The notes beneath the pieces were generated by a model. That model saw only the letters and a list, made by a program, of their open reading frames with translations, ran no database searches and had not been told where the DNA came from. This document shows, piece by piece, positions 1 to 54,523 of a DNA stretch of 54,523 nucleotides; positions within the stretch are counted from its first letter, which is position 1; each line of letters begins with the position of its first letter. Location: NCBI GenBank assembly GCA_947453415.1, contig CANGGG010000011.1:1-54523 (forward strand), given 5' to 3'. Source of the stretch: Bacteroidota bacterium (GTDB lineage Bacteria > Bacteroidota > Bacteroidia > UKL13-3). The translations under genes were made by a program, and so were the position numbers.

Positions 1-238
1 CCCCTATTTTAAATCCTATGGCAGTAATGGTTTGTGTGGAAGTGGGGCCAGGTAAAATACTACATAATGAATTTAATTCCTTTAAGTCAGCTGATGTAAT
101 GTATTTTTTTTTATCAACTAATTTTTTTTGAAATTGAACTAAATGAACTTGAGGTCCACCAAAAGCAGTAACAGCCAGCTTTAATACATCTAATAAAAAT
201 AGAATATGTCTAAATCGTTTTATTTTTAAGCTGTTCAT
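1..238 (-). CDS. chrA: Chromate transporter ChrA family, N-terminal fragment (cut by window edge)
   Basis: I translated the minus strand from the ATG at 238; 79 codons are present before the window ends. The fragment shows the family hallmarks in order: an FGGPQVH motif near residue 27, a KKYI segment, and LPGPTSTQT followed by an IGFKIG helix. CHR-family proteins are inner-membrane anion (chromate/sulfate-like) transporters. A TAA stop lies directly before the ATG, so the start is fixed. The gene runs leftward and its C-terminal part is outside the window. Substrate is not proven by sequence. Confidence 0.85.
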   Translation of the reverse strand, partial: MNSLKIKRFRHILFLLDVLKLAVTAFGGPQVHLVQFQKKLVDKKKYITSADLKELNSLCSILPGPTSTQTITAIGFKIG

Positions 239-306
239 TTAATAGACCAAAAATAATATTGAATTTCAAATTCACAACCATTTTTTTTAATAAATACGAT
301 ATTAAG

Positions 307-346
307 CAAAACAAGCCGAATATTATTTAATATTCAGCTTGTTTTG
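307..346 (-). terminator. Rho-independent terminator after folE
   Basis: 18-bp arms (307-324 and 329-346) pair at 17 of 18 positions around a 4-nt loop. The hairpin lies just past the folE stop on the minus strand; the U-tract is weak. Confidence 0.6.
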
Positions 347-363
347 TTGTAATCAAAAAAATA

Positions 364-1032
364 TTATTTGCCGTCAAGCATAATGTATTTCATCAGTTCT
401 TCTCTGGTGCTGCTATCTAAAAACTTACCAGTATATTCACTTGTAACGGTGCTGCTATGAACATCTTGAACACCCCTCATGGCCACACACATATGATCTG
501 CTTCAATAATAACAGCAACACTATCAGTATTTAGTTCTTCTTTTAACATATTTGTTATTTGAATGGTCATGCGTTCTTGAACTTGAGGGCGTTGGGCAAA
601 ATAGCGCACTATTCTATTTAATTTTGACAGTCCAACTACTTTTCCATTTGGAATATATGCCACATGTGCCTTTCCTATGATTGGTACAAAATGATGTTCG
701 CAAACGCTATGAAAGGATATATTTTTTTCAAGTAAAATATTTTTATAATTATACCTGTTTTCAAATAATTTTACTTCTGGTTTATTTTTAGGATTTAAAC
801 CACTAAATATTTCATTTACATACATTTTTGCAACCCTATTTGGTGTTCCTTTTAAGCTATCATCGCTTAAATCTAGACCTAAAATTTGCATTATTTCTTT
901 AAAATGCTTTTCAATCAACTCTATTTTTAGTTCGTCATCTAACTTAAATGCATCATCTCTTAATGGAGTTTCTAACGAAAAACCAATATGATCGTTTCCA
1001 ATTACTTCTGTATTTATATTTTTATTTTCCAT
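364..1032 (-). CDS. folE: GTP cyclohydrolase I
   Basis: Converts GTP to 7,8-dihydroneopterin triphosphate, the first step of folate, tetrahydropterin and 7-deazaguanine (queuosine) synthesis; cytosolic homodecamer. From the ATG at 1032 the protein has 222 residues. The zinc ligands are visible as C111 and H114 in SVCEHH and C182 in HMCVAMRG; the family blocks GTPNRVAKM, LSKLNRIVRYFAQRPQVQER and SSTVTSEY follow in order. An earlier in-frame ATG at 1062 would add ten residues. I prefer 1032 because it matches the spacing to the IGNDHIG block that I recall from flavobacterial FolE and gives only an 11-bp overlap with queD. Cotranscribed downstream of queD, probably translationally coupled. Confidence 0.95.
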   Translation of the reverse strand: MENKNINTEVIGNDHIGFSLETPLRDDAFKLDDELKIELIEKHFKEIMQILGLDLSDDSLKGTPNRVAKMYVNEIFSGLNPKNKPEVKLFENRYNYKNILLEKNISFHSVCEHHFVPIIGKAHVAYIPNGKVVGLSKLNRIVRYFAQRPQVQERMTIQITNMLKEELNTDSVAVIIEADHMCVAMRGVQDVHSSTVTSEYTGKFLDSSTREELMKYIMLDGK

Positions 1033-1432
1033 TGTATTCAACAAAATTTCGTTCGGTTTCATATAAAATAATTTTCAATTTTAGTTTGGTATCAATTTTT
1101 TCTCTTAAAATCCGCCAAATTACTACAGCTATATTTTCTACAGTTGGATTTAATTCTTTAAATTCTTCAGTATCTAAGTTAAAGTTTTTATGGTCAAATT
1201 TGTTTTCAATTTCTTGGAAAATTATTTCATTTAAAATTTTCAAATCTATCAAATAACCTGTTTCTTCATCTATTTCACCCGTAACTGTAACTATTAAATC
1301 ATAATTATGACCGTGATAGTTTTTATTATTACATGCACCAAAATATAATTTATTTTTTTCTTCACTCCAACTTGTAACATTTAACCTGTGCGCTGCATTA
1401 AAGTGAGTTTTTCTTGAAACTGAAATTTCCAT
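1022..1432 (-). CDS. queD: 6-pyruvoyl-tetrahydropterin / 6-carboxy-tetrahydropterin synthase family protein
   Basis: 136 residues. Zinc-binding histidines are H15 (FNAAHRL) and H40/H42 (NYHGHNYD); the catalytic cysteine is C34 in FGACNN; the D80-H81 pair and the PTVEN block complete the active site. It acts on the FolE product, giving 6-carboxytetrahydropterin (queuosine route) or 6-pyruvoyltetrahydropterin. The FGxCNNxxxHGHNY spelling is close to the PTPS type, so I cannot choose between the two reactions. The gene precedes folE and overlaps it, so the two steps are made together. Confidence 0.88.
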   Translation of the reverse strand: MEISVSRKTHFNAAHRLNVTSWSEEKNKLYFGACNNKNYHGHNYDLIVTVTGEIDEETGYLIDLKILNEIIFQEIENKFDHKNFNLDTEEFKELNPTVENIAVVIWRILREKIDTKLKLKIILYETERNFVEYNGK

Positions 1433-1805
1433 TTGTTTTAAAAGTACTTTTTTTTATAAATATATATTCAATAACTAAATATGAATATATTTTGTTTCAA
1501 ATGTAATTCAAATTTTATTGTTTAATAATTTACTATGCAATATTTACTTAAAGATTCCTTATTTAATCTAATTTATTTAGAGTAATTCTAAATAATAACT
1601 TTTTATTGTTTTAATTTTAGCCTTTATTTTGTAATAATTTTGTAATTAATCTGTTTGAAATGTCATTTTATTAAAATTAAATAATTGAAAATAAGAATAA
1701 TATGATTTTGTTTAATTAAAAAGATATTTAGTTAAACAAAGTGTTTGCTTTTGTGAAAATAATAACCCAATCTTGTTGAACAATAATTGAAAATAATTAA
1801 ACAAA
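1433..1805. other. Intergenic region without a recognised gene
   Basis: 373 bases of very AT-rich DNA between the divergent queD and sigma-factor genes. I found no coding frame, RNA gene or convincing TAnnTTTG promoter box; it must hold the promoters of both genes. Confidence 0.5.
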
Positions 1806-2351
1806 ATGACATCAATACATTTCAAAAATACAGTTCAGCATGAAGCAAAAAGTTTGCGTAAATATGCTTATCAATTAACTCGTAATATTGACGACACCGA
1901 TGATTTAGTTCAAGAAACGATGTTAAAAGCATTTACCTATCAAGATAAGTTTCAAGAAGGTACTAATTTAAAAGGTTGGTTATATACAATTATGAAAAAT
2001 ACTTTTATAAATAATTACCGAAGAATGATTAAAAGAAATACTTTTATTGACAATACCAATAATGAGTATTTTATTGATTCATTTGCAATTACTGAAGCAA
2101 ATAAAGGTGAACAAAAGTTTATTATTCAAGACATTGAAGCAGAAATAGAAAAATTACCTTTAAATTTAAAAACTCCTTTTACTATGAGTTTTAACGGTTT
2201 TAAATATGAAGAAATTGCTGTGATGCTTAATATTCCAATTGGAACTGTAAAAACTAGAATTTTTGTAGCAAAACGTGAGTTAAAAGGAAAATTAAGCAAC
2301 TATGCTAAAATGTATGGATACGATAAAGTAGCTGATGAAATTGCAGCTTAA
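1806..2351 (+). CDS. RNA polymerase sigma factor, ECF (sigma-70 family)
   Basis: 181 residues, the normal size for an ECF sigma factor. Region 2 is visible as DDLVQETMLKAF followed by NLKGWLYTIMKNTFINNYRR (about residues 33-75). Region 4 with its helix-turn-helix is YEEIAVMLNIPIGTVKTRI (about 138-156). It would direct core polymerase to a small regulon. No anti-sigma or sensor gene is adjacent, so control is not visible here. It is monocistronic: a strong terminator follows about 45 bases after the stop. Confidence 0.9.
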   Translation: MTSIHFKNTVQHEAKSLRKYAYQLTRNIDDTDDLVQETMLKAFTYQDKFQEGTNLKGWLYTIMKNTFINNYRRMIKRNTFIDNTNNEYFIDSFAITEANKGEQKFIIQDIEAEIEKLPLNLKTPFTMSFNGFKYEEIAVMLNIPIGTVKTRIFVAKRELKGKLSNYAKMYGYDKVADEIAA

Positions 2352-2395
2352 ATAACCAAGAAATTGTATTTGAGTTTAAATTATATGTAAAATTA

Positions 2396-2432
2396 AGGCT
2401 TGTCACAAATTGTTTGACAGGCCTTTTTTTTT
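2396..2432 (+). terminator. Rho-independent terminator of the sigma-factor gene
   Basis: AGGCTTGTCA (2396-2405) pairs with TGACAGGCCT (2415-2424) with one G-U pair, followed by nine T. Confidence 0.85.
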
Positions 2433-2467
2433 AATTTTAAATGGCTGAAATCATGTGATAAATAATG

Positions 2468-2497
2468 TTTTCAATTAAACTTTTATTTGTACATTTG
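2468..2497 (+). promoter_or_regulatory. Probable Bacteroidota-type promoter of the metal efflux operon
   Basis: TACATTTG at 2490-2497 matches the -7 box TAnnTTTG exactly. A TTTT tract at 2468-2471, 18 bp upstream, could be the -33 element. The predicted transcription start falls at or next to the TTG start codon at 2503, so the message may be leaderless. Confidence 0.45.
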
Positions 2498-2502
2498 ATG
2501 CA

Positions 2503-2889
2503 TTGAAAAAATGCATTTCCATATTATTTTTAAGTGTATATTTATTAACTGCTACTGAGTTCAATGAATTGTTTAAATTGCCATTATTGGTTGAACATTT
2601 CATGCAACATAATGAAGGAAATAAACATGTAGATTTTTGGGAGTTTTTATATAATCATTATTCAACTACTTCTATAAAAGTTGCTGACAGCGAGGAAGAC
2701 ATGAAATTACCTTTTAAATCACAATCGCATTTTGAAAAAAACAATACCATCAATTCAATCTGTTTTGACCTTACAGTTGAAACAAATAATTTACCTTCCT
2801 TTACAGTAAAAGATTTTGTTGTTATTTCGGAACAATTTAACATTACTTCTTCCATTAACTCCATTTGGCAACCGCCAAAATTTTCATAA
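2503..2889 (+). CDS. Small exported protein of the metal efflux operon, function unknown
   Basis: 128 residues starting at a TTG; no in-frame ATG is available near the N-terminus. Residues 1-18 look like a signal peptide with a hydrophobic core (ISILFLSVYLLTA). The body carries ATEFNELFKLPLLVEHF, DMKLPFKS, PSFTVKD and a terminal IWQPPKF. I know this pattern from small proteins encoded directly upstream of CzcA/CusA genes in Bacteroidota; no function is established to my knowledge. It lies 105 bases before the pump gene on the same strand. A periplasmic metal-related accessory role is inference. Confidence 0.75.
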   Translation: MKKCISILFLSVYLLTATEFNELFKLPLLVEHFMQHNEGNKHVDFWEFLYNHYSTTSIKVADSEEDMKLPFKSQSHFEKNNTINSICFDLTVETNNLPSFTVKDFVVISEQFNITSSINSIWQPPKFS

Positions 2890-2994
2890 ATATATTATAT
2901 ATTTTCGCCTTCAATTTATGATTGAACAGTTTTTTGTATACTGTTTTGTCAATATATTTTGTAGCTTTTCTAAAATTAAAAAATTTTATGCTTT

Positions 2995-5900
2995 ATGCTG
3001 AATAGTATTATTTCCTTTTCTGTAAAACAGAAACTGATTATAGGGCTTTTTACAATTGCCTTAATTGGTTATGGTAGTTACCAATTTACAAAATTACCCA
3101 TTGATGCTGTTCCCGATATTACTAATAATCAGGTTCAGGTAATTACTGTTGCCCCATCTTATGGTGCTACCGACATTGAAAGGTTAGTTACATTTCCAAT
3201 TGAATTGGCAAATAGTAATATTTCTGGTTTACATGAAATTAGAAGTTTTTCCAGATTCGGATTGTCGTTAGTAACCATTGTTTTTGAAGACGGAATCGAC
3301 ATTTATTGGGCTCGTCAGCAAGTAGCCGAAAGGTTACAACAAGTTCAAGCCGATTTACCAAAGGGAATTGGTTCAATTTCTATGGGTCCTGTAACTACTG
3401 GTTTAGGCGAAATTTATCAATATTCTGTTCGTGCAAAAGAAGGTTATGAAAGTAAATACGATGCCATGGAATTACGAACTATTCAAGATTGGATGGTGCG
3501 TAGGCAATTACTTGGCGTAAAAGGTGTAGCCGATGTGAGTAGCTTTGGTGGAAAATTGAAACAATACGAAATATCAATCAATTCCAATAAACTTCAATCA
3601 TATAATATTACGGTCAATGATGTGTTTGCTGCTTTGGAAAGCAATAACCAAAATACGGGTGGTGCTTATATTGAAAAAGGGCCAACTGTTTTATACATTC
3701 GAAGTGAAGGTTTGGTTGGTAGCATTGATGATATCAAATCGGTTTTTATTAAAAAAACGGCAAGTGGTGCTCCTCTTTTAATTAAAGATGTGGCCGATGT
3801 TCGTTTTGGATATGCCACTCGTTATGGTGCCATGTGTTATAACGATAAAGGTGAAGTAGCTGGTGCCGTTGTAATGATGCTAAAAGGTGCAAACAGCAGT
3901 GATGTAATTAAAAATGTAAAAGAGCGAATTGATCAAATTCAAAAAACATTGCCCGAAGGTGTAATCATTGACCCGTTTTTAGACAGAACAAAAATGGTAA
4001 ATAATGCCATTGGAACTGTTAAAACTAATTTACTCGAGGGTGCATTGATTGTACTTTTTGTGCTGATATTATTTTTAGGAAACATGCGTGCTGGATTTTT
4101 AGTGGCTTCAGTAATTCCATTAGCCATGCTTTTTGCAGTAATCATGATGAATATTTTTGGTGTAATTGGAAATTTAATGAGCTTAGGAGCATTAGATTTT
4201 GGATTAATTGTAGATGGTTCAGTTTTTATTGTGGAAGCAGTACTGCATCAATTAACACATAGTAAGCATTTTGCCACTACCAATCTTTTATCGCAAAAGC
4301 AAATGGATTCCGAGGTAACAGGTGCTTCCAAAAAAATGGCTAGAAGTGTGGTTTTTGGACAAATAATTATTCTAATAGTTTATTTACCAACTTTTGCATT
4401 ACGTGGAATTGAAGGAAAAATGTTCATTCCAATGGCGCAAACTGTTGCTTTTGCTTTACTTGGAGCATTTTTACTTTCTATCACTTATATTCCAATGATG
4501 AGTGCTTTGTTAATGAGTAAAAAGATTTCACATAAAAAGACTTTTTCTGATAAAATGATGGAATTTTTTGAACGTCATTATCAAAAAGCTTTAAATAATG
4601 TGCTCAAATTTCCAAAAACAATAATCATTTCTGCGGTTTCCTTATTTATTATATCCATTTTTGTTTTAATGCAAATGGGAGGGGAGTTTATTCCAGCTTT
4701 AGAGGAAGGAGATTTTGCAGTAGAAACAAGGGTTTTAACAGGAAGTAATTTAACAACAACTATTGAAAATACTCAAAAAGCTGCTAAAATATTAAAGGAA
4801 CAATTTCCTGAGGTGCAACAAGTAGTTACTAAAATTGGAAGTGGCGAAATTCCAACGGATCCAATGCCTATGGAAGCTGCCGATATGATGGTCATTTTAA
4901 AAGATAAAGATGAATGGATTTCCGCAAAAACTTTTCCTGAACTTTCCGAAAAAATGAGCAAAGCCATAGAGGCTGTTCCAGGTGTTACCACCAGTTTTCA
5001 GTTTCCAGTTCAAATGCGTTTTAATGAATTAATGACAGGTGCAAAACAAGATGTTGTTTGTAAGATATTCGGTGAAAACATGGATACTTTGGCTCATTAT
5101 GCTGAAAAATTAGGCCAATTATCAGCTATGGTTGAAGGCACTAAAAACCTTTTTGTGGAGCCCGTTAGCGGAATGCCTCAAATTATTATTGAATATAACA
5201 GAGCTGCAATTGCCCAATATGGTTTGAATATTTCTGATATCAATAAAATTGTAAATACTGGTTTAGCTGGTCAATCTACTGGTTTTGTTTTTGAAGGTGA
5301 AAAACGTTTTGAATTGGTAGTTCGTTTATCCGGTGACCAACGTAAAAATATAGAAGATGTAAGAAATCTTTTAATTCCAACAGCCATGGGTGTTCAAATT
5401 CCTTTAAGCCAATTGGCCAATGTGGAAATGAAAGAAGGCCCTAATCAAATTCAACGCGAAGATGCCAAACGAAGAATTGTGGTGGGATTCAATGTTCGTG
5501 GCCGTGATGTGCAATCAATAGTAGAAGAATTACAAAGCAAAGTGGAGAAAAATATTAAGTTTCCTGCAGGTTATTATGTAACTTATGGTGGAGCTTTTGA
5601 AAACTTAAATGCAGCCAAAGCAAGGTTAAGTGTAACTGTTCCAATTTCATTATTGTTGATCTTTTTATTGCTTTATTTTTCATTCAATTCTATCAAACAA
5701 AGTTTGCTTATTTATTCAGCCATTCCGCTTTCAGCAGTGGGTGGAATATTTGCATTATCTATTCGTGAAATGCCTTTTAGTATTTCGGCAGGTGTTGGTT
5801 TTATTGCGCTTTTTGGTGTGGCAGTATTAAACGGAATTGTGCTCATTGCGGAGTTTAACCGATTAAAAGCAGAAGGATGGAGCAATACCAGAAAACGAGT

Positions 5901-6138
5901 TTTGATGGGAACTAAAATCAAATTACGCCCAGTATTAATGACCGCCTTTGTTGCTTCGTTAGGGTTTTTGCCTATGGCAATTAGTAGCGGTGCTGGTGCC
6001 GAAGTTCAACGTCCATTAGCCACAGTAGTAATTGGGGGATTAATGATTGCAACGCTTTTAACATTATTCGTATTGCCGATTTTGTATGTTTTGTTAGAAA
6101 ATTACGAAACTAAAAGTGCAATTGGCAGCAAAAAATAG
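2995..6138 (+). CDS. czcA: CusA/CzcA-family heavy-metal efflux RND pump
   Basis: 1047 residues, the usual length for the inner-membrane proton/cation antiporter of a tripartite metal efflux complex. Visible features: N-terminal transmembrane helix, PIDAVPDITNNQVQV, the porter-domain WARQQVAERL block, and the TM4 proton-relay aspartates D401 and D407 in GALDFGLIVDGSVFIVE. It ends with the second TM bundle (FGVAVLNGIVLIAEFN, LRPVLMTAFVASLGFLPMA). Many Bacteroidota fuse this pump to the outer-membrane factor; here the channel is separate. ATG at 2995 is chosen over the out-of-frame ATG at 2988. Exact metal (Cu, Ag, Zn, Co, Cd) cannot be read. Confidence 0.96.
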   Translation: MLNSIISFSVKQKLIIGLFTIALIGYGSYQFTKLPIDAVPDITNNQVQVITVAPSYGATDIERLVTFPIELANSNISGLHEIRSFSRFGLSLVTIVFEDGIDIYWARQQVAERLQQVQADLPKGIGSISMGPVTTGLGEIYQYSVRAKEGYESKYDAMELRTIQDWMVRRQLLGVKGVADVSSFGGKLKQYEISINSNKLQSYNITVNDVFAALESNNQNTGGAYIEKGPTVLYIRSEGLVGSIDDIKSVFIKKTASGAPLLIKDVADVRFGYATRYGAMCYNDKGEVAGAVVMMLKGANSSDVIKNVKERIDQIQKTLPEGVIIDPFLDRTKMVNNAIGTVKTNLLEGALIVLFVLILFLGNMRAGFLVASVIPLAMLFAVIMMNIFGVIGNLMSLGALDFGLIVDGSVFIVEAVLHQLTHSKHFATTNLLSQKQMDSEVTGASKKMARSVVFGQIIILIVYLPTFALRGIEGKMFIPMAQTVAFALLGAFLLSITYIPMMSALLMSKKISHKKTFSDKMMEFFERHYQKALNNVLKFPKTIIISAVSLFIISIFVLMQMGGEFIPALEEGDFAVETRVLTGSNLTTTIENTQKAAKILKEQFPEVQQVVTKIGSGEIPTDPMPMEAADMMVILKDKDEWISAKTFPELSEKMSKAIEAVPGVTTSFQFPVQMRFNELMTGAKQDVVCKIFGENMDTLAHYAEKLGQLSAMVEGTKNLFVEPVSGMPQIIIEYNRAAIAQYGLNISDINKIVNTGLAGQSTGFVFEGEKRFELVVRLSGDQRKNIEDVRNLLIPTAMGVQIPLSQLANVEMKEGPNQIQREDAKRRIVVGFNVRGRDVQSIVEELQSKVEKNIKFPAGYYVTYGGAFENLNAAKARLSVTVPISLLLIFLLLYFSFNSIKQSLLIYSAIPLSAVGGIFALSIREMPFSISAGVGFIALFGVAVLNGIVLIAEFNRLKAEGWSNTRKRVLMGTKIKLRPVLMTAFVASLGFLPMAISSGAGAEVQRPLATVVIGGLMIATLLTLFVLPILYVLLENYETKSAIGSKK

Positions 6139-6164
6139 GCAATAAGCAAAGGGCAATAAGCAAT
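6138..6164. repeat. GCAATAAGCAA direct-repeat filler
   Basis: Two imperfect copies of GGCAATAAGCAA directly after czcA. The shared word GGGCAATAAGCAAT recurs between xseA and xseB at 12863-12876. Confidence 0.6.
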
Positions 6165-6168
6165 TTTT

Positions 6169-6197
6169 CCCGCAGATTTCGCAGAATTTCGCAGAAT
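6169..6197 (-). repeat. TCTGCG iteron array, left (inverted) copy
   Basis: Read on the minus strand it carries TCTGCG three times at 10-11-base spacing, ending in GGG. It is the inverted counterpart of the arrays at 6658 and 6742; together they bracket the GxxExxY gene. Confidence 0.75.
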
Positions 6198-6236
6198 AAA
6201 TAACAAAATAAGTATAACAATTAAACGAAATATAAA

Positions 6237-6614
6237 ATGACAGAAAATGATGTTTCATATAAAATAAGAAATGCAATTTTTAAGGTATATAATGAATTAG
6301 GTCCAGGTTTATTTGAAAGTGTTTATGAATCTGCTCTAATTTATCAACTCAGAAAAGATGGACTTAAAGCAATTGCACAAGTTGAAGTTCCCGTTTATTA
6401 CGATGAACAAAAATTAGAAATAGGATTTAGAATAGATATTTTAGTAGAAGATTTGGTAATTATAGAAATTAAATCAGTAGAAGAAATCTCAAAAGTTCAT
6501 CATAAACAGTTATTAACTTATTTAAAGTTAACAGAAATAAGATTAGGTCTTTTGGTAAATTTCAATACAGATAATATTGGAGATTCAATAATAAGAAAGG
6601 TAAACGGACTATGA
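6237..6614 (+). CDS. GxxExxY family protein, predicted PD-(D/E)xK nuclease fold
   Basis: 125 residues. The name-giving motif is G24-L-F-E27-S-V-Y30. A nuclease-like core follows: D67 in FRIDILV, then E77-I-K79 in IIEIKS, and Q91 in HHKQLLTYL, the order expected for PD-(D/E)xK enzymes. The family is widespread and of unsettled function. The gene sits between the metal pump and its outer-membrane channel and has no link to metal transport. It lies inside inverted TCTGCG iteron arrays (6169-6197 left; 6658-6685 and 6742-6772 right). Its stop overlaps an ATG at 6611 by four bases. I infer a mobile or formerly mobile unit; no transposase or integrase is present. Confidence 0.88.
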   Translation: MTENDVSYKIRNAIFKVYNELGPGLFESVYESALIYQLRKDGLKAIAQVEVPVYYDEQKLEIGFRIDILVEDLVIIEIKSVEEISKVHHKQLLTYLKLTEIRLGLLVNFNTDNIGDSIIRKVNGL

Positions 6615-6657
6615 GAAAAATAGTAAATATTAGGATGCATAAAGAATTTGTGAGGAG

Positions 6658-6685
6658 TTCCGCGTTAATCTGCTTTATCTGCGGG
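6658..6685 (+). repeat. TCTGCG iteron array, right copy 1
   Basis: Degenerate units (TCCGCG, TCTGCT, TCTGCG) ending in GGG and inverted relative to 6169-6197. In the frame of the downstream channel gene it reads SALICFICGQ. Confidence 0.7.
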
Positions 6686-6712
6686 CAAATCTATAAACAA
6701 CTTCAATGCCTT

Positions 6713-7942
6713 TTGAATAAATATACTCATAAAATATTAGCATTATCTGCGTTAATCTGCGTTATCTGCGGGCAAACCTTTGCGCAGCAAATCAATTTAC
6801 CGGCAGCATTAGATTCAGCTTTGAACAATAATTTAAATGTAAAAAATGAAAAACTGAAAGTTGATTATCAGAAAAAGTTGATTCAAACTGGTGCCAATAT
6901 TCCGCAAACAATGGTGAATGCGGAGTACGGACAAATCAATAGCATTTATAACGATACACGTTTTGGAATTGTTCAAAATTTGAATTTTCCAAGCGTTTAT
7001 TCCTATCAAAAAAGTGCTTTAAAATCGCTTTGGAAAAGCAGTAATATGAGTGTGGCTTTGAAAGAAGTAGAACTAAAAAAACAAGTTCGACAAACATTTT
7101 ATACGTACTTGTTTTTATTGCAAAAACAAAAATTATTGCAAAGCAACGATAGCATGTATATTGGTTTTTTAACAAAGGCTACTGCTCGTTTTAAATCGGG
7201 TGAAAGCAATGTGTTAGAACAAACAACAGCTGAAAATCAAAGGGCGCAAATTAGCATCCAATTGAATCAGCTAAATACTGACATGGAATTATTATTGATG
7301 CAGTTTCAATTGCTTTTGAATACTTCAATAGCTTATATTCCAAGTGATGATAATTTTAAAATGAACATTGCCAATCAAACCGATAGCAATGTAATTGGAA
7401 ACCATCCATCCATTAAATTATTGCAACAGCAAAAACAGTATTCATTGGTAAATACTCGTTTGGAAAAAGCGCGCTTGTTGCCAGAATTAACGCTAGCTTA
7501 CAGCAATATGAGTATAAAAGGAGTTGGAGCCGATAATATTGATTATGCTTATGAAAAACGCTTTCAATCTGCACAAATTGGTTTAGGAATTCCTTTGTTT
7601 TTCAGGTCGTTTAATGCCAAAATTGGTGCTTCAAAATTAGAACAATTAATGGCTGATAACAGGTTGAAAACGGAAACTAATTTAATGAATGCTGAATGGA
7701 ATAAAACCAATGCGCAGTATTTAAATTATTTGAAAACAATTACTATTTATGAAAGTAAAACTTTGAATAATGCACAATTAATTATAGAAACTGCTAACAA
7801 GCAATTTACCAATGGCGATATCAATTATATTGAATGGGTGATGTTGACGAATCAGGCAATTTCAATAAAAAATGAATATTTAAATGGTGTTTATAATTTA
7901 AACGAAACCATTATTCAATTGAATTATTTAAGCAATAAATAA
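6713..7942 (+). CDS. czcC: TolC/CzcC-family outer-membrane efflux channel
   Basis: Outer-membrane factor of the tripartite metal pump. The mature part shows the OMF pattern (DSALNNNLNVKNEK near the start, long coiled-coil helices, QIGLGIPLFF strand, a second helix pair at the C-terminus). The frame is open from ATG 6611, but I place the start at TTG 6713: this gives 410 residues with a compact signal peptide ending TFAQ, whereas 6611 would put 34 extra residues, including a second hydrophobic stretch, in front. Residues 12-20 of the signal peptide (SALICVICG) are encoded by the TCTGCG repeat itself. It abuts the CDF gene downstream. Confidence 0.85.
   Translation: MNKYTHKILALSALICVICGQTFAQQINLPAALDSALNNNLNVKNEKLKVDYQKKLIQTGANIPQTMVNAEYGQINSIYNDTRFGIVQNLNFPSVYSYQKSALKSLWKSSNMSVALKEVELKKQVRQTFYTYLFLLQKQKLLQSNDSMYIGFLTKATARFKSGESNVLEQTTAENQRAQISIQLNQLNTDMELLLMQFQLLLNTSIAYIPSDDNFKMNIANQTDSNVIGNHPSIKLLQQQKQYSLVNTRLEKARLLPELTLAYSNMSIKGVGADNIDYAYEKRFQSAQIGLGIPLFFRSFNAKIGASKLEQLMADNRLKTETNLMNAEWNKTNAQYLNYLKTITIYESKTLNNAQLIIETANKQFTNGDINYIEWVMLTNQAISIKNEYLNGVYNLNETIIQLNYLSNK
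6742..6772 (+). repeat. TCTGCG iteron array, right copy 2, inside the channel's signal-peptide codons
   Basis: Three exact TCTGCG units from 6746, spaced 11 and 10 bases, ending in GGG at 6772. They are read in frame as SALICVICG within the signal peptide of the outer-membrane channel. Confidence 0.75.
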
Positions 7943-7943
7943 T

Positions 7944-8942
7944 ATGCAAAAACAAAAGGTAAATACCATTCAAATGCAGCAAATATTAGTGGCGGTTTCC
8001 GTTGTGTTATTTGCTATGAAAATTGTTGCTTGGATGCTAACTTCATCGGTAGCTATTTTAACCGATGCGTTAGAAAGTACTGTAAACGTAATTGCCGGTT
8101 TTATAGGCTTGTACAGCATTATTTTGTCATCTAAACCAAAGGATAAAGAACATCCTTACGGACATGGAAAAGTGGAATTTATTTCATCGGCTTTCGAAGG
8201 TTTGTTAATCAGTTTTGCTGGCCTAATTATTATTTACGAAGCCATTGATAATTTTATTCATCCGCATGAGTTAAAGCAGTTAGATTATGGTTTGATTTTG
8301 ATAGCCATTACTTCAGCTGTAAATTATTTTGTTGGACATTTATGTGTTACAAAAGGTAAAAAAGAAAACTCACCAATATTAATTGCTAGCGGTGCGCATT
8401 TAAAATCCGATACCTATTCAACCCTTGGTTTATTAGTAGGTTTGGGATTAATTATGATTACAGGATTTGCATGGATAGACAGTTTAACAGCCATCATTTT
8501 TGCTTTCATTATCATTTATACAGGCTACAAAATTATTCGCAAATCGCTATCAGGAATGATGGATGAAACGGATGAAGAAATTATAGCTGACATTATAAAA
8601 GTACTGAACGATAACAGGAAAAATGATTGCATTGACGTTCATAATATGCGTGTTATAAATTACGCTGGAAATTACCATATCGACTGTCATTTAACGGTTC
8701 CGTTTTATATAAACGTAAACCAAGCGCATGATATTTTAGATACTTTAACCGATTTATTGATAAAACATTTTGACGATAGAGTTGAATTTTTTATTCATGT
8801 AGATGGTTGTTTATTTACCCAATGTACCCTTTGCAATGTTCAGAATTGCAGCGAAAGAAAACAAAAATTTGTCCATCAAATGGCATGGACACAAGAAAAT
8901 ATTTTATCAAATAACAAACACATTTTAGAAAATGAAAAATAA
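7944..8942 (+). CDS. Cation diffusion facilitator (CDF) family transporter
   Basis: 332 residues; exports divalent metal (Zn, Fe, Co, Cd class) from the cytosol by proton antiport. Six membrane helices are followed by a soluble ferredoxin-like domain. Signature pieces: SSVAILTDALEST (TM2), HPYGHGKVEF after TM2-3, and HLKSDTYST (TM5, an HxxxD pair). The C-terminal tail is cysteine-rich (CLFTQCTLCNVQNC), which could bind metal. It starts two bases after the channel gene's stop, so it belongs to the same operon and would feed the periplasm from which the RND complex exports. Confidence 0.93.
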   Translation: MQKQKVNTIQMQQILVAVSVVLFAMKIVAWMLTSSVAILTDALESTVNVIAGFIGLYSIILSSKPKDKEHPYGHGKVEFISSAFEGLLISFAGLIIIYEAIDNFIHPHELKQLDYGLILIAITSAVNYFVGHLCVTKGKKENSPILIASGAHLKSDTYSTLGLLVGLGLIMITGFAWIDSLTAIIFAFIIIYTGYKIIRKSLSGMMDETDEEIIADIIKVLNDNRKNDCIDVHNMRVINYAGNYHIDCHLTVPFYINVNQAHDILDTLTDLLIKHFDDRVEFFIHVDGCLFTQCTLCNVQNCSERKQKFVHQMAWTQENILSNNKHILENEK

Positions 8943-10374
8943 GCAACTAGCTCCTGGCTGCTGGCCACTAGCAACAGACAATATTAAAGATTATTTTGGC
9001 ATCATGGCAAAACAATTTTTTTTTAGAACAAATCAATATTTATTGATTTTGGGTCATTCAGAAGGAAACTCCTTTCCATGGCAACCAACTCTGAATTATA
9101 AAAGTTGGTTAATAAACAAAGGAGATGCGCTGCATGACAAGTTTTTTATTTTATTAAAAATTAGAAGTTTGTTTAAAAACGCTTTTGAAAAGAACGAAGA
9201 TTCCCATTTATCGGAATCGTTTATAAATTGTATCACTACAAACAATAATATAAAAACCGTTTTATTACTAGTAATCGCAACTACCTTTATTGCCTGTGGC
9301 AATTCAAAACCTGCAGAAAAAGAAGCAGCAACAGTTGTTGAAACAGTTGTGAATTTAACAAATGACCAATTAAAAAATGCCAATATTGGTTTAGGGAAAT
9401 TGGAACAAAAAACGGTTTCAAGTATTTTAAAAGTTAATGGAAAAATAGACGTTCCACCACAAAATATGGTATCGGTAAGTGTGCCTTTGGGTGGTTATTT
9501 AAAATCAACTAAGTTACTGCCAGGAATGCATGTAAACAAAGGCGAAGTGATTGCTGTAATGGAAGACCAGCAGTATATTCAAATTCAGCAGGATTACTTA
9601 ATGGCAAAAGCAAAATTGGTGTATAGTACTAGCGAATATAACCGCCAGAAGGAATTGAACTTAAGTAAAGCTAGCAGTGATAAAGTTTTTCAGCAAACGG
9701 AAGCAGAGTTTTCTACTCAAAAAATAATGGTAAAAGCACTTTCAGAAAAGTTGAAATTGATTGGCATCAATCCTGAAAAAATTAATGAAAATACGATTTC
9801 GAAAAGTATCAATGTTTATTCGCCAATTAACGGATTTGTAACCCTAGTAAATGTAAATATTGGTAAGTATACGCAGCCAAGTGAAGTGCTTTTTGAATTG
9901 GTAAATCCTACCGATATACACTTAGCCTTAACCATATTTGAAAAGGATTTAGGACAAATAGCTATTGGGCAAAAATTATTGGCTTATACCAATAATAAAC
10001 CAAATGTAAAACATCCTTGCGAAATTATTTTGGTAGGTCAAACTATTTCGTCCGATAGAATAACGGAAGTGCATTGCCATTTTTTAGATTATGATAAAAC
10101 GCTTTTGCCGGGTATGTATATGAATGCTGAAATTGAATTGAAAAAGAACGATGCATTTGTATTGCCTGAAGATGCAATAGTACGTTTTGAAAACATTCAA
10201 TATGTGTTTGTAGAAAAAGATAAAAATAATTTCGAAATGGTTCCTGTAACCACTGGAAGTGTAGAAAAAGGTTTCATTGAAATTTTAGATGCTGAAAAAT
10301 TAGTAGCAAAAAACATAGTAACCAAAGGTGCTTACAGCATTTTGATGAAAACCAAAAACAAGTCGGAAGAATAG
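8932..10374 (+). CDS. czcB: CusB/CzcB-like periplasmic adaptor (membrane fusion) lipoprotein, start uncertain
   Basis: Links the RND pump to the outer-membrane channel. The adaptor part shows the lipoyl half-motif VSVSVPLGGYL, LPGMHVNKGEVIAVMED, an alpha-hairpin, then INGFVTLVNVNIGKYT and beta-barrel LPGMYMNAEIEL. The open frame from 8932 has 480 residues, but a lipoprotein signal (KTVLLLVIATTFIAC) only appears at residues 109-122 (lipid Cys codon at 9295). No ATG lies near it; ATA at 9250 or ATC at 9232 are the only nearby codons. The first roughly 105 codons resemble no adaptor and begin with repeat-like DNA. I infer that DNA was inserted before the gene and the original ATG was lost or shifted. 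Confidence 0.88.
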   Translation: MKNKQLAPGCWPLATDNIKDYFGIMAKQFFFRTNQYLLILGHSEGNSFPWQPTLNYKSWLINKGDALHDKFFILLKIRSLFKNAFEKNEDSHLSESFINCITTNNNIKTVLLLVIATTFIACGNSKPAEKEAATVVETVVNLTNDQLKNANIGLGKLEQKTVSSILKVNGKIDVPPQNMVSVSVPLGGYLKSTKLLPGMHVNKGEVIAVMEDQQYIQIQQDYLMAKAKLVYSTSEYNRQKELNLSKASSDKVFQQTEAEFSTQKIMVKALSEKLKLIGINPEKINENTISKSINVYSPINGFVTLVNVNIGKYTQPSEVLFELVNPTDIHLALTIFEKDLGQIAIGQKLLAYTNNKPNVKHPCEIILVGQTISSDRITEVHCHFLDYDKTLLPGMYMNAEIELKKNDAFVLPEDAIVRFENIQYVFVEKDKNNFEMVPVTTGSVEKGFIEILDAEKLVAKNIVTKGAYSILMKTKNKSEE

Positions 10375-10403
10375 ATTTGATTGGTGATTAGTGAAATGAG
10401 ATT

Positions 10404-10449
10404 TGTGAAATATACTTTGTCAAAGTTTTGGACTTTGACAAAGTTTTTT
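10404..10449 (+). terminator. Perfect hairpin repeat acting as terminator of the efflux operon (repeat copy 1)
   Basis: ACTTTGTCAAAGT (10414-10426) and ACTTTGACAAAGT (10432-10444) form a perfect 13-bp stem with loop TTTGG, then a T-run. The 41-bp block 10404-10444 recurs with one mismatch at 10602-10642. Confidence 0.75.
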
Positions 10450-10453
10450 AACT

Positions 10454-10484
10454 ATCCGAAGAGTTAGCGAAGCGCTCTTCGGAT
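10454..10484. repeat. Palindromic repeat with nested hairpin
   Basis: ATCCGAAGAG and CTCTTCGGAT are perfect 10-bp arms; an inner AGCG-AAG-CGCT hairpin lies between them. The form is REP-like. Confidence 0.65.
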
Positions 10485-10557
10485 TTTAAATGAATTGTAG
10501 TGTCTTGGACACGGGCTAATTGAAACGAGTTACAAACTCTTATTTCATTTATTAATT

Positions 10558-10596
10558 CGTAGTCTGCAGCGCCATAGCCCATAACATAAGACTACG
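10558..10596. repeat. Inverted repeat CGTAGTCT / AGACTACG
   Basis: Perfect 8-bp arms around 23 bases. A further small hairpin (GTGTC-TTG-GACAC) lies at 10500-10512 in the same island. Confidence 0.55.
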
Positions 10597-10601
10597 CACA
10601 G

Positions 10602-10642
10602 TGTGAAATATACTTTTTCAAAGTTTTGGACTTTGACAAAGT
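10602..10642 (+). repeat. Hairpin repeat copy 2
   Basis: 41-bp direct copy of 10404-10444, 198 bp away, with a single G-to-T change that puts one mismatch into the stem. It ends about 40 bases before the stop of the repressor gene on the other strand. Confidence 0.7.
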
Positions 10643-10684
10643 ATCATATTTATTTTGTTTCAATATTTAAAGGGAAAATTTCCA

Positions 10685-11443
10685 CTAATTCTTTTTCAAA
10701 CTTTCTATTTCTACCCTCATGCTGCGGAGCATGGCCATTATGCTATCCAAATTTAACTCTTCTTCTTTGGTATCGCTCATGTTTAAATTACACACAAATT
10801 CCCAAATTTCAATGAGCGTAGCTGCATGTATGGAATAAGGTTCGTAGTTTTTATTATCCGAAACAAGTAGCAAATTATTATCGGTTCTATAAACACGTTT
10901 ATAAACCACACCTTCATCGTGGGTTATTAATACATAAGTACTACCATTCCTCATGTCTTTTATCGATTCTACAAACTTTCCAATTACATAACTACCATCT
11001 TTTAACGGAGGCATCGAATCGCCTTTAATAGGAAACGCACGGTGCTTACCTATTACCCTAAAAGGCAAATTCATTAAAGGCAAACTTTCAATAAATTCAG
11101 GATCGGCATAACCATTTAAATAGCCTGCCGATGCTTTTGCGGTTACTACTTCCACCAAATCATTGTTGTTTTTATCAACCATAATGGGAAACAGAATTCT
11201 GTTTTCGCCAACGGTGATAAATGATGTACTTTCTGTCGTTCGTAAATCGCATTTTACCAAAGTATCAATTGATACATGGAACAAATTAGAAATCTTAATC
11301 AAGGTTTCTACTGGCGGGTCGCAACGTTCCTCTTCATACGAACCAATTTTTGCTCGTGAACTATCTAATGCATTGGCTAGTTGCTCTTGCGACCATTTTT
11401 TTATTTGCCTTAAATGCTTTATGTTACTTGAAATTTTACTCAT
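10685..11443 (-). CDS. XRE-type helix-turn-helix repressor with S24 (LexA-like) autoprotease domain
   Basis: 252 residues. An XRE helix-turn-helix occupies about residues 7-62 (WSQEQLANALDSSRAKIGSYEE). A LexA/UmuD-like protease domain follows: candidate cleavage bond A106-G107 in KASAGY, nucleophile S143 in KGDSMPPL, and general-base lysine K182 in VYKRVYR. The C-terminal 30 residues look helical. Such proteins are cleaved after DNA damage (RecA-assisted), releasing their targets. A three-half-site array directly upstream of the start suggests autorepression. The divergent neighbour is xseA, a DNA-repair nuclease subunit, so a damage-response role fits but is inferred. Confidence 0.9.
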   Translation of the reverse strand: MSKISSNIKHLRQIKKWSQEQLANALDSSRAKIGSYEEERCDPPVETLIKISNLFHVSIDTLVKCDLRTTESTSFITVGENRILFPIMVDKNNNDLVEVVTAKASAGYLNGYADPEFIESLPLMNLPFRVIGKHRAFPIKGDSMPPLKDGSYVIGKFVESIKDMRNGSTYVLITHDEGVVYKRVYRTDNNLLLVSDNKNYEPYSIHAATLIEIWEFVCNLNMSDTKEEELNLDSIMAMLRSMRVEIESLKKN

Positions 11444-11452
11444 GCTAAAATA

Positions 11453-11482
11453 TTTAGTACAATATTACTAAAAATATTAGTA
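11453..11482 (-). promoter_or_regulatory. Operator array TTAGTA / TACTAA / TTAGTA overlapping the repressor's promoter
   Basis: Half-sites TTAGTA (11454-11459), TACTAA (11466-11471) and TTAGTA (11477-11482) alternate in orientation, giving two overlapping palindromes. On the minus strand a -7-like TAATATTG lies at 11467-11460, inside the array and about 17 bases before the ATG. Binding there would block transcription. Confidence 0.55.
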
Positions 11483-11526
11483 TAATTGCACACTGTTTTC
11501 AACAAACATTTTTACATTGTATGTCT

Positions 11527-11588
11527 TAGTGGAGATTATTTAATTATTTAATTTGATTACAACTTTTAAACAATAAATATCTCCACTA
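11527..11588. repeat. 10-bp perfect inverted repeat between the repressor and xseA
   Basis: TAGTGGAGAT (11527-11536) and ATCTCCACTA (11579-11588) flank a 42-base AT-rich spacer. The role is unknown; it could be paired protein sites or a decayed insertion. Confidence 0.55.
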
Positions 11589-11607
11589 TACAATGGAATT
11601 AATTTTC

Positions 11608-11623
11608 TCCCGATTTATCGGGA
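11608..11623. repeat. Short palindrome TCCCGAT-TT-ATCGGGA
   Basis: Perfect 7-bp arms. A variant (TCCCGATTCATCGGAA) occurs at 48750-48765, so this is a dispersed element. Confidence 0.55.
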
Positions 11624-11628
11624 TTATA

Positions 11629-11688
11629 ATTTTGTAATTTGTAATCTTTCAATCTTTTAATTTTGTAATCTTTCAATCTTTCAATCAT
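11629..11688 (+). repeat. Simple tandem repeat TTTGTAATCTTTCAATC
   Basis: Two and a half imperfect copies directly upstream of xseA. A related AATCTTTCAATC run lies at 35668-35694. Confidence 0.5.
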
Positions 11689-11694
11689 AAAAAA

Positions 11695-12825
11695 ATGCAG
11701 GCCATCAATCTTTCACAATTACTTTATAAAATAGATGAAACCCTTCAAAGCCAATTTGGATATCAAACATTTTGGATAAAAGCAGAAATTACAGATGTTA
11801 AAAAATACGAATCAAAACGTTGGTGTTTTTTTAAACTTATTGAGAAAAAAGATACTGAAAAAATAGCCGAAATGAAAGCCACAGCTTGGAGTCAAGGTTA
11901 TGTATTTATTGAACAATTTGAACGTTTAACCCAACAACATTTTGCCAACGGATTGCAAATTATTTGCAAAGTAAAAGTAAAATATAGCATCAAATACGGT
12001 TTAAGTTTTGATGTGTTGGAAATTGATAACAGCTTTGCTTTGGGTCAAATAGAGTTACAAAAACAAGCTACTTTAAAACGCTTAGTTGAAGAAAGCAATG
12101 GTCAAATTATAAAAGATGATGAACAATATTTTACCCCAAATAAAAAACTAAAATTGCCAGTTGTTATTCAAAAAATAGCTTTAATAACTGCTCAAAATTC
12201 TGACGGTCAACGCGATTTTAAAAACGAATTATTGAATAATAATTATGGTTATGCGTTTGAAGTAGATGAATATTTATGTCAAATTCAAGGCGATAAAGCA
12301 CACGAAAATATCATCATGCAATTTGAGAAAATCATGGCCAGTATCATGCATTACGATTGTGTAGCAATGGTGAGGGGAGGAGGGAGCGAAACCGATTTTA
12401 AACCTTTTGAACAATATGAATTAGCTAAGTTAGTTGCCAATTTTCATATTCCTATTTTTACTGGAATTGGCCACGATAGAAATACTTCCATTGCAGATTT
12501 AATGGCTCGACAACTAAAAACTCCTACCAAAGTAGCTGCCCATATTGTTGACCATAATTACATGTTTGAAAATAATTTGTTGTATCAGTTTAACCAAATA
12601 GAACAAAACATTGCTTTAAAAATAGACAGGGCAAAGCAAAACTTAGTAAATTTAAAAAGATTACTCCAAGGTTTAGATCCGAAAAATGTATTGAAAAAAG
12701 GCTATGCTTTGGTGAAATTTAATAATAAAATTATCAGTGATGTTGCTCAACTGCAAAAGGGAAATGAAATAGAAACGTATATAAAAAACACTAAAATAGT
12801 GAGCAAAATTTTAAATATTGAATAA
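11695..12825 (+). CDS. xseA: Exodeoxyribonuclease VII large subunit
   Basis: 376 residues, somewhat shorter than the 400-450 usual. An N-terminal OB-fold (FWIKAEITDV, CFFKLIEK) is followed by the catalytic domain with ITAQNSDGQRDFKNEL, VAMVRGGGSETDFKPFE and FTGIGHDRNTSIADLMA, then a short coiled coil and the ending GYALVKFNNKIISDV. With XseB it degrades single-stranded DNA in both directions. The shortened length comes from the coiled-coil region. xseB follows after 164 bases of repeat-rich DNA rather than overlapping, which is unusual for this pair. Confidence 0.95.
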   Translation: MQAINLSQLLYKIDETLQSQFGYQTFWIKAEITDVKKYESKRWCFFKLIEKKDTEKIAEMKATAWSQGYVFIEQFERLTQQHFANGLQIICKVKVKYSIKYGLSFDVLEIDNSFALGQIELQKQATLKRLVEESNGQIIKDDEQYFTPNKKLKLPVVIQKIALITAQNSDGQRDFKNELLNNNYGYAFEVDEYLCQIQGDKAHENIIMQFEKIMASIMHYDCVAMVRGGGSETDFKPFEQYELAKLVANFHIPIFTGIGHDRNTSIADLMARQLKTPTKVAAHIVDHNYMFENNLLYQFNQIEQNIALKIDRAKQNLVNLKRLLQGLDPKNVLKKGYALVKFNNKIISDVAQLQKGNEIETYIKNTKIVSKILNIE

Positions 12826-12832
12826 GCCTTAT

Positions 12833-12908
12833 TTGTCATCCTGAGCTTGTCGAAGGAAGCAATGGGCAATAAGCAATAAGCAATACTTGTCACGCAGGGC
12901 GTGAGACA
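12833..12908. repeat. REP-like composite between xseA and xseB
   Basis: Three pieces in a row: TCATCCTGAGCTTGTCGAAG (12837-12856), a word known from REP-type elements in many bacteria; GCAATAAGCAA direct repeats (12859-12884); and an imperfect palindrome with core CACGC-AGG-GCGTG (12888-12908). Confidence 0.65.
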
Positions 12909-12989
12909 ATATGAAATTAGCAATAGACAAGTTAACCAACCAAAAACTTAATCAAAAAATCTCCAAATCAATAAATCAATAAATCAAAA

Positions 12990-13163
12990 ATGAAAAAAGA
13001 AATAACTTACAGCCAAGCGCAACAAAAACTAGAAGAAATAGTAGCGCAAATGGAAAACAACGAAATAGATTTAGAAACGCTTTCGGTAAAGTTAATTGAG
13101 GCCAAGGAGCTGGTAAAACTATGCGAAAATAAGTTAAGAAATATTGAAGAAACGATAAAGTGA
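12990..13163 (+). CDS. xseB: Exodeoxyribonuclease VII small subunit
   Basis: 57 residues, starting MKKEITYSQAQQKLEEIVAQ, then LETLSVKLIEAKELVKLCENKL. The family pattern (YxxAxxxLExIVxxxE, then a second helix with LxExxxLxxxC) is clear, so this short gene is certain. XseB binds the XseA coiled coil to form active exonuclease VII. It is at the short end of the family. A tandem AAATCAAT run precedes the ATG and there is no Shine-Dalgarno site. Confidence 0.93.
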   Translation: MKKEITYSQAQQKLEEIVAQMENNEIDLETLSVKLIEAKELVKLCENKLRNIEETIK

Positions 13164-13190
13164 GTTTTTTAAAACTTCTTTTTGCATATG

Positions 13191-13541
13191 CTATTTGTTA
13201 ATCAAACGATCGAAGTAATAGGCACCTAAACCATAGGCAATACAATCTAGCCAATCTGCAGTAAAACTTTTGCTTAAATGCGGTATTACCAACTCAAACA
13301 TGATACAAAAGTATAAGCAAGCAAATACTATCAAAACACGATTGAATTTGTACTCATTATTTTTTGAAATCTTTTTTCTTTGAATGATTAAGGCAATACC
13401 TAATAAAATGGGTAATAAAGTTAAATCATCTAAATAGTTATCAAAAAATTGAACATGAATTTTTGCAGCTAATAAAATGGAGTGAATCATCCATAATAAA
13501 ATGGCAATATAAAAATAGAAATATTTGTTTTGAGGAGTCAT
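13191..13541 (-). CDS. Small conserved four-helix membrane protein
   Basis: 116 residues, four predicted membrane helices. The pattern YLDDLTLLPILLGIALI with RKK after it, and a terminal DCIAYGLGAYYFDRLINK, resembles a Bacteroidota family sometimes labelled as a magnesium-citrate transporter; that label is not supported by the sequence. It lies three bases downstream of the zinc-ribbon gene on the same strand, so they form an operon. Function unknown. Confidence 0.72.
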   Translation of the reverse strand: MTPQNKYFYFYIAILLWMIHSILLAAKIHVQFFDNYLDDLTLLPILLGIALIIQRKKISKNNEYKFNRVLIVFACLYFCIMFELVIPHLSKSFTADWLDCIAYGLGAYYFDRLINK

Positions 13542-13544
13542 AAT

Positions 13545-13829
13545 TTATAAAGGTAATGCCAAAATGATAAATGTAACCAATGTAATTATTGCAAATATAA
13601 TTGCTTGTCCTCCATGAATTGCTTTTTCAACCAGGAACAGTAACTTGTTATTTTCAGCATTTTTTATTTTAACATATTCAAAAAGCAGCGGAACATTTCC
13701 CAATTCTTTTTCTAAGTCATCTCTTTCTTTCCGGTATTTAAAGTCTAAAATTCCGCCACAAGTATCACAGAAAGCTTTTTCGCCATCTGTCCAATTATTG
13801 CAATGTTCACACTTTTTTTGATTGATCAT
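13545..13829 (-). CDS. Zinc-ribbon protein with one C-terminal membrane helix
   Basis: 94 residues. Two CxxC knuckles (CEHC at residues 7-10, CDTC at 21-24) form a zinc ribbon. A charged helix (KYRKERDDLEKEL) and a C-terminal hydrophobic helix (AIIFAIITLVTFIILAL) follow. The topology suggests a cytosolic zinc ribbon anchored to the inner membrane, related to the DUF3667/yhfT-type small anchors, but no function is assigned. Upstream partner of the four-helix membrane protein. Confidence 0.75.
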   Translation of the reverse strand: MINQKKCEHCNNWTDGEKAFCDTCGGILDFKYRKERDDLEKELGNVPLLFEYVKIKNAENNKLLFLVEKAIHGGQAIIFAIITLVTFIILALPL

Positions 13830-13884
13830 TTATGCGTTGCAATGTGTTACAAAAAATCCATATAATCAATTATTTTAAAGTGAT

Positions 13885-14337
13885 TTATTTGAATATATTA
13901 TTCAACTGTGTTTCCCTGAATTCAAAAATTTGTTTTACTTTTTTATCTACAAACAACCAATGTAAAAAGGGAGCTAAAATCCAGCCTTTTGATAAATAAG
14001 TAATCTTATCTGTCATGTGAGTGATGCCATTTATTTCCTCAAAAGTATGCTCATGAAGCCATTTTTTATAGGGTCCTACTAATTGATTATCTGCAAATTT
14101 ATAAGGAGGATTCCACTCAGTAATTTCTGTTTTCCATATAAAAGGAATGCCATTCAATTTAATTTTATAATCAATGAATGTTCCTTTTTTCATTTCAATG
14201 GGTAATGGTGTAAGTATTTTAAAATAAACTTCCTTTGGAGTTAATTTATTTAAATTTTCAGCTTTACTAAAAAAATCAAAAACTTCACTTAAAGGTTTTT
14301 TAATAATGGTTGTAGTTTCTAAAATGTAATTATTCAT
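13885..14337 (-). CDS. SRPBCC (START/cyclase-like) family protein
   Basis: 150 residues. It opens with LETTTIIKKPLSEVFDFFSKAENLNKLTP, the start of the helix-grip fold, and has IPFIWKTEITEWNPPYKFADNQLVGPYKKWLHEHTFEE in the middle, a pattern found in proteins loosely called cyclase/dehydrase or CDP-paratose-epimerase-associated. The fold forms a hydrophobic pocket for a small ligand, which cannot be inferred. No neighbour clarifies its role. Confidence 0.85.
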   Translation of the reverse strand: MNNYILETTTIIKKPLSEVFDFFSKAENLNKLTPKEVYFKILTPLPIEMKKGTFIDYKIKLNGIPFIWKTEITEWNPPYKFADNQLVGPYKKWLHEHTFEEINGITHMTDKITYLSKGWILAPFLHWLFVDKKVKQIFEFRETQLNNIFK

Positions 14338-14526
14338 AATGTAAAATACAATTAGAACTTCAAGAAGTTTTGATAATAAAAATTATTAATTCAATAGTTT
14401 ATTATTATTTCCCAATATGCCTTTATTTAAATTTTAACATTCAAAGCCTAAAATAAAGCCGAATATTAGCTTTTAATAAAAAATAGGTTTCACTTGAAAT
14501 ATTTTTCTTTTCTTTTTAATTAATTT

Positions 14527-14546
14527 AACACAAATATGTTTGTGTT
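14527..14546 (+). promoter_or_regulatory. Palindrome over a -7 box, start of the orphan region
   Basis: AACACAAA-TATG-TTTGTGTT is a perfect 8-bp inverted repeat. It contains TATGTTTG (14535-14542), an exact TAnnTTTG -7 box on the plus strand. Such an arrangement fits a repressor site on a promoter. Confidence 0.4.
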
Positions 14547-14555
14547 TATGGAGGT

Positions 14556-14756
14556 ATGAATTGTCTTCCAGAAATGATGTTTGGAGTTTGTATCAAATAC
14601 ATAACAATCTCACAGTTAAAAGATTTTTATAAAATAGTTACTGTTTTAGGAGTAAATTTAATCCTATCAATTTCCTTAATTTTTTTTGATATTACTATTG
14701 ATTTTTATATCAAAAAATATATTTCCCCTAAATATTTTAATAGTTTTTTTTTATAA
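14556..14756 (+). CDS. Possible small membrane protein, doubtful
   Basis: 66 residues with one hydrophobic stretch (IVTVLGVNLILSISLIFF). GGAGG lies one base before the ATG, too close for a normal ribosome site. The palindrome/-7 box just upstream is the main argument for it. No family recognised; it may be chance in AT-rich DNA. Confidence 0.28.
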   Translation: MNCLPEMMFGVCIKYITISQLKDFYKIVTVLGVNLILSISLIFFDITIDFYIKKYISPKYFNSFFL

Positions 14757-14813
14757 CCTTTTTAAGACAAGTAAAGCCATATTTATAGTTGAGAATTGTA
14801 TAAAAAAAATAAT

Positions 14814-15248
14814 ATGAATACAATAAATTTATACTTTGAATATTTATTTACTCTTTCTAATTCTAATTGGGAAATTTTTAATTCTAAACTTAAAAGTCTT
14901 TTGTTTTCTGAAAAAAAAATTGTTTTGGATTTTGAAAAAAATGAAAAACACTTGACTTTATTAAAAAATAGAATCATCAGAAAATACTTCCCAGCTGAAA
15001 GTGCATATAAAGAATTTGAAATCGTTTTTGAAGGTAAATTTGCAAGTGCCTACGATTTTTATATAACCAAGAAAAAAAGTATCTATATAATAGAAACAAT
15101 TTCACCGTCAGAATTTATATGTATTTCTTATTCTGATTTGCAAAGTCACTATAATTTAACTTCCAATGAAAACAATACTGTTAGAAAAGCTAGCAAAGAA
15201 ACCCCCTTTAAAAAATCAAAACTTGAAATTGCATTAATTTGTCTTTAG
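14814..15248 (+). CDS. Hypothetical protein without recognised family
   Basis: 144 residues from ATG 14814; a TTG at 14798-14796 would add six. Lysine- and isoleucine-rich, no signal peptide or membrane helix. The FYITKKKSIYIIETISPSEFICISYSDL part is beta-like and could be an isolated domain, but I do not recognise it. Base composition is even more AT-rich than the surroundings, as in recently acquired or orphan genes. Confidence 0.5.
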   Translation: MNTINLYFEYLFTLSNSNWEIFNSKLKSLLFSEKKIVLDFEKNEKHLTLLKNRIIRKYFPAESAYKEFEIVFEGKFASAYDFYITKKKSIYIIETISPSEFICISYSDLQSHYNLTSNENNTVRKASKETPFKKSKLEIALICL

Positions 15249-15294
15249 CCTAATTTACATAATAAATAATAATAACAAATACCAAATATATAAA

Positions 15295-15393
15295 ATGAAA
15301 GAAGATATAAAAGATTTATCAATTGTACTATTAATATTTATAGTAGGTTTTTTATCAGGAGTAGTTACTTGCAATTTGATTAATAAATTATAA
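15295..15393 (+). CDS. Possible 32-residue single-pass membrane peptide
   Basis: The frame reads MKEDIKDLS, then a clean hydrophobic segment IVLLIFIVGFLSGVVTC and NLINKL before TAA. Charge distribution fits a small inner-membrane peptide. It follows the 144-residue hypothetical gene by 46 bases. No homologue known to me. Confidence 0.35.
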   Translation: MKEDIKDLSIVLLIFIVGFLSGVVTCNLINKL

Positions 15394-16110
15394 GTTTCTT
15401 TAGGGGTTGTTATAAAATTTAAATTTAAAAAATATAAGTCTCCTTAATATTGATATTACTTTAATTACTAACATAATAAAATTAATTGTTTTGAGTTTTC
15501 ATGCTTGTAATTACTCAATCATTTATATTTGTTAAAGATTCACTTAAGCTAAAAATAAAAATTTTAGTTTAATAATTATTTGAATTATTTTTCACTTTTT
15601 TACCACTTTTCTAAACTCTTAAAACTGTACTTTTATGTTTTTTTATGAATTTATAACTTCTTATTTGTTTCATTTCAACAACGTTTCTAGAGATTATAAA
15701 CAATTAATTGCAAAAGTTTATTCTTCAATGCTAGGTTTTAATAATTAAAACAACTTGCTTTCAGTGAGTTATAATAATTCAAAAACAAAGCACCCATGAT
15801 TTTTTTTTAATAAATTATTTTCTTGTCAGTTTTACTAGTATTTATTTTATTTGTTTCTAAATATTTCGTAAAAAAATATTAAAAAATTAATTTTAACTAT
15901 CTCAGAAAATTCAGATCATAAAATTAATTCACCTGGTGTAAAGTTTAATTTGCAATGGAATGAAGAAAAAAGTTCCGTTCATTGTTTTGAATACTAAATA
16001 AAGGAGAATACATGTCCCTCTTTTTTATTCGTAAAATACTTACATATTGGTGTTTATATATTTATTTACATAAAAAAACATTTTTGTAAGAATATTATTA
16101 ATTTAAAGAA
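15394..16110. other. Long AT-rich stretch without a convincing gene
   Basis: About 700 bases. A 37-codon frame exists at 15635-15748 (MFFYEFITSYLF...), and a broken remnant at 15796-16004: a membrane-helix-like frame (LSVLLVFILFVSKYF) with two stops near its start, followed in another frame by SPGVKFNLQWNEEKSSVHCF. The frame breaks lie at T and A homopolymers. This looks like decayed coding DNA, without identity. Confidence 0.4.
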
Positions 16111-17982
16111 ATGAAAAAATTTGCAAGCCCATATTTTATTACCAGTCTTTTTATTTGCTTGATTGGCATTTTTAAAGTGCAAGCACAAAGCAAATATAAG
16201 GATCATTTAATTGAAAAATTAAATAAATCATATCAATTTGAGAAATCAATTCAAGTTGCTCGTTTCATGATTTTAAAAGCCAATTCCAATGAGAAAAAGC
16301 TTTATTATAACAATTTAATCATTGGTGCATATTCAAATATGGAAAAAAACGATTCCATGTTAATCTATATGAAATATTCATTGGAATTGCTTCCTAATGT
16401 TCAAGATTCAGAATTGATTTGTTATACTTATCTAAGGATAGGAATAGGCTATAAAAATATCCTAGATATCAATAACAGTTCTCTATATTTATTAAAAGCA
16501 ATAAACATAGCCAAAAAAATAAATTGTTTATTTGTTTTAGTAAAAGCATATTCTGAATTGGGTAATTTAATTATTACAGAAAATTTAAATATGAATCTGG
16601 CCTTGTATTATTTAAATATATCCATTAAATATTCCAATGATAGAAATTACGATATTAACAATTCCGAAAAATTAGCTTCAAAAATAATTGCTTTAGTTCT
16701 TAGAGGCAGTTTATATTCAATATTAGAAAAAACTAAAGAAGGTTTCAATGATTTATTTTTAGCCAAAACACTTGTAAATAAATTACCCAATAATGTAGAT
16801 CTTTTAAAAATTGTAAATAATCAACTTTCTTTTTTATATCTTCATATTAACGACAGGAAAAATAGCGAAAAATATATAAATGAGGCTTTAAAAATTTCCT
16901 TGGCAGTGAATGATAAGCCGAGTATTAGATATTCTTATAGATACATGGCAGAAATTGGCTTCCATTTTAAAGATTATTACAAGGCTATTTTTTATAGTTT
17001 AAAAGCAGATAATTACAGTGATAAAAATAATGAGGAATTTGTTAGTAAAATTTATGTAGACAGTATAGTTTCCCTTTCTTATCAGTACATTGGTGAATAT
17101 GAAAATGCTTTAAAATATTATAAAAGTTATACAGAACTAAAAAATAAGTATTATGAAAAAAACAGATTTGACGAATTAAATAAACTGGAAGTATTGTTTA
17201 AAGTGGAAGAAAATGAAAAAAAATTGGCCTTAAATAATTTAGAGCAAACCAAAGATAAAGCCACCATTCAAATATTACTTTTGATTATTTTCTTATCAAT
17301 TTTAATACTCGTAATTTTCTTTGGATATAAATATTTGGAAAATAAGCGTAAAAAAATAATTTTTAAAAATATTGAAAATTCAGATAAAGAAATTAATTCA
17401 ATAAAAGATTGGCATGAATGGCGAAATAATTCTAAAATATTAGTAAATTCTAATTTAACTGTTCAAACAGCTGTAGATGAAAATAATTTATATAATTCGC
17501 CTGAATTGGTTAATAAACAAACTAAAGCTGAAATTAAAGCTGGAGCTAATGTTGAAAACAATATAGATTTTGAAACAAGTAGTGTTAATTATACAAACTT
17601 GTATTTTGAATTGCGTGAAGTTTTGGAGACAAAACAATTGTATTTAAATCCTAATCTAATTTTAGAGGATTTAATAAAAGAACTAGGCACCAATAAAAAA
17701 TATTTGTATTACGCAATTAAATCAAACTATGAAGATAATTTCCGAAGTTTATTGAGTGATTACAGGATCAATCATGTTAAATCAATGATAGTTGAATCAA
17801 TAAAAAATAAGAAAAAGATTCGTATTGAAGAAATTCAAGAATCCTCAGGATTTCAATCTACAGCTTCCTTTTTTAGAGTTTTTAAAAGTAAAACAGGACT
17901 AACACCTTTGGAATATGTAGAACAAGTTAGATTATCAAATATAAATTCTATTAATTCATTATCTGAAGTCATGGCAATTTAA
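16111..17982 (+). CDS. Membrane TPR sensor with C-terminal AraC-type DNA-binding domain
   Basis: 623 residues. Signal peptide 1-26 (ending KVQAQ), a periplasmic series of TPR-like helix pairs to about residue 385, one membrane helix (ATIQILLLIIFLSILILVIFF), a cytosolic linker, and an AraC helix-turn-helix (EDLIKELGTNKKYLYYAI and FQSTASFFRVFKSKTGLTPLEY, about 520-610). It is a one-component transmembrane regulator of the type common in Bacteroidota. The linker (AEIKAGANVENNIDFETSS) is unusually low in complexity. Its target is unknown; no obvious regulated gene is adjacent. Confidence 0.88.
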   Translation: MKKFASPYFITSLFICLIGIFKVQAQSKYKDHLIEKLNKSYQFEKSIQVARFMILKANSNEKKLYYNNLIIGAYSNMEKNDSMLIYMKYSLELLPNVQDSELICYTYLRIGIGYKNILDINNSSLYLLKAINIAKKINCLFVLVKAYSELGNLIITENLNMNLALYYLNISIKYSNDRNYDINNSEKLASKIIALVLRGSLYSILEKTKEGFNDLFLAKTLVNKLPNNVDLLKIVNNQLSFLYLHINDRKNSEKYINEALKISLAVNDKPSIRYSYRYMAEIGFHFKDYYKAIFYSLKADNYSDKNNEEFVSKIYVDSIVSLSYQYIGEYENALKYYKSYTELKNKYYEKNRFDELNKLEVLFKVEENEKKLALNNLEQTKDKATIQILLLIIFLSILILVIFFGYKYLENKRKKIIFKNIENSDKEINSIKDWHEWRNNSKILVNSNLTVQTAVDENNLYNSPELVNKQTKAEIKAGANVENNIDFETSSVNYTNLYFELREVLETKQLYLNPNLILEDLIKELGTNKKYLYYAIKSNYEDNFRSLLSDYRINHVKSMIVESIKNKKKIRIEEIQESSGFQSTASFFRVFKSKTGLTPLEYVEQVRLSNINSINSLSEVMAI

Positions 17983-18149
17983 AAGTTGGATTATTCAGTT
18001 CGGATTTGTAGTCATCTACTAAAAAATTTGTCATTTGATTTTAAATACCAATTAAGAAATAAATAGGTAATAAAATATTTTTTTAATCGCTTAACAAATT
18101 CGTATGATATAAATTGCTGTTTGCAAACCGAAGCTGCTAAAAAATCATC

Positions 18150-18190
18150 AAAAAAAATGCCTTGAATGTTTTAAAACAATCAAGGCATTT
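18150..18190 (-). terminator. Terminator of the tRNA-Asp/tRNA-Arg unit
   Basis: AAATGCCTTGA (18155-18165) pairs perfectly with TCAAGGCATTT (18180-18190). On the minus strand it is followed by a run of T. Confidence 0.8.
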
Positions 18191-18199
18191 TACTTTTTG

Positions 18200-18273
18200 T
18201 GGTCTCGCAAGGATTCAAACCTTGAACCTTCTCATCCGTAGTGAGATGCTCTATTCAATTGAGCTACGAAACC
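18200..18273 (-). tRNA. tRNA-Arg (anticodon ACG)
   Basis: Full cloverleaf by hand: acceptor GGTTTCG/CGAGACC (one G-U), D stem GCTC/GAGC, anticodon stem TCTCA/TGAGA with loop CTACGGA (anticodon ACG, normally inosine-modified), T stem CAAGG/CCTTG. Discriminator A; CCA is not encoded. Confidence 0.93.
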
Positions 18274-18280
18274 ATTACTG

Positions 18281-18354
18281 CGGTGCGGACGGGACTCGAA
18301 CCCGCGACCCCCTGCGTGACAGGCAGGTATTCTAACCAACTGAACTACCACACC
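18281..18354 (-). tRNA. tRNA-Asp (anticodon GTC)
   Basis: Acceptor GGTGTGG/CCGCACC, anticodon stem CCTGC/GCAGG with loop CTGTCAC (GTC), T stem GCGGG/CCCGT, discriminator G; CCA not encoded. It is upstream of tRNA-Arg by seven bases in the same transcript. Confidence 0.95.
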
Positions 18355-18533
18355 GTTTTTTTAAAGAACTTTTAAACTATCCTGTCGTTTAAAGGAGTGC
18401 AAATATAGGCAGATTTGTTTTTTTGTCAAGCCCTTTCTTTGTTTTTACCCTATTTTTATAAAAAATAGCCTTATTTACAAGCATATAAAATTTATTTGCT
18501 AAAACTTAACGTTTGGCTTAGTATTATTGCAGT

Positions 18534-19484
18534 ATGGCACATTTTGATTTTGAAAAACCAATACAGGATTTAGAAGACCAATTAAAAAAGGTTAAGGAAG
18601 TAGCTGATAAAGGTAAAATAGATGTAAATGCATCTATTAAAGAGTTAGAAGAAAAGATAATATCTACTAAGAAAGAATTGTATAGTAATTTAAATGGATG
18701 GCAACGTGTTCAAGTAAGCCGTCATCCTGACAGACCATACACTTTAGATTATGTTGAAAATTGTTTCGATAATTTTGTTGAATTACATGGCGATAGAAAT
18801 GTAAAAGATGATAAAGCGATGATTGGTGGATTTGCTTCCATTAATGGTAAAACAGTTATGATTGTTGGTCATCAAAAAGGTAGAAACACCAAACAACGTC
18901 AGTTTAGGAATTTTGGAATGCCAAATCCTGAAGGTTACAGAAAAGCTTTGCGTTTAATGAAATTAGCTGAAAAATTCAATAAACCAATTGTTTGTTTTAT
19001 TGATACTCCCGGTGCATCGCCAGGATTAGAAGCAGAAGAACGCGGACAAGGAGAAGCCATTGCCAGAAATTTATTAGAAATGAGTGTACTTAAAGTTCCA
19101 GTTATTTGTATTATTATAGGTGAGGGTGCAAGTGGTGGTGCTTTAGGAATTGGTGTTGGCGATAGGGTGATGATGATGGAAAATACTTGGTATTCGGTAA
19201 TATCACCTGAAAGTTGTTCATCTATTTTATGGCGTACATGGGAGTTTAAAGAAAAAGCTGCAGATGCACTAAAATTAACCGCTAACGATATGTTTAAAAA
19301 CAAATTGATAGATGGAATAATTTTAGAACCTTTAGGCGGTGCACACGAAAATCCGGCTGAAGCATTTATAATTATGAAAACAGAAATTGATAAAATGTTG
19401 ACTGAATTAAGTGCAATAAATGCTGATGAATTAATAAATACAAGAATTGAAAAGTTCAGTGCGATGGGATCATTTACTGAATAA
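18534..19484 (+). CDS. accA: Acetyl-CoA carboxylase carboxyltransferase subunit alpha
   Basis: 316 residues, the family's usual length. N-terminal coiled-coil ([15 protein letters not shown]), then [71 protein letters not shown] and [15 protein letters not shown], the crotonase-fold oxyanion glycine segments. With AccD it transfers carboxyl from biotin to acetyl-CoA, giving malonyl-CoA. Stands alone, as usual in this phylum. Confidence 0.97.
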
Positions 19485-19504
19485 AATATAAAATTAATTA
19501 TAAT

Positions 19505-19545
19505 AAAAAAAGCAAAATAGACTAGGTGTTTATTTTGCTTTTTTT
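19505..19545. terminator. Bidirectional terminator between accA and the glycosyltransferase
   Basis: AAAAAGCAAAATA and TATTTTGCTTTTT are perfect 13-bp arms around an 11-base loop, with A-run before and T-run after, so it serves both converging genes. Confidence 0.85.
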
Positions 19546-19548
19546 GTT

Positions 19549-20676
19549 TTATTTTTTCAATTCATTGTAAAAATTCATCAGTTTTTTTGCCAATAAATTT
19601 TTATCAAATAGCAAAGTTCTTTCTTTTGCCTCAGCTACTATTTTACTAATTGTTTCATTGCTTTGCAATTCATTGTTTACAATACTAACAATTGCATCAA
19701 AATCAAATGGTGATAAACACATACCATTTGGACCAATAACCTCTGGCAACGATGAAGTATTGGATGTAATTACAGGTATTTTGCTTTTCATGGCTTCCAA
19801 AATTGGAATTCCAAAACCTTCAAACTCCGAAATGTAAACAAAAACTTGACTACATTGGTAAATAATGGGTAAGTCTTCAAAGCTTATATTTTCAAGTATT
19901 TGTATCCTGCTTTGTAAATTATTTTTGATTGCAAAATCAAATAATTCATTAGCATAATCAGTTTTTTTACCAATTAAAACCAAACTCCAATCGCTTGAAA
20001 GTTTAGCCAATGCTTTTAAAATTGTCAATTGATTTTTGCGTTTTTCAATGGTACCAACACTTAAAATAAATTGCTTCGGTAAATTATATTTAATAATAAT
20101 AGCTAACTTTTCTTCATTGGAATATTGCTTTGCAAATGCAGCATCACAATCTTGATATAGAACATTTATTTTCTGATTTTCAATTTTGAAATAATCTGAA
20201 ACATCAGCTTTGGTTTGTTTACTAGTTGCTAAAATTAAATCAGCAGTTTGACAAGCTCGTTTAAACTTTTTCTTGTAAATATAAGCATCAATGGTGTTAT
20301 AATAATCAGGATAACGCAGAAAAATAAGGTCGTGAATAGTCACAACTGTTTTTGTTTTTTTACTGTTAATTCCGTTTGGAATTTCATTACTTAAACCGTG
20401 AAAAATATCTAAATTTAAATCATTAACAATATCACCAATGCTGTAAGTACGCCAAGCTGAATGAAATTTTTTATGTAAATAATTTTCAGGTGCTATTATC
20501 TCTATATTATTAAATTCGCTGAAAAGATTTTCAAACTTTTCATCAATAGTTGGCGTAAATAAATAGTACTGATGCTCAGGAAAATTTTCTAATAACGATA
20601 AAATTAATAAACGAGAATAATTACCCAAACCTGTTGAGTTATTGAAAGCACGTTTAGCATCGAATCCTATTTTCAT
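19549..20676 (-). CDS. Glycosyltransferase, GT4-type (GT-B fold)
   Basis: 375 residues. N-terminal MKIGFDAKRAFNNSTGLGNYSR is the acceptor-domain start with its glycine loop; TIHDLIFLRYPDYY and a KRACQTADLILATSKQTKADV helix follow. The nucleotide-sugar domain shows FILSVGTIEKRKN and the E-x7-E element in SEFEGFGIPILEAM, then PVITSNTSSLPEV. Cytosolic face of the inner membrane; probably lipid-linked or surface glycan synthesis, but the sugar and acceptor cannot be told. Downstream of dapD by 27 bases on the same strand. Confidence 0.92.
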   Translation of the reverse strand: MKIGFDAKRAFNNSTGLGNYSRLLILSLLENFPEHQYYLFTPTIDEKFENLFSEFNNIEIIAPENYLHKKFHSAWRTYSIGDIVNDLNLDIFHGLSNEIPNGINSKKTKTVVTIHDLIFLRYPDYYNTIDAYIYKKKFKRACQTADLILATSKQTKADVSDYFKIENQKINVLYQDCDAAFAKQYSNEEKLAIIIKYNLPKQFILSVGTIEKRKNQLTILKALAKLSSDWSLVLIGKKTDYANELFDFAIKNNLQSRIQILENISFEDLPIIYQCSQVFVYISEFEGFGIPILEAMKSKIPVITSNTSSLPEVIGPNGMCLSPFDFDAIVSIVNNELQSNETISKIVAEAKERTLLFDKNLLAKKLMNFYNELKK

Positions 20677-20703
20677 TTATAAATTTATGATTAAAAAATA
20701 GAT

Positions 20704-21513
20704 TTAAACAGCCACGCTATTGTCTCTTAAAGCATCGTTTAAGCTGGTTTTTTTATCAGTACTTTCTTTTCGTTTTCCAATAATAATAGCACAAGGAACT
20801 TGATAATCACCAGCAGGAAATTTTTTGGTGTATGAACCGGGAATAACTACCGAACGAGCCGGAACAATTCCTTTGTATTCAATAGGATTTTCGCCTGTTA
20901 CATCAATTATTTTAGTGCTCATGGTTAAGGTGACTCCGGCTCCTAAAACGGCTTCTGTTTCAACCCTAACGCCCTCTACAACTATGCAACGAGAGCCAAT
21001 AAAACAATTATCTTCAATAATTACTGGAGCAGCTTGAACAGGTTCTAAAACTCCACCAATTCCAACTCCACCACTTAAATGAACATTTTTTCCAATTTGC
21101 GCACAACTGCCAACCGTTGCCCAAGTATCCACCATGGTTCCTTCATCTACGTAAGCACCAATGTTTACATAGCTTGGCATTAAAATAACTCCCTTAGCTA
21201 AAAATGCACCATAACGAGCTACTGCATGAGGAACTACTCTTACGCCTAATTCAGCATAATTGTGTTTCAACAACATTTTATCATGAAATTCAAAAGGACC
21301 CACTTCAATGGTTTCCATTTTTTGAATTGGAAAATACATGATCACCGCTTTTTTTACCCAATCATTTACTTGCCATCCATCAGGTGTTGGTTCAGCGGTT
21401 CTTAAAATTCCTTTATCAAGCTGATCAATAACTTCTCTAATGGCTTGTTGAGTTTCGATTTGTTTGATTAAGTCACGGTTTTCCCATGCTTGTTCAATAA
21501 TATTTTTTAACAT
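20704..21513 (-). CDS. dapD: 2,3,4,5-tetrahydropyridine-2,6-dicarboxylate N-succinyltransferase
   Basis: 269 residues. Lysine/diaminopimelate pathway: transfers succinyl from succinyl-CoA to tetrahydrodipicolinate. A helical N-terminal domain (VIDQLDKGILRTAEPTPDGW) is followed by a left-handed beta-helix of hexapeptide repeats (VNIGAYVDEGTMVDTWATVG, SCAQIGKNVHLSGGVGIGG) and CFIGSRCIVVEGVRVETEAVLGAGV. C-terminal FPAGDYQVPCAIIIGKR is typical. The product feeds peptidoglycan and lysine. Confidence 0.97.
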   Translation of the reverse strand: MLKNIIEQAWENRDLIKQIETQQAIREVIDQLDKGILRTAEPTPDGWQVNDWVKKAVIMYFPIQKMETIEVGPFEFHDKMLLKHNYAELGVRVVPHAVARYGAFLAKGVILMPSYVNIGAYVDEGTMVDTWATVGSCAQIGKNVHLSGGVGIGGVLEPVQAAPVIIEDNCFIGSRCIVVEGVRVETEAVLGAGVTLTMSTKIIDVTGENPIEYKGIVPARSVVIPGSYTKKFPAGDYQVPCAIIIGKRKESTDKKTSLNDALRDNSVAV

Positions 21514-21677
21514 CTTTTAAAGTAAAATTCTATTTTTTTGTAAATGTATTTTGTTTTGTCTGCTTAAAAAATTTCAAGTTCGAGGCTTGTGTGAATAGAA
21601 AAAAGGGAGTTTACTAATAATAAATGACCTTTTTTATAACAAGTATAACGATGAAATTGGAATTTTATATCAGACAA

Positions 21678-22544
21678 CTAAATATGTCTTTCAGCATGAT
21701 AACTCGAGCGAACCAATGCACCGCTTTCTACATATTTTAAACCTTTTGCTAAACCAGCTACTTTGAAATAATCAAATTGTTCTGGTGTTATAAATTCTTC
21801 AACAGCTACGTGCATTTTAGTTGGTTGTAAATATTGACCAAGGGTTAAAACATCGCAACCATGAGCCACTAAATCATCCATAATTTGAAATACTTCAGCT
21901 TCTGTTTCACCCAAGCCAAGCATTACACCACTTTTGGTTCTACGGCCTCTTTCTTTGGTTAATTTTATTTGTTCTAAACTGCGTTCATATTTAGCTTGAG
22001 GACGTATTTTACGGTATAACCTAGGAACTGTTTCCATGTTATGGCTCACCACTTCAGGCTTTTCGTCAATTACTTGGTACAGTAAATCCCATTTACTTAA
22101 AAAGTCAGGAATTAAAGTTTCCATAGTAGTAGTTGGACTTAATTCTTTCACTAATCTAATGGTATCGGCCCATACTTGAGCACCTTTATCGGGTAATTCA
22201 TCTCTGTTTACCGATGTTAGTACAGCATGTTTTACTTTCATTAGTTTAATGGCTTCTGCTACACGCATGGGCTCTTCTAAATCATAGGTTTTTGCCCTTC
22301 CAGTTGCTACCGCACAAAACGAACAACTACGGGTACAAATATTACCTAAAATCATAAAAGTGGCAGTGCCTTCACCCCAACATTCACCCATGTTTGGACA
22401 ATTTCCACTTTCACAAATAGTATGTAATTTATATTCATCCACCAATTGGCGAACTTTTCTATAGTTTTCGCCTGTTGGTAATTTTACTTTTAACCAGCTA
22501 GGTTTTTTTACTCTTGCCTCGCTTAATACCGGTAATTCAATCAT
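21678..22544 (-). CDS. lipA: Lipoyl synthase
   Basis: 288 residues. Radical-SAM enzyme inserting two sulfurs into octanoyl-carrier domains. The auxiliary cluster ligands are C44, C49 and C55 ([12 protein letters not shown]) and the radical-SAM cluster is C70, C74, C77 (CTRSCSFC). The conserved RSSYHAE tail supplies the serine ligand of the auxiliary cluster. [20 protein letters not shown] is the other signature. Monocistronic by spacing. Confidence 0.98.
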
Positions 22545-23075
22545 TCTTATTTCTTCAAAATTTCCACAAAGTTAATAATGCAATTTGAATTATTATTTTT
22601 AATTTATGATTTTATAAATTTCTTTTGATTTGAATAATAGATAAGTATAAAATGATAAATTTTGAAATTTATTAATGTAAGTTGGTACTGCGCTAAAATT
22701 CCAAATACTATTGCCAGACGATTATACGACCAATTGTAATATTCAATTTCCAAACCCAATTGCAAGTCCTTCAGGGTTTTGATAAATGAGTTTTGGCTAA
22801 AGCCAGGTTATATTTTTATCTATCCTATCCACGACCTAAAGGTCGTGGCAAATGATCGTGGCAAAGATCGTGGCAAAGATCGTGGCAAAGATAGTGGCAA
22901 AGATAGTGGAAATTTTCGTGGCAATAACTTTTGAAAATTGTTGAGCTTATCGAACTTCAACCAACAGAGATAATGTAAATATCGAAATATTACCTTCAGA
23001 CGATTGCGTAAAGGTATGCGCTGGTAAGGCGTTAGACTGAAAATAAATAATTCAAACGATTAATCAATAAGCATT
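22545..23075. other. Repeat-rich intergenic region
   Basis: 531 bases with no gene. It contains TGGCTAAAGCCA (22794-22805, palindrome), the CCACGACCT palindrome with its 12-bp tandem array (22829-22925), TTGAGCTTATCGAA (22941-22954), and CAGACGATT at both 22715 and 22997. This is a pile-up of dispersed palindromic elements between two genes of the same orientation. Confidence 0.6.
22829..22925. repeat. Palindrome grown into a 12-bp tandem array
   Basis: CCACGACCT-AA-AGGTCGTGG (22829-22848) is a perfect palindrome. Its right arm starts a tandem array of about seven units with consensus GATCGTGGCAAA: three exact units at 22854-22889, and diverging ones (GATAGTGG..., TTTCGTGG...) to 22925. Confidence 0.8.
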
Positions 23076-23822
23076 TTATTTTTTCCATCCAAAATTAAAT
23101 GCAATGTACATAGCAGGGAAAAATTGAATTTGTTCTGCTTTATTAAGCATTGGAAGTTTTTCATTGAATGCATCAAAAGTTATTCCCGCTTCTAACGATT
23201 TATATTCATCTGGATATTGTCCATATTCTATATTTAAACCAGCACGTCCAAATAAACCAAACTTTACATCTAATTCATTGAATCCTGATAAAAATGGGCC
23301 ATTTCCATAAATTCTGTATTCAATGTTATGCTTTTCGGGATTGTATTTTTCAGTTACTAAGGAGTTTGTTCCATCAGCATTTAAAATAAAATAGTCAATA
23401 TACGCGGGTTTTAATAATGCCAATGAAATTCCAATATTGTATATAAAATTTAATGCTAAAGCATTTTTATAACTTCGTTCTGTTAATTCAATTTTTTGTC
23501 CAAAACTATTTCGCCAAAAATAAGTATAATTCAATCGGCCAAATGTATAAGTACTTGGATTTTCTTGATAACCGTATCTCCAAACTTCTTTCGGATGTCT
23601 GATATAAGAAATGTCAGACTCAATGTAATTCTTAATACTTCCTGTTTTGTGCCAACCATGTCGGTAATACATGCCACCACCACCAAAGGTATTTAAACTA
23701 AATCCAATATTGAAGTCTTTGTAATAAAGCAATTCACCATCAGTGATTGGTGCATTTTGAGCTGAGTTGAAATTGATAAAAAACAACACAAAATAAAATG
23801 TAATAAAAATTCGTTTTTGCAA
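23076..23822 (-). CDS. Exported beta-barrel-like protein, function unknown
   Basis: 248 residues with a signal peptide ending NFNSAQ at residue 22. The rest alternates aromatic and glycine-rich strands (YKDFNIGFSLNTFGGGGMYYRHGW, FGLFGRAGLNIEYG) and ends FFPAMYIAFNFGWKK, the pattern of a small outer-membrane beta-barrel. I know similar hypothetical proteins in Bacteroidota but no assigned function. It is transcribed away from osmC across a 41-base gap. Confidence 0.75.
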   Translation of the reverse strand: MQKRIFITFYFVLFFINFNSAQNAPITDGELLYYKDFNIGFSLNTFGGGGMYYRHGWHKTGSIKNYIESDISYIRHPKEVWRYGYQENPSTYTFGRLNYTYFWRNSFGQKIELTERSYKNALALNFIYNIGISLALLKPAYIDYFILNADGTNSLVTEKYNPEKHNIEYRIYGNGPFLSGFNELDVKFGLFGRAGLNIEYGQYPDEYKSLEAGITFDAFNEKLPMLNKAEQIQFFPAMYIAFNFGWKK

Positions 23823-23863
23823 TGTGGATTTTCTTTTATTATTGTTGTCAAAAATAACAAAAA

Positions 23864-24271
23864 ATGTATACAGCAGAAGTAATTTATTTAGGAGAATTCA
23901 GATGTGAGGCAACTCACCTACAATCAGGCAGTAAAATTATTACTGATGCTCCAACTGATAATTTTGGAAAAGGCCTTGCTTTTTCTCCAACTGATTTGGT
24001 AGCTAAAGGTTTAGCTAGTTGTATGATGACTACTATTGCTATTCAAACGAGGTTAATGGGATTTAATTTAATTGACTCAAAATTGACAGTTAAAAAGCAC
24101 ATGAGCAGTGATCCGAGAAGAATAAGTATGATTGAAATAAATGTTTTTATTCCTAAAAATGACTTAACAGAAGTCGATAAAGCTAAAATAATTGAAATTG
24201 GACTAAGCTGTCCGGTTGCTAAAAGTTTACACCCTGATTTAATTCAAGATATAAACTTTCAGTTTGTTTAG
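23864..24271 (+). CDS. OsmC/Ohr family peroxidase-like protein
   Basis: 135 residues. The redox cysteines are C53 in GLASCMMTTIAI and C116 in GLSCPVAKSLHP, at the family's positions. OsmC-type proteins reduce organic hydroperoxides with lipoylated proteins or thiols. Sequence is closer to the general OsmC branch than to Ohr (no VHGRCPYS motif). Cytosolic; monocistronic, with a small hairpin terminator at the stop. Confidence 0.9.
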   Translation: MYTAEVIYLGEFRCEATHLQSGSKIITDAPTDNFGKGLAFSPTDLVAKGLASCMMTTIAIQTRLMGFNLIDSKLTVKKHMSSDPRRISMIEINVFIPKNDLTEVDKAKIIEIGLSCPVAKSLHPDLIQDINFQFV

Positions 24272-24295
24272 CTACTGATTTTTCAGTAGTTTTTA
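24271..24295 (+). terminator. Terminator of the OsmC gene
   Basis: CTACTGA (24272-24278) and TCAGTAG (24283-24289) with a 4-nt loop and a T5 tail; it begins within the stop codon. Confidence 0.65.
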
Positions 24296-24308
24296 AGTTA
24301 GTTTAAAA

Positions 24309-24392
24309 CTAAAATTTTGGACATGAACCTTTGCACGAAATCATTAAAAAAATGATTAAAGCAAAAATTGCGAATGGAGCTAATTTCTTCAT
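24309..24392 (-). CDS. 27-residue lipoprotein
   Basis: The minus frame reads MKKLAPFAIFALIIFLMISC then KGSCPKF and TAG. K2-K3, an 11-residue hydrophobic core and a lipobox ending at C20 make a full lipoprotein signal, leaving a mature peptide of only eight residues with a second cysteine. I recall similarly short lipoproteins in Bacteroidota. It lies between two plus-strand genes and must have its own promoter. Confidence 0.6.
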   Translation of the reverse strand: MKKLAPFAIFALIIFLMISCKGSCPKF

Positions 24393-24432
24393 AACTATTT
24401 GATTGATATAATTTAACTATTTTTTTTAACAC

Positions 24433-25650
24433 TTGAAAATTACTTTGCAAAAGTATCAACTTTTACCCGAACATTTAAACTTTAATTTAAAAAACTTTGT
24501 TCAAAAACATTTAAATGACGATATAAATACGCTTACATTAAAATTTAAATCTATAGAACAAACGGATTTCAATACCAATTTAGTATTAGAATCTGTTTCA
24601 AATATTAAAAAAGGCAGCCACAAATTACCATCTCTTTGCTCAAATTATTGTTGGCTGCCTACTAAAAGTTATGAACAAGCCAGTAGCGAATTGACTGCTT
24701 TTTACAAATCTATTTTGTTTAAAGGTAATTCAGTTTTAGATTTATGCGGAGGTTTAGGCGTTGATGACATTGCATTTTCAAAAGTTTTTAAAACTGTAAT
24801 TTCCTTAGATTCAGATAATGAATTAAATGAAATTGTAAAGTTTAATTTTAATAAATTGGGAATCAATCATGTTGAAAGAATAAGCGTTTTTGCAGAAGAT
24901 TTTTTAACAAATAATAACACTAAATTTGATTTGGTTTACATTGATGCGGATAGAAGACCGGCAGCCAATTCCAAGAAGTTTATTCTTTCTGACTGCACCC
25001 CAAATATTATAGAATTATTGCCTCAATTGAAACTAATTTCAAACCAATTATTGATTAAATTATCGCCAATGGTTGATTTGAATTATTGCAAATCTGAAAT
25101 TGAAAATATAAAAGAAATTCATGTTGTTTCTTTAAAAAATGAAGTAAAAGAAGTGTTGCTTTTAGTTGATTTCTCTATAAATAATTCAACAGTGATAAAA
25201 GCCATAAATATAATAAATGATCAAAATATTCATGAATTCAGTGATTCGAATTCATTTATAATAGAATCATTAAATTCAAATTCAAATGCTTACTTTTATG
25301 AACCAAATGCTTCAATCATAAAAGCCAATTTGAGTGCTAATTATGCTCAAAGTTTAGGTTTAAAAATGATTGCTTTAAATGCTCACTTTTTTGTAGGTCA
25401 TGAATTAATTGAAAATTTTTACGGTAGGTGTTTTAAAATTATTGAATCATTTACTTTTTCTAAATCAAAGTTGAAAAGCTATTTGAAGAAAAATGAAATT
25501 TCAAAAGCAAATATTAGCAAACGAAATTTCCCTATCAATGAAGCGGAAATTGCTAAGCAGTTTAATCTAAAAACTGGTGGTGATGAATATTTGTTTTTTA
25601 CCCAAAATAATCAAGGCGAAAAACTTTTCTACCATTGTAGAAAACTATAA
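24433..25650 (+). CDS. THUMP-like class I SAM-dependent methyltransferase
   Basis: 405 residues from a TTG start; no in-frame ATG exists before the conserved part. The SAM-binding fold is visible as VLDLCGGLGVDDIAFSK (motif I), VISLDSDNELNEIVKFNF (motif II) and FDLVYIDADRRP (motif IV region). A C-terminal domain ends in GGDEYLFFTQN. The family is annotated as THUMP-like methyltransferase and probably acts on RNA; the target is unknown. Convergent with the ABC ATPase gene, five bases apart. Confidence 0.85.
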   Translation: MKITLQKYQLLPEHLNFNLKNFVQKHLNDDINTLTLKFKSIEQTDFNTNLVLESVSNIKKGSHKLPSLCSNYCWLPTKSYEQASSELTAFYKSILFKGNSVLDLCGGLGVDDIAFSKVFKTVISLDSDNELNEIVKFNFNKLGINHVERISVFAEDFLTNNNTKFDLVYIDADRRPAANSKKFILSDCTPNIIELLPQLKLISNQLLIKLSPMVDLNYCKSEIENIKEIHVVSLKNEVKEVLLLVDFSINNSTVIKAINIINDQNIHEFSDSNSFIIESLNSNSNAYFYEPNASIIKANLSANYAQSLGLKMIALNAHFFVGHELIENFYGRCFKIIESFTFSKSKLKSYLKKNEISKANISKRNFPINEAEIAKQFNLKTGGDEYLFFTQNNQGEKLFYHCRKL

Positions 25651-25655
25651 TTTTA

Positions 25656-26537
25656 TTATGAATTTGTTTGAACCATTTTGATGAAAATGTCTTCCATTGT
25701 AGCAATTTTTGGTGAGAATGATTGCAACTCTACTTGATTATTTAAATCTGAAATGACCTCTTTTTTATTACTTAAAATTTTAATTGTGGCTTCGTTTTCA
25801 GTATTGGTTATTATTTCAAAATGGTTTGAATTAACTAGCACTCCGTTAAACTGTATAAAGTATTCATTATTACTAAATTGTTGCTTTATATCGTTTTTAT
25901 TGCCACTTAGCACCACTTCACTTTTATTGATCATGGCAATGTCATCACAAAGTTTTTCAACTGTATCCATTCTATGTGTTGAAAAAATAATGGTACTTCC
26001 TTCATTTCTTAGTTTTAATATTTCCTGTACTAAAAGCTGTGCATTTTGAGGATCAAAACCACTAAATGGTTCATCTAAAATAATTAATTGGGGTTGATGG
26101 ATAACACTTGCAATAAATTGAATTTTTTGTTGCATTCCTTTTGAAAGCTCTTCAACCTTTTTATTCAACCAATCTTTTATTTCAAATTTATCAACCCAAT
26201 ATTTTACTTTTTTCTTTGCTTCTGTATTACTCAAACCCTTTAATTCTGCAAAATATAAAAGTTGCTCACCTATTTGCATTTTTTTATACAAACCTCTTTC
26301 CTCGGGTAAATAACCAATTTCATAAATATGTTTTTCTTTCAGTTTTTCACCATCAAATAATATGGTACCTGAGTCGGCTTGAGTAATTTGAGTTAGTATT
26401 CTAATTAAACTTGTTTTACCCGCACCGTTTGGGCCTAACAAACCAAATATACTTTGCCTTGGAATATTAATATTTATGTTTTTTAAAGCTTGATGATTAA
26501 CATAAGTTTTATTTAAATTTGAAATTTCTATGAACAT
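25656..26537 (-). CDS. ABC transporter ATP-binding protein (NatA-like)
   Basis: 293 residues. Walker A GPNGAGKT at 35-42, Q-loop near YLPEERGLYKKM, signature LSKGMQQK, Walker B LIILDEPFSGFD, H-switch FSTHRM. A C-terminal extension of about 80 residues ending EDIFIKM matches the DUF4162-type tail of NatA/YhaQ exporters. The permease gene is not adjacent in this window, which is unusual for this class. Substrate unknown. Confidence 0.92.
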   Translation of the reverse strand: MFIEISNLNKTYVNHQALKNININIPRQSIFGLLGPNGAGKTSLIRILTQITQADSGTILFDGEKLKEKHIYEIGYLPEERGLYKKMQIGEQLLYFAELKGLSNTEAKKKVKYWVDKFEIKDWLNKKVEELSKGMQQKIQFIASVIHQPQLIILDEPFSGFDPQNAQLLVQEILKLRNEGSTIIFSTHRMDTVEKLCDDIAMINKSEVVLSGNKNDIKQQFSNNEYFIQFNGVLVNSNHFEIITNTENEATIKILSNKKEVISDLNNQVELQSFSPKIATMEDIFIKMVQTNS

Positions 26538-26723
26538 ATTTTATTTAATATTTTTCAAATTAAGTCATTCCTATCTTTTTTACACAAACATTTTATTTAA
26601 AGGGTGAATATGTTTTACAGGTTGATAAAATTTTGATTTGATTTTACTTAAATTTATAGCACTGGATAGCAATTAGGAAGATGAAATAAACTATTTTGCA
26701 CCAAAAATTAATAACTACAAATT

Positions 26724-27368
26724 TTGAATTTTGAAATTATAACCAAATACTTCCCCAATTTAACTGATCATCAAACGGAACAGTTCAAATTACTTTACGA
26801 TTTATATGTAGATTGGAACAGTAAAATAAATGTTGTTTCCAGAAAAGACATTGAATCACTGTATGAAAAGCATGTTTTGCATAGTTTAGCCATTGCTAAA
26901 TATATTCAATTTGAAAAAGGTACTAAAATATTAGACATAGGCACTGGTGGTGGATTTCCAGGAATTCCCTTAGCAATATTATTTCCTGATACTGAATTTA
27001 CTTTATGTGATTCTGTAGCTAAGAAAATTAAAGTTGCCGAAGAAATTTCAAAAGGAATTGGTTTAAATAATACTGACTTTGTAGTGGGAAGAGTTGAAAA
27101 TTTAAAAGAAGAATTTCATTTCATTTTAAGTAGGGCAGTGGCACCCATGGAAACGCTTTATCGCTGGACGCAAGATTATATAGCTGAAGATTGTTTTAAC
27201 TCAAAACTCAACGGCTATTTATTTCTAAAAGGTGGTGATTTAAAAGAAGAAATTAAAGATTTAAAACGCTTGAATGCTAAATTACATGTTCAAACCGCTG
27301 ACTTAAGTACTTTTTTTGAAGGGGAGTTTTTTGAAACAAAACAATTGGTTTACATTTTTAAAAACTAA
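26724..27368 (+). CDS. rsmG: 16S rRNA (guanine(527)-N(7))-methyltransferase
   Basis: 214 residues starting at TTG 26724; no earlier or nearby in-frame ATG. N-terminal LYVDWNSKINVVSRKDIESLYEKHVLHSLA is diagnostic, followed by ILDIGTGGGFPGIPLAILFP (residues 69-88, SAM motif I) and the SRAVAPMETL loop. Methylates G527 of 16S rRNA; loss gives low-level streptomycin resistance in other bacteria. Confidence 0.96.
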   Translation: MNFEIITKYFPNLTDHQTEQFKLLYDLYVDWNSKINVVSRKDIESLYEKHVLHSLAIAKYIQFEKGTKILDIGTGGGFPGIPLAILFPDTEFTLCDSVAKKIKVAEEISKGIGLNNTDFVVGRVENLKEEFHFILSRAVAPMETLYRWTQDYIAEDCFNSKLNGYLFLKGGDLKEEIKDLKRLNAKLHVQTADLSTFFEGEFFETKQLVYIFKN

Positions 27369-27404
27369 TTGCTTTAATTTAATATTTGATTTGTCAAATA
27401 ACTA

Positions 27405-27445
27405 TAGGATAAGCTCAACGACCAAAGGTCATTGAGCTTATCCTA
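27405..27445. terminator. Long near-perfect palindrome between convergent genes
   Basis: 19-bp arms around AAA with a single mismatch; the core TTGAGCTTATC is shared with 22941. It sits between the stops of rsmG and the rhodanese-thioredoxin gene, so it probably ends both transcripts. Strong T-runs are lacking. Confidence 0.65.
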
Positions 27446-27450
27446 AATAT

Positions 27451-28179
27451 TTATTTACTATTCTGATTGATTGCTTCAATCAATTTGTCTTTTTCTATTA
27501 AGCCTAAATGTTTCCAAACTTCAGTTCCATTTTTATACATAATAAACATTGGAATTGATTCTACTTTTAAGGTGGTAGCTAATTCGCTGTTTACATCTAC
27601 ATCTATTTTTTCTACCTTAACTTTGTCTTGCATCGATGTTGAAATTTCTTCAATCATTGGCAACATTTTTTTGCAAGGTGCACACCATTCAGCATTGAAG
27701 TCAACTATAACCAATTTGTTTCCTTTGGTTAGCTCCTGAAATTTTGGAAGACTCATACCTGCTTGTTTGGGAGCGTCTCCCTCGGTGGTTTCTGGTAAAT
27801 TATTGTTACGCCATTGCATCATTCCACCGTCTAATTCATATACTTCTTTAAAACCATCAATGCGCATTTTTTTAGCTGCCGATGAACTTCTACCACCACT
27901 TAAACAATAAACTAAAACTGGTTTCGATTGATCAAGTGTTGAAATTTGTTTATTAAAATCATTACCATTCCAGTTGAAATTTTGTGCGTTTTGAATATGT
28001 CCGCCTTCAAATTCTTCAGGTGAACGAACATCAATAATGGTTACGCTTGGCAAATCAGTTATTTTCTTTGAAAATTCATTGGCAGATAAATTGCTTTTGT
28101 ATTTTTGAGATTGTCCGTTTGAACAACTGCTGAATAAAATAGTAATTATTGAAATGCTTATAAATAGGTAATTTTTCAT
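27451..28179 (-). CDS. Rhodanese-thioredoxin fusion lipoprotein
   Basis: 242 residues. Lipoprotein signal with lipobox ending at C19 (ILFSSC). A rhodanese domain has DVRSPEEFEGGHI and active C92 in YCLSGGRSSSA. A thioredoxin domain follows from about 140 with WCAPC (C166, C169). The fusion would hold a persulfide on C92 and reduce it through the thioredoxin, in the periplasm or at the outer membrane. Last gene of a seven-gene operon with gaps below 20 bases. Confidence 0.92.
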   Translation of the reverse strand: MKNYLFISISIITILFSSCSNGQSQKYKSNLSANEFSKKITDLPSVTIIDVRSPEEFEGGHIQNAQNFNWNGNDFNKQISTLDQSKPVLVYCLSGGRSSSAAKKMRIDGFKEVYELDGGMMQWRNNNLPETTEGDAPKQAGMSLPKFQELTKGNKLVIVDFNAEWCAPCKKMLPMIEEISTSMQDKVKVEKIDVDVNSELATTLKVESIPMFIMYKNGTEVWKHLGLIEKDKLIEAINQNSK

Positions 28180-28188
28180 ATGTTTTTT

Positions 28189-28485
28189 TTAAGAGTTTTG
28201 TTTAATTATTTGTGCTAAGTTATTGGCTGAAACTACACCAGATTGACGCCATTTAATTTCACCATTTTTAAATAAAATTAGCGTTGGCACACCTTGTATT
28301 TGGAATGTATTAGCTACTTGTTGGTTTTTATCTACATCTATTTTTAAAATAGTTGCTTCCGCACCAATTTTCGATTTCAAATCTTCCAAAATTGGTTTCA
28401 TTGTTTTACAAGGTCCACACCATTCCGCAAAAAAATCGACTAATGTAGGCTTGTCACTTTTAATTATTTCTGAAAATGTTGCCAT
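28189..28485 (-). CDS. trxA: Thioredoxin
   Basis: 98 residues, cytosolic. Active site WCGPC in [16 protein letters not shown], then the cis-proline loop [13 protein letters not shown]. Probably a dedicated thioredoxin reducing the persulfides made by the adjacent rhodaneses; it would not be the cell's only one. Confidence 0.93.
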
Positions 28486-28487
28486 AT

Positions 28488-28736
28488 TTATTTTGATTTT
28501 ACTTCTTCAAATGCTACGTCTTGAATATCGTCAACCTTAGTTTTATTGATTGGAACAGCACATCCATTTGTACCACAACATCCAGTATTAGTTACTGCTT
28601 GAAACAAAAAGAATGTTGCAATTAAGCCAGTAATTATATCACGCATTTCAATGGCTTGCATGAGGAAAATAACTCCTAATACTAAACGCAATCCGCGCAT
28701 AAAATTCCAACCTGTTAAAAGAGTATGTACGTTCAT
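28488..28736 (-). CDS. DUF2892-type membrane protein (membrane half of a split YgaP)
   Basis: 82 residues with two membrane helices ([15 protein letters not shown] and [15 protein letters not shown]) and a cysteine cluster GCCGTNGC. In E. coli YgaP a rhodanese domain is fused to two such helices; here the rhodanese is the next gene upstream, overlapping by one base, so the pair looks like a split YgaP. Confidence 0.85.
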
Positions 28737-29053
28737 TATTTAATTTTATATTGTAAACTACTCCATGCACCACCGTTGTGAACATCGGTATATCCGTTTG
28801 ATTTTAAAATACCTTTGGCCGATGAACTTCTCATACCCGAAGCACAACAAGTAATAATTGGCTTGTTTTTATCTTTTAATTTACTCAAGTTATTACTTAA
28901 AGTGTCAACCGAAATATTTATAGATCCATTTATATGTCCGCCTGCATATTCACCTTTACTACGAACGTCTAAAATAATAGCGCCTTGTTTTACTAATTCT
29001 GCGTAATCTACCTTTGGACCTAAGCCAAATAATTGTTTAATTGTATTGATCAT
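28736..29053 (-). CDS. Rhodanese-like protein (soluble half of a split YgaP)
   Basis: 105 residues, single rhodanese domain. DVRSKGEYAGGHINGSINI precedes the active loop CCASGMRSSSA, where the second cysteine of CC holds the persulfide. Cytosolic. Overlaps the DUF2892 gene by one base, implying coupled translation. Confidence 0.92.
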   Translation of the reverse strand: MINTIKQLFGLGPKVDYAELVKQGAIILDVRSKGEYAGGHINGSINISVDTLSNNLSKLKDKNKPIITCCASGMRSSSAKGILKSNGYTDVHNGGAWSSLQYKIK

Positions 29054-29062
29054 ATTTGTTTA

Positions 29063-29347
29063 TTATGCTTTTTGAGATTGGTAATAATTTACATTTAACC
29101 ATGAACCACCATTTACACAATCTACACCTTGGTTTGATAAGTAATGGTGAGCTTGTCCACTTCTTCCTCCCGATGCACAGCAAAGAATAAGTGGCAAACT
29201 TAAGCTTTTTATTTCATCCAACCTTTCTACTACTTCGTTCAAAGGAATGTTTAAAGAGCCAGCTACATTTCCACCCATAAACTCCGATGGCGTTCTTACG
29301 TCAACTACTGTTCCCTTGTTTTCTTTTATTAAATTTTCTATATCCAT
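29063..29347 (-). CDS. Rhodanese-like protein
   Basis: 94 residues; a second stand-alone rhodanese with active loop CCASGGRSGQA and entry motif DVRTPSEFMGGNVAGSLNI. It is a paralogue of the next gene, so the operon makes two soluble rhodaneses plus the fused one. Confidence 0.92.
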   Translation of the reverse strand: MDIENLIKENKGTVVDVRTPSEFMGGNVAGSLNIPLNEVVERLDEIKSLSLPLILCCASGGRSGQAHHYLSNQGVDCVNGGSWLNVNYYQSQKA

Positions 29348-29364
29348 TTTTCTTTTATTTTTTT

Positions 29365-29640
29365 TTATAAATTATGTACTTTCCCAATCATACAACTGGT
29401 GTAGCTTTTTAATTGCAAAAGCAATCCGTTTTTTTCAGTAGCCTCAGGGTAACCAAGTGAAAGAAGCTTACTAATAATTGTACTTCTTTCTACATTGTCA
29501 TCGTAGGTTAGGTCTATGGCATCTTTGTCTATATCAACAGCTACCGTTTTTACCCCGTTAATTCCTAATAATTCTCTTTTAATTGTAGTTGCACAACCAT
29601 TACATTTAAGATTGGCAATAATGATTTCCTCGGTTTTCAT
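29365..29640 (-). CDS. Heavy-metal-associated (HMA) domain protein
   Basis: 91 residues. HMA-type ferredoxin fold with the CxxC loop in NLKCNGCATTIKREL and GINGVKTVAVDIDKD. Unlike CopZ it lacks the MxCxxC methionine and has an extra C-terminal cysteine (SYTSCMIGKV), so copper binding is not certain. In this operon it may carry a metal or a sulfane sulfur. Confidence 0.85.
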   Translation of the reverse strand: MKTEEIIIANLKCNGCATTIKRELLGINGVKTVAVDIDKDAIDLTYDDNVERSTIISKLLSLGYPEATEKNGLLLQLKSYTSCMIGKVHNL

Positions 29641-29654
29641 GATATTAAATTTTT

Positions 29655-29858
29655 TTAAATACTTTTTTCTTTTTCTTTTTTAAATAAATCTGCAATTAAT
29701 GCGCCCATTACTGCGCCATATAAAGTGCTATTTAAAGGCTTTGAGGTAATGGCACAAGTTCCACTGGCACACCCTATAAAATAATAATATGCATAACCAG
29801 CTATTGCGCCAATTATTATTCCTAAAATATGGAATTTATATTTGTTTAAAGTATTCAT
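29655..29858 (-). CDS. DUF6132-type small membrane protein
   Basis: 67 residues, two membrane helices. The linker GCASGTCAITSKP is the family signature; GC-x-x-G-x-C also appears in the DUF2892 protein of the same operon. First gene of the operon; its ATG at 29858 follows the predicted start of transcription by about 11 bases. Confidence 0.85.
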   Translation of the reverse strand: MNTLNKYKFHILGIIIGAIAGYAYYYFIGCASGTCAITSKPLNSTLYGAVMGALIADLFKKEKEKSI

Positions 29859-29874
29859 GTTTTTATTGTTAGTA

Positions 29875-29919
29875 CAAATGTAGCAATAAGCTTTTCATTG
29901 CTTGGTTACTTTTGTTACA
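29875..29919 (-). promoter_or_regulatory. Crp/Fnr-type site A with -7 box, upstream of the seven-gene sulfur operon
   Basis: On the minus strand TGTAACAAAAGTAACC (29919-29904) is followed after 21 bp by TACATTTG (29882-29875), an exact TAnnTTTG. The right half-site is the weakest of the three sites. Confidence 0.65.
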
Positions 29920-29933
29920 TAATGAAATAAATT

Positions 29934-30527
29934 TTATTTTATGCCAACATATCTTATCACTTCTGCATTTCCATGGTGATATTTTCCTTCATTTAAAACA
30001 ATTGATTCCATGCTTAAAATTTTAGTTGTAAGGTTTTTAAAATCATGTTCAATGATTTCTTTTGTATACAACATAGAAACCTCTTTTGGACCGAAAGAGG
30101 AATTATTTAGTTGCAACGGATTAAATACTTCCAAAATTATACTTCCACCAGGTTTAAGCCAAGTCATTATTTTGGCATGAAATTGAATTCGTACTTGTTC
30201 TGGAAAATGAGCATAAATTATTGCAATGGCATCAAAACTTTCTGGTTCAAATTTTATTTCCAACGCATCGGCTATGCTATAATTAATAGTTACTTGGTTT
30301 TGCTTAGCTAATAAATTTGCTTTTTCAAAACCAGCGTCACTAAAATCAAATGCTGTTACATTCCAACCATTTTGCGCAGCATATACTGCATTTCTACCTT
30401 CGCCTTCGCATGGTAAAAGTATGTTTCCTTTTGGAAGTTTTTCTATTTGTTCTTTTAAAAATTCGTTAGGTAAAATGCCGTAAGCAAAATCTTTTTCAGC
30501 GTATCGTTGGTTCCAAGTTTGGTTCAT
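29934..30527 (-). CDS. Class I SAM-dependent methyltransferase (TehB/TPMT-like)
   Basis: 197 residues. Starts MNQTWNQRYAEKDFAYGILPN, then motif I ILLPCEGEGRNAVYAAQNGW and DAIAIIYAHFPEQVR. This arrangement is typical of small methyltransferases related to TehB and thiopurine S-methyltransferases, which act on thiol, selenium or tellurium compounds. Location in the sulfur island suggests a thiol or sulfide substrate; that is inference. It is separated from the upstream DUF2892 gene by a terminator and has no visible site of the shared type. Confidence 0.85.
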   Translation of the reverse strand: MNQTWNQRYAEKDFAYGILPNEFLKEQIEKLPKGNILLPCEGEGRNAVYAAQNGWNVTAFDFSDAGFEKANLLAKQNQVTINYSIADALEIKFEPESFDAIAIIYAHFPEQVRIQFHAKIMTWLKPGGSIILEVFNPLQLNNSSFGPKEVSMLYTKEIIEHDFKNLTTKILSMESIVLNEGKYHHGNAEVIRYVGIK

Positions 30528-30548
30528 ATAATTTAATTGATTTAGATT

Positions 30549-30592
30549 TAAAAAAAATATAACAGCTCTACAATTTATGTAAAGCTGTTATA
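30549..30592 (-). terminator. Terminator of the DUF2892 gene
   Basis: TATAACAGCT and AGCTGTTATA are perfect 10-bp arms around 15 bases; on the minus strand a long U-tract follows. Confidence 0.75.
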
Positions 30593-30622
30593 AATAAGAT
30601 TGGTTTTAAAAATGATAAATTC

Positions 30623-30829
30623 TTAGCTTTCTTTTTTCTTGGTAGAAATGCCAAATGGCAAGTACAAAGGGCAAAAACTCATAAAACTTGTAGCAATAAA
30701 AATGACTGCTACAGCCATTAAAATAATGGCTACAGTTCCTGTAATTTGTCCCATAAAATAAAGAACACCAATTAAAATGGCTGCAAGTATTCTTACTACT
30801 TTGTCAGCGGTTCCCATGTTTGCTTTCAT
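30623..30829 (-). CDS. DUF2892 family small membrane protein
   Basis: 68 residues, two helices (ILAAILIGVLYFMGQI and VAIILMAVAVIFIATSF) then FCPLYLPFGIST. The opening MGTADKVVRI is the family hallmark. A second DUF2892 member in the same island; single-gene unit with its own regulatory site and terminator. Confidence 0.87.
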   Translation of the reverse strand: MKANMGTADKVVRILAAILIGVLYFMGQITGTVAIILMAVAVIFIATSFMSFCPLYLPFGISTKKKES

Positions 30830-30866
30830 TTTTTTATTTTTTTTTAAAGTGAATTTTTTTTCTATA

Positions 30867-30911
30867 CAATGGTATGCTATTTTAAATAATAATTATGTCA
30901 CATTTGTTACA
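30867..30911 (-). promoter_or_regulatory. Crp/Fnr-type site B with -7 box, upstream of the DUF2892 gene
   Basis: Minus-strand TGTAACAAATGTGACA (30911-30896) lies in a longer palindrome, TTATGTnACAnnTGTnACATAA. After 21 bp comes TACCATTG (30874-30867), one mismatch from TAnnTTTG. Confidence 0.7.
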
Positions 30912-30921
30912 TAATTATCTA

Positions 30922-32619
30922 TTATATAATAGCCATTTGATTTGTTTTCATTGCTAAATTATTGCTTTCAGCAATTTCATTGGTACAATTTTTCCAAAGT
31001 TGGTATCCACCCGATAAATTTTCGGTATTAAACCCATGTTGTTTTAATATTTGCTGCGCCAAATATCCTCTTTGCCCGCCAAGGCAATAAATATAAATCT
31101 TTTGGTTTTTATCCAACTCATTTATCCTTTCCCTTATTGAATCTAGCGGAATATTCAAAGCATTTGGAATATGGCCAGCTTCAAACTCTGAAATTGTTCT
31201 TACATCTAATAAAATATCGGTTTCAGTTATGTTTTCAATATTATTCCAATAATATATTTTATGCTTTTTAAGCAATATGTTTTCTGCCACAAATGCTGCA
31301 ATATTTACAGGATCTTTTGCCGATGAAAATGGAGGCGCGTAAGCATGTTCAAACTCCAATAATTCATAAATTGTACTCTTTCTTTTTATTGCCGATGACA
31401 GTATGTCAATGCGTTTATCTACTCCATCAAATCCCGCTATTTGCGCACTTAATAATTGACCATCGATAGGAGAAAATGCTATTTGAATACTCATTTGTTT
31501 AGCACCAGGATAGTAGCCAGCATGTGAACCATTATGCGTGGTAGAAACGAGGTGTTCAATATTAGCATTGCTTAAATTTTTGGATGCCGTTCCGGCAATA
31601 GCTACCGTCATATCAAACACTTTTACAATGGCAGTATTGATAGCACCATTATATTTTTTTTTATTTCCAAGCACTATATTATCCGCACAAATACGCCCTT
31701 GTTTATTGGCAGGGCCAGCCAAATAAGTATTCATAGATTGGTTGGTAATAGGATTTGTAAATTCTATGGCATCGCCCACGGCATATATATCAGGATTGGA
31801 AGTTTGCAAAAACTCATTTACCCAAATTCCTTTTGCCGCTCCCAAACTTATTCCTGCATGAACAGCCAAACGTGTATCGGGCTTAACACCTATTGACATG
31901 ATGACCACATCGGCATCTAGGGCTTCTCCCGATTTCAATAATACCTTTAGCTGATTATTATGTTTTTCAAATCCTGTAACTGCCGAACTCAATAATAAAT
32001 TTACCCCTTTTTCCCTTATATGTTGCTGAACAATGGCAGCAATAGGAAAATCTAAAGGTGCTAATATTTGATTACCCATTTCTATAATAGAAACATCTAA
32101 ACCTAAGTCGTGCAGATTTTCGGCCATTTCTAATCCAATAAATCCTGCACCAATAACCACCGCTTTTTTTACCTGTTTTTGGTTTACAAAAGCCTTAATA
32201 TAATCGGTGTCGGCTACATTTCTAAGGGTGAAAATCCCTTCGTTAGTTATACCAGGTAAAGGCGGACGAATAGGTTCGGCACCGGGTGATAATACTAACT
32301 TGTCGTATGTTTCATTGTAAGTTTTTCCGCTAGTTTGGTTAAAAGCTGTAACCGTTTTTGTATCAACATTAATAGCTATTACTTCAGTTAAAGTTCTTAC
32401 ATCAATATTGAATCGTTGGTTAAATGAAGCTGCTGTTTGAACAAACAATGCATTTCTATCTTTTATTACATTTCCAATATAATATGGCAAACCACAATTT
32501 GCGTAAGAAATATATTCCCCTTTTTCAAAAATTACAATTTCCGCATGTTCGTCTAATCTTCTTAATCTTGCAGCTGTGCTAGCACCACCCGCAACTGCTC
32601 CTATAACTATGTATTTCAT
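30922..32619 (-). CDS. CoA-disulfide reductase / persulfide reductase with C-terminal rhodanese (CoADR-RHD)
   Basis: 565 residues from ATG 32619. FAD-binding GAVAGGASTAARLRRL, active C42 in YISYANCGLPYYIG (the single-cysteine redox site of this family), NAD(P)H-binding VVIGAGFIGLEMAE, and a C-terminal rhodanese with cysteine in YIYCLGGQRGYLA. Such enzymes reduce CoA disulfide, CoA persulfide or polysulfide with NAD(P)H. A TTG at 32646 would extend the frame but lies inside the -7 box, so it cannot be the start if that promoter is right. Confidence 0.95.
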   Translation of the reverse strand: MKYIVIGAVAGGASTAARLRRLDEHAEIVIFEKGEYISYANCGLPYYIGNVIKDRNALFVQTAASFNQRFNIDVRTLTEVIAINVDTKTVTAFNQTSGKTYNETYDKLVLSPGAEPIRPPLPGITNEGIFTLRNVADTDYIKAFVNQKQVKKAVVIGAGFIGLEMAENLHDLGLDVSIIEMGNQILAPLDFPIAAIVQQHIREKGVNLLLSSAVTGFEKHNNQLKVLLKSGEALDADVVIMSIGVKPDTRLAVHAGISLGAAKGIWVNEFLQTSNPDIYAVGDAIEFTNPITNQSMNTYLAGPANKQGRICADNIVLGNKKKYNGAINTAIVKVFDMTVAIAGTASKNLSNANIEHLVSTTHNGSHAGYYPGAKQMSIQIAFSPIDGQLLSAQIAGFDGVDKRIDILSSAIKRKSTIYELLEFEHAYAPPFSSAKDPVNIAAFVAENILLKKHKIYYWNNIENITETDILLDVRTISEFEAGHIPNALNIPLDSIRERINELDKNQKIYIYCLGGQRGYLAQQILKQHGFNTENLSGGYQLWKNCTNEIAESNNLAMKTNQMAII

Positions 32620-32643
32620 TTTTTTAGTATATTTTTTATAATG

Positions 32644-32688
32644 CAAAATTAAGCCTTCTATTAATGGTGCTTTGCAACAATTGTTACA
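32644..32688 (-). promoter_or_regulatory. Crp/Fnr-type site C with -7 box, upstream of the CoA-disulfide reductase gene
   Basis: Minus-strand TGTAACAATTGTTGCA (32688-32673) is a near-perfect palindrome. After 21 bp comes TAATTTTG (32651-32644), an exact TAnnTTTG. Centre of the site is near -41 from the predicted start, the class II activator position. Confidence 0.75.
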
Positions 32689-32718
32689 TTTAGAAATGAG
32701 AATTGTAATTGATTGAAT

Positions 32719-32750
32719 AAAAAAAAACCTTGCAACAATGAAGTTACAAG
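32719..32750 (-). terminator. Terminator of the 3-hydroxybutyryl-CoA dehydrogenase gene
   Basis: On the minus strand CTTGTAAC and GTTGCAAG pair (one U-G) around TTCATT, followed by a long T-run. Confidence 0.75.
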
Positions 32751-32783
32751 ATTTTTATTTATAGTAAAATATAGCAATTTAAA

Positions 32784-33680
32784 CTATCTATGGTTTTTAA
32801 AACGAGAGCTCACCACCAAATCTTTGCTACCGGCAGTATGAACATAAAAACCTTCACCCGATTTTACACCTAAATTTCCAGCAGTTACCATGTTAACCAA
32901 TAAAGGAGAAGGAGCATATTTGGTATCGCCCAGGCCCTCGTGCAATACATTCATAATTGCAAGGCAAACATCTAAACCTATAAAATCGGCTAGTTGTAAA
33001 GGTCCCATTGGGTGAGCCATTCCTAGTTTCATAACGGTATCAATAGATTCAACAGAACCAACACCTTGTTGTAAACAGAAAATGGCTTCATTGATCATTG
33101 GCATCAAAATTCTATTTGCTATAAAGCCAGCATAATCATTGGCCAAAGCTGGAATTTTCCCTACTGCTTTTGAAAGTGTTAAAATTGTTTCGGTAACTTC
33201 TTCGCTGGTTTTAAAACCATTAATTACTTCTACCAATTTCATTACAGGAACTGGATTCATAAAATGCATTCCAATAACTTGCGTTGGGCGTTTAGTAACA
33301 CTTGCTATTTTGGTAATAGAAATAGAAGAAGTATTAGAAGCTAATATGGTATGAGCAGGACAAATTTCATCCAATTGTTTAAAAATATCTAATTTAATAG
33401 CCATATTTTCACTTGCCGCTTCTACTACTAAATCTGCATGGCTAGCAGCATCTTTTAAGTTAGTATAAGTAGTAATATTAGCTAAAGTTGCAGTTTTGTC
33501 GGCTTCAGAAATCAAACCTTTTGTAACTTGTCTGTCTAAATTTTTACCAATGGTATCAATTGCTTTTTGCAAAGCAACTTCATTTACATCTATTAAGTTT
33601 ACTTGGTAGCCAAACTGAGCAAAAGTATGCGCAATACCATTTCCCATTGTACCCGAACCAATTACTGTAATATTTTTCAT
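32784..33680 (-). CDS. 3-hydroxybutyryl-CoA dehydrogenase
   Basis: 298 residues. NAD-binding MKNITVIGSGTMGNGIAHTFAQFG, then LVVEAASENMAIK, SNTSSISITKIA, GMHFMNPVPVMKLVEVI (catalytic His in HFMNP) and GFIANRILMPMINEAIF. Oxidises (S)-3-hydroxyacyl-CoA, or works in reverse in butyrate-type metabolism. C-terminal GMAHPMGPLQLADFIGLD and SGEGFYVH complete the family. Stands alone. Confidence 0.95.
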   Translation of the reverse strand: MKNITVIGSGTMGNGIAHTFAQFGYQVNLIDVNEVALQKAIDTIGKNLDRQVTKGLISEADKTATLANITTYTNLKDAASHADLVVEAASENMAIKLDIFKQLDEICPAHTILASNTSSISITKIASVTKRPTQVIGMHFMNPVPVMKLVEVINGFKTSEEVTETILTLSKAVGKIPALANDYAGFIANRILMPMINEAIFCLQQGVGSVESIDTVMKLGMAHPMGPLQLADFIGLDVCLAIMNVLHEGLGDTKYAPSPLLVNMVTAGNLGVKSGEGFYVHTAGSKDLVVSSRFKNHR

Positions 33681-33880
33681 TTTGTTATTTTATTTAGTGA
33701 ATTTTAATGGGGGCAAATCTATTAAACACTTGCGCTTTATCAAACTTTAAATTAATATAGTTTGCTATTTTATATCAAATATATTCCAATAAATTATACT
33801 TAAAAATTTGTTAAACTTATTTTATTTTTTCTTGTAGTGTAGTTTTTTCTTAATTTTACCGCCAAATAAAACAATTACAT

Positions 33881-35446
33881 ATGCGTATTTTAAAAATTTC
33901 GACCATTATTTTATTATCAAGTTTAAGTTTTATTGCCTTTGCACAAAAAGGAAAAGATAAAGCTAAGAGCAATTTAGAAGCTAGTTCTGAAAAGTCGACA
34001 ATAGGACATTCAATTACGGTAACTATAAAAGGCTATCAAAATAAGATGTTTTACCTTGGTTATTACTTTGGCGATAAGCAATATTTGAGAGACAGCGCCA
34101 TAACTGATGCTAAAGGAAAAATGAATTTTTCGGGACCAGGAAAATTAGAAGGTGGTGTTTATTTAATAGCTACTGCCGACAAATCGCTATTGTTCGATTT
34201 TATAGTAACTGAACAAGTATTTAGTTTAGAAACTGATACCATTTCATTAATAGAAAACATGGTTGTTAAAGGTTCCTACGAAAATGAAGTGTTTTTTAAA
34301 TACAATCAATTTTCGGCAAATATTGGTAAACAAGCCAATGAATTAGAAGTTAAAATTAAAGCTGCTAAAGAAGCTAAGAATACTGCCGAAGAAGATAAAT
34401 TAATGGATAATTACCGCAGTTTGATGAAGGATTTAACAGCTAAAAGAAAAGTTATTTTGGAAACTGATCCTACTACTTTAATCAGTAAAGTATTTAGAAT
34501 GATGCAAGAAATAGATGTTCCTCCTGCTCCAAAAAATGAGAAAGGTGAAATTACCGATTCTAACTTTCAGTATAATTATTATAAACAACATTACTTCGAT
34601 AATTTTGACTTTTCTGATGATAGAATTACAAGAACTCCTATCTTTTTTCCAAAGTTTGAAACTTTTATGTTAAAAGTAGTTCCACAAATTCCTGATAGTA
34701 TAAATGAAACCGCTGATAAAGTTTTAAAGTTAGCGGAAAAAGGCAAAGAGAATTTTAAATTCTGCTTGTTTTGGACTACCAATTATTACGAGTCATCGCA
34801 ATACATGGGAATGGATGCTGTTTTTGTTCATTTAATTGATAATTATTATGCCAAAGGAAAAGCTTATTGGGTTGATAGTTTGCTAATTTGGAAAATGAAA
34901 GATAGGGTTGAAAAACTTAGACATAATTTAATAGGTGCTAAAGTTAAAAACTTAACAATGCTTGATACCAATGGACAATATCATAGTCTTTATAACATGG
35001 ACTCAAAGTATACTTTGGTATTATTTTGGAGCGCTACTTGCGGACATTGTAAAGAGGAAATGCCAAAAATAGCTGAAGCATACAAGGACTTAAACAAAGA
35101 AATAATTGCGCAGAACAATATCATCAATTTAAAAAATAAAGGAGCAAAAGTATTGAAACCAACATTGCCTTTAAATTTTGATTTGTTTCCTGTAAGTATG
35201 ACCGAAACGGTTGAAGAATGGAAGAAATATTTAATAGAACAAAAATTCCCTTGGAAACTGAACTTATACGATCCTTTGAATGAAACTAATTTCCGCCAAT
35301 ATTATGATGTTTATAGCACTCCTGTTTTATATATTATTGATAAAAACAAAAAGGTAATTGCTAAACGAATTGCTGCTGAAAAAATTAAAAGTTTCATAGA
35401 AGATTACGAAAAAGATGGTTCTGGACTTTTAAAGAAACAAAAATAA
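33881..35446 (+). CDS. TlpA/ResA-like thioredoxin-fold protein with N-terminal beta domain
   Basis: 521 residues, signal peptide ending AFAQ (residue 22). The N-terminal part (SITVTIKGYQNKMFYLGYYFGDKQYLRDSA) resembles the DUF4369-like sandwich of Bacteroidota TlpA proteins; a helical middle domain of about 200 residues follows. The thioredoxin domain has CGHC (C387, C390) in LFWSATCGHCKEEMPKI. Periplasmic thiol-disulfide exchange is expected; substrate unknown. Single gene with terminator. Confidence 0.9.
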   Translation: MRILKISTIILLSSLSFIAFAQKGKDKAKSNLEASSEKSTIGHSITVTIKGYQNKMFYLGYYFGDKQYLRDSAITDAKGKMNFSGPGKLEGGVYLIATADKSLLFDFIVTEQVFSLETDTISLIENMVVKGSYENEVFFKYNQFSANIGKQANELEVKIKAAKEAKNTAEEDKLMDNYRSLMKDLTAKRKVILETDPTTLISKVFRMMQEIDVPPAPKNEKGEITDSNFQYNYYKQHYFDNFDFSDDRITRTPIFFPKFETFMLKVVPQIPDSINETADKVLKLAEKGKENFKFCLFWTTNYYESSQYMGMDAVFVHLIDNYYAKGKAYWVDSLLIWKMKDRVEKLRHNLIGAKVKNLTMLDTNGQYHSLYNMDSKYTLVLFWSATCGHCKEEMPKIAEAYKDLNKEIIAQNNIINLKNKGAKVLKPTLPLNFDLFPVSMTETVEEWKKYLIEQKFPWKLNLYDPLNETNFRQYYDVYSTPVLYIIDKNKKVIAKRIAAEKIKSFIEDYEKDGSGLLKKQK

Positions 35447-35452
35447 AATAAT

Positions 35453-35486
35453 AAAAGCTGCATCGTAAATGGTGCAGCTTTTTTTA
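35453..35486 (+). terminator. Terminator of the TlpA-like gene
   Basis: AAAGCTGCA (35454-35462) and TGCAGCTTT (35473-35481) with a 10-base loop and T-run. Confidence 0.85.
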
Positions 35487-35631
35487 TGTTTAATGAGTAA
35501 ATTTGTAATGGGGAAGGAATTGGGTGGTTTAATTATATAACATTGGCTAATGTTAATAACGAGTCCATTTTATTCTAATTTTTTTAAAAATAACGAAACG
35601 TATATTATTTGGGTAATTTGTTTTTTTTATC

Positions 35632-35653
35632 GGGCAGACACATAGGTCTGCCC
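35632..35653. repeat. Dispersed palindrome GGGCAGAC / GTCTGCCC
   Basis: Perfect 8-bp arms around ACATAG, followed by CCTACGGTTA. I recognise this word as a palindromic repeat seen in many Bacteroidota intergenic regions. An AATCTTTCAATC run follows to 35694. Confidence 0.65.
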
Positions 35654-35690
35654 CTACGGTTACTGCAATCAATCTTCCAATCTTTCAATC

Positions 35691-38600
35691 TTAAAATATA
35701 TAACGTGCTTCCATTCTTCCTGTGTGTAAAATGGTATCGCTAATGCCCGATGTGCGGCCATCGTAGTTGAGGTTTATTTGAATATTTTGCCCAATTCGTT
35801 GTTGTAAATTAATGTTCCAAACTTGGTTTTTGCCAGTGGTTAATCCTTGTAACATATCGTAACCTAAATTGCTGCCAGCCTCTCCATTAAATTCCACTTC
35901 ATATAAACTATACTTGGCACTTAAGGCACCAATTTGAGTAAAGTTATAACGCATTTCTAAACCAATTTCTGTAGTTTTTCCTTTTTGATTGCCATATTCT
36001 TTGGCGTTATTGGCTTCAAAATATCCTGCATTCAGCGTGGTTCTAAAGTTTTTATTGGCCTGATAAATTAATTTTGGTTTCCATTCAGTATAACTATAGC
36101 TATAATTTTGCTGAACAAAAAACTGTGATACATAACTGCGTTCTCCAAAATTATAAAGTACGTTAATGGTCCAAAATTCATTGGCATTCCAACGGGTGTT
36201 CAATCCATTTTCCAACTTGCGCCTGCTGTCAATTCCATTGGTCAAAATCACTTTACTCTGATTGTCTTGAATGCTCCAATCAGCTCCAAACGTGGCATTA
36301 CTGCGGTTAAAGAATAAAGTATTTCTAGCCAAACTATTTACATTGATCAAAGAAGTATCGTTAAAAATGTTGTTAAAAGGATTGATGAAATCAAAAGTAT
36401 TATTGGCAATAATTTTACGTTCTATCCGCAATCCTGATTGGTTATTGAACTTACTGATGAATTTTAAAACACCTTTTTTATTCAACCATATGCTTGCAGG
36501 ATTGATATTTAAAGTTTGGTTAAATTGAACTGAATTTGTTCTAATTGTATTGTTAGTTGGTAAATAAACGCGAATATAATTGGCAATATTTCTATCCACA
36601 AAACTGGCAATTACAAACTCATTTAACTGCTGAATATTGTCGGTGTTAAAATCTTTCCAAACATAAACACCTTGCCCTTTTGGAACTTCCAAATAACTAA
36701 AATCCCTGCGTAATTCATTGCCACTTCCTATTTGATAATAAGTGTTGGCAGTAAACATTTTTTTCATAAAAGCATAATCATATTCAATCCTTGCCAATAC
36801 AGTTCTTTCCGGTTTTAAATTTTTGATGGTGGAATCGTTTATTTCAAAATTTCTAAAGGTAAAATTCAAGTTCAGTCTGTTCCCATTGTCTTGTTTTAAA
36901 ATGGTAGTTGCGTTTAAATTATGAGAAATACTTGCTAAATAATAATCATTGCTACGCGCTTGAAAATCGTTTCTGTTGGTATAATCTATGCGGTATTTTA
37001 ATTTTAAAGTATCAGTGTTTTGGATAAAATAATTGCTTTGGTTATAAGCAAAACTCCCACTTAATATGGTATCATTTATTTTAAAAAACTTACTTTTTTC
37101 TGCTAAATAATTTACTCCAGCTTGATGTTTAAATTGCGTTCTGGCATATCCCAAATTATATTTATAAGTTTGATTTTGAGGAATATTTTGCTGCAAAATT
37201 GTGTTATTGATACCTATTGTTAGATATTCGGCATTGGCATTAATCTGGTTGTTTTTATAATCTAAATTACTACCAATTTGATTCATCAAACCCACATAAT
37301 TCTGGTTCCGATTATACATTTGCAATTGGTAATAAGCGTTAAATATTTGCGTGTTTTCTATGCTTGTTTTTGCCGATAAAATATGCTCATTATAACCCGT
37401 ATCAGCATTGTTAGCATTGGTTAATTGTCGGTTCCAAAGTCTATCAAACTCTACATTTCTGTAGCGTTCTACATACCTAAAGTTTTGATCCACCCATTCG
37501 TAATTCAATTGATTTTGCCAAAGCCAAGTTTTTGATAAATTGGTTTTGTTATTGATAATTATTTTGGCTCCATATCCTTTATCATTTTGCTTGTCAATAT
37601 TGCTAAATAAATTTCTGTTCAAATTACTTTGAGCAAGCTCAACAGATATTTTTGTATTTTTAAAATTAGTCAAATCAAAACCAATATTTAACATTTCCAT
37701 TTTATTGGGAGCAGTAAGTAAAATAACTGGTTCAAAGTTTCCTTGTTTAATTCCATTGATGGGCGCTACAAACTGAAAAACCCTGCCATTTGCCGATGAA
37801 GCCGATTGAATATAATTTCCATTATTATTCCCAACATTGCTAAATTTTACTTCATAAAATACAGAATCATTTAGCCCATTATTAGTAAAAATATACACAT
37901 CACTATTTCCTAAAGTATCTAATTTTCTGTATAAAATTTTGGTATTGCTAAATGCCGAAACCCTAGTGGCTCCGATTGTTACCGCTTGTTTTAAATTGTT
38001 TCCAACATTGGCTAAAATCTTTTTATCGTTATCGCTTAATGTTTGTTGAAAAGGTTGGTCTTTATCGTCTTGCTCGGTAAAATAACTTCCCCTGATGGCA
38101 TATTTTTCAGCTTTATATTGTGCATTGGTGGTAAAAACTGTTCTAGCAAAATTTCGGTCACTGTATTGAAATTCTGCTATAATTCTGCTGTATTGCGTAA
38201 TAATTTTTTTAGGAGTAAATGTAATTTCGCCACTGTTATAATCTATGATATAATCGTTTTGCTCGCCTCTATTTAGTTTTACTCCATCTAAATAAATGGC
38301 TTCTGTTCCTGAAATTAATATAATAAATAGTTCACCATTCACACCCGTTAATCGGTATGGGCCTTGGTTTCCTTCAATAGCTGTTAACGTATTTCGTGCA
38401 AATCGTCCACGACTAATGGCTACTTCTGCACCCACTTGTAAAACTGCCTTTTCCTTCGATTTTGAAAATAATTGTTTTACATCAAAAGCAGTTTGTACCT
38501 GCGCGCCTCTCGATTTTTTATTATAATTTAAAAAATAACTTTCCGTAGGTTTTCGCATTTCAAAATCACCAATGACCACTTTGGTTTTGTTTTTACTTAA

Positions 38601-39197
38601 CTGAATAAAAACCTTGTCAAAGTCTTGCAGCTGCTGCGTATTTCCTTCTGGTTGAATAGGATTATTGTCATCGCTAATGGCAGCTAATACATCAATATCG
38701 TTATTTATTTTTCCGCTCAATTGTAAATTTAAATTAGCATTTACCACTACATTTTGTGCATTTCCCAAACCTAATCCACGCGAAATACTACCATTCATTT
38801 TTAACCCGCTACTGGCACTCTCAGCATTCAAAAAATCAGTTTCATTTGGATTATACAAAAACGGATTTTTAGATTCAATGCCTTCTTTGTCTATTATTTT
38901 CGGGTTTTTGTTTTGATAAATTTTCTTGAAATCAAAATTTGGCGAACTGTATTTAACAAGTAATGTAGTGGGTTTTGGTATTTTTAAATTGATGAATGAT
39001 TGGTTAGTATAATTGATTCTATAATCAATATTTTCTAGTAAAACAGTAGTTCCATTACTTACAATTACTGAATGATGCACAATTAGTTGACTGTCTAATA
39101 ACAAACTATCGCTTAATAATAATATCGTTTTCTGTCTGTTTTGGCTTTTTGCCAATACAGCCATTCCAACTAAAATTATTATCAAAACCTTGCGCAT
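35691..39197 (-). CDS. Very large SprA-like outer-membrane beta-barrel protein
   Basis: 1168 residues with a signal peptide (ends VLAKSQ). N-terminal beta-rich region, then ISRGLGLGNAQNVVVNANLNLQLSGKI and VVIGDFEMRKPTESYF. The segment DYIIDYNSGEITFTPKK with IIAEFQYSDRNF recalls SprA, the type IX translocon barrel (about 2400 residues), but the gene is half that length. The remaining 700 residues are aromatic-alternating strands ending METRYIF-style (MEARYIF), a barrel C-terminus. I infer an outer-membrane barrel of unknown function in the SprA neighbourhood, not SprA itself. Confidence 0.75.
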   Translation of the reverse strand: MRKVLIIILVGMAVLAKSQNRQKTILLLSDSLLLDSQLIVHHSVIVSNGTTVLLENIDYRINYTNQSFINLKIPKPTTLLVKYSSPNFDFKKIYQNKNPKIIDKEGIESKNPFLYNPNETDFLNAESASSGLKMNGSISRGLGLGNAQNVVVNANLNLQLSGKINNDIDVLAAISDDNNPIQPEGNTQQLQDFDKVFIQLSKNKTKVVIGDFEMRKPTESYFLNYNKKSRGAQVQTAFDVKQLFSKSKEKAVLQVGAEVAISRGRFARNTLTAIEGNQGPYRLTGVNGELFIILISGTEAIYLDGVKLNRGEQNDYIIDYNSGEITFTPKKIITQYSRIIAEFQYSDRNFARTVFTTNAQYKAEKYAIRGSYFTEQDDKDQPFQQTLSDNDKKILANVGNNLKQAVTIGATRVSAFSNTKILYRKLDTLGNSDVYIFTNNGLNDSVFYEVKFSNVGNNNGNYIQSASSANGRVFQFVAPINGIKQGNFEPVILLTAPNKMEMLNIGFDLTNFKNTKISVELAQSNLNRNLFSNIDKQNDKGYGAKIIINNKTNLSKTWLWQNQLNYEWVDQNFRYVERYRNVEFDRLWNRQLTNANNADTGYNEHILSAKTSIENTQIFNAYYQLQMYNRNQNYVGLMNQIGSNLDYKNNQINANAEYLTIGINNTILQQNIPQNQTYKYNLGYARTQFKHQAGVNYLAEKSKFFKINDTILSGSFAYNQSNYFIQNTDTLKLKYRIDYTNRNDFQARSNDYYLASISHNLNATTILKQDNGNRLNLNFTFRNFEINDSTIKNLKPERTVLARIEYDYAFMKKMFTANTYYQIGSGNELRRDFSYLEVPKGQGVYVWKDFNTDNIQQLNEFVIASFVDRNIANYIRVYLPTNNTIRTNSVQFNQTLNINPASIWLNKKGVLKFISKFNNQSGLRIERKIIANNTFDFINPFNNIFNDTSLINVNSLARNTLFFNRSNATFGADWSIQDNQSKVILTNGIDSRRKLENGLNTRWNANEFWTINVLYNFGERSYVSQFFVQQNYSYSYTEWKPKLIYQANKNFRTTLNAGYFEANNAKEYGNQKGKTTEIGLEMRYNFTQIGALSAKYSLYEVEFNGEAGSNLGYDMLQGLTTGKNQVWNINLQQRIGQNIQINLNYDGRTSGISDTILHTGRMEARYIF

Positions 39198-39286
39198 GAA
39201 AGCAAATAAACGAATTTTAGTTTAAAGCTGTATATGATTATTGGAAAATTGACTAACAAATCTGTAAAAAGGTTTGGCTACTTTTA

Positions 39287-39306
39287 AAAATATTTGCCTT
39301 TATTTG
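39287..39306 (+). repeat. 20-bp direct repeat, left of the toxin-antitoxin pair
   Basis: AAAATATTTGCCTTTATTTG, identical to 40292-40311; the sequences on either side differ. Confidence 0.75.
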
Positions 39307-39437
39307 TAATATAGAATTCAACATTAATAACAGCAAATCATTTAATATTGGATTTGTAATCTAATTAAATAAATTTGTTTAAAGCAAGTAAAATTAATTA
39401 AGGCCATACATTTTTATAAAAAAGTCTAATAAACTCA

Positions 39438-39873
39438 ATGAACAAAATAGATACAACATATTTATTAAGATGCATAATTACTTTAGAAAAAGAATATGGT
39501 TTATTACTTTAAAGCAAATGTTGATGAAATTGATTATGATATGTATCGTTCGGCAAGTGTAAAGGAGTTTGAAATAATTTTAGAGCAATGCGGAAAATTA
39601 TTGCGTAAAGCACTAAAACCTTATTTCCATTCTTCAAAATCAGTAGATCAATTGTATTATAAAGACGTATTTAAACAAGCAGTTTTAAGAAGTATAATTT
39701 CTCCAGAATTATGCGAACGTTTTTTTGAATACAGAGACAATAGAAACAATACTGCGCACGATTATGGAATAAACTTTGCAGAAGAAACTTTGGTATTACT
39801 CCCAAAATTTATAATTGATGCTACACAATTAGCAGCAGCCATAAACCAACAAAATAATGATACTGAGAGCTAA
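39438..39873 (+). CDS. HEPN protein of an MNT/HEPN pair (nucleotidyltransferase substrate-binding family), with +1 frameshift
   Basis: A full-length HI0074-type protein is spread over two frames. The ATG at 39438 opens 24 codons (MNKIDTTYLLRCIITLEKEY then GLLL) ending at TAA 39510. Skipping T39510 continues as KANVDEIDYDMYRSASVKEF and gives about 144 residues, the family length. The downstream frame alone (from ATG 39496, 125 residues) lacks the first helix. The HEPN RNase motif R-x4-H is intact in RDNRNNTAHDYG. The slip site is CTT TAA A, like the prfB site CTT TGA. It may be a real mutation, programmed shift or sequencing error. Toxin role is inferred. Confidence 0.8.
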
Positions 39874-40213
39874 AGATAAGGAACGGTTAATTGCAATATT
39901 TGATAGTATTCAAACGCCTATTGAAGTATGGGCTTATGGTAGTAGAGTGAATGGTAATGCTCATGAAGGAAGTGACCTTGACTTGGTTATACGCACTCCA
40001 TTGTTACAAAAACTACCCATTGATGTTTTTTTAGATTTAGAAGAAAAGATTCAAGAAAGTAATATTCCAATCATAGTTGAAATATTTGATTGGGCTAGGC
40101 TACCCGAATATTTCCACAAAAATATACAGCTTCAACATGAAGTTTTGTACAGTAATTCAATGACGTTGTTGAATGAACCAAATATTGATTATAAAAAATC
40201 AATCAAAGAATAG
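39857..40213 (+). CDS. MNT nucleotidyltransferase-fold antitoxin
   Basis: 118 residues. Minimal nucleotidyltransferase motif GSRVNGNAHEGSDLDLVI (G28-S29, D40, D42), with a third acid probable at D78 (VEIFDW). Members of this type either neutralise the HEPN toxin by binding or by adding AMP to a tyrosine near its RNase site. Start overlaps the HEPN 3' end by 17 bases, so translation is coupled; order is toxin first. Confidence 0.9.
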   Translation: MILRAKDKERLIAIFDSIQTPIEVWAYGSRVNGNAHEGSDLDLVIRTPLLQKLPIDVFLDLEEKIQESNIPIIVEIFDWARLPEYFHKNIQLQHEVLYSNSMTLLNEPNIDYKKSIKE

Positions 40214-40291
40214 TCGTTCAGGTTTATTGAGCAAAGTTGAATTACAGCCAACGGAATTAAAATTAACCTTCAAACATTTCAATTACAATTG

Positions 40292-40311
40292 AAAATATTT
40301 GCCTTTATTTG
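40292..40311 (+). repeat. 20-bp direct repeat, right of the toxin-antitoxin pair
   Basis: Second copy of AAAATATTTGCCTTTATTTG, ending 11 bases before the methyltransferase ATG; it probably overlaps that gene's promoter. Confidence 0.75.
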
Positions 40312-40322
40312 CAACCCAATTT

Positions 40323-41060
40323 ATGAATAACAACAAAGAATGGTTTGCCGATTGGTTTGATTCGCCTTACTATCATATTTTATATAAAAACCGTGATTTA
40401 ACCGAAGCCGAACTGTTTTTAAACAATATAGTTTCCTCTTTAAAAATACCTAAAGGAAGTACTATTGTTGATTTGGCCTGTGGCAAAGGCCGTCATTCTG
40501 TGTTTTTAAACAATGCAGGTTTTAACGTTAAAGGTGTTGATTTATCTGCTAATAGCATTAATTATGCAAAGCAATTTGAAAATGAAAATTTGCATTTTGA
40601 AGTGGCCGATTTAAGAAATTTATGCATAGAACCAATGTTCGATTATGCATTTAATTTGTTTACCAGTTTTGGATATTTTAAATCAGATGAAGAAAACCAG
40701 TTGGTATTGAATCAGTTTCGTCATTGTTTAAAACCTAACGGAATTTTATTGCTTGATTTTTTTAACGCTGAAAAGGTAAAATTGCAACAAAATATTACAG
40801 AAACAAAAACCATTGAAGGCATTACCTTCCATTTAAAAAAAGTAATTGAAAACCAAAAAGTAATTAAGCAAATAGCTTTTGACGTTGATAATAAAAATTA
40901 CTATTTTCAAGAAGAAGTTCAGTTGTTAACGCTTTCAAATTTTGAAAAATTGTTTGAACAAACTGGTTTTAAAATTCTAAATGTATTTGGTAATTATCAT
41001 CTTCAAAATTATGAAGCCAATACCAGCGATAGATTGATTTTTTTAGCACAAAAAATATAA
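40323..41060 (+). CDS. Class I SAM-dependent methyltransferase
   Basis: 245 residues from ATG 40323 (a TTG at 40299 is inside the repeat and less likely). Opens WFADWFDSPYYHILYKNRD, a family opening; SAM motif I is IVDLACGKGRHSVFLNNAGF, then VKGVDLSANSINYAKQF and FDYAFNLFTSFGYF. Substrate unknown. Followed after three bases by the PAP2 gene. Confidence 0.9.
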   Translation: MNNNKEWFADWFDSPYYHILYKNRDLTEAELFLNNIVSSLKIPKGSTIVDLACGKGRHSVFLNNAGFNVKGVDLSANSINYAKQFENENLHFEVADLRNLCIEPMFDYAFNLFTSFGYFKSDEENQLVLNQFRHCLKPNGILLLDFFNAEKVKLQQNITETKTIEGITFHLKKVIENQKVIKQIAFDVDNKNYYFQEEVQLLTLSNFEKLFEQTGFKILNVFGNYHLQNYEANTSDRLIFLAQKI

Positions 41061-41063
41061 AAC

Positions 41064-41627
41064 ATGGAAACTATTTTACAATTCGATAGGTTATGGTTTT
41101 TGTTTGTAAACAATACGCTTGCTAATCCATTTTTGGACTGGCTTTGCCCAATTATTCGTAATCAAAGTACTTGGTATGTTTTTTATGCTGCCATCATTTA
41201 TTTTTTCTATAAAAATTACAAAAAAGATACTTGGAAAATATTGTTGGTGATTGCATTAATGATTACTGTTTCTGATCAATTTAGTGCTAATTTGGTAAAA
41301 AATACTTATATGAGAATTAGGCCTTGTAGCGAACCAAATTTGCAAGGATTGGTTCGACATTTAGTGCCAAGTTGCAACGGTTTTAGCTTTATTTCAGCAC
41401 ATGCCACTAACCATTTTGCATTGGCATTATTTTTTATTTTTTATTTTAAACATGTTGGTAAATGGGTCATTCCTGTAGCATTGTTTTGGGCTTTTGCCAT
41501 TGCATTTTCTCAAGTTTATGTTGGCGTTCATTATCCACTCGATGTATTTTTTGGCGCCTTGGTAGGTAGTTTATTCGGTGCTGCATTTGCTAGGTATAGC
41601 TTAAAATTTATTAAACTTGCCAATTAA
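41064..41627 (+). CDS. PAP2-family phosphatase (undecaprenyl pyrophosphatase-like)
   Basis: 187 residues, five to six membrane helices. Three phosphatase motifs: KNTYMRIRPC (KxxxxxxRP), the SAHATNHF block (PSGH-like), and SQVYVGVHYPLD where SR of the third motif is SQ. Catalytic histidines (H in SAHATNH and GVH) are present. Periplasmic-face lipid phosphate hydrolysis, possibly undecaprenyl diphosphate, is expected. Confidence 0.9.
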   Translation: METILQFDRLWFLFVNNTLANPFLDWLCPIIRNQSTWYVFYAAIIYFFYKNYKKDTWKILLVIALMITVSDQFSANLVKNTYMRIRPCSEPNLQGLVRHLVPSCNGFSFISAHATNHFALALFFIFYFKHVGKWVIPVALFWAFAIAFSQVYVGVHYPLDVFFGALVGSLFGAAFARYSLKFIKLAN

Positions 41628-41654
41628 TTTAATCATTATATCAAATATTATATC

Positions 41655-42380
41655 ATGAGTTTTTTATTTTTAGGATTGCTATTTATTTCACCTTTTTTAG
41701 GTTCTTTGGCTGCATTGTATTCTAATAAATATGATGAAAATAAATTAAAATTATTGTTATCGTTTGCGGGTGCTTATTTGTTTTCAATAACTATTATAAG
41801 TTTAATGCCAGAAGTTTATTCCAATTCAAATAAATATACGGGTATGTTTATTTTAGCTGGTTTTTGGTTTCAAATATTAATGGAAAAATATTCAAAAGGA
41901 ATTGAACACGGCCATTTTCACTTACACGATGTAGTTAAAAAACATGTCATTCCATTTGGCATTATAGCGAGTATGTGCTTGCATACTTTTTTGGAAGGAA
42001 TTCCTTTGGGTGCTTTTTTTCAAAGCAATGCTAGTATAAGTTATTCTATTTTGGTGGGAATTGCATTGCACGAATTTCCCGCTGCTTTTGCCTTGGCAAT
42101 AATTTTAAAAGGTTTAAAATTAAACAATAAAGTAATCATAGCTTTGATGACTATTTATTGTTTGGCTTCGCCAATAGGAGCAACGCTGAGTTATAGTTTA
42201 AATTATTCTGTTCCTGAATTGGTTTTTAATCAATTTATGGCATTTGTAATTGGAACTTTTTTACACATTTCTACTACCATTTTATTTGAATCATCTGAAC
42301 ATCATCGATTCTCAAAACTTAAAACTTATGCTGTTTTAATTGGCGTTTTCTTTGCGTTAGCGGTAGTTTTTGCGCAGTAA
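41655..42380 (+). CDS. ZIP family divalent metal transporter
   Basis: 241 residues, about eight membrane helices. Metal-site helices: CLHTFLEGIPLGAFF (HxxxEG) and GIALHEFPAAFALAI (HExPA). A short histidine-rich loop GIEHGHFHLHD between helices 3 and 4 is typical. Imports Zn or Fe by the usual direction. Probable end of the methyltransferase-PAP2-ZIP unit, 27 bases after the previous stop. Confidence 0.93.
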   Translation: MSFLFLGLLFISPFLGSLAALYSNKYDENKLKLLLSFAGAYLFSITIISLMPEVYSNSNKYTGMFILAGFWFQILMEKYSKGIEHGHFHLHDVVKKHVIPFGIIASMCLHTFLEGIPLGAFFQSNASISYSILVGIALHEFPAAFALAIILKGLKLNNKVIIALMTIYCLASPIGATLSYSLNYSVPELVFNQFMAFVIGTFLHISTTILFESSEHHRFSKLKTYAVLIGVFFALAVVFAQ

Positions 42381-42409
42381 AAATGGATTGATTTAGCTTA
42401 AATAATCTC

Positions 42410-43336
42410 TTATGATTGTTGGCTAGCCAACAAATACATCACAGCCATTCTAATGGCTACTCCATTTTCTACTTGGTCTAAAATAATAGCATGTTTGCTA
42501 TCGGCTACATCACTGGTAATTTCTACGCCTCTGTTAATAGGTCCGGGATGCATTACTACAATTTCTTTGTCTAGTGAATCTAAGCGTTTTTTATCTAAAC
42601 CATAAAGCATGCTGTATTCACGCAGTGAAGGGAAGTATTTAATATCTTGACGTTCTAATTGAATGCGTAACATATTGGCCACATCACACCAATTAAGGGC
42701 TTTCATCAAGTCTGTTTCTACTTTTACACCTAAGCTTTCTATGTGTTTTGGAATTAAAGTGGTAGGTCCGCAAACCATTACTTCAGCTCCTAATTTTTTC
42801 AAACAAATGATATTTGAAATGGCCACCCGTGAATGTAAAATGTCACCAACAATCACCACTTTTTTGCCATTTACATTTCCAAATTTTTCTCTGATTGAAA
42901 ATGCATCAAGCAATGCTTGAGTTGGATGCTCATGTGTTCCATCACCGGCATTGATAATATTAGCTTTGATGTGTTGTGATAAGAAAATAGCGGCTCCTGG
43001 TGCAGGATGACGCATTACAACCATGTCAACTTTCATGGCTAAAATATTATTTACGGTGTCAATTAATGTTTCGCCTTTTGAAACCGATGAAGAGGATGCT
43101 GCAAAATTTACAGTGTCAGCACTCAATCTTTTTTGTGCTAATTCAAATGAAATACGTGTGCGAGTAGAGTTTTCAAAAAAGATATTTGCAATGGTTACAT
43201 CGCGCAATGAAGGAACTTTTTTAATGGGTCTATTGATAACAGTTTTAAAACCATCGGCTGTTTCAAATATCAATTCTATATCGTCTACAGTAATGTCTTT
43301 TATGCCAAGTAAATGCTTTTGTGTAAATTGTTTCAT
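42410..43336 (-). CDS. pyrB: Aspartate carbamoyltransferase catalytic subunit
   Basis: 308 residues. Carbamoyl-phosphate loop FFENSTRTRISFELA, the SSSVSKGETLIDT loop, VMRHPAPGAAIF, HPTQALLDAFSI, and aspartate-binding VMHPGPINRGVEI. Pyrimidine synthesis, second step. Directly downstream of pyrR with a four-base gap, so cotranscribed. Confidence 0.98.
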   Translation of the reverse strand: MKQFTQKHLLGIKDITVDDIELIFETADGFKTVINRPIKKVPSLRDVTIANIFFENSTRTRISFELAQKRLSADTVNFAASSSSVSKGETLIDTVNNILAMKVDMVVMRHPAPGAAIFLSQHIKANIINAGDGTHEHPTQALLDAFSIREKFGNVNGKKVVIVGDILHSRVAISNIICLKKLGAEVMVCGPTTLIPKHIESLGVKVETDLMKALNWCDVANMLRIQLERQDIKYFPSLREYSMLYGLDKKRLDSLDKEIVVMHPGPINRGVEITSDVADSKHAIILDQVENGVAIRMAVMYLLASQQS

Positions 43337-43340
43337 TGAA

Positions 43341-43880
43341 TTAATTACTTATTATTGATGCAACATCTGCTTTACTATTTTCTTTCCATTCCACTTTCAC
43401 CTTGTCGTTTGCCCTTGTATCTACTGTTATTCCCGTGTAATCGGGTTGAATTGGTAAATGGCGGCTAAAACGCCTGTCAATTAAAACCATTAACTCTACT
43501 TTTTCTGGTCTTCCAAAATCAACTAAAGCATCTAAAGCTGAACGAATGCTGCGACCTGTATAAAGCACATCGTCAATCAATACCACTTTTTTGCTTTCAA
43601 CTGTAAAATTTATTTTCATGACATTGGGAACTATTTGTTCTTTTCCACGTCTAAAATCATCTCTGTAAAATGAAATATCTAATTCGCCATAAAGTAATTT
43701 TTCGTTTTCAGTTATTTCAACCAAACGCTTTAAAATTCTTCTTGCAAAATAGGTTCCTCGAGGTTGAAGCCCAATAATGGCAGTGTTTTCAAATGATCCA
43801 TGTTTTTCAATAAGCTCATAACAAAGCCTATCTAATACAATGCTAAATTGTTTTTTTTCGAGTATAATTTTACTGTTCAT
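43341..43880 (-). CDS. pyrR: Bifunctional pyr regulator / uracil phosphoribosyltransferase
   Basis: 179 residues. PRPP-binding VVLIDDVLYTGRSIRSALDAL, PRGTYFARRI near the N-terminus, and LIDRRFSRHLPIQPDYTG. In Bacillus it attenuates pyr mRNA by binding leader RNA; no such leader is visible here, so its UPRT activity or another mode may dominate. Confidence 0.95.
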   Translation of the reverse strand: MNSKIILEKKQFSIVLDRLCYELIEKHGSFENTAIIGLQPRGTYFARRILKRLVEITENEKLLYGELDISFYRDDFRRGKEQIVPNVMKINFTVESKKVVLIDDVLYTGRSIRSALDALVDFGRPEKVELMVLIDRRFSRHLPIQPDYTGITVDTRANDKVKVEWKENSKADVASIISN

Positions 43881-43916
43881 TGGTGTTTTCCAATTTCACT
43901 TATTTGTATTTTCAAA

Positions 43917-43941
43917 CTACTTTTTAATTTTTTAAAAGTAG
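43917..43941. other. Hairpin between ribF and pyrR
   Basis: CTACTTTT and AAAAGTAG around nine bases. It could slow transcription into pyrR, but lacks a T-run or PyrR-binding consensus. Confidence 0.4.
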
Positions 43942-43973
43942 CAGACTTTCATTGCAAATTTGCACAATTTATA

Positions 43974-44921
43974 TTAAATAATTGCAACTCCAATTTTATT
44001 CAGTATTGCTTGGGCATTTTGTTTATCTAAATGCAATTGATTTTTTAGTGCATCTAAGCCATCAAATTTCTCTTCATTTCGAAGTTTACTAACAAATTCT
44101 ATTATTAAATTTTCAGTATAAATTTCCTTTTCAAAATTAAAAATATTTACCTCAATGCTTCTTCCTTTATCCTTTATTGTGGGGTTATTACCAATATTTA
44201 ACATGCCGCCAAATCGTGCTTTATTATACCAAACCCAAACTGCGTAAACCCCGTCTTGTGGTATTAGTTTATACGAATTTTCTACTTCAATATTGGCAGT
44301 TGGATAACCAATTGTTCTTCCTAATTGCTTTCCTTTAATTACATTTCCTTCCAAACTATAACTATTTCCCAAGTATTTTTGAGCAGTTTGAATATCGTTA
44401 TTTAACAGTGCTTGTCTAATTTTAGTTGAACTTACAGCTATATCATCTATATCTTGTTCTGGAATTTCCTCCACTTCAAATTCATAAAGTGATGCGGAAT
44501 TTTTTAAATGCTCGAACGAACCTTCTCTGTTTTTTCCAAATCTATGGTCGTATCCAATTACTAAAGTATTGGTTTTAATTTTATTAACTAATATATTTCT
44601 GATAAATTGTTCCGAACTTAAGCGTGAAAACTCCTTAGTAAATGGTAGAATAATTAAATGGTCAACACCTGCTTTTTCTAATAAATTTATTTTTTCATTT
44701 AAAGTACTTAACAATTGTAAACCATGGTCAAGAGGCAAAAGCACTATTCTAGGATGTGGCTCAAATGTAATTATTACTGTTTCTCCATTTTTAATAGAAG
44801 CAATTTGTTTTAAGCGTTCAATTATTTTTTTATGAGCCAAATGAACACCATCAAAAGTACCTTGACTAACAATGGCATTTTTTATTGTTGGAATTTCATC
44901 AATGTTATAATGTACTTTCAT
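43974..44921 (-). CDS. ribF: Bifunctional riboflavin kinase / FAD synthetase
   Basis: 315 residues. N-terminal adenylyltransferase: VSQGTFDGVHLAHKKII (HxGH-like), VIGYDHRFGKNREGSF, AVSSTKIRQALL. C-terminal kinase: GRTIGYPTANIEV and GGMLNIGNNPT. Makes FMN and FAD from riboflavin. No FMN riboswitch seen upstream. Confidence 0.97.
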   Translation of the reverse strand: MKVHYNIDEIPTIKNAIVSQGTFDGVHLAHKKIIERLKQIASIKNGETVIITFEPHPRIVLLPLDHGLQLLSTLNEKINLLEKAGVDHLIILPFTKEFSRLSSEQFIRNILVNKIKTNTLVIGYDHRFGKNREGSFEHLKNSASLYEFEVEEIPEQDIDDIAVSSTKIRQALLNNDIQTAQKYLGNSYSLEGNVIKGKQLGRTIGYPTANIEVENSYKLIPQDGVYAVWVWYNKARFGGMLNIGNNPTIKDKGRSIEVNIFNFEKEIYTENLIIEFVSKLRNEEKFDGLDALKNQLHLDKQNAQAILNKIGVAII

Positions 44922-44957
44922 ACTAAGATAAATGTTTTTAAATAATTAAAATTTACC

Positions 44958-45962
44958 CTAATAAAATTTTGTAAAACCGATCATTTCTCTTGCGGTAGCA
45001 ATGGTTTTGCTTGCACTGTCTCTGGCTTTTTCCGCACCCATTTTAGCTATTTTTCCTAGCATTTCATCATTGCCACTTATTTCATCTATTTTTTGTTTAA
45101 TTGGAGAAATAAATAATGCCATGTCTTCTGCAAGTTGTTTTTTTAAATCACCATAACGAATGCTACAATCTGCAAATGTTGTTTTATAATAACTTATTAC
45201 TTCTTGGTTTGAAACCAATGTCATTAGATCAAATAAATTTTGAACAGCTTGGCTAGGAGTGGAGTTTGGTTCCGTTGGAGAAACATCACTCACCGCTTTC
45301 ATTATTTTTTTCCTAACAGTTGCATCATCATCATTTAAATTAATAACGGTATTATCTCCATCACTTTTACTCATTTTTCCACCACCTTGTAAACCTGGAA
45401 CTTTTACTAATTGATTGCCATAATTAAAAGCTTGTGGTTCAGGAAATAACTCATTATTATATATTCTATTGAACCTATTTCCAAAAGTTCTAGCCATTTC
45501 CAAATGTTGTTCTTGGTCTTTACCTACTGGCACTTTCAGTGCTTTATGAATTAAAATATCGGCAGCCATTAAAACTGGATAGGTTAATAAACCCGCATTG
45601 ATATTATTAGGATGAGATTTTGCTTTTTCTTTAAATGAAGTTACTCTTTCTAATTCACCTTTATAAGCATGCATATTTAATAATAAATATAATTCTGCTA
45701 TTTCGGGTAAATCACTTTGAATATATATAGTACAAGCTTCGGGGTCAATGCCACACGCTATGTATTCAGCTAAAACTTGCTTTACATTTTGATGTAAATC
45801 TTTAGGATTAGGATGAGTTGTTAAGGAATGAAAATCGGCAATAAAAAAATAACAGTTATATTCATGCTGCATTTTTATAAAATTTTTTACAGCACCCATG
45901 TAATTACCTAAATGTAAATTTCCTGTTGGTCTTATTCCGCTAACTACTATTTCTTTATTCAT
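44958..45962 (-). CDS. trpS: Tryptophanyl-tRNA synthetase
   Basis: 334 residues from ATG 45962. An upstream TTG at 46004 would add 14 residues that do not belong to the family. Class I motifs: SGIRPTGNLHLGNYMGA (HIGH variant) and GGKMSKSDGDN (KMSKS). Tryptophan pocket FFIADFHSLTTHP is intact. Upstream of ribF by 36 bases. Confidence 0.97.
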   Translation of the reverse strand: MNKEIVVSGIRPTGNLHLGNYMGAVKNFIKMQHEYNCYFFIADFHSLTTHPNPKDLHQNVKQVLAEYIACGIDPEACTIYIQSDLPEIAELYLLLNMHAYKGELERVTSFKEKAKSHPNNINAGLLTYPVLMAADILIHKALKVPVGKDQEQHLEMARTFGNRFNRIYNNELFPEPQAFNYGNQLVKVPGLQGGGKMSKSDGDNTVINLNDDDATVRKKIMKAVSDVSPTEPNSTPSQAVQNLFDLMTLVSNQEVISYYKTTFADCSIRYGDLKKQLAEDMALFISPIKQKIDEISGNDEMLGKIAKMGAEKARDSASKTIATAREMIGFTKFY

Positions 45963-46031
45963 TTTTTTTAAAAATATTGGTTGCAAAATAACTTTTAAAT
46001 ACACAAACTACAATCGTATTTATATAAGACA

Positions 46032-46060
46032 TTGTTTTTTAAAAACTTATTATATATTTG
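46032..46060 (+). promoter_or_regulatory. Probable promoter of the M36 protease gene
   Basis: TTG at 46032-46034, 18 bp, then TATATTTG (46053-46060), an exact TAnnTTTG. The TTG codon at 46058 lies in this box, supporting ATG 46079 as start. Confidence 0.55.
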
Positions 46061-46078
46061 ATAATAAATAAAAACCAA

Positions 46079-48640
46079 ATGAAGAGAATTTTTACAGCAT
46101 TTTTGCTTTCCATAAGCGCAGTTTCTTATGCACAGAACACTCATATTGACGTAGTTCAACAACTAAATAAAAATGGATTTCCTAACTTAACTGAATCTGA
46201 AGTAATTGTTAATAGTTCATCGTTAGATAAAAAAACTGGCATTACACATATTTATTTTAAACAAGTACTAAATGGAAATGAGATTTTTAATAGCCAAAGC
46301 AGCATCCACATTGACAAAAACGGGAATATTGTTTCTAAAAATATTGCTTTAAAAAGCAATATTGTATTAGGTAATGCTGTAAAAATGGATGCAGCTACTG
46401 CATTGAATATTGCTTTAGCAGAAGCAAAAATTGTAAAAAATGTGTTAAATAAAACTGCTTTAGCAAGCAATGCAAATTTTAAAATAGTTGATAAAAATGT
46501 TTCAAGTGAAGCAATAAATGGTAAACCTGTTTTTTATGAAAAAAATAATCAATTGTTTGCAGCATGGGAAATAGAAGTTTTAAATGATGAAACCAATGAT
46601 TGGTTAAATTTAGTAATAGATGCACAAGATGGTTCTATTTTAGATAAGAATAATTATACAACCAAATGTAATGCTGAAAACATGACAGCTTCAAATTATA
46701 ATAAACCTTATTATTTTGAATTTGAAGATAACAATTCTTTAGGAAAAACTAGCCCAGCAGGATCTTATAATGTATATCCTATTCCTATGGAAAGTCCAGC
46801 AAGAGGGAACAGACAATTAGTTTCTAACATTAATGATGTCAATGCTTCTCCTTACGGTTGGCATGATACTAATGCAGTTGATGGTGCAGAGTTTACAATA
46901 ACACGTGGTAATAATGTTTGGGCCAAAGAAGATACATTAGGTTCTAACGGAACAACTGGTTTTTCGCCAAATGGTGGAACTGATTTAATTTTTGATTTTC
47001 CTTATGGTTTAGATGCTGGTCCTCGTCCTAATTTAAGTGCTGCAATTACAAATTTATTCTTTTGGAATAATACCATGCATGATGTTTTTAATAATTATGG
47101 TTTTGATGAAGAAAGTGGAAATTTCCAACAAAAAAACTATACAGGTTTAGGTCTTGGAAACGATTATGTAAATGCCGATGCTCAAGATGGTAGCGGTACC
47201 GATAACGCAAACTTTGCAACACCCGTGGATGGAACCAATTCAAGAATGCAAATGTATTTGTGGGGTGTGCCAACGGCTGCTGTTTCTAATATTTTGCAAG
47301 TAAACTCACCTTCACCAATTGCCAATAAATATGGTGGAATTTTAGCAACTTTTAGTCCTAAATTAAGTTTAGTTCCTATTACAGCAAATATGGTTTTGGT
47401 AAATGATGGAACATCTACTCCAACTTTGGGTTGTTCTACTTTAGTAAATAGTGCGGCATTAGCAGGTAAAATTGCTTTAATTACCAGAGGAGGAACTAAT
47501 TGTACTTATGCTACTAAAATATTAAACGCTCAAAATGCTGGTGCAATTGCTGCAGTTATTATTAACAGTTCTACTAATGGTGTATTTGCCATGACGGGTT
47601 CTTCTGCTGGTATAACAATTCCTTCATTAATGATTTCAAAAGCCGATGGTGACAAATTTAAATTAGATACTATTGGTTTAAATGTAAGTTTGTTTGATTC
47701 GAGTGCAGCATCCACCAAAAGAATTTATGACAGTGATTTAGATAATGGTGTAATTGCTCATGAATACGGTCATGGAATTTCTACTCGTTTAACTGGTGGT
47801 GCCGGAAATTCTTCATGTTTAGGAAATAAAGAACAAGGTGGTGAAGGTTGGAGCGATTTTTTTGCTTTGGTATTAACTTCAAAACCATACGAAACTACTT
47901 TAACAGGTAGGGGAATGGGAACACATTTAATTGGACAAGATACTGCTGGTTTGGGAATTCGTCCGTATAAATATACAAGAAATATGACAACAAATCCTGT
48001 TACCTATAATTCTATAAAAACAAATACGGAGGTACATTATGTTGGCTTTGTTTGGTGCAGTGTATTGTATGATATGTATTTAGATTTGTTAGATAAATAC
48101 GGCTTTGATGAAAATATGTATACCGGAAAAGGTGGAAACAATAAAGCACTTCAAATAGTAGTGGAAGGTTTAAAATTACAGCCATGTAGTCCTGGTTTTT
48201 TAGATGCTAGAGATGCAATTATTTTAGCTGATTCAATTTTAAATGGTGGAGCAAATAAATTATTAATTTGGAAAGCATTTGCTAGAAGAGGGATGGGAGC
48301 GGATGCAGTTCAAGGTTCTTCAAATTCATGTACTGATGGTAATAATGGATTTAAACTGCCATCTGAATTAGGAAATTCAATCAATGATATTTTAATTCAA
48401 CAATCAATTGAAATTTTTCCAAATCCTAGTAAAGGTAAATTCACTATAAATGCAAGTTATAACTTACAAAATGTGGAATTTAATTTAGTTGATATAAGTG
48501 GAAAAAAATTATCAATTTTAGCTAAAACTATCAATGAAAATGCGGCTGAGTTTGATGCTTCTAATTTAAATGCTGGTATTTATTTCTTGAATATTAAATC
48601 AGATAATGGAAGCATTACTAAGAAAATTATTATAGAATAA
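46079..48640 (+). CDS. Secreted M36 (fungalysin) metalloprotease with PA domain and T9SS sorting tail
   Basis: 853 residues. Signal peptide ending SYAQ; an FTP-type propeptide (GITHIYFKQVLNGNEIFNS); catalytic HEYGH at H561-H565 with glutamate ligand E589 in GEGWSDFFAL. A PA domain is inserted around 430-540 (GKIALITRGGTNCTYATKI). The last 80 residues are a type A T9SS sorting domain (IEIFPNPSKGKFTI to KKIIIE). Exported by type IX secretion to the surface or medium; likely nutritional protein degradation. Confidence 0.95.
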   Translation: MKRIFTAFLLSISAVSYAQNTHIDVVQQLNKNGFPNLTESEVIVNSSSLDKKTGITHIYFKQVLNGNEIFNSQSSIHIDKNGNIVSKNIALKSNIVLGNAVKMDAATALNIALAEAKIVKNVLNKTALASNANFKIVDKNVSSEAINGKPVFYEKNNQLFAAWEIEVLNDETNDWLNLVIDAQDGSILDKNNYTTKCNAENMTASNYNKPYYFEFEDNNSLGKTSPAGSYNVYPIPMESPARGNRQLVSNINDVNASPYGWHDTNAVDGAEFTITRGNNVWAKEDTLGSNGTTGFSPNGGTDLIFDFPYGLDAGPRPNLSAAITNLFFWNNTMHDVFNNYGFDEESGNFQQKNYTGLGLGNDYVNADAQDGSGTDNANFATPVDGTNSRMQMYLWGVPTAAVSNILQVNSPSPIANKYGGILATFSPKLSLVPITANMVLVNDGTSTPTLGCSTLVNSAALAGKIALITRGGTNCTYATKILNAQNAGAIAAVIINSSTNGVFAMTGSSAGITIPSLMISKADGDKFKLDTIGLNVSLFDSSAASTKRIYDSDLDNGVIAHEYGHGISTRLTGGAGNSSCLGNKEQGGEGWSDFFALVLTSKPYETTLTGRGMGTHLIGQDTAGLGIRPYKYTRNMTTNPVTYNSIKTNTEVHYVGFVWCSVLYDMYLDLLDKYGFDENMYTGKGGNNKALQIVVEGLKLQPCSPGFLDARDAIILADSILNGGANKLLIWKAFARRGMGADAVQGSSNSCTDGNNGFKLPSELGNSINDILIQQSIEIFPNPSKGKFTINASYNLQNVEFNLVDISGKKLSILAKTINENAAEFDASNLNAGIYFLNIKSDNGSITKKIIIE

Positions 48641-48660
48641 TTTTTTAAAAAAGCAGAAAA

Positions 48661-48699
48661 AAAAGTCCGTTTGCCTTTGCAAACGGACTTTTTTTTTAT
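48661..48699 (+). terminator. Strong terminator of the M36 protease gene
   Basis: AAAGTCCGTTTGC and GCAAACGGACTTT, 13-bp arms with a CTTT loop, then a T-run. Confidence 0.92.
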
Positions 48700-48749
48700 T
48701 ATTAAATCATTATTCAATACTCATTTCAATTACAAAATTTATCATCCAA

Positions 48750-48765
48750 TCCCGATTCATCGGAA
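48750..48765. repeat. Dispersed palindrome TCCCGATTCATCGGAA
   Basis: Variant of the 11608 palindrome, 10 bases past the yajQ stop. Confidence 0.5.
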
Positions 48766-48774
48766 AAAAATACC

Positions 48775-49266
48775 TTAACTTCTCATGTTATCAAATTGAA
48801 GTGGAACGTCAAAATCATGACCTCTAACAGCCGACATGGTATTTTGTAAATCATCTATTTGCTTAGCTGTTACTCTAATCTGATCATCCATAATACTGGC
48901 TTGAACTTTTAGTTTTGTATCCTTAATAAACGAAACAACTTTTTTAGCAGTTTCCTTATCCAGTCCTTCTTTTATTGGTAAATCTTGCAAAACTAATTTT
49001 CCGCTAGAGCGAAATTCTTTGCTTAAATCTAAACTTCTTACATCTAGCTGTTGTTTGCTGAATTTACTTAAAATAATGTCAATAATGCTGCTTAAAGCCA
49101 TGTCTTGATTGGCAGAAATTTTCACAATCTTTCCTTTTTTATCCAATTCAATGGAGCATTCGGCATCTTTTAAATCATACCTATTTACCAACTCTTTTTC
49201 TGCTGTATTGATTGCATTATCTATTTTTTGTAAATCAATTTTTGATACAATATCGAAGCTTGCCAT
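48775..49266 (-). CDS. yajQ: YajQ family protein (nucleotide/cyclic-di-GMP binding)
   Basis: 163 residues. MASFDIVSKIDLQKIDNAIN, NRYDLKDAECSIELD, and terminal QIRVTAKQIDDLQNTM with FDVPLQFDNMR are diagnostic. Two ferredoxin-like domains; binds nucleotides, and c-di-GMP in some species. Role here not known. Confidence 0.95.
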   Translation of the reverse strand: MASFDIVSKIDLQKIDNAINTAEKELVNRYDLKDAECSIELDKKGKIVKISANQDMALSSIIDIILSKFSKQQLDVRSLDLSKEFRSSGKLVLQDLPIKEGLDKETAKKVVSFIKDTKLKVQASIMDDQIRVTAKQIDDLQNTMSAVRGHDFDVPLQFDNMRS

Positions 49267-49604
49267 ATTTTTAAGTTTTTAATGTTATTTGGTGTTGCAA
49301 GATGGTATTTTTGATAAAATAAAAACAAATTTTTTTTAAATAATATATTACCATTGAATATGGAATTTCACTTTCATGAAAAATTAGGTGTAATAATATT
49401 TTATCAATTGATTTTCAGTTTCATGTATTTATCTAATAAAAACAACCAACCCAATGATAAATTTAACGTATAACTATGCAATACAATGAGAGTTTTGTAA
49501 AATAAATGGAATCTAACAAGTAAAATTCAATAAATGTTTTGAATTTTGCTTTAAAAATTTAAATTTGAAAATCTAAATAGCAATAAAATAAATAAACAAT
49601 AAAT
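49267..49604. other. Intergenic region with a promoter for the large secreted protein
   Basis: 338 AT-rich bases. TTTG (49538-49541), 18 bp, TAAATTTG (49560-49567) match -33 and -7 boxes on the plus strand, leaving a leader of about 30 bases. No gene or repeat otherwise seen. Confidence 0.5.
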
Positions 49605-52600
49605 ATGAAATCAATCTTACAATTTAAAAAGCTTGTACTATTTTTGGTATTAGCTACATTAACAAGTATGAGTGCTAAAGCCCAGTATTGTGCTTCTGCA
49701 GCTACTACTACTGCCGATGAGGAAATTTATAGTGTTACAATGAATAGCATTACCAATGCTTATAACTGCTCTACTATTGCCCCTGGAACTGGATCTTCAT
49801 TAAGTCAGTATTCTAACTTTACTTCTTTAGGTAACATGTGGACTTTTGCACCAGGTGCAACGGTTAATTTTACGATTCAAGAAGACGAATGTGATGGTTC
49901 TCCATATTATGCTTGTGGAATTGCTATTTGGATTGATTTTAACCATAATAATTCGTTTGCGGATGCAGGTGAAAAAGTTTTTGTTGAAACTGCTACCGCA
50001 ACGGGTCCAAGAACATTAACTAATACATTTGTAATTCCAAGTGGTGTATTAACTGGCCAAACTACCATGCGTATTATTTGTGCTGAGGGATATTCAGGAA
50101 CTACTTTAACAGAATGTTTGAGTTATGGTTTTGGTGAAACGGAAGATTATTTTATAAATATTGGCACCCCAGGTCCACCACAACCTCCTATTGCTAATTT
50201 CTATACGCAAGATACTGTATGGATCAACAGTCCTTATACATTGATCAATACTTCAAGTTTTCAAAGCCGTGTGTTTTGGGATATACCAGGAGAAAGTCCC
50301 TTACAACCTGGATATTACCGTCAAGCTGGATATATTGACACAGCAAAATATTATAATAACTTAACTTATACTTTTACCACAAGAGGTTTAAAATTAGTAA
50401 AATTATTAGCGGTAAATGATGCAAAAAGAGATTCATTACGCGATTCTATTTATAAATACATTTATGTAGATACTCCAACCCAAGCACCACGAGCTGAGTT
50501 TATTACCTTTAAACGAATAATGGGTATAACTGAAGAAGCACAATTTATTGATTTGTCGACCAATGGGCCAACTCAGTGGGATTGGACAATAGATCCACCT
50601 TGTATCAGTTGTATAACCGATCCAAGTAATGGGATAGCCAATTATTTTATCACAGGAACTGGCCAACCAGGACAAAACGTTGCAAGTCCAAGATTAGCGG
50701 CATTTGACCCCGGACAATTTAAAGTTTGTTTACGAGTTTGGAATTTACGAGGAAGCGATTCCATTTGTAAAAACCAATATATAAAAGTAGTAGAAGGAAA
50801 TTATATGTGCTCTGGTTCGGGTGGATTTAGTAGCCAAAAATTAGAAGGATTTTTGTATGGAATCAGTGGTCCTTACCAAACTTATGCACGTAGCAGTTGG
50901 CCAAGTAATTGCCCAGGATTTACCATTAATCCTTGTGCCGATTCTATTACATTATTTGTAGAAAGAATAAAAATGTGGCCAACAGATAGTATTGAAATTT
51001 TCAATGGCCCAACTACATCATCACCAAGAATTGCAGCCATTGGAGCAAGTTCATCAGGACAAATTCCTTTAACAACAGCACAATCTATTATTAAAGGTGG
51101 AAGTTCAATGAGCTTCAGGTACAAACCAGGTACTGGTGCATTGCCATCAAATTACGATTCGGCATCATTTATTATCAGATGGTTTGCTAAACCTGCAAGT
51201 TATCCAAAACCAATTTCAAGAATTGATATTCCTGATACAATATATTCAAATCAATTGGTTTCATATAATAATAAATCAACTGGAATATTGATGAAATATA
51301 GTTGGGATACTGATGGAAATAGTTTATTTGATTCAACTACATCAAATCCAACACGTACTTTTTTAATTACAGTACCAACTTTAAAAAATATATGTTTGGT
51401 TACTTATAACTGTGTAGGTTCAGACACTTCTTGTAAACAAGTAGCATTTTTACCAGTAAATCGTCCACCAATTGCACGTTTTACAGCAGATAAATTTTTA
51501 GGATTTAACACTGATACATTTAACTTAATTGATCAATCAGCTAATGGAGTTGCATCTTGGAGATGGACATTTATACCAGCATCTGTTCAGTATTTAAATG
51601 GAACTTCACAAAGCAGTCAAAATCCGAAAGTACGATTAACAAGTCCAGTTCCTTATACCGTTCGTTTAACTTCTACCAATGCTTTTGGAGTAGATTCTAT
51701 TACTAAAGTAGCATATATTAACGTAAGTGCATATCAAACTCCAGGAACGGGAACTACATTCTCAACTATTGCGGATGCAACCATGGGATTAAGAAGAATA
51801 AGAATGGCGGGAATTGACAGTACATTTACGAATACAACTTCACCTTCTTATCAATATATCAATTCAAGTTCTCAAATTGGTACCATGTATCGTGGTGGTA
51901 AATATGCAGTAATATTGGAAAGACCTAAAGATGGATCTCCATTAGATTACAAAGTATGGGTTGATAAAAACTACAATGCAAACTTTGAAACCAGTGAATT
52001 AATTTTAAATAAAATTAACAATGGAAACATGCAATTAGTTGATACAATTACTATTTCTCCAACTCAAGCTTATGGAAATACAAGAATGAGAGTTGGTTTA
52101 GATTTAGCAAATTCCACCCAATTTAATTCAGTATATTCAGTAATTGGAATGTTCAAAGATTTCAATGTTTCAATTAATAAAGATGAAGTAAAACCAACTA
52201 TCCAATTAAACGGAACAGCAATTTTAAGAACTGAAATCAACAAATTGTTCAATGATCCAGGAGTTACAGCAATTGATAATATAGAAGGAAATATAAGTTC
52301 AAGAGTTCAAAAAATAACAACCGTTGATACAGCTAATATTGGTGTTTATAATGTTAAATATTTTGTAACAGATTATTCTGGAAATACTTCAGATACAGTT
52401 TATAGAACAGTAATAGTTGAATTAAATAGTACAGGACCTTCAATTACTTTAGTTGGTGGATCTACTTATAGAACAAATGTAAAGGAACATTTTACTGATC
52501 CTTGGGTAATAGCATTAGATAATAACGGAAATAATATTACTACAAATGTAATTAGAACAACCAATGTGAATACAGATATTGTTGGAACCTATTCGGCTAG

Positions 52601-53693
52601 ATATTCAATTACTGATGCCTTTAATTTTACTAAAATAGTTGATAGAACAATTATTGTTCAAGATACAACAAGACCAGTATTAACACCTAAAGCAAGTCCT
52701 TATTTACATCAAGTGAATACTATTTTTGATGCAACTCAAGTGATTACTTGGAGCGATAATTACAATACAAAAGCACAAATGACGCCTACTTTTGCCACTT
52801 CTGTAAATCCAAATAATATTGGAACTTACTTTGTAGTTTATAATTTAAAAGACGAGTCGAACAATATTGCTAATCAATTAACACTTCAAGTAAGGGTAAC
52901 AGATTTAATTATTCCAACAATAAATGTTGCTAACAATCCATTATATGTTGAAGTAAATCAAACATTTAGTGAAAATGATGTAACTGTTAGTGATAACTAT
53001 TGGCCAACTTCAGCTTTATTTAGAAGCCAAACAGGAAATGTTAGAATAGATTCATTAGGTACCTATTATATTACTTATTCGGTAACTGATGGTTCTGGAA
53101 ATGTAAATACATTTGTAAGAACAGTAATAGTAAGAGATACTAAAGCTCCTGTAATTAATTTAATAGGTGGTCAAACAATTAATTTGGTTCGTTGGTCAAC
53201 TTTTGTAGATCCGGGTGTTCAAATAATTGATAATTACAATACTGATGCTCAAATTCGTAAAAACTTGACAGTAACAAGTAATTTACCTTTGAATGCCAAT
53301 AGTCAATATTTTGGAAATGAAGAGGGATTATTTACTGTTCAATACAGGGTGAGAGATATTTCAAATAATATTTCTGCTGTGGTAACAAGAACTGTAAATG
53401 TAATTCCAAATGCTACCTCAATTGAAGACGCTATTAATGCAAATAATATATTATCTATTTATCCAAACCCAAATAATGGAATGGTAAAAATGAAAATGTA
53501 TGAAAATACCTTAAATGATGTAACAGTTAAAGTATATAATGCAATTGGTGGATTGGCTAAAATTATTACTATTAAAAACAATGATTTAACTGAAAAACAA
53601 ATTGATTTATCATCGTTTGCTGATGGTGTATATTTAATTCAAATAGAATCAGACGACAAAGTTTATACTTATAAAATAAGTGTAATTAAATAA
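49605..53693 (+). CDS. Large secreted multidomain surface protein (GEVED, CUB-like, PKD, DUF5011 repeats, T9SS tail)
   Basis: 1362 residues. Signal peptide ending AKAQ; a GEVED-type domain (IWIDFNHNNSFADAGEKV to YGFGETEDYFINI); PKD-like repeats (ANFYTQDTVWINSPYTLINTS; ARFTADKFLGF); a CUB-like part (residues about 405-530). A second IDF-type domain (DYKVWVDKNYNANFETSE) precedes about five DUF5011 Ig-like repeats (GVTAIDNIEG, VKYFVTDYSGN). Type A T9SS tail ILSIYPNPNNG to ISVIK. Probably a cell-surface adhesin or binding protein; no catalytic motif found. Confidence 0.92.
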   Translation: MKSILQFKKLVLFLVLATLTSMSAKAQYCASAATTTADEEIYSVTMNSITNAYNCSTIAPGTGSSLSQYSNFTSLGNMWTFAPGATVNFTIQEDECDGSPYYACGIAIWIDFNHNNSFADAGEKVFVETATATGPRTLTNTFVIPSGVLTGQTTMRIICAEGYSGTTLTECLSYGFGETEDYFINIGTPGPPQPPIANFYTQDTVWINSPYTLINTSSFQSRVFWDIPGESPLQPGYYRQAGYIDTAKYYNNLTYTFTTRGLKLVKLLAVNDAKRDSLRDSIYKYIYVDTPTQAPRAEFITFKRIMGITEEAQFIDLSTNGPTQWDWTIDPPCISCITDPSNGIANYFITGTGQPGQNVASPRLAAFDPGQFKVCLRVWNLRGSDSICKNQYIKVVEGNYMCSGSGGFSSQKLEGFLYGISGPYQTYARSSWPSNCPGFTINPCADSITLFVERIKMWPTDSIEIFNGPTTSSPRIAAIGASSSGQIPLTTAQSIIKGGSSMSFRYKPGTGALPSNYDSASFIIRWFAKPASYPKPISRIDIPDTIYSNQLVSYNNKSTGILMKYSWDTDGNSLFDSTTSNPTRTFLITVPTLKNICLVTYNCVGSDTSCKQVAFLPVNRPPIARFTADKFLGFNTDTFNLIDQSANGVASWRWTFIPASVQYLNGTSQSSQNPKVRLTSPVPYTVRLTSTNAFGVDSITKVAYINVSAYQTPGTGTTFSTIADATMGLRRIRMAGIDSTFTNTTSPSYQYINSSSQIGTMYRGGKYAVILERPKDGSPLDYKVWVDKNYNANFETSELILNKINNGNMQLVDTITISPTQAYGNTRMRVGLDLANSTQFNSVYSVIGMFKDFNVSINKDEVKPTIQLNGTAILRTEINKLFNDPGVTAIDNIEGNISSRVQKITTVDTANIGVYNVKYFVTDYSGNTSDTVYRTVIVELNSTGPSITLVGGSTYRTNVKEHFTDPWVIALDNNGNNITTNVIRTTNVNTDIVGTYSARYSITDAFNFTKIVDRTIIVQDTTRPVLTPKASPYLHQVNTIFDATQVITWSDNYNTKAQMTPTFATSVNPNNIGTYFVVYNLKDESNNIANQLTLQVRVTDLIIPTINVANNPLYVEVNQTFSENDVTVSDNYWPTSALFRSQTGNVRIDSLGTYYITYSVTDGSGNVNTFVRTVIVRDTKAPVINLIGGQTINLVRWSTFVDPGVQIIDNYNTDAQIRKNLTVTSNLPLNANSQYFGNEEGLFTVQYRVRDISNNISAVVTRTVNVIPNATSIEDAINANNILSIYPNPNNGMVKMKMYENTLNDVTVKVYNAIGGLAKIITIKNNDLTEKQIDLSSFADGVYLIQIESDDKVYTYKISVIK

Positions 53694-53714
53694 TCCTTTT
53701 TTTTATTAAAATAG

Positions 53715-53752
53715 AAAAAGATGCTTTCTTTATTGAAAGCATCTTTTTTTTT
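53715..53752 (+). terminator. Terminator of the large secreted protein gene
   Basis: AAAAGATGCTTTC and GAAAGCATCTTTT, 13-bp arms, 6-base loop, T-run. The next gene starts 15 bases later. Confidence 0.9.
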
Positions 53753-53766
53753 ATATATTTGAATGA

Positions 53767-54523
53767 ATGAAAGCAGTAATTGACTTAGGTTCAAATACAT
53801 TTAATTTACTAATAGCTGATATAAAAAACAATCAGTTAAATGTTGCTGTAAATTTAGAATTTCCCGTAAAAATAGGTAAAGGAGGTTTGGTAAATAATTT
53901 CATTACAGAATCGGCTATGCAACGAGCCTTGACCGCACTTTCTCAGTTTAAAAGTTATATAGATCAATTTGAAATTGTTGAAATTAAAGCTTTGGCAACT
54001 TCTGCCATCAGAAATGCTTCCAATGGCAATGAATTAATTCATAAGGTTAAACAATTATTTGATATTGATATAGCTATTATAAATGGAATTGTAGAGGCTG
54101 AATATGTTTATTTAGGGGCAAATAATTCGTTTAAATTACCTAAGGATGAAGTTTTAGTGATGGATATTGGTGGTGGTAGCGTTGAATTTATTATTGGAAG
54201 AAATGAAAATATTTTATGGAAACAAAGTTTTGACATTGGAGCAGTTAGGCTTTTTGAAATGTTTAAACCTGAAAGTCCTTTATTGGCATCCGATATTTTA
54301 ACAATCAAAAATTATATTTTTGATAAATTAAAACCACTAAAAATTGCACTTTCCAATTTTCCTTTACGAACTTTAATTGGAACTGCTGGCACTTTTGAAA
54401 CTTTGGTTGATATTGTAATTAAAGATTTAAAAATTATACCAATTTCATTAAGTAAAAATGCATTTGAAATTTCAATGCATGAATTTGAAGTCTTTAAAGA
54501 AATGATGATTACCTCAACTCTAG
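53767..54523 (+). CDS. Ppx/GppA family phosphatase, N-terminal part (cut by window edge)
   Basis: 252 codons are present; the frame is open to the end. ASKHA-fold motifs: VIDLGSNTFNLLIADI (phosphate 1), EVLVMDIGGGSVEFIIG (phosphate 2), TLIGTAGTFETL (adenosine-like). Hydrolyses polyphosphate or pppGpp. ATG at 53767 is used because ATG 53763 runs into a stop after six codons. Confidence 0.93.
   Translation, partial: MKAVIDLGSNTFNLLIADIKNNQLNVAVNLEFPVKIGKGGLVNNFITESAMQRALTALSQFKSYIDQFEIVEIKALATSAIRNASNGNELIHKVKQLFDIDIAIINGIVEAEYVYLGANNSFKLPKDEVLVMDIGGGSVEFIIGRNENILWKQSFDIGAVRLFEMFKPESPLLASDILTIKNYIFDKLKPLKIALSNFPLRTLIGTAGTFETLVDIVIKDLKIIPISLSKNAFEISMHEFEVFKEMMITSTL

What the first reader, a model, noticed from the sequence alone, without database searches (positions are those of the whole stretch)
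29875..32688. Three sulfur-island promoters share a Crp/Fnr-type operator at identical spacing
Upstream of the seven-gene operon, the DUF2892 gene and the CoA-disulfide reductase gene I find TGTAACAAAAGTAACC, TGTAACAAATGTGACA and TGTAACAATTGTTGCA, consensus TGTAACnnnnGTTACA. Each is followed after exactly 21 bp by a -7 box: TACATTTG, TACCATTG, TAATTTTG. The box at site A was predicted from the spacing of the other two and was there. Site centres fall near -41, the class II activator position known for Crp/Fnr proteins. The regulator is not in the window; a persulfide-, redox- or oxygen-responsive Crp/Fnr member is inference.
Basis: partly seen in the sequence, partly recalled or inferred. Interest (0 to 1): 0.82.

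Follow-up and report, generated by a model that had tools for sequence, protein, structure and literature searches.

The report
Crp-type regulon controlling sulfur-detox islands
Three neighbouring promoters in a Bacteroidota genome carry the same activator-binding site at exactly the right distance from the start signal, and relatives show that the missing activator is probably a small Crp/Fnr-family protein that normally sits beside the same sulfur-handling genes, pointing to an apparently undescribed phylum-wide switch for sulfane-sulfur metabolism.

Summary
Three minus-strand operators (29904-29919, 30896-30911, 32673-32688) each lie exactly 21 bp upstream of a Bacteroidota -7 box. With the published -12/-5 position of that box, all are centred at -41.5. 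In the 2.89 Mb genome the composite pattern occurs four times: these three plus one in a minisatellite; the reversed control gives 0. The bare 16-mer is not enriched; the composite is.

Its relatives sit beside the same sulfur island in 72 of 80 Bacteroidota loci. Of 88 operators upstream of island genes, 81 have the box at exactly 21 bp. In 395 genomes across the phylum, 74 of 116 exact pattern hits lie within 4 kb of rhodanese, MBL-rhodanese, TauE or YeeE genes. The core GTA-N8-TAC is NtcA's consensus, and the recognition helix resembles NtcA's.

Best reading: a class II Crp-family activator of sulfane-sulfur handling. In this species the regulator gene is separated from its island. Oxygen sensing by an FNR cluster is unlikely (one invariant cysteine, Cys75). 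Persulfide sensing is inferred, not shown. No paper in the held library describes it.

The parts
29904..29919 (-). Operator A, TGTAACAAAAGTAACC, centred at predicted -41.5 of the seven-gene operon
   Evidence: conserved unchanged in G039, G040, G043 and in variant form in G037
29875..29882 (-). -7 box A, TACATTTG; predicted start of transcription 29870
   Evidence: box position from PMC9723704
27451..29858 (-). Seven-gene operon: DUF6132, HMA domain, rhodanese, rhodanese, 82-aa protein without a Pfam match, thioredoxin, rhodanese-thioredoxin
30896..30911 (-). Operator B, TGTAACAAATGTGACA, in front of the DUF2892 gene
30867..30874 (-). -7 box B, TACCATTG (one base off consensus); predicted start 30862
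29934..30829 (-). DUF2892 (YgaP-like membrane) gene 30623-30829 and methyltransferase gene 29934-30527, probably one transcript
   Evidence: same order in relatives
32673..32688 (-). Operator C, TGTAACAATTGTTGCA, in front of the CoA-disulfide reductase gene
32644..32651 (-). -7 box C, TAATTTTG; predicted start 32639
30922..32619 (-). CoA-disulfide-reductase-like protein with C-terminal rhodanese domain, ATG at 32619
   Evidence: TIGR03385 467.8 bits, below its cut-off of 578.8

Best explanation
The three sites are class II operators, centred at -41.5, of one Crp/Fnr-family activator: the 207-aa protein on contig C35 of the same genome (G000:C35:29748-30371). A dimer binds TGTAAC-N4-GTTACA (core GTA-N8-TAC) just upstream of the -7 box, stands in for a -33 element, contacts sigma-A RNA polymerase and co-induces three transcripts: CoA-disulfide reductase/rhodanese; DUF2892 with the methyltransferase; and the DUF6132-HMA-rhodanese-rhodanese-82 aa-thioredoxin-rhodanese/thioredoxin operon. 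Together these handle sulfane sulfur. In most relatives the regulator gene heads the island; here a rearrangement has left it beside its old neighbour, a beta-eliminating lyase gene. Shown: site architecture, genome specificity, conservation, synteny. Inferred: binding by this protein, activation rather than repression, and the signal, most likely sulfane sulfur or persulfide acting through invariant Cys75.
For: Composite pattern unique to this island in the genome apart from one minisatellite hit, reversed control 0. In G037 the 87%-identical Crp gene and three operators lie within 5 kb. 72 of 80 loci found by the Crp protein alone hold island genes and 66 hold operator plus box. 81 of 88 operators in front of island genes have the box at exactly 21 bp. 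72 left-arm sites in 26 kb of island upstream DNA against 0 in 118 kb upstream of other genes in the same loci. DNA-only scan of 395 genomes: 74 of 116 exact hits within 4 kb of rhodanese, MBL-rhodanese, TauE or YeeE genes. 21-bp site in 30 of 48 relatives with the Crp subfamily, 1 of 16 without. Core and helix match NtcA, a class II activator. The lyase beside the displaced Crp gene is 89% identical to the lyase beside the island-linked Crp gene of G037.
Against: No binding, expression or transcription-start data. In this species the regulator is unlinked, so its assignment rests on relatives. Seven loci with island genes show no operator by my criteria, and G036, G044 and G009 lack strict hits although the Crp gene is there. 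Some phylum hits precede other genes (TolC-like, hybrid-cluster protein, cytochrome bd), so related regulators may share the motif.
Confidence: 0.85

Rival explanations
1. The operators are bound by another Crp/Fnr protein of the genome, such as the cysteine-rich FNR-like protein on C28, making this an oxygen-responsive regulon.
For: The genome has three other Crp/Fnr proteins; the C28 protein has several N-terminal cysteines and its best NCBIfam match is FNR.
Against: It is the C35 subfamily whose relatives adjoin the island and its operators. The other three have FNR-like E-T-[LV]-I-R recognition helices, and FNR sites are TTGAT-N4-ATCAA (own knowledge), not TGTAAC-N4-GTTACA.
Confidence: 0.07
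2. The C35 protein binds these sites but acts as a repressor, released by sulfur species.
For: Crp/Fnr proteins can repress, and known sulfane-sulfur regulators such as CstR, SqrR/BigR and sHdrR are repressors.
Against: Fixed 21-bp spacing and -41.5 centring in 81 of 88 promoters is the class II activator geometry; repressor sites usually overlap the box or vary in position.
Confidence: 0.1
3. The regulator senses something other than sulfane sulfur: a nucleotide, redox state, nitric oxide or disulfide stress.
For: Crp folds bind many ligands; some phylum hits precede hybrid-cluster-protein and cytochrome bd genes; the signal was not tested.
Against: The most widely shared targets are rhodaneses, MBL-rhodanese proteins and TauE/YeeE transporters; the NCBIfam CRP model scores far below cut-off; an invariant cysteine fits thiol chemistry.
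Confidence: 0.4
4. Chance resemblance of AT-rich promoter DNA.
For: The bare 16-mer within 2 mismatches is no more frequent than its reversed control.
Against: The composite is absent from 300 simulations and from the reversed control of the genome and is conserved at exact spacing across the phylum.
Confidence: 0.01

Closest known systems
NtcA of cyanobacteria (Crp family, GTAN8TAC at -41.5)
   Same: Core GTA-N8-TAC, class II position, recognition helix R-V-x-V-[ST]-R; second-best solved relative by sequence
   Different: Only 42.7 bits against the NtcA model cut-off of 244.95; controls nitrogen genes in response to 2-oxoglutarate; different phylum
E. coli cAMP-CRP class II promoters
   Same: Crp fold, operator centre -41.5, half-site TGTAA resembles TGTGA
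   Different: 48.8 bits against a cut-off of 266; cAMP-binding Arg82 seems missing by eye; different targets
FNR and FNR-like oxygen sensors
   Same: Crp/Fnr superfamily, class II activation
   Different: One invariant cysteine instead of four, different recognition helix and half-site
Persulfide regulators CstR, SqrR/BigR, FisR
   Same: Control comparable sulfide/persulfide genes (rhodanese, persulfide dioxygenase, TauE)
   Different: CsoR, ArsR and sigma-54-activator folds, not Crp; other operators
3dv8, Crp/Fnr protein of Eubacterium rectale (PDB)
   Same: Closest solved sequence, E 1.3e-18
   Different: Firmicute protein; the record seen here states no function

Membership tests
Crp/Fnr superfamily (the regulator) | C-terminal Crp-type helix-turn-helix | tested here: met
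   PF13545 over cut-off, 41.2 bits against 27
Crp/Fnr superfamily (the regulator) | Cyclic-nucleotide-binding-like beta fold, long dimer helix, HTH | tested here: met
   Model pLDDT 83.9; Foldseek best match CAP of Thermus thermophilus, E 6e-16
Class II Crp-type promoter | Operator centred at -41.5 with fixed distance to the core promoter box | tested here: met
   21 bp in all three and in 81 of 88 homologous promoters; -41.5 from the published box position
Class II Crp-type promoter | Mapped transcription start at the predicted base | not testable with these tools
   No RNA data
NtcA | GTAN8TAC operator | tested here: met
   Left-arm GTA in all three sites; full GTA-N8-TAC in many relatives. 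In the window the right arm is GTAACC, GTGACA or GTTGCA, so TAC is met only loosely
NtcA | NtcA protein family membership | tested here: not met
   42.7 bits against 244.95
cAMP-CRP | CRP protein family membership | tested here: not met
   48.8 bits against 266
FNR | Four conserved cysteines for a [4Fe-4S] cluster | tested here: not met
   Only Cys75 invariant in 38 sequences; Cys157 in 22 of 38
Persulfide-sensing regulators | Change in DNA binding on persulfidation or polysulfide | not testable with these tools
   Invariant Cys75 and sulfur targets are only suggestive

The most novel reading that the evidence does not exclude
A Crp/Fnr subfamily widespread in Bacteroidota senses sulfane sulfur or persulfide through one invariant cysteine (Cys75), probably near the former cyclic-nucleotide pocket, and activates the phylum's MBL-rhodanese (persulfide-dioxygenase-like), rhodanese and TauE/YeeE islands from class II sites: a Crp-fold persulfide activator, unlike the CsoR, ArsR and sigma-54 systems known elsewhere.
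Probability: 0.45. Interest if true: 0.75.

Novelty: new variant of a known kind. Interest (0 to 1): 0.62.

Why it matters
Bacteroidota carry sulfane-sulfur islands in many habitats, but I found nothing on their regulation in the literature searched. This finding supplies a candidate regulator, a precise operator, a predicted transcription start for each promoter and named cultured species in which to test it. If the signal is persulfide, it adds a Crp-fold sensor to a field built on CsoR, ArsR and FisR proteins.

Tried and rejected
(1) The operator 16-mer alone as a genome scan: not enriched over its reversed control, dropped. (2) The fourth strict hit, on C67, lies in a tandem-repeat array between a TolC-like and a RecN-like gene: spurious. 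(3) The C2:96440 one-mismatch hit is antisense inside a CcoNO oxidase gene, and the same sequence recurs in relatives: spurious. (4) The C3:65532 one-mismatch hit before a DsbD-like gene (TGTAATATTTGTTACA-21-TACATTTG) has perfect geometry but decays in two close relatives and was not found in most others: left open. (5) The idea that loss of CRP's Glu181 explains TGTAA against TGTGA was weakened: the G046/G047 regulators keep R-E-V-I-S-R yet have TGTAAC sites. (7) A literature search for CAP Glu-181 found nothing held.

Full report
CHECK. The three sites are in the sequence as described, all on the minus strand: operators at 29919-29904, 30911-30896 and 32688-32673, each followed by exactly 21 bp and an 8-base -7 box. 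In Flavobacterium the sigma-A box TAnnTTTG occupies -12 to -5 (PMC9723704), which puts all three operators at -41.5 and the starts at 29870, 30862 and 32639. The genes are those stated: the seven-gene operon (DUF6132, HMA, two rhodaneses, an 82-aa protein without a Pfam match, thioredoxin, rhodanese-thioredoxin), a YgaP-like DUF2892 protein with a methyltransferase gene behind it, and a CoA-disulfide-reductase-like protein with a rhodanese domain.

CHANCE. The operator alone would not stand: within 2 mismatches it is no commoner in the genome than its reversed control. The composite does stand. The pattern TGTNACNNNNGTNRCN-(20 to 22)-TANNNTTG has four hits in 2.89 Mb, three being these and one in a minisatellite, with 0 for the reversed control. 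Three hundred Markov simulations of the window gave none.

REGULATOR. The genome holds four Crp/Fnr proteins. The 207-aa one on C35 is the candidate. Searching 64 genomes of the order with this protein and, separately, with the DNA pattern put protein and operators on the same contigs. In G037 the Crp gene and three operators matching ours lie within 5 kb. Eighty GTDB loci of Bacteroidota, found with the protein family alone, show a recurring order: Crp, DUF2892, TauE, MBL-rhodanese, DUF6132, HMA, rhodanese, rhodanese, YgaP-like, thioredoxin, rhodanese-thioredoxin. Seventy-two hold island genes and 66 hold operator plus box. In our species the Crp gene is not beside the island but follows a beta-eliminating lyase gene that is 89% identical to the one preceding Crp in G037. 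The simplest reading is that regulator and island were separated by a rearrangement in this lineage.

ARCHITECTURE. Of 88 TGTAACNNNNGT sites upstream of island genes, 81 have .AnnTTTG at exactly 21 bp; 20 bp and 22 bp occur once each. TGTAAC and GT are invariant there because the search demanded them; the box and the C at operator position 15 were not demanded. Upstream DNA of other genes in the same loci (118 kb) has no such site, against 72 in 26 kb of island upstream DNA. Spacers diverge (pairwise identity 0.33 to 0.43) while the box stays (0.72 to 1.0). In 64 relatives the distinct composite hits number 49 at 21 bp (44 without a recurring oxidase coding sequence), 9 at 20 bp and 14 at 22 bp. 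A DNA-only scan of 395 genomes of the phylum gave hits in 69. I read the surroundings of all listed hits outside our own genome: 74 of 116 lie within 4 kb of rhodanese, MBL-rhodanese, TauE or YeeE genes, many directly in front of one. Relatives with the Crp subfamily have a 21-bp site in 30 of 48 cases, those without in 1 of 16 (Fisher p 9e-5); the genomes are not independent lineages, and the lists were compiled by hand.

MECHANISM. The best reading is a class II activator. The core GTA-N8-TAC at -41.5 is that of NtcA (PMC3898017), and the recognition helix R-V-V-V-S-R resembles NtcA's R-V-T-V-T-R. The other three Crp/Fnr proteins of the genome have FNR-like E-T-[LV]-I-R helices. The model is a Crp fold (mean pLDDT 83.9). 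One cysteine, Cys75, is invariant in 38 sequences. It lies just before the helix after the conserved GE, where CRP holds the cyclic-nucleotide phosphate (placed by eye, as the automatic alignment is gapped there). This argues against an FNR cluster and would suit a thiol sensor of sulfane sulfur; that step is inference. Targets (rhodaneses, MBL-rhodanese proteins in relatives, TauE and YeeE transporters, CoA-disulfide reductase) fit sulfane-sulfur handling.

LIMITS. G036, G044 and G009 have the linked Crp gene but no strict hit, and seven of the 80 loci have island genes without an operator by my criteria; variant or lost sites are both possible. Some hits elsewhere in the phylum precede TolC-like, SulP, hybrid-cluster-protein or cytochrome bd genes, so the regulon may be wider or related regulators may share the motif.

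NOVELTY. Known persulfide regulators belong to the CsoR, ArsR and FisR types (own knowledge; PMC7315123 for FisR and BigR, which also reports a persulfidated CRP-like protein of Acinetobacter with unknown effect). I found no paper in the held library on a Crp/Fnr regulator of such islands. Subscription papers and regulon databases were not available, so the motif may be listed elsewhere. I file it as a new variant of a known kind: a Crp/Fnr class II regulon with an NtcA-like operator and a sulfur role.

Noticed in passing
L202 3533-3576 (G000:C3:65532-65576, minus strand): A one-mismatch operator with exact 21-bp spacing precedes a DsbD-like thiol-disulfide interchange gene; it is degraded in two close relatives and was not found in most others, so it is doubtful as a fourth regulon member.
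   Followed up: partly
L208, L220, L230, L237, L289: The same operator-box composite precedes a TolC-like outer-membrane gene in several genomes of one family, in L237 and L289 with a Crp gene of the same subfamily within 4 kb.
   Followed up: no
L241, L242, L276; L261, L263: Composite hits precede genes that look by eye like SulP-type anion transporters and hybrid-cluster proteins, suggesting a wider regulon or a related regulator.
   Followed up: no
L204-L206 (G332:C1:2630000-2682000): Nine composite hits and two Crp genes of the subfamily (71% and 38% identity) within about 45 kb of sulfur genes, a possible model locus for two parallel regulators.
   Followed up: partly
L004 1430-1680 (G000:C67): Imprecise tandem-repeat array containing TAACGTAAATCGGTATTTAG-like units between a TolC-like and a RecN-like gene; source of the only non-island strict hit.
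   Followed up: no
L007 and L200 (G000:C35): The Crp gene follows a tryptophanase-like beta-eliminating lyase gene both here and in G037; such lyases can release sulfide from cysteine (own knowledge), a possible functional link.
   Followed up: partly
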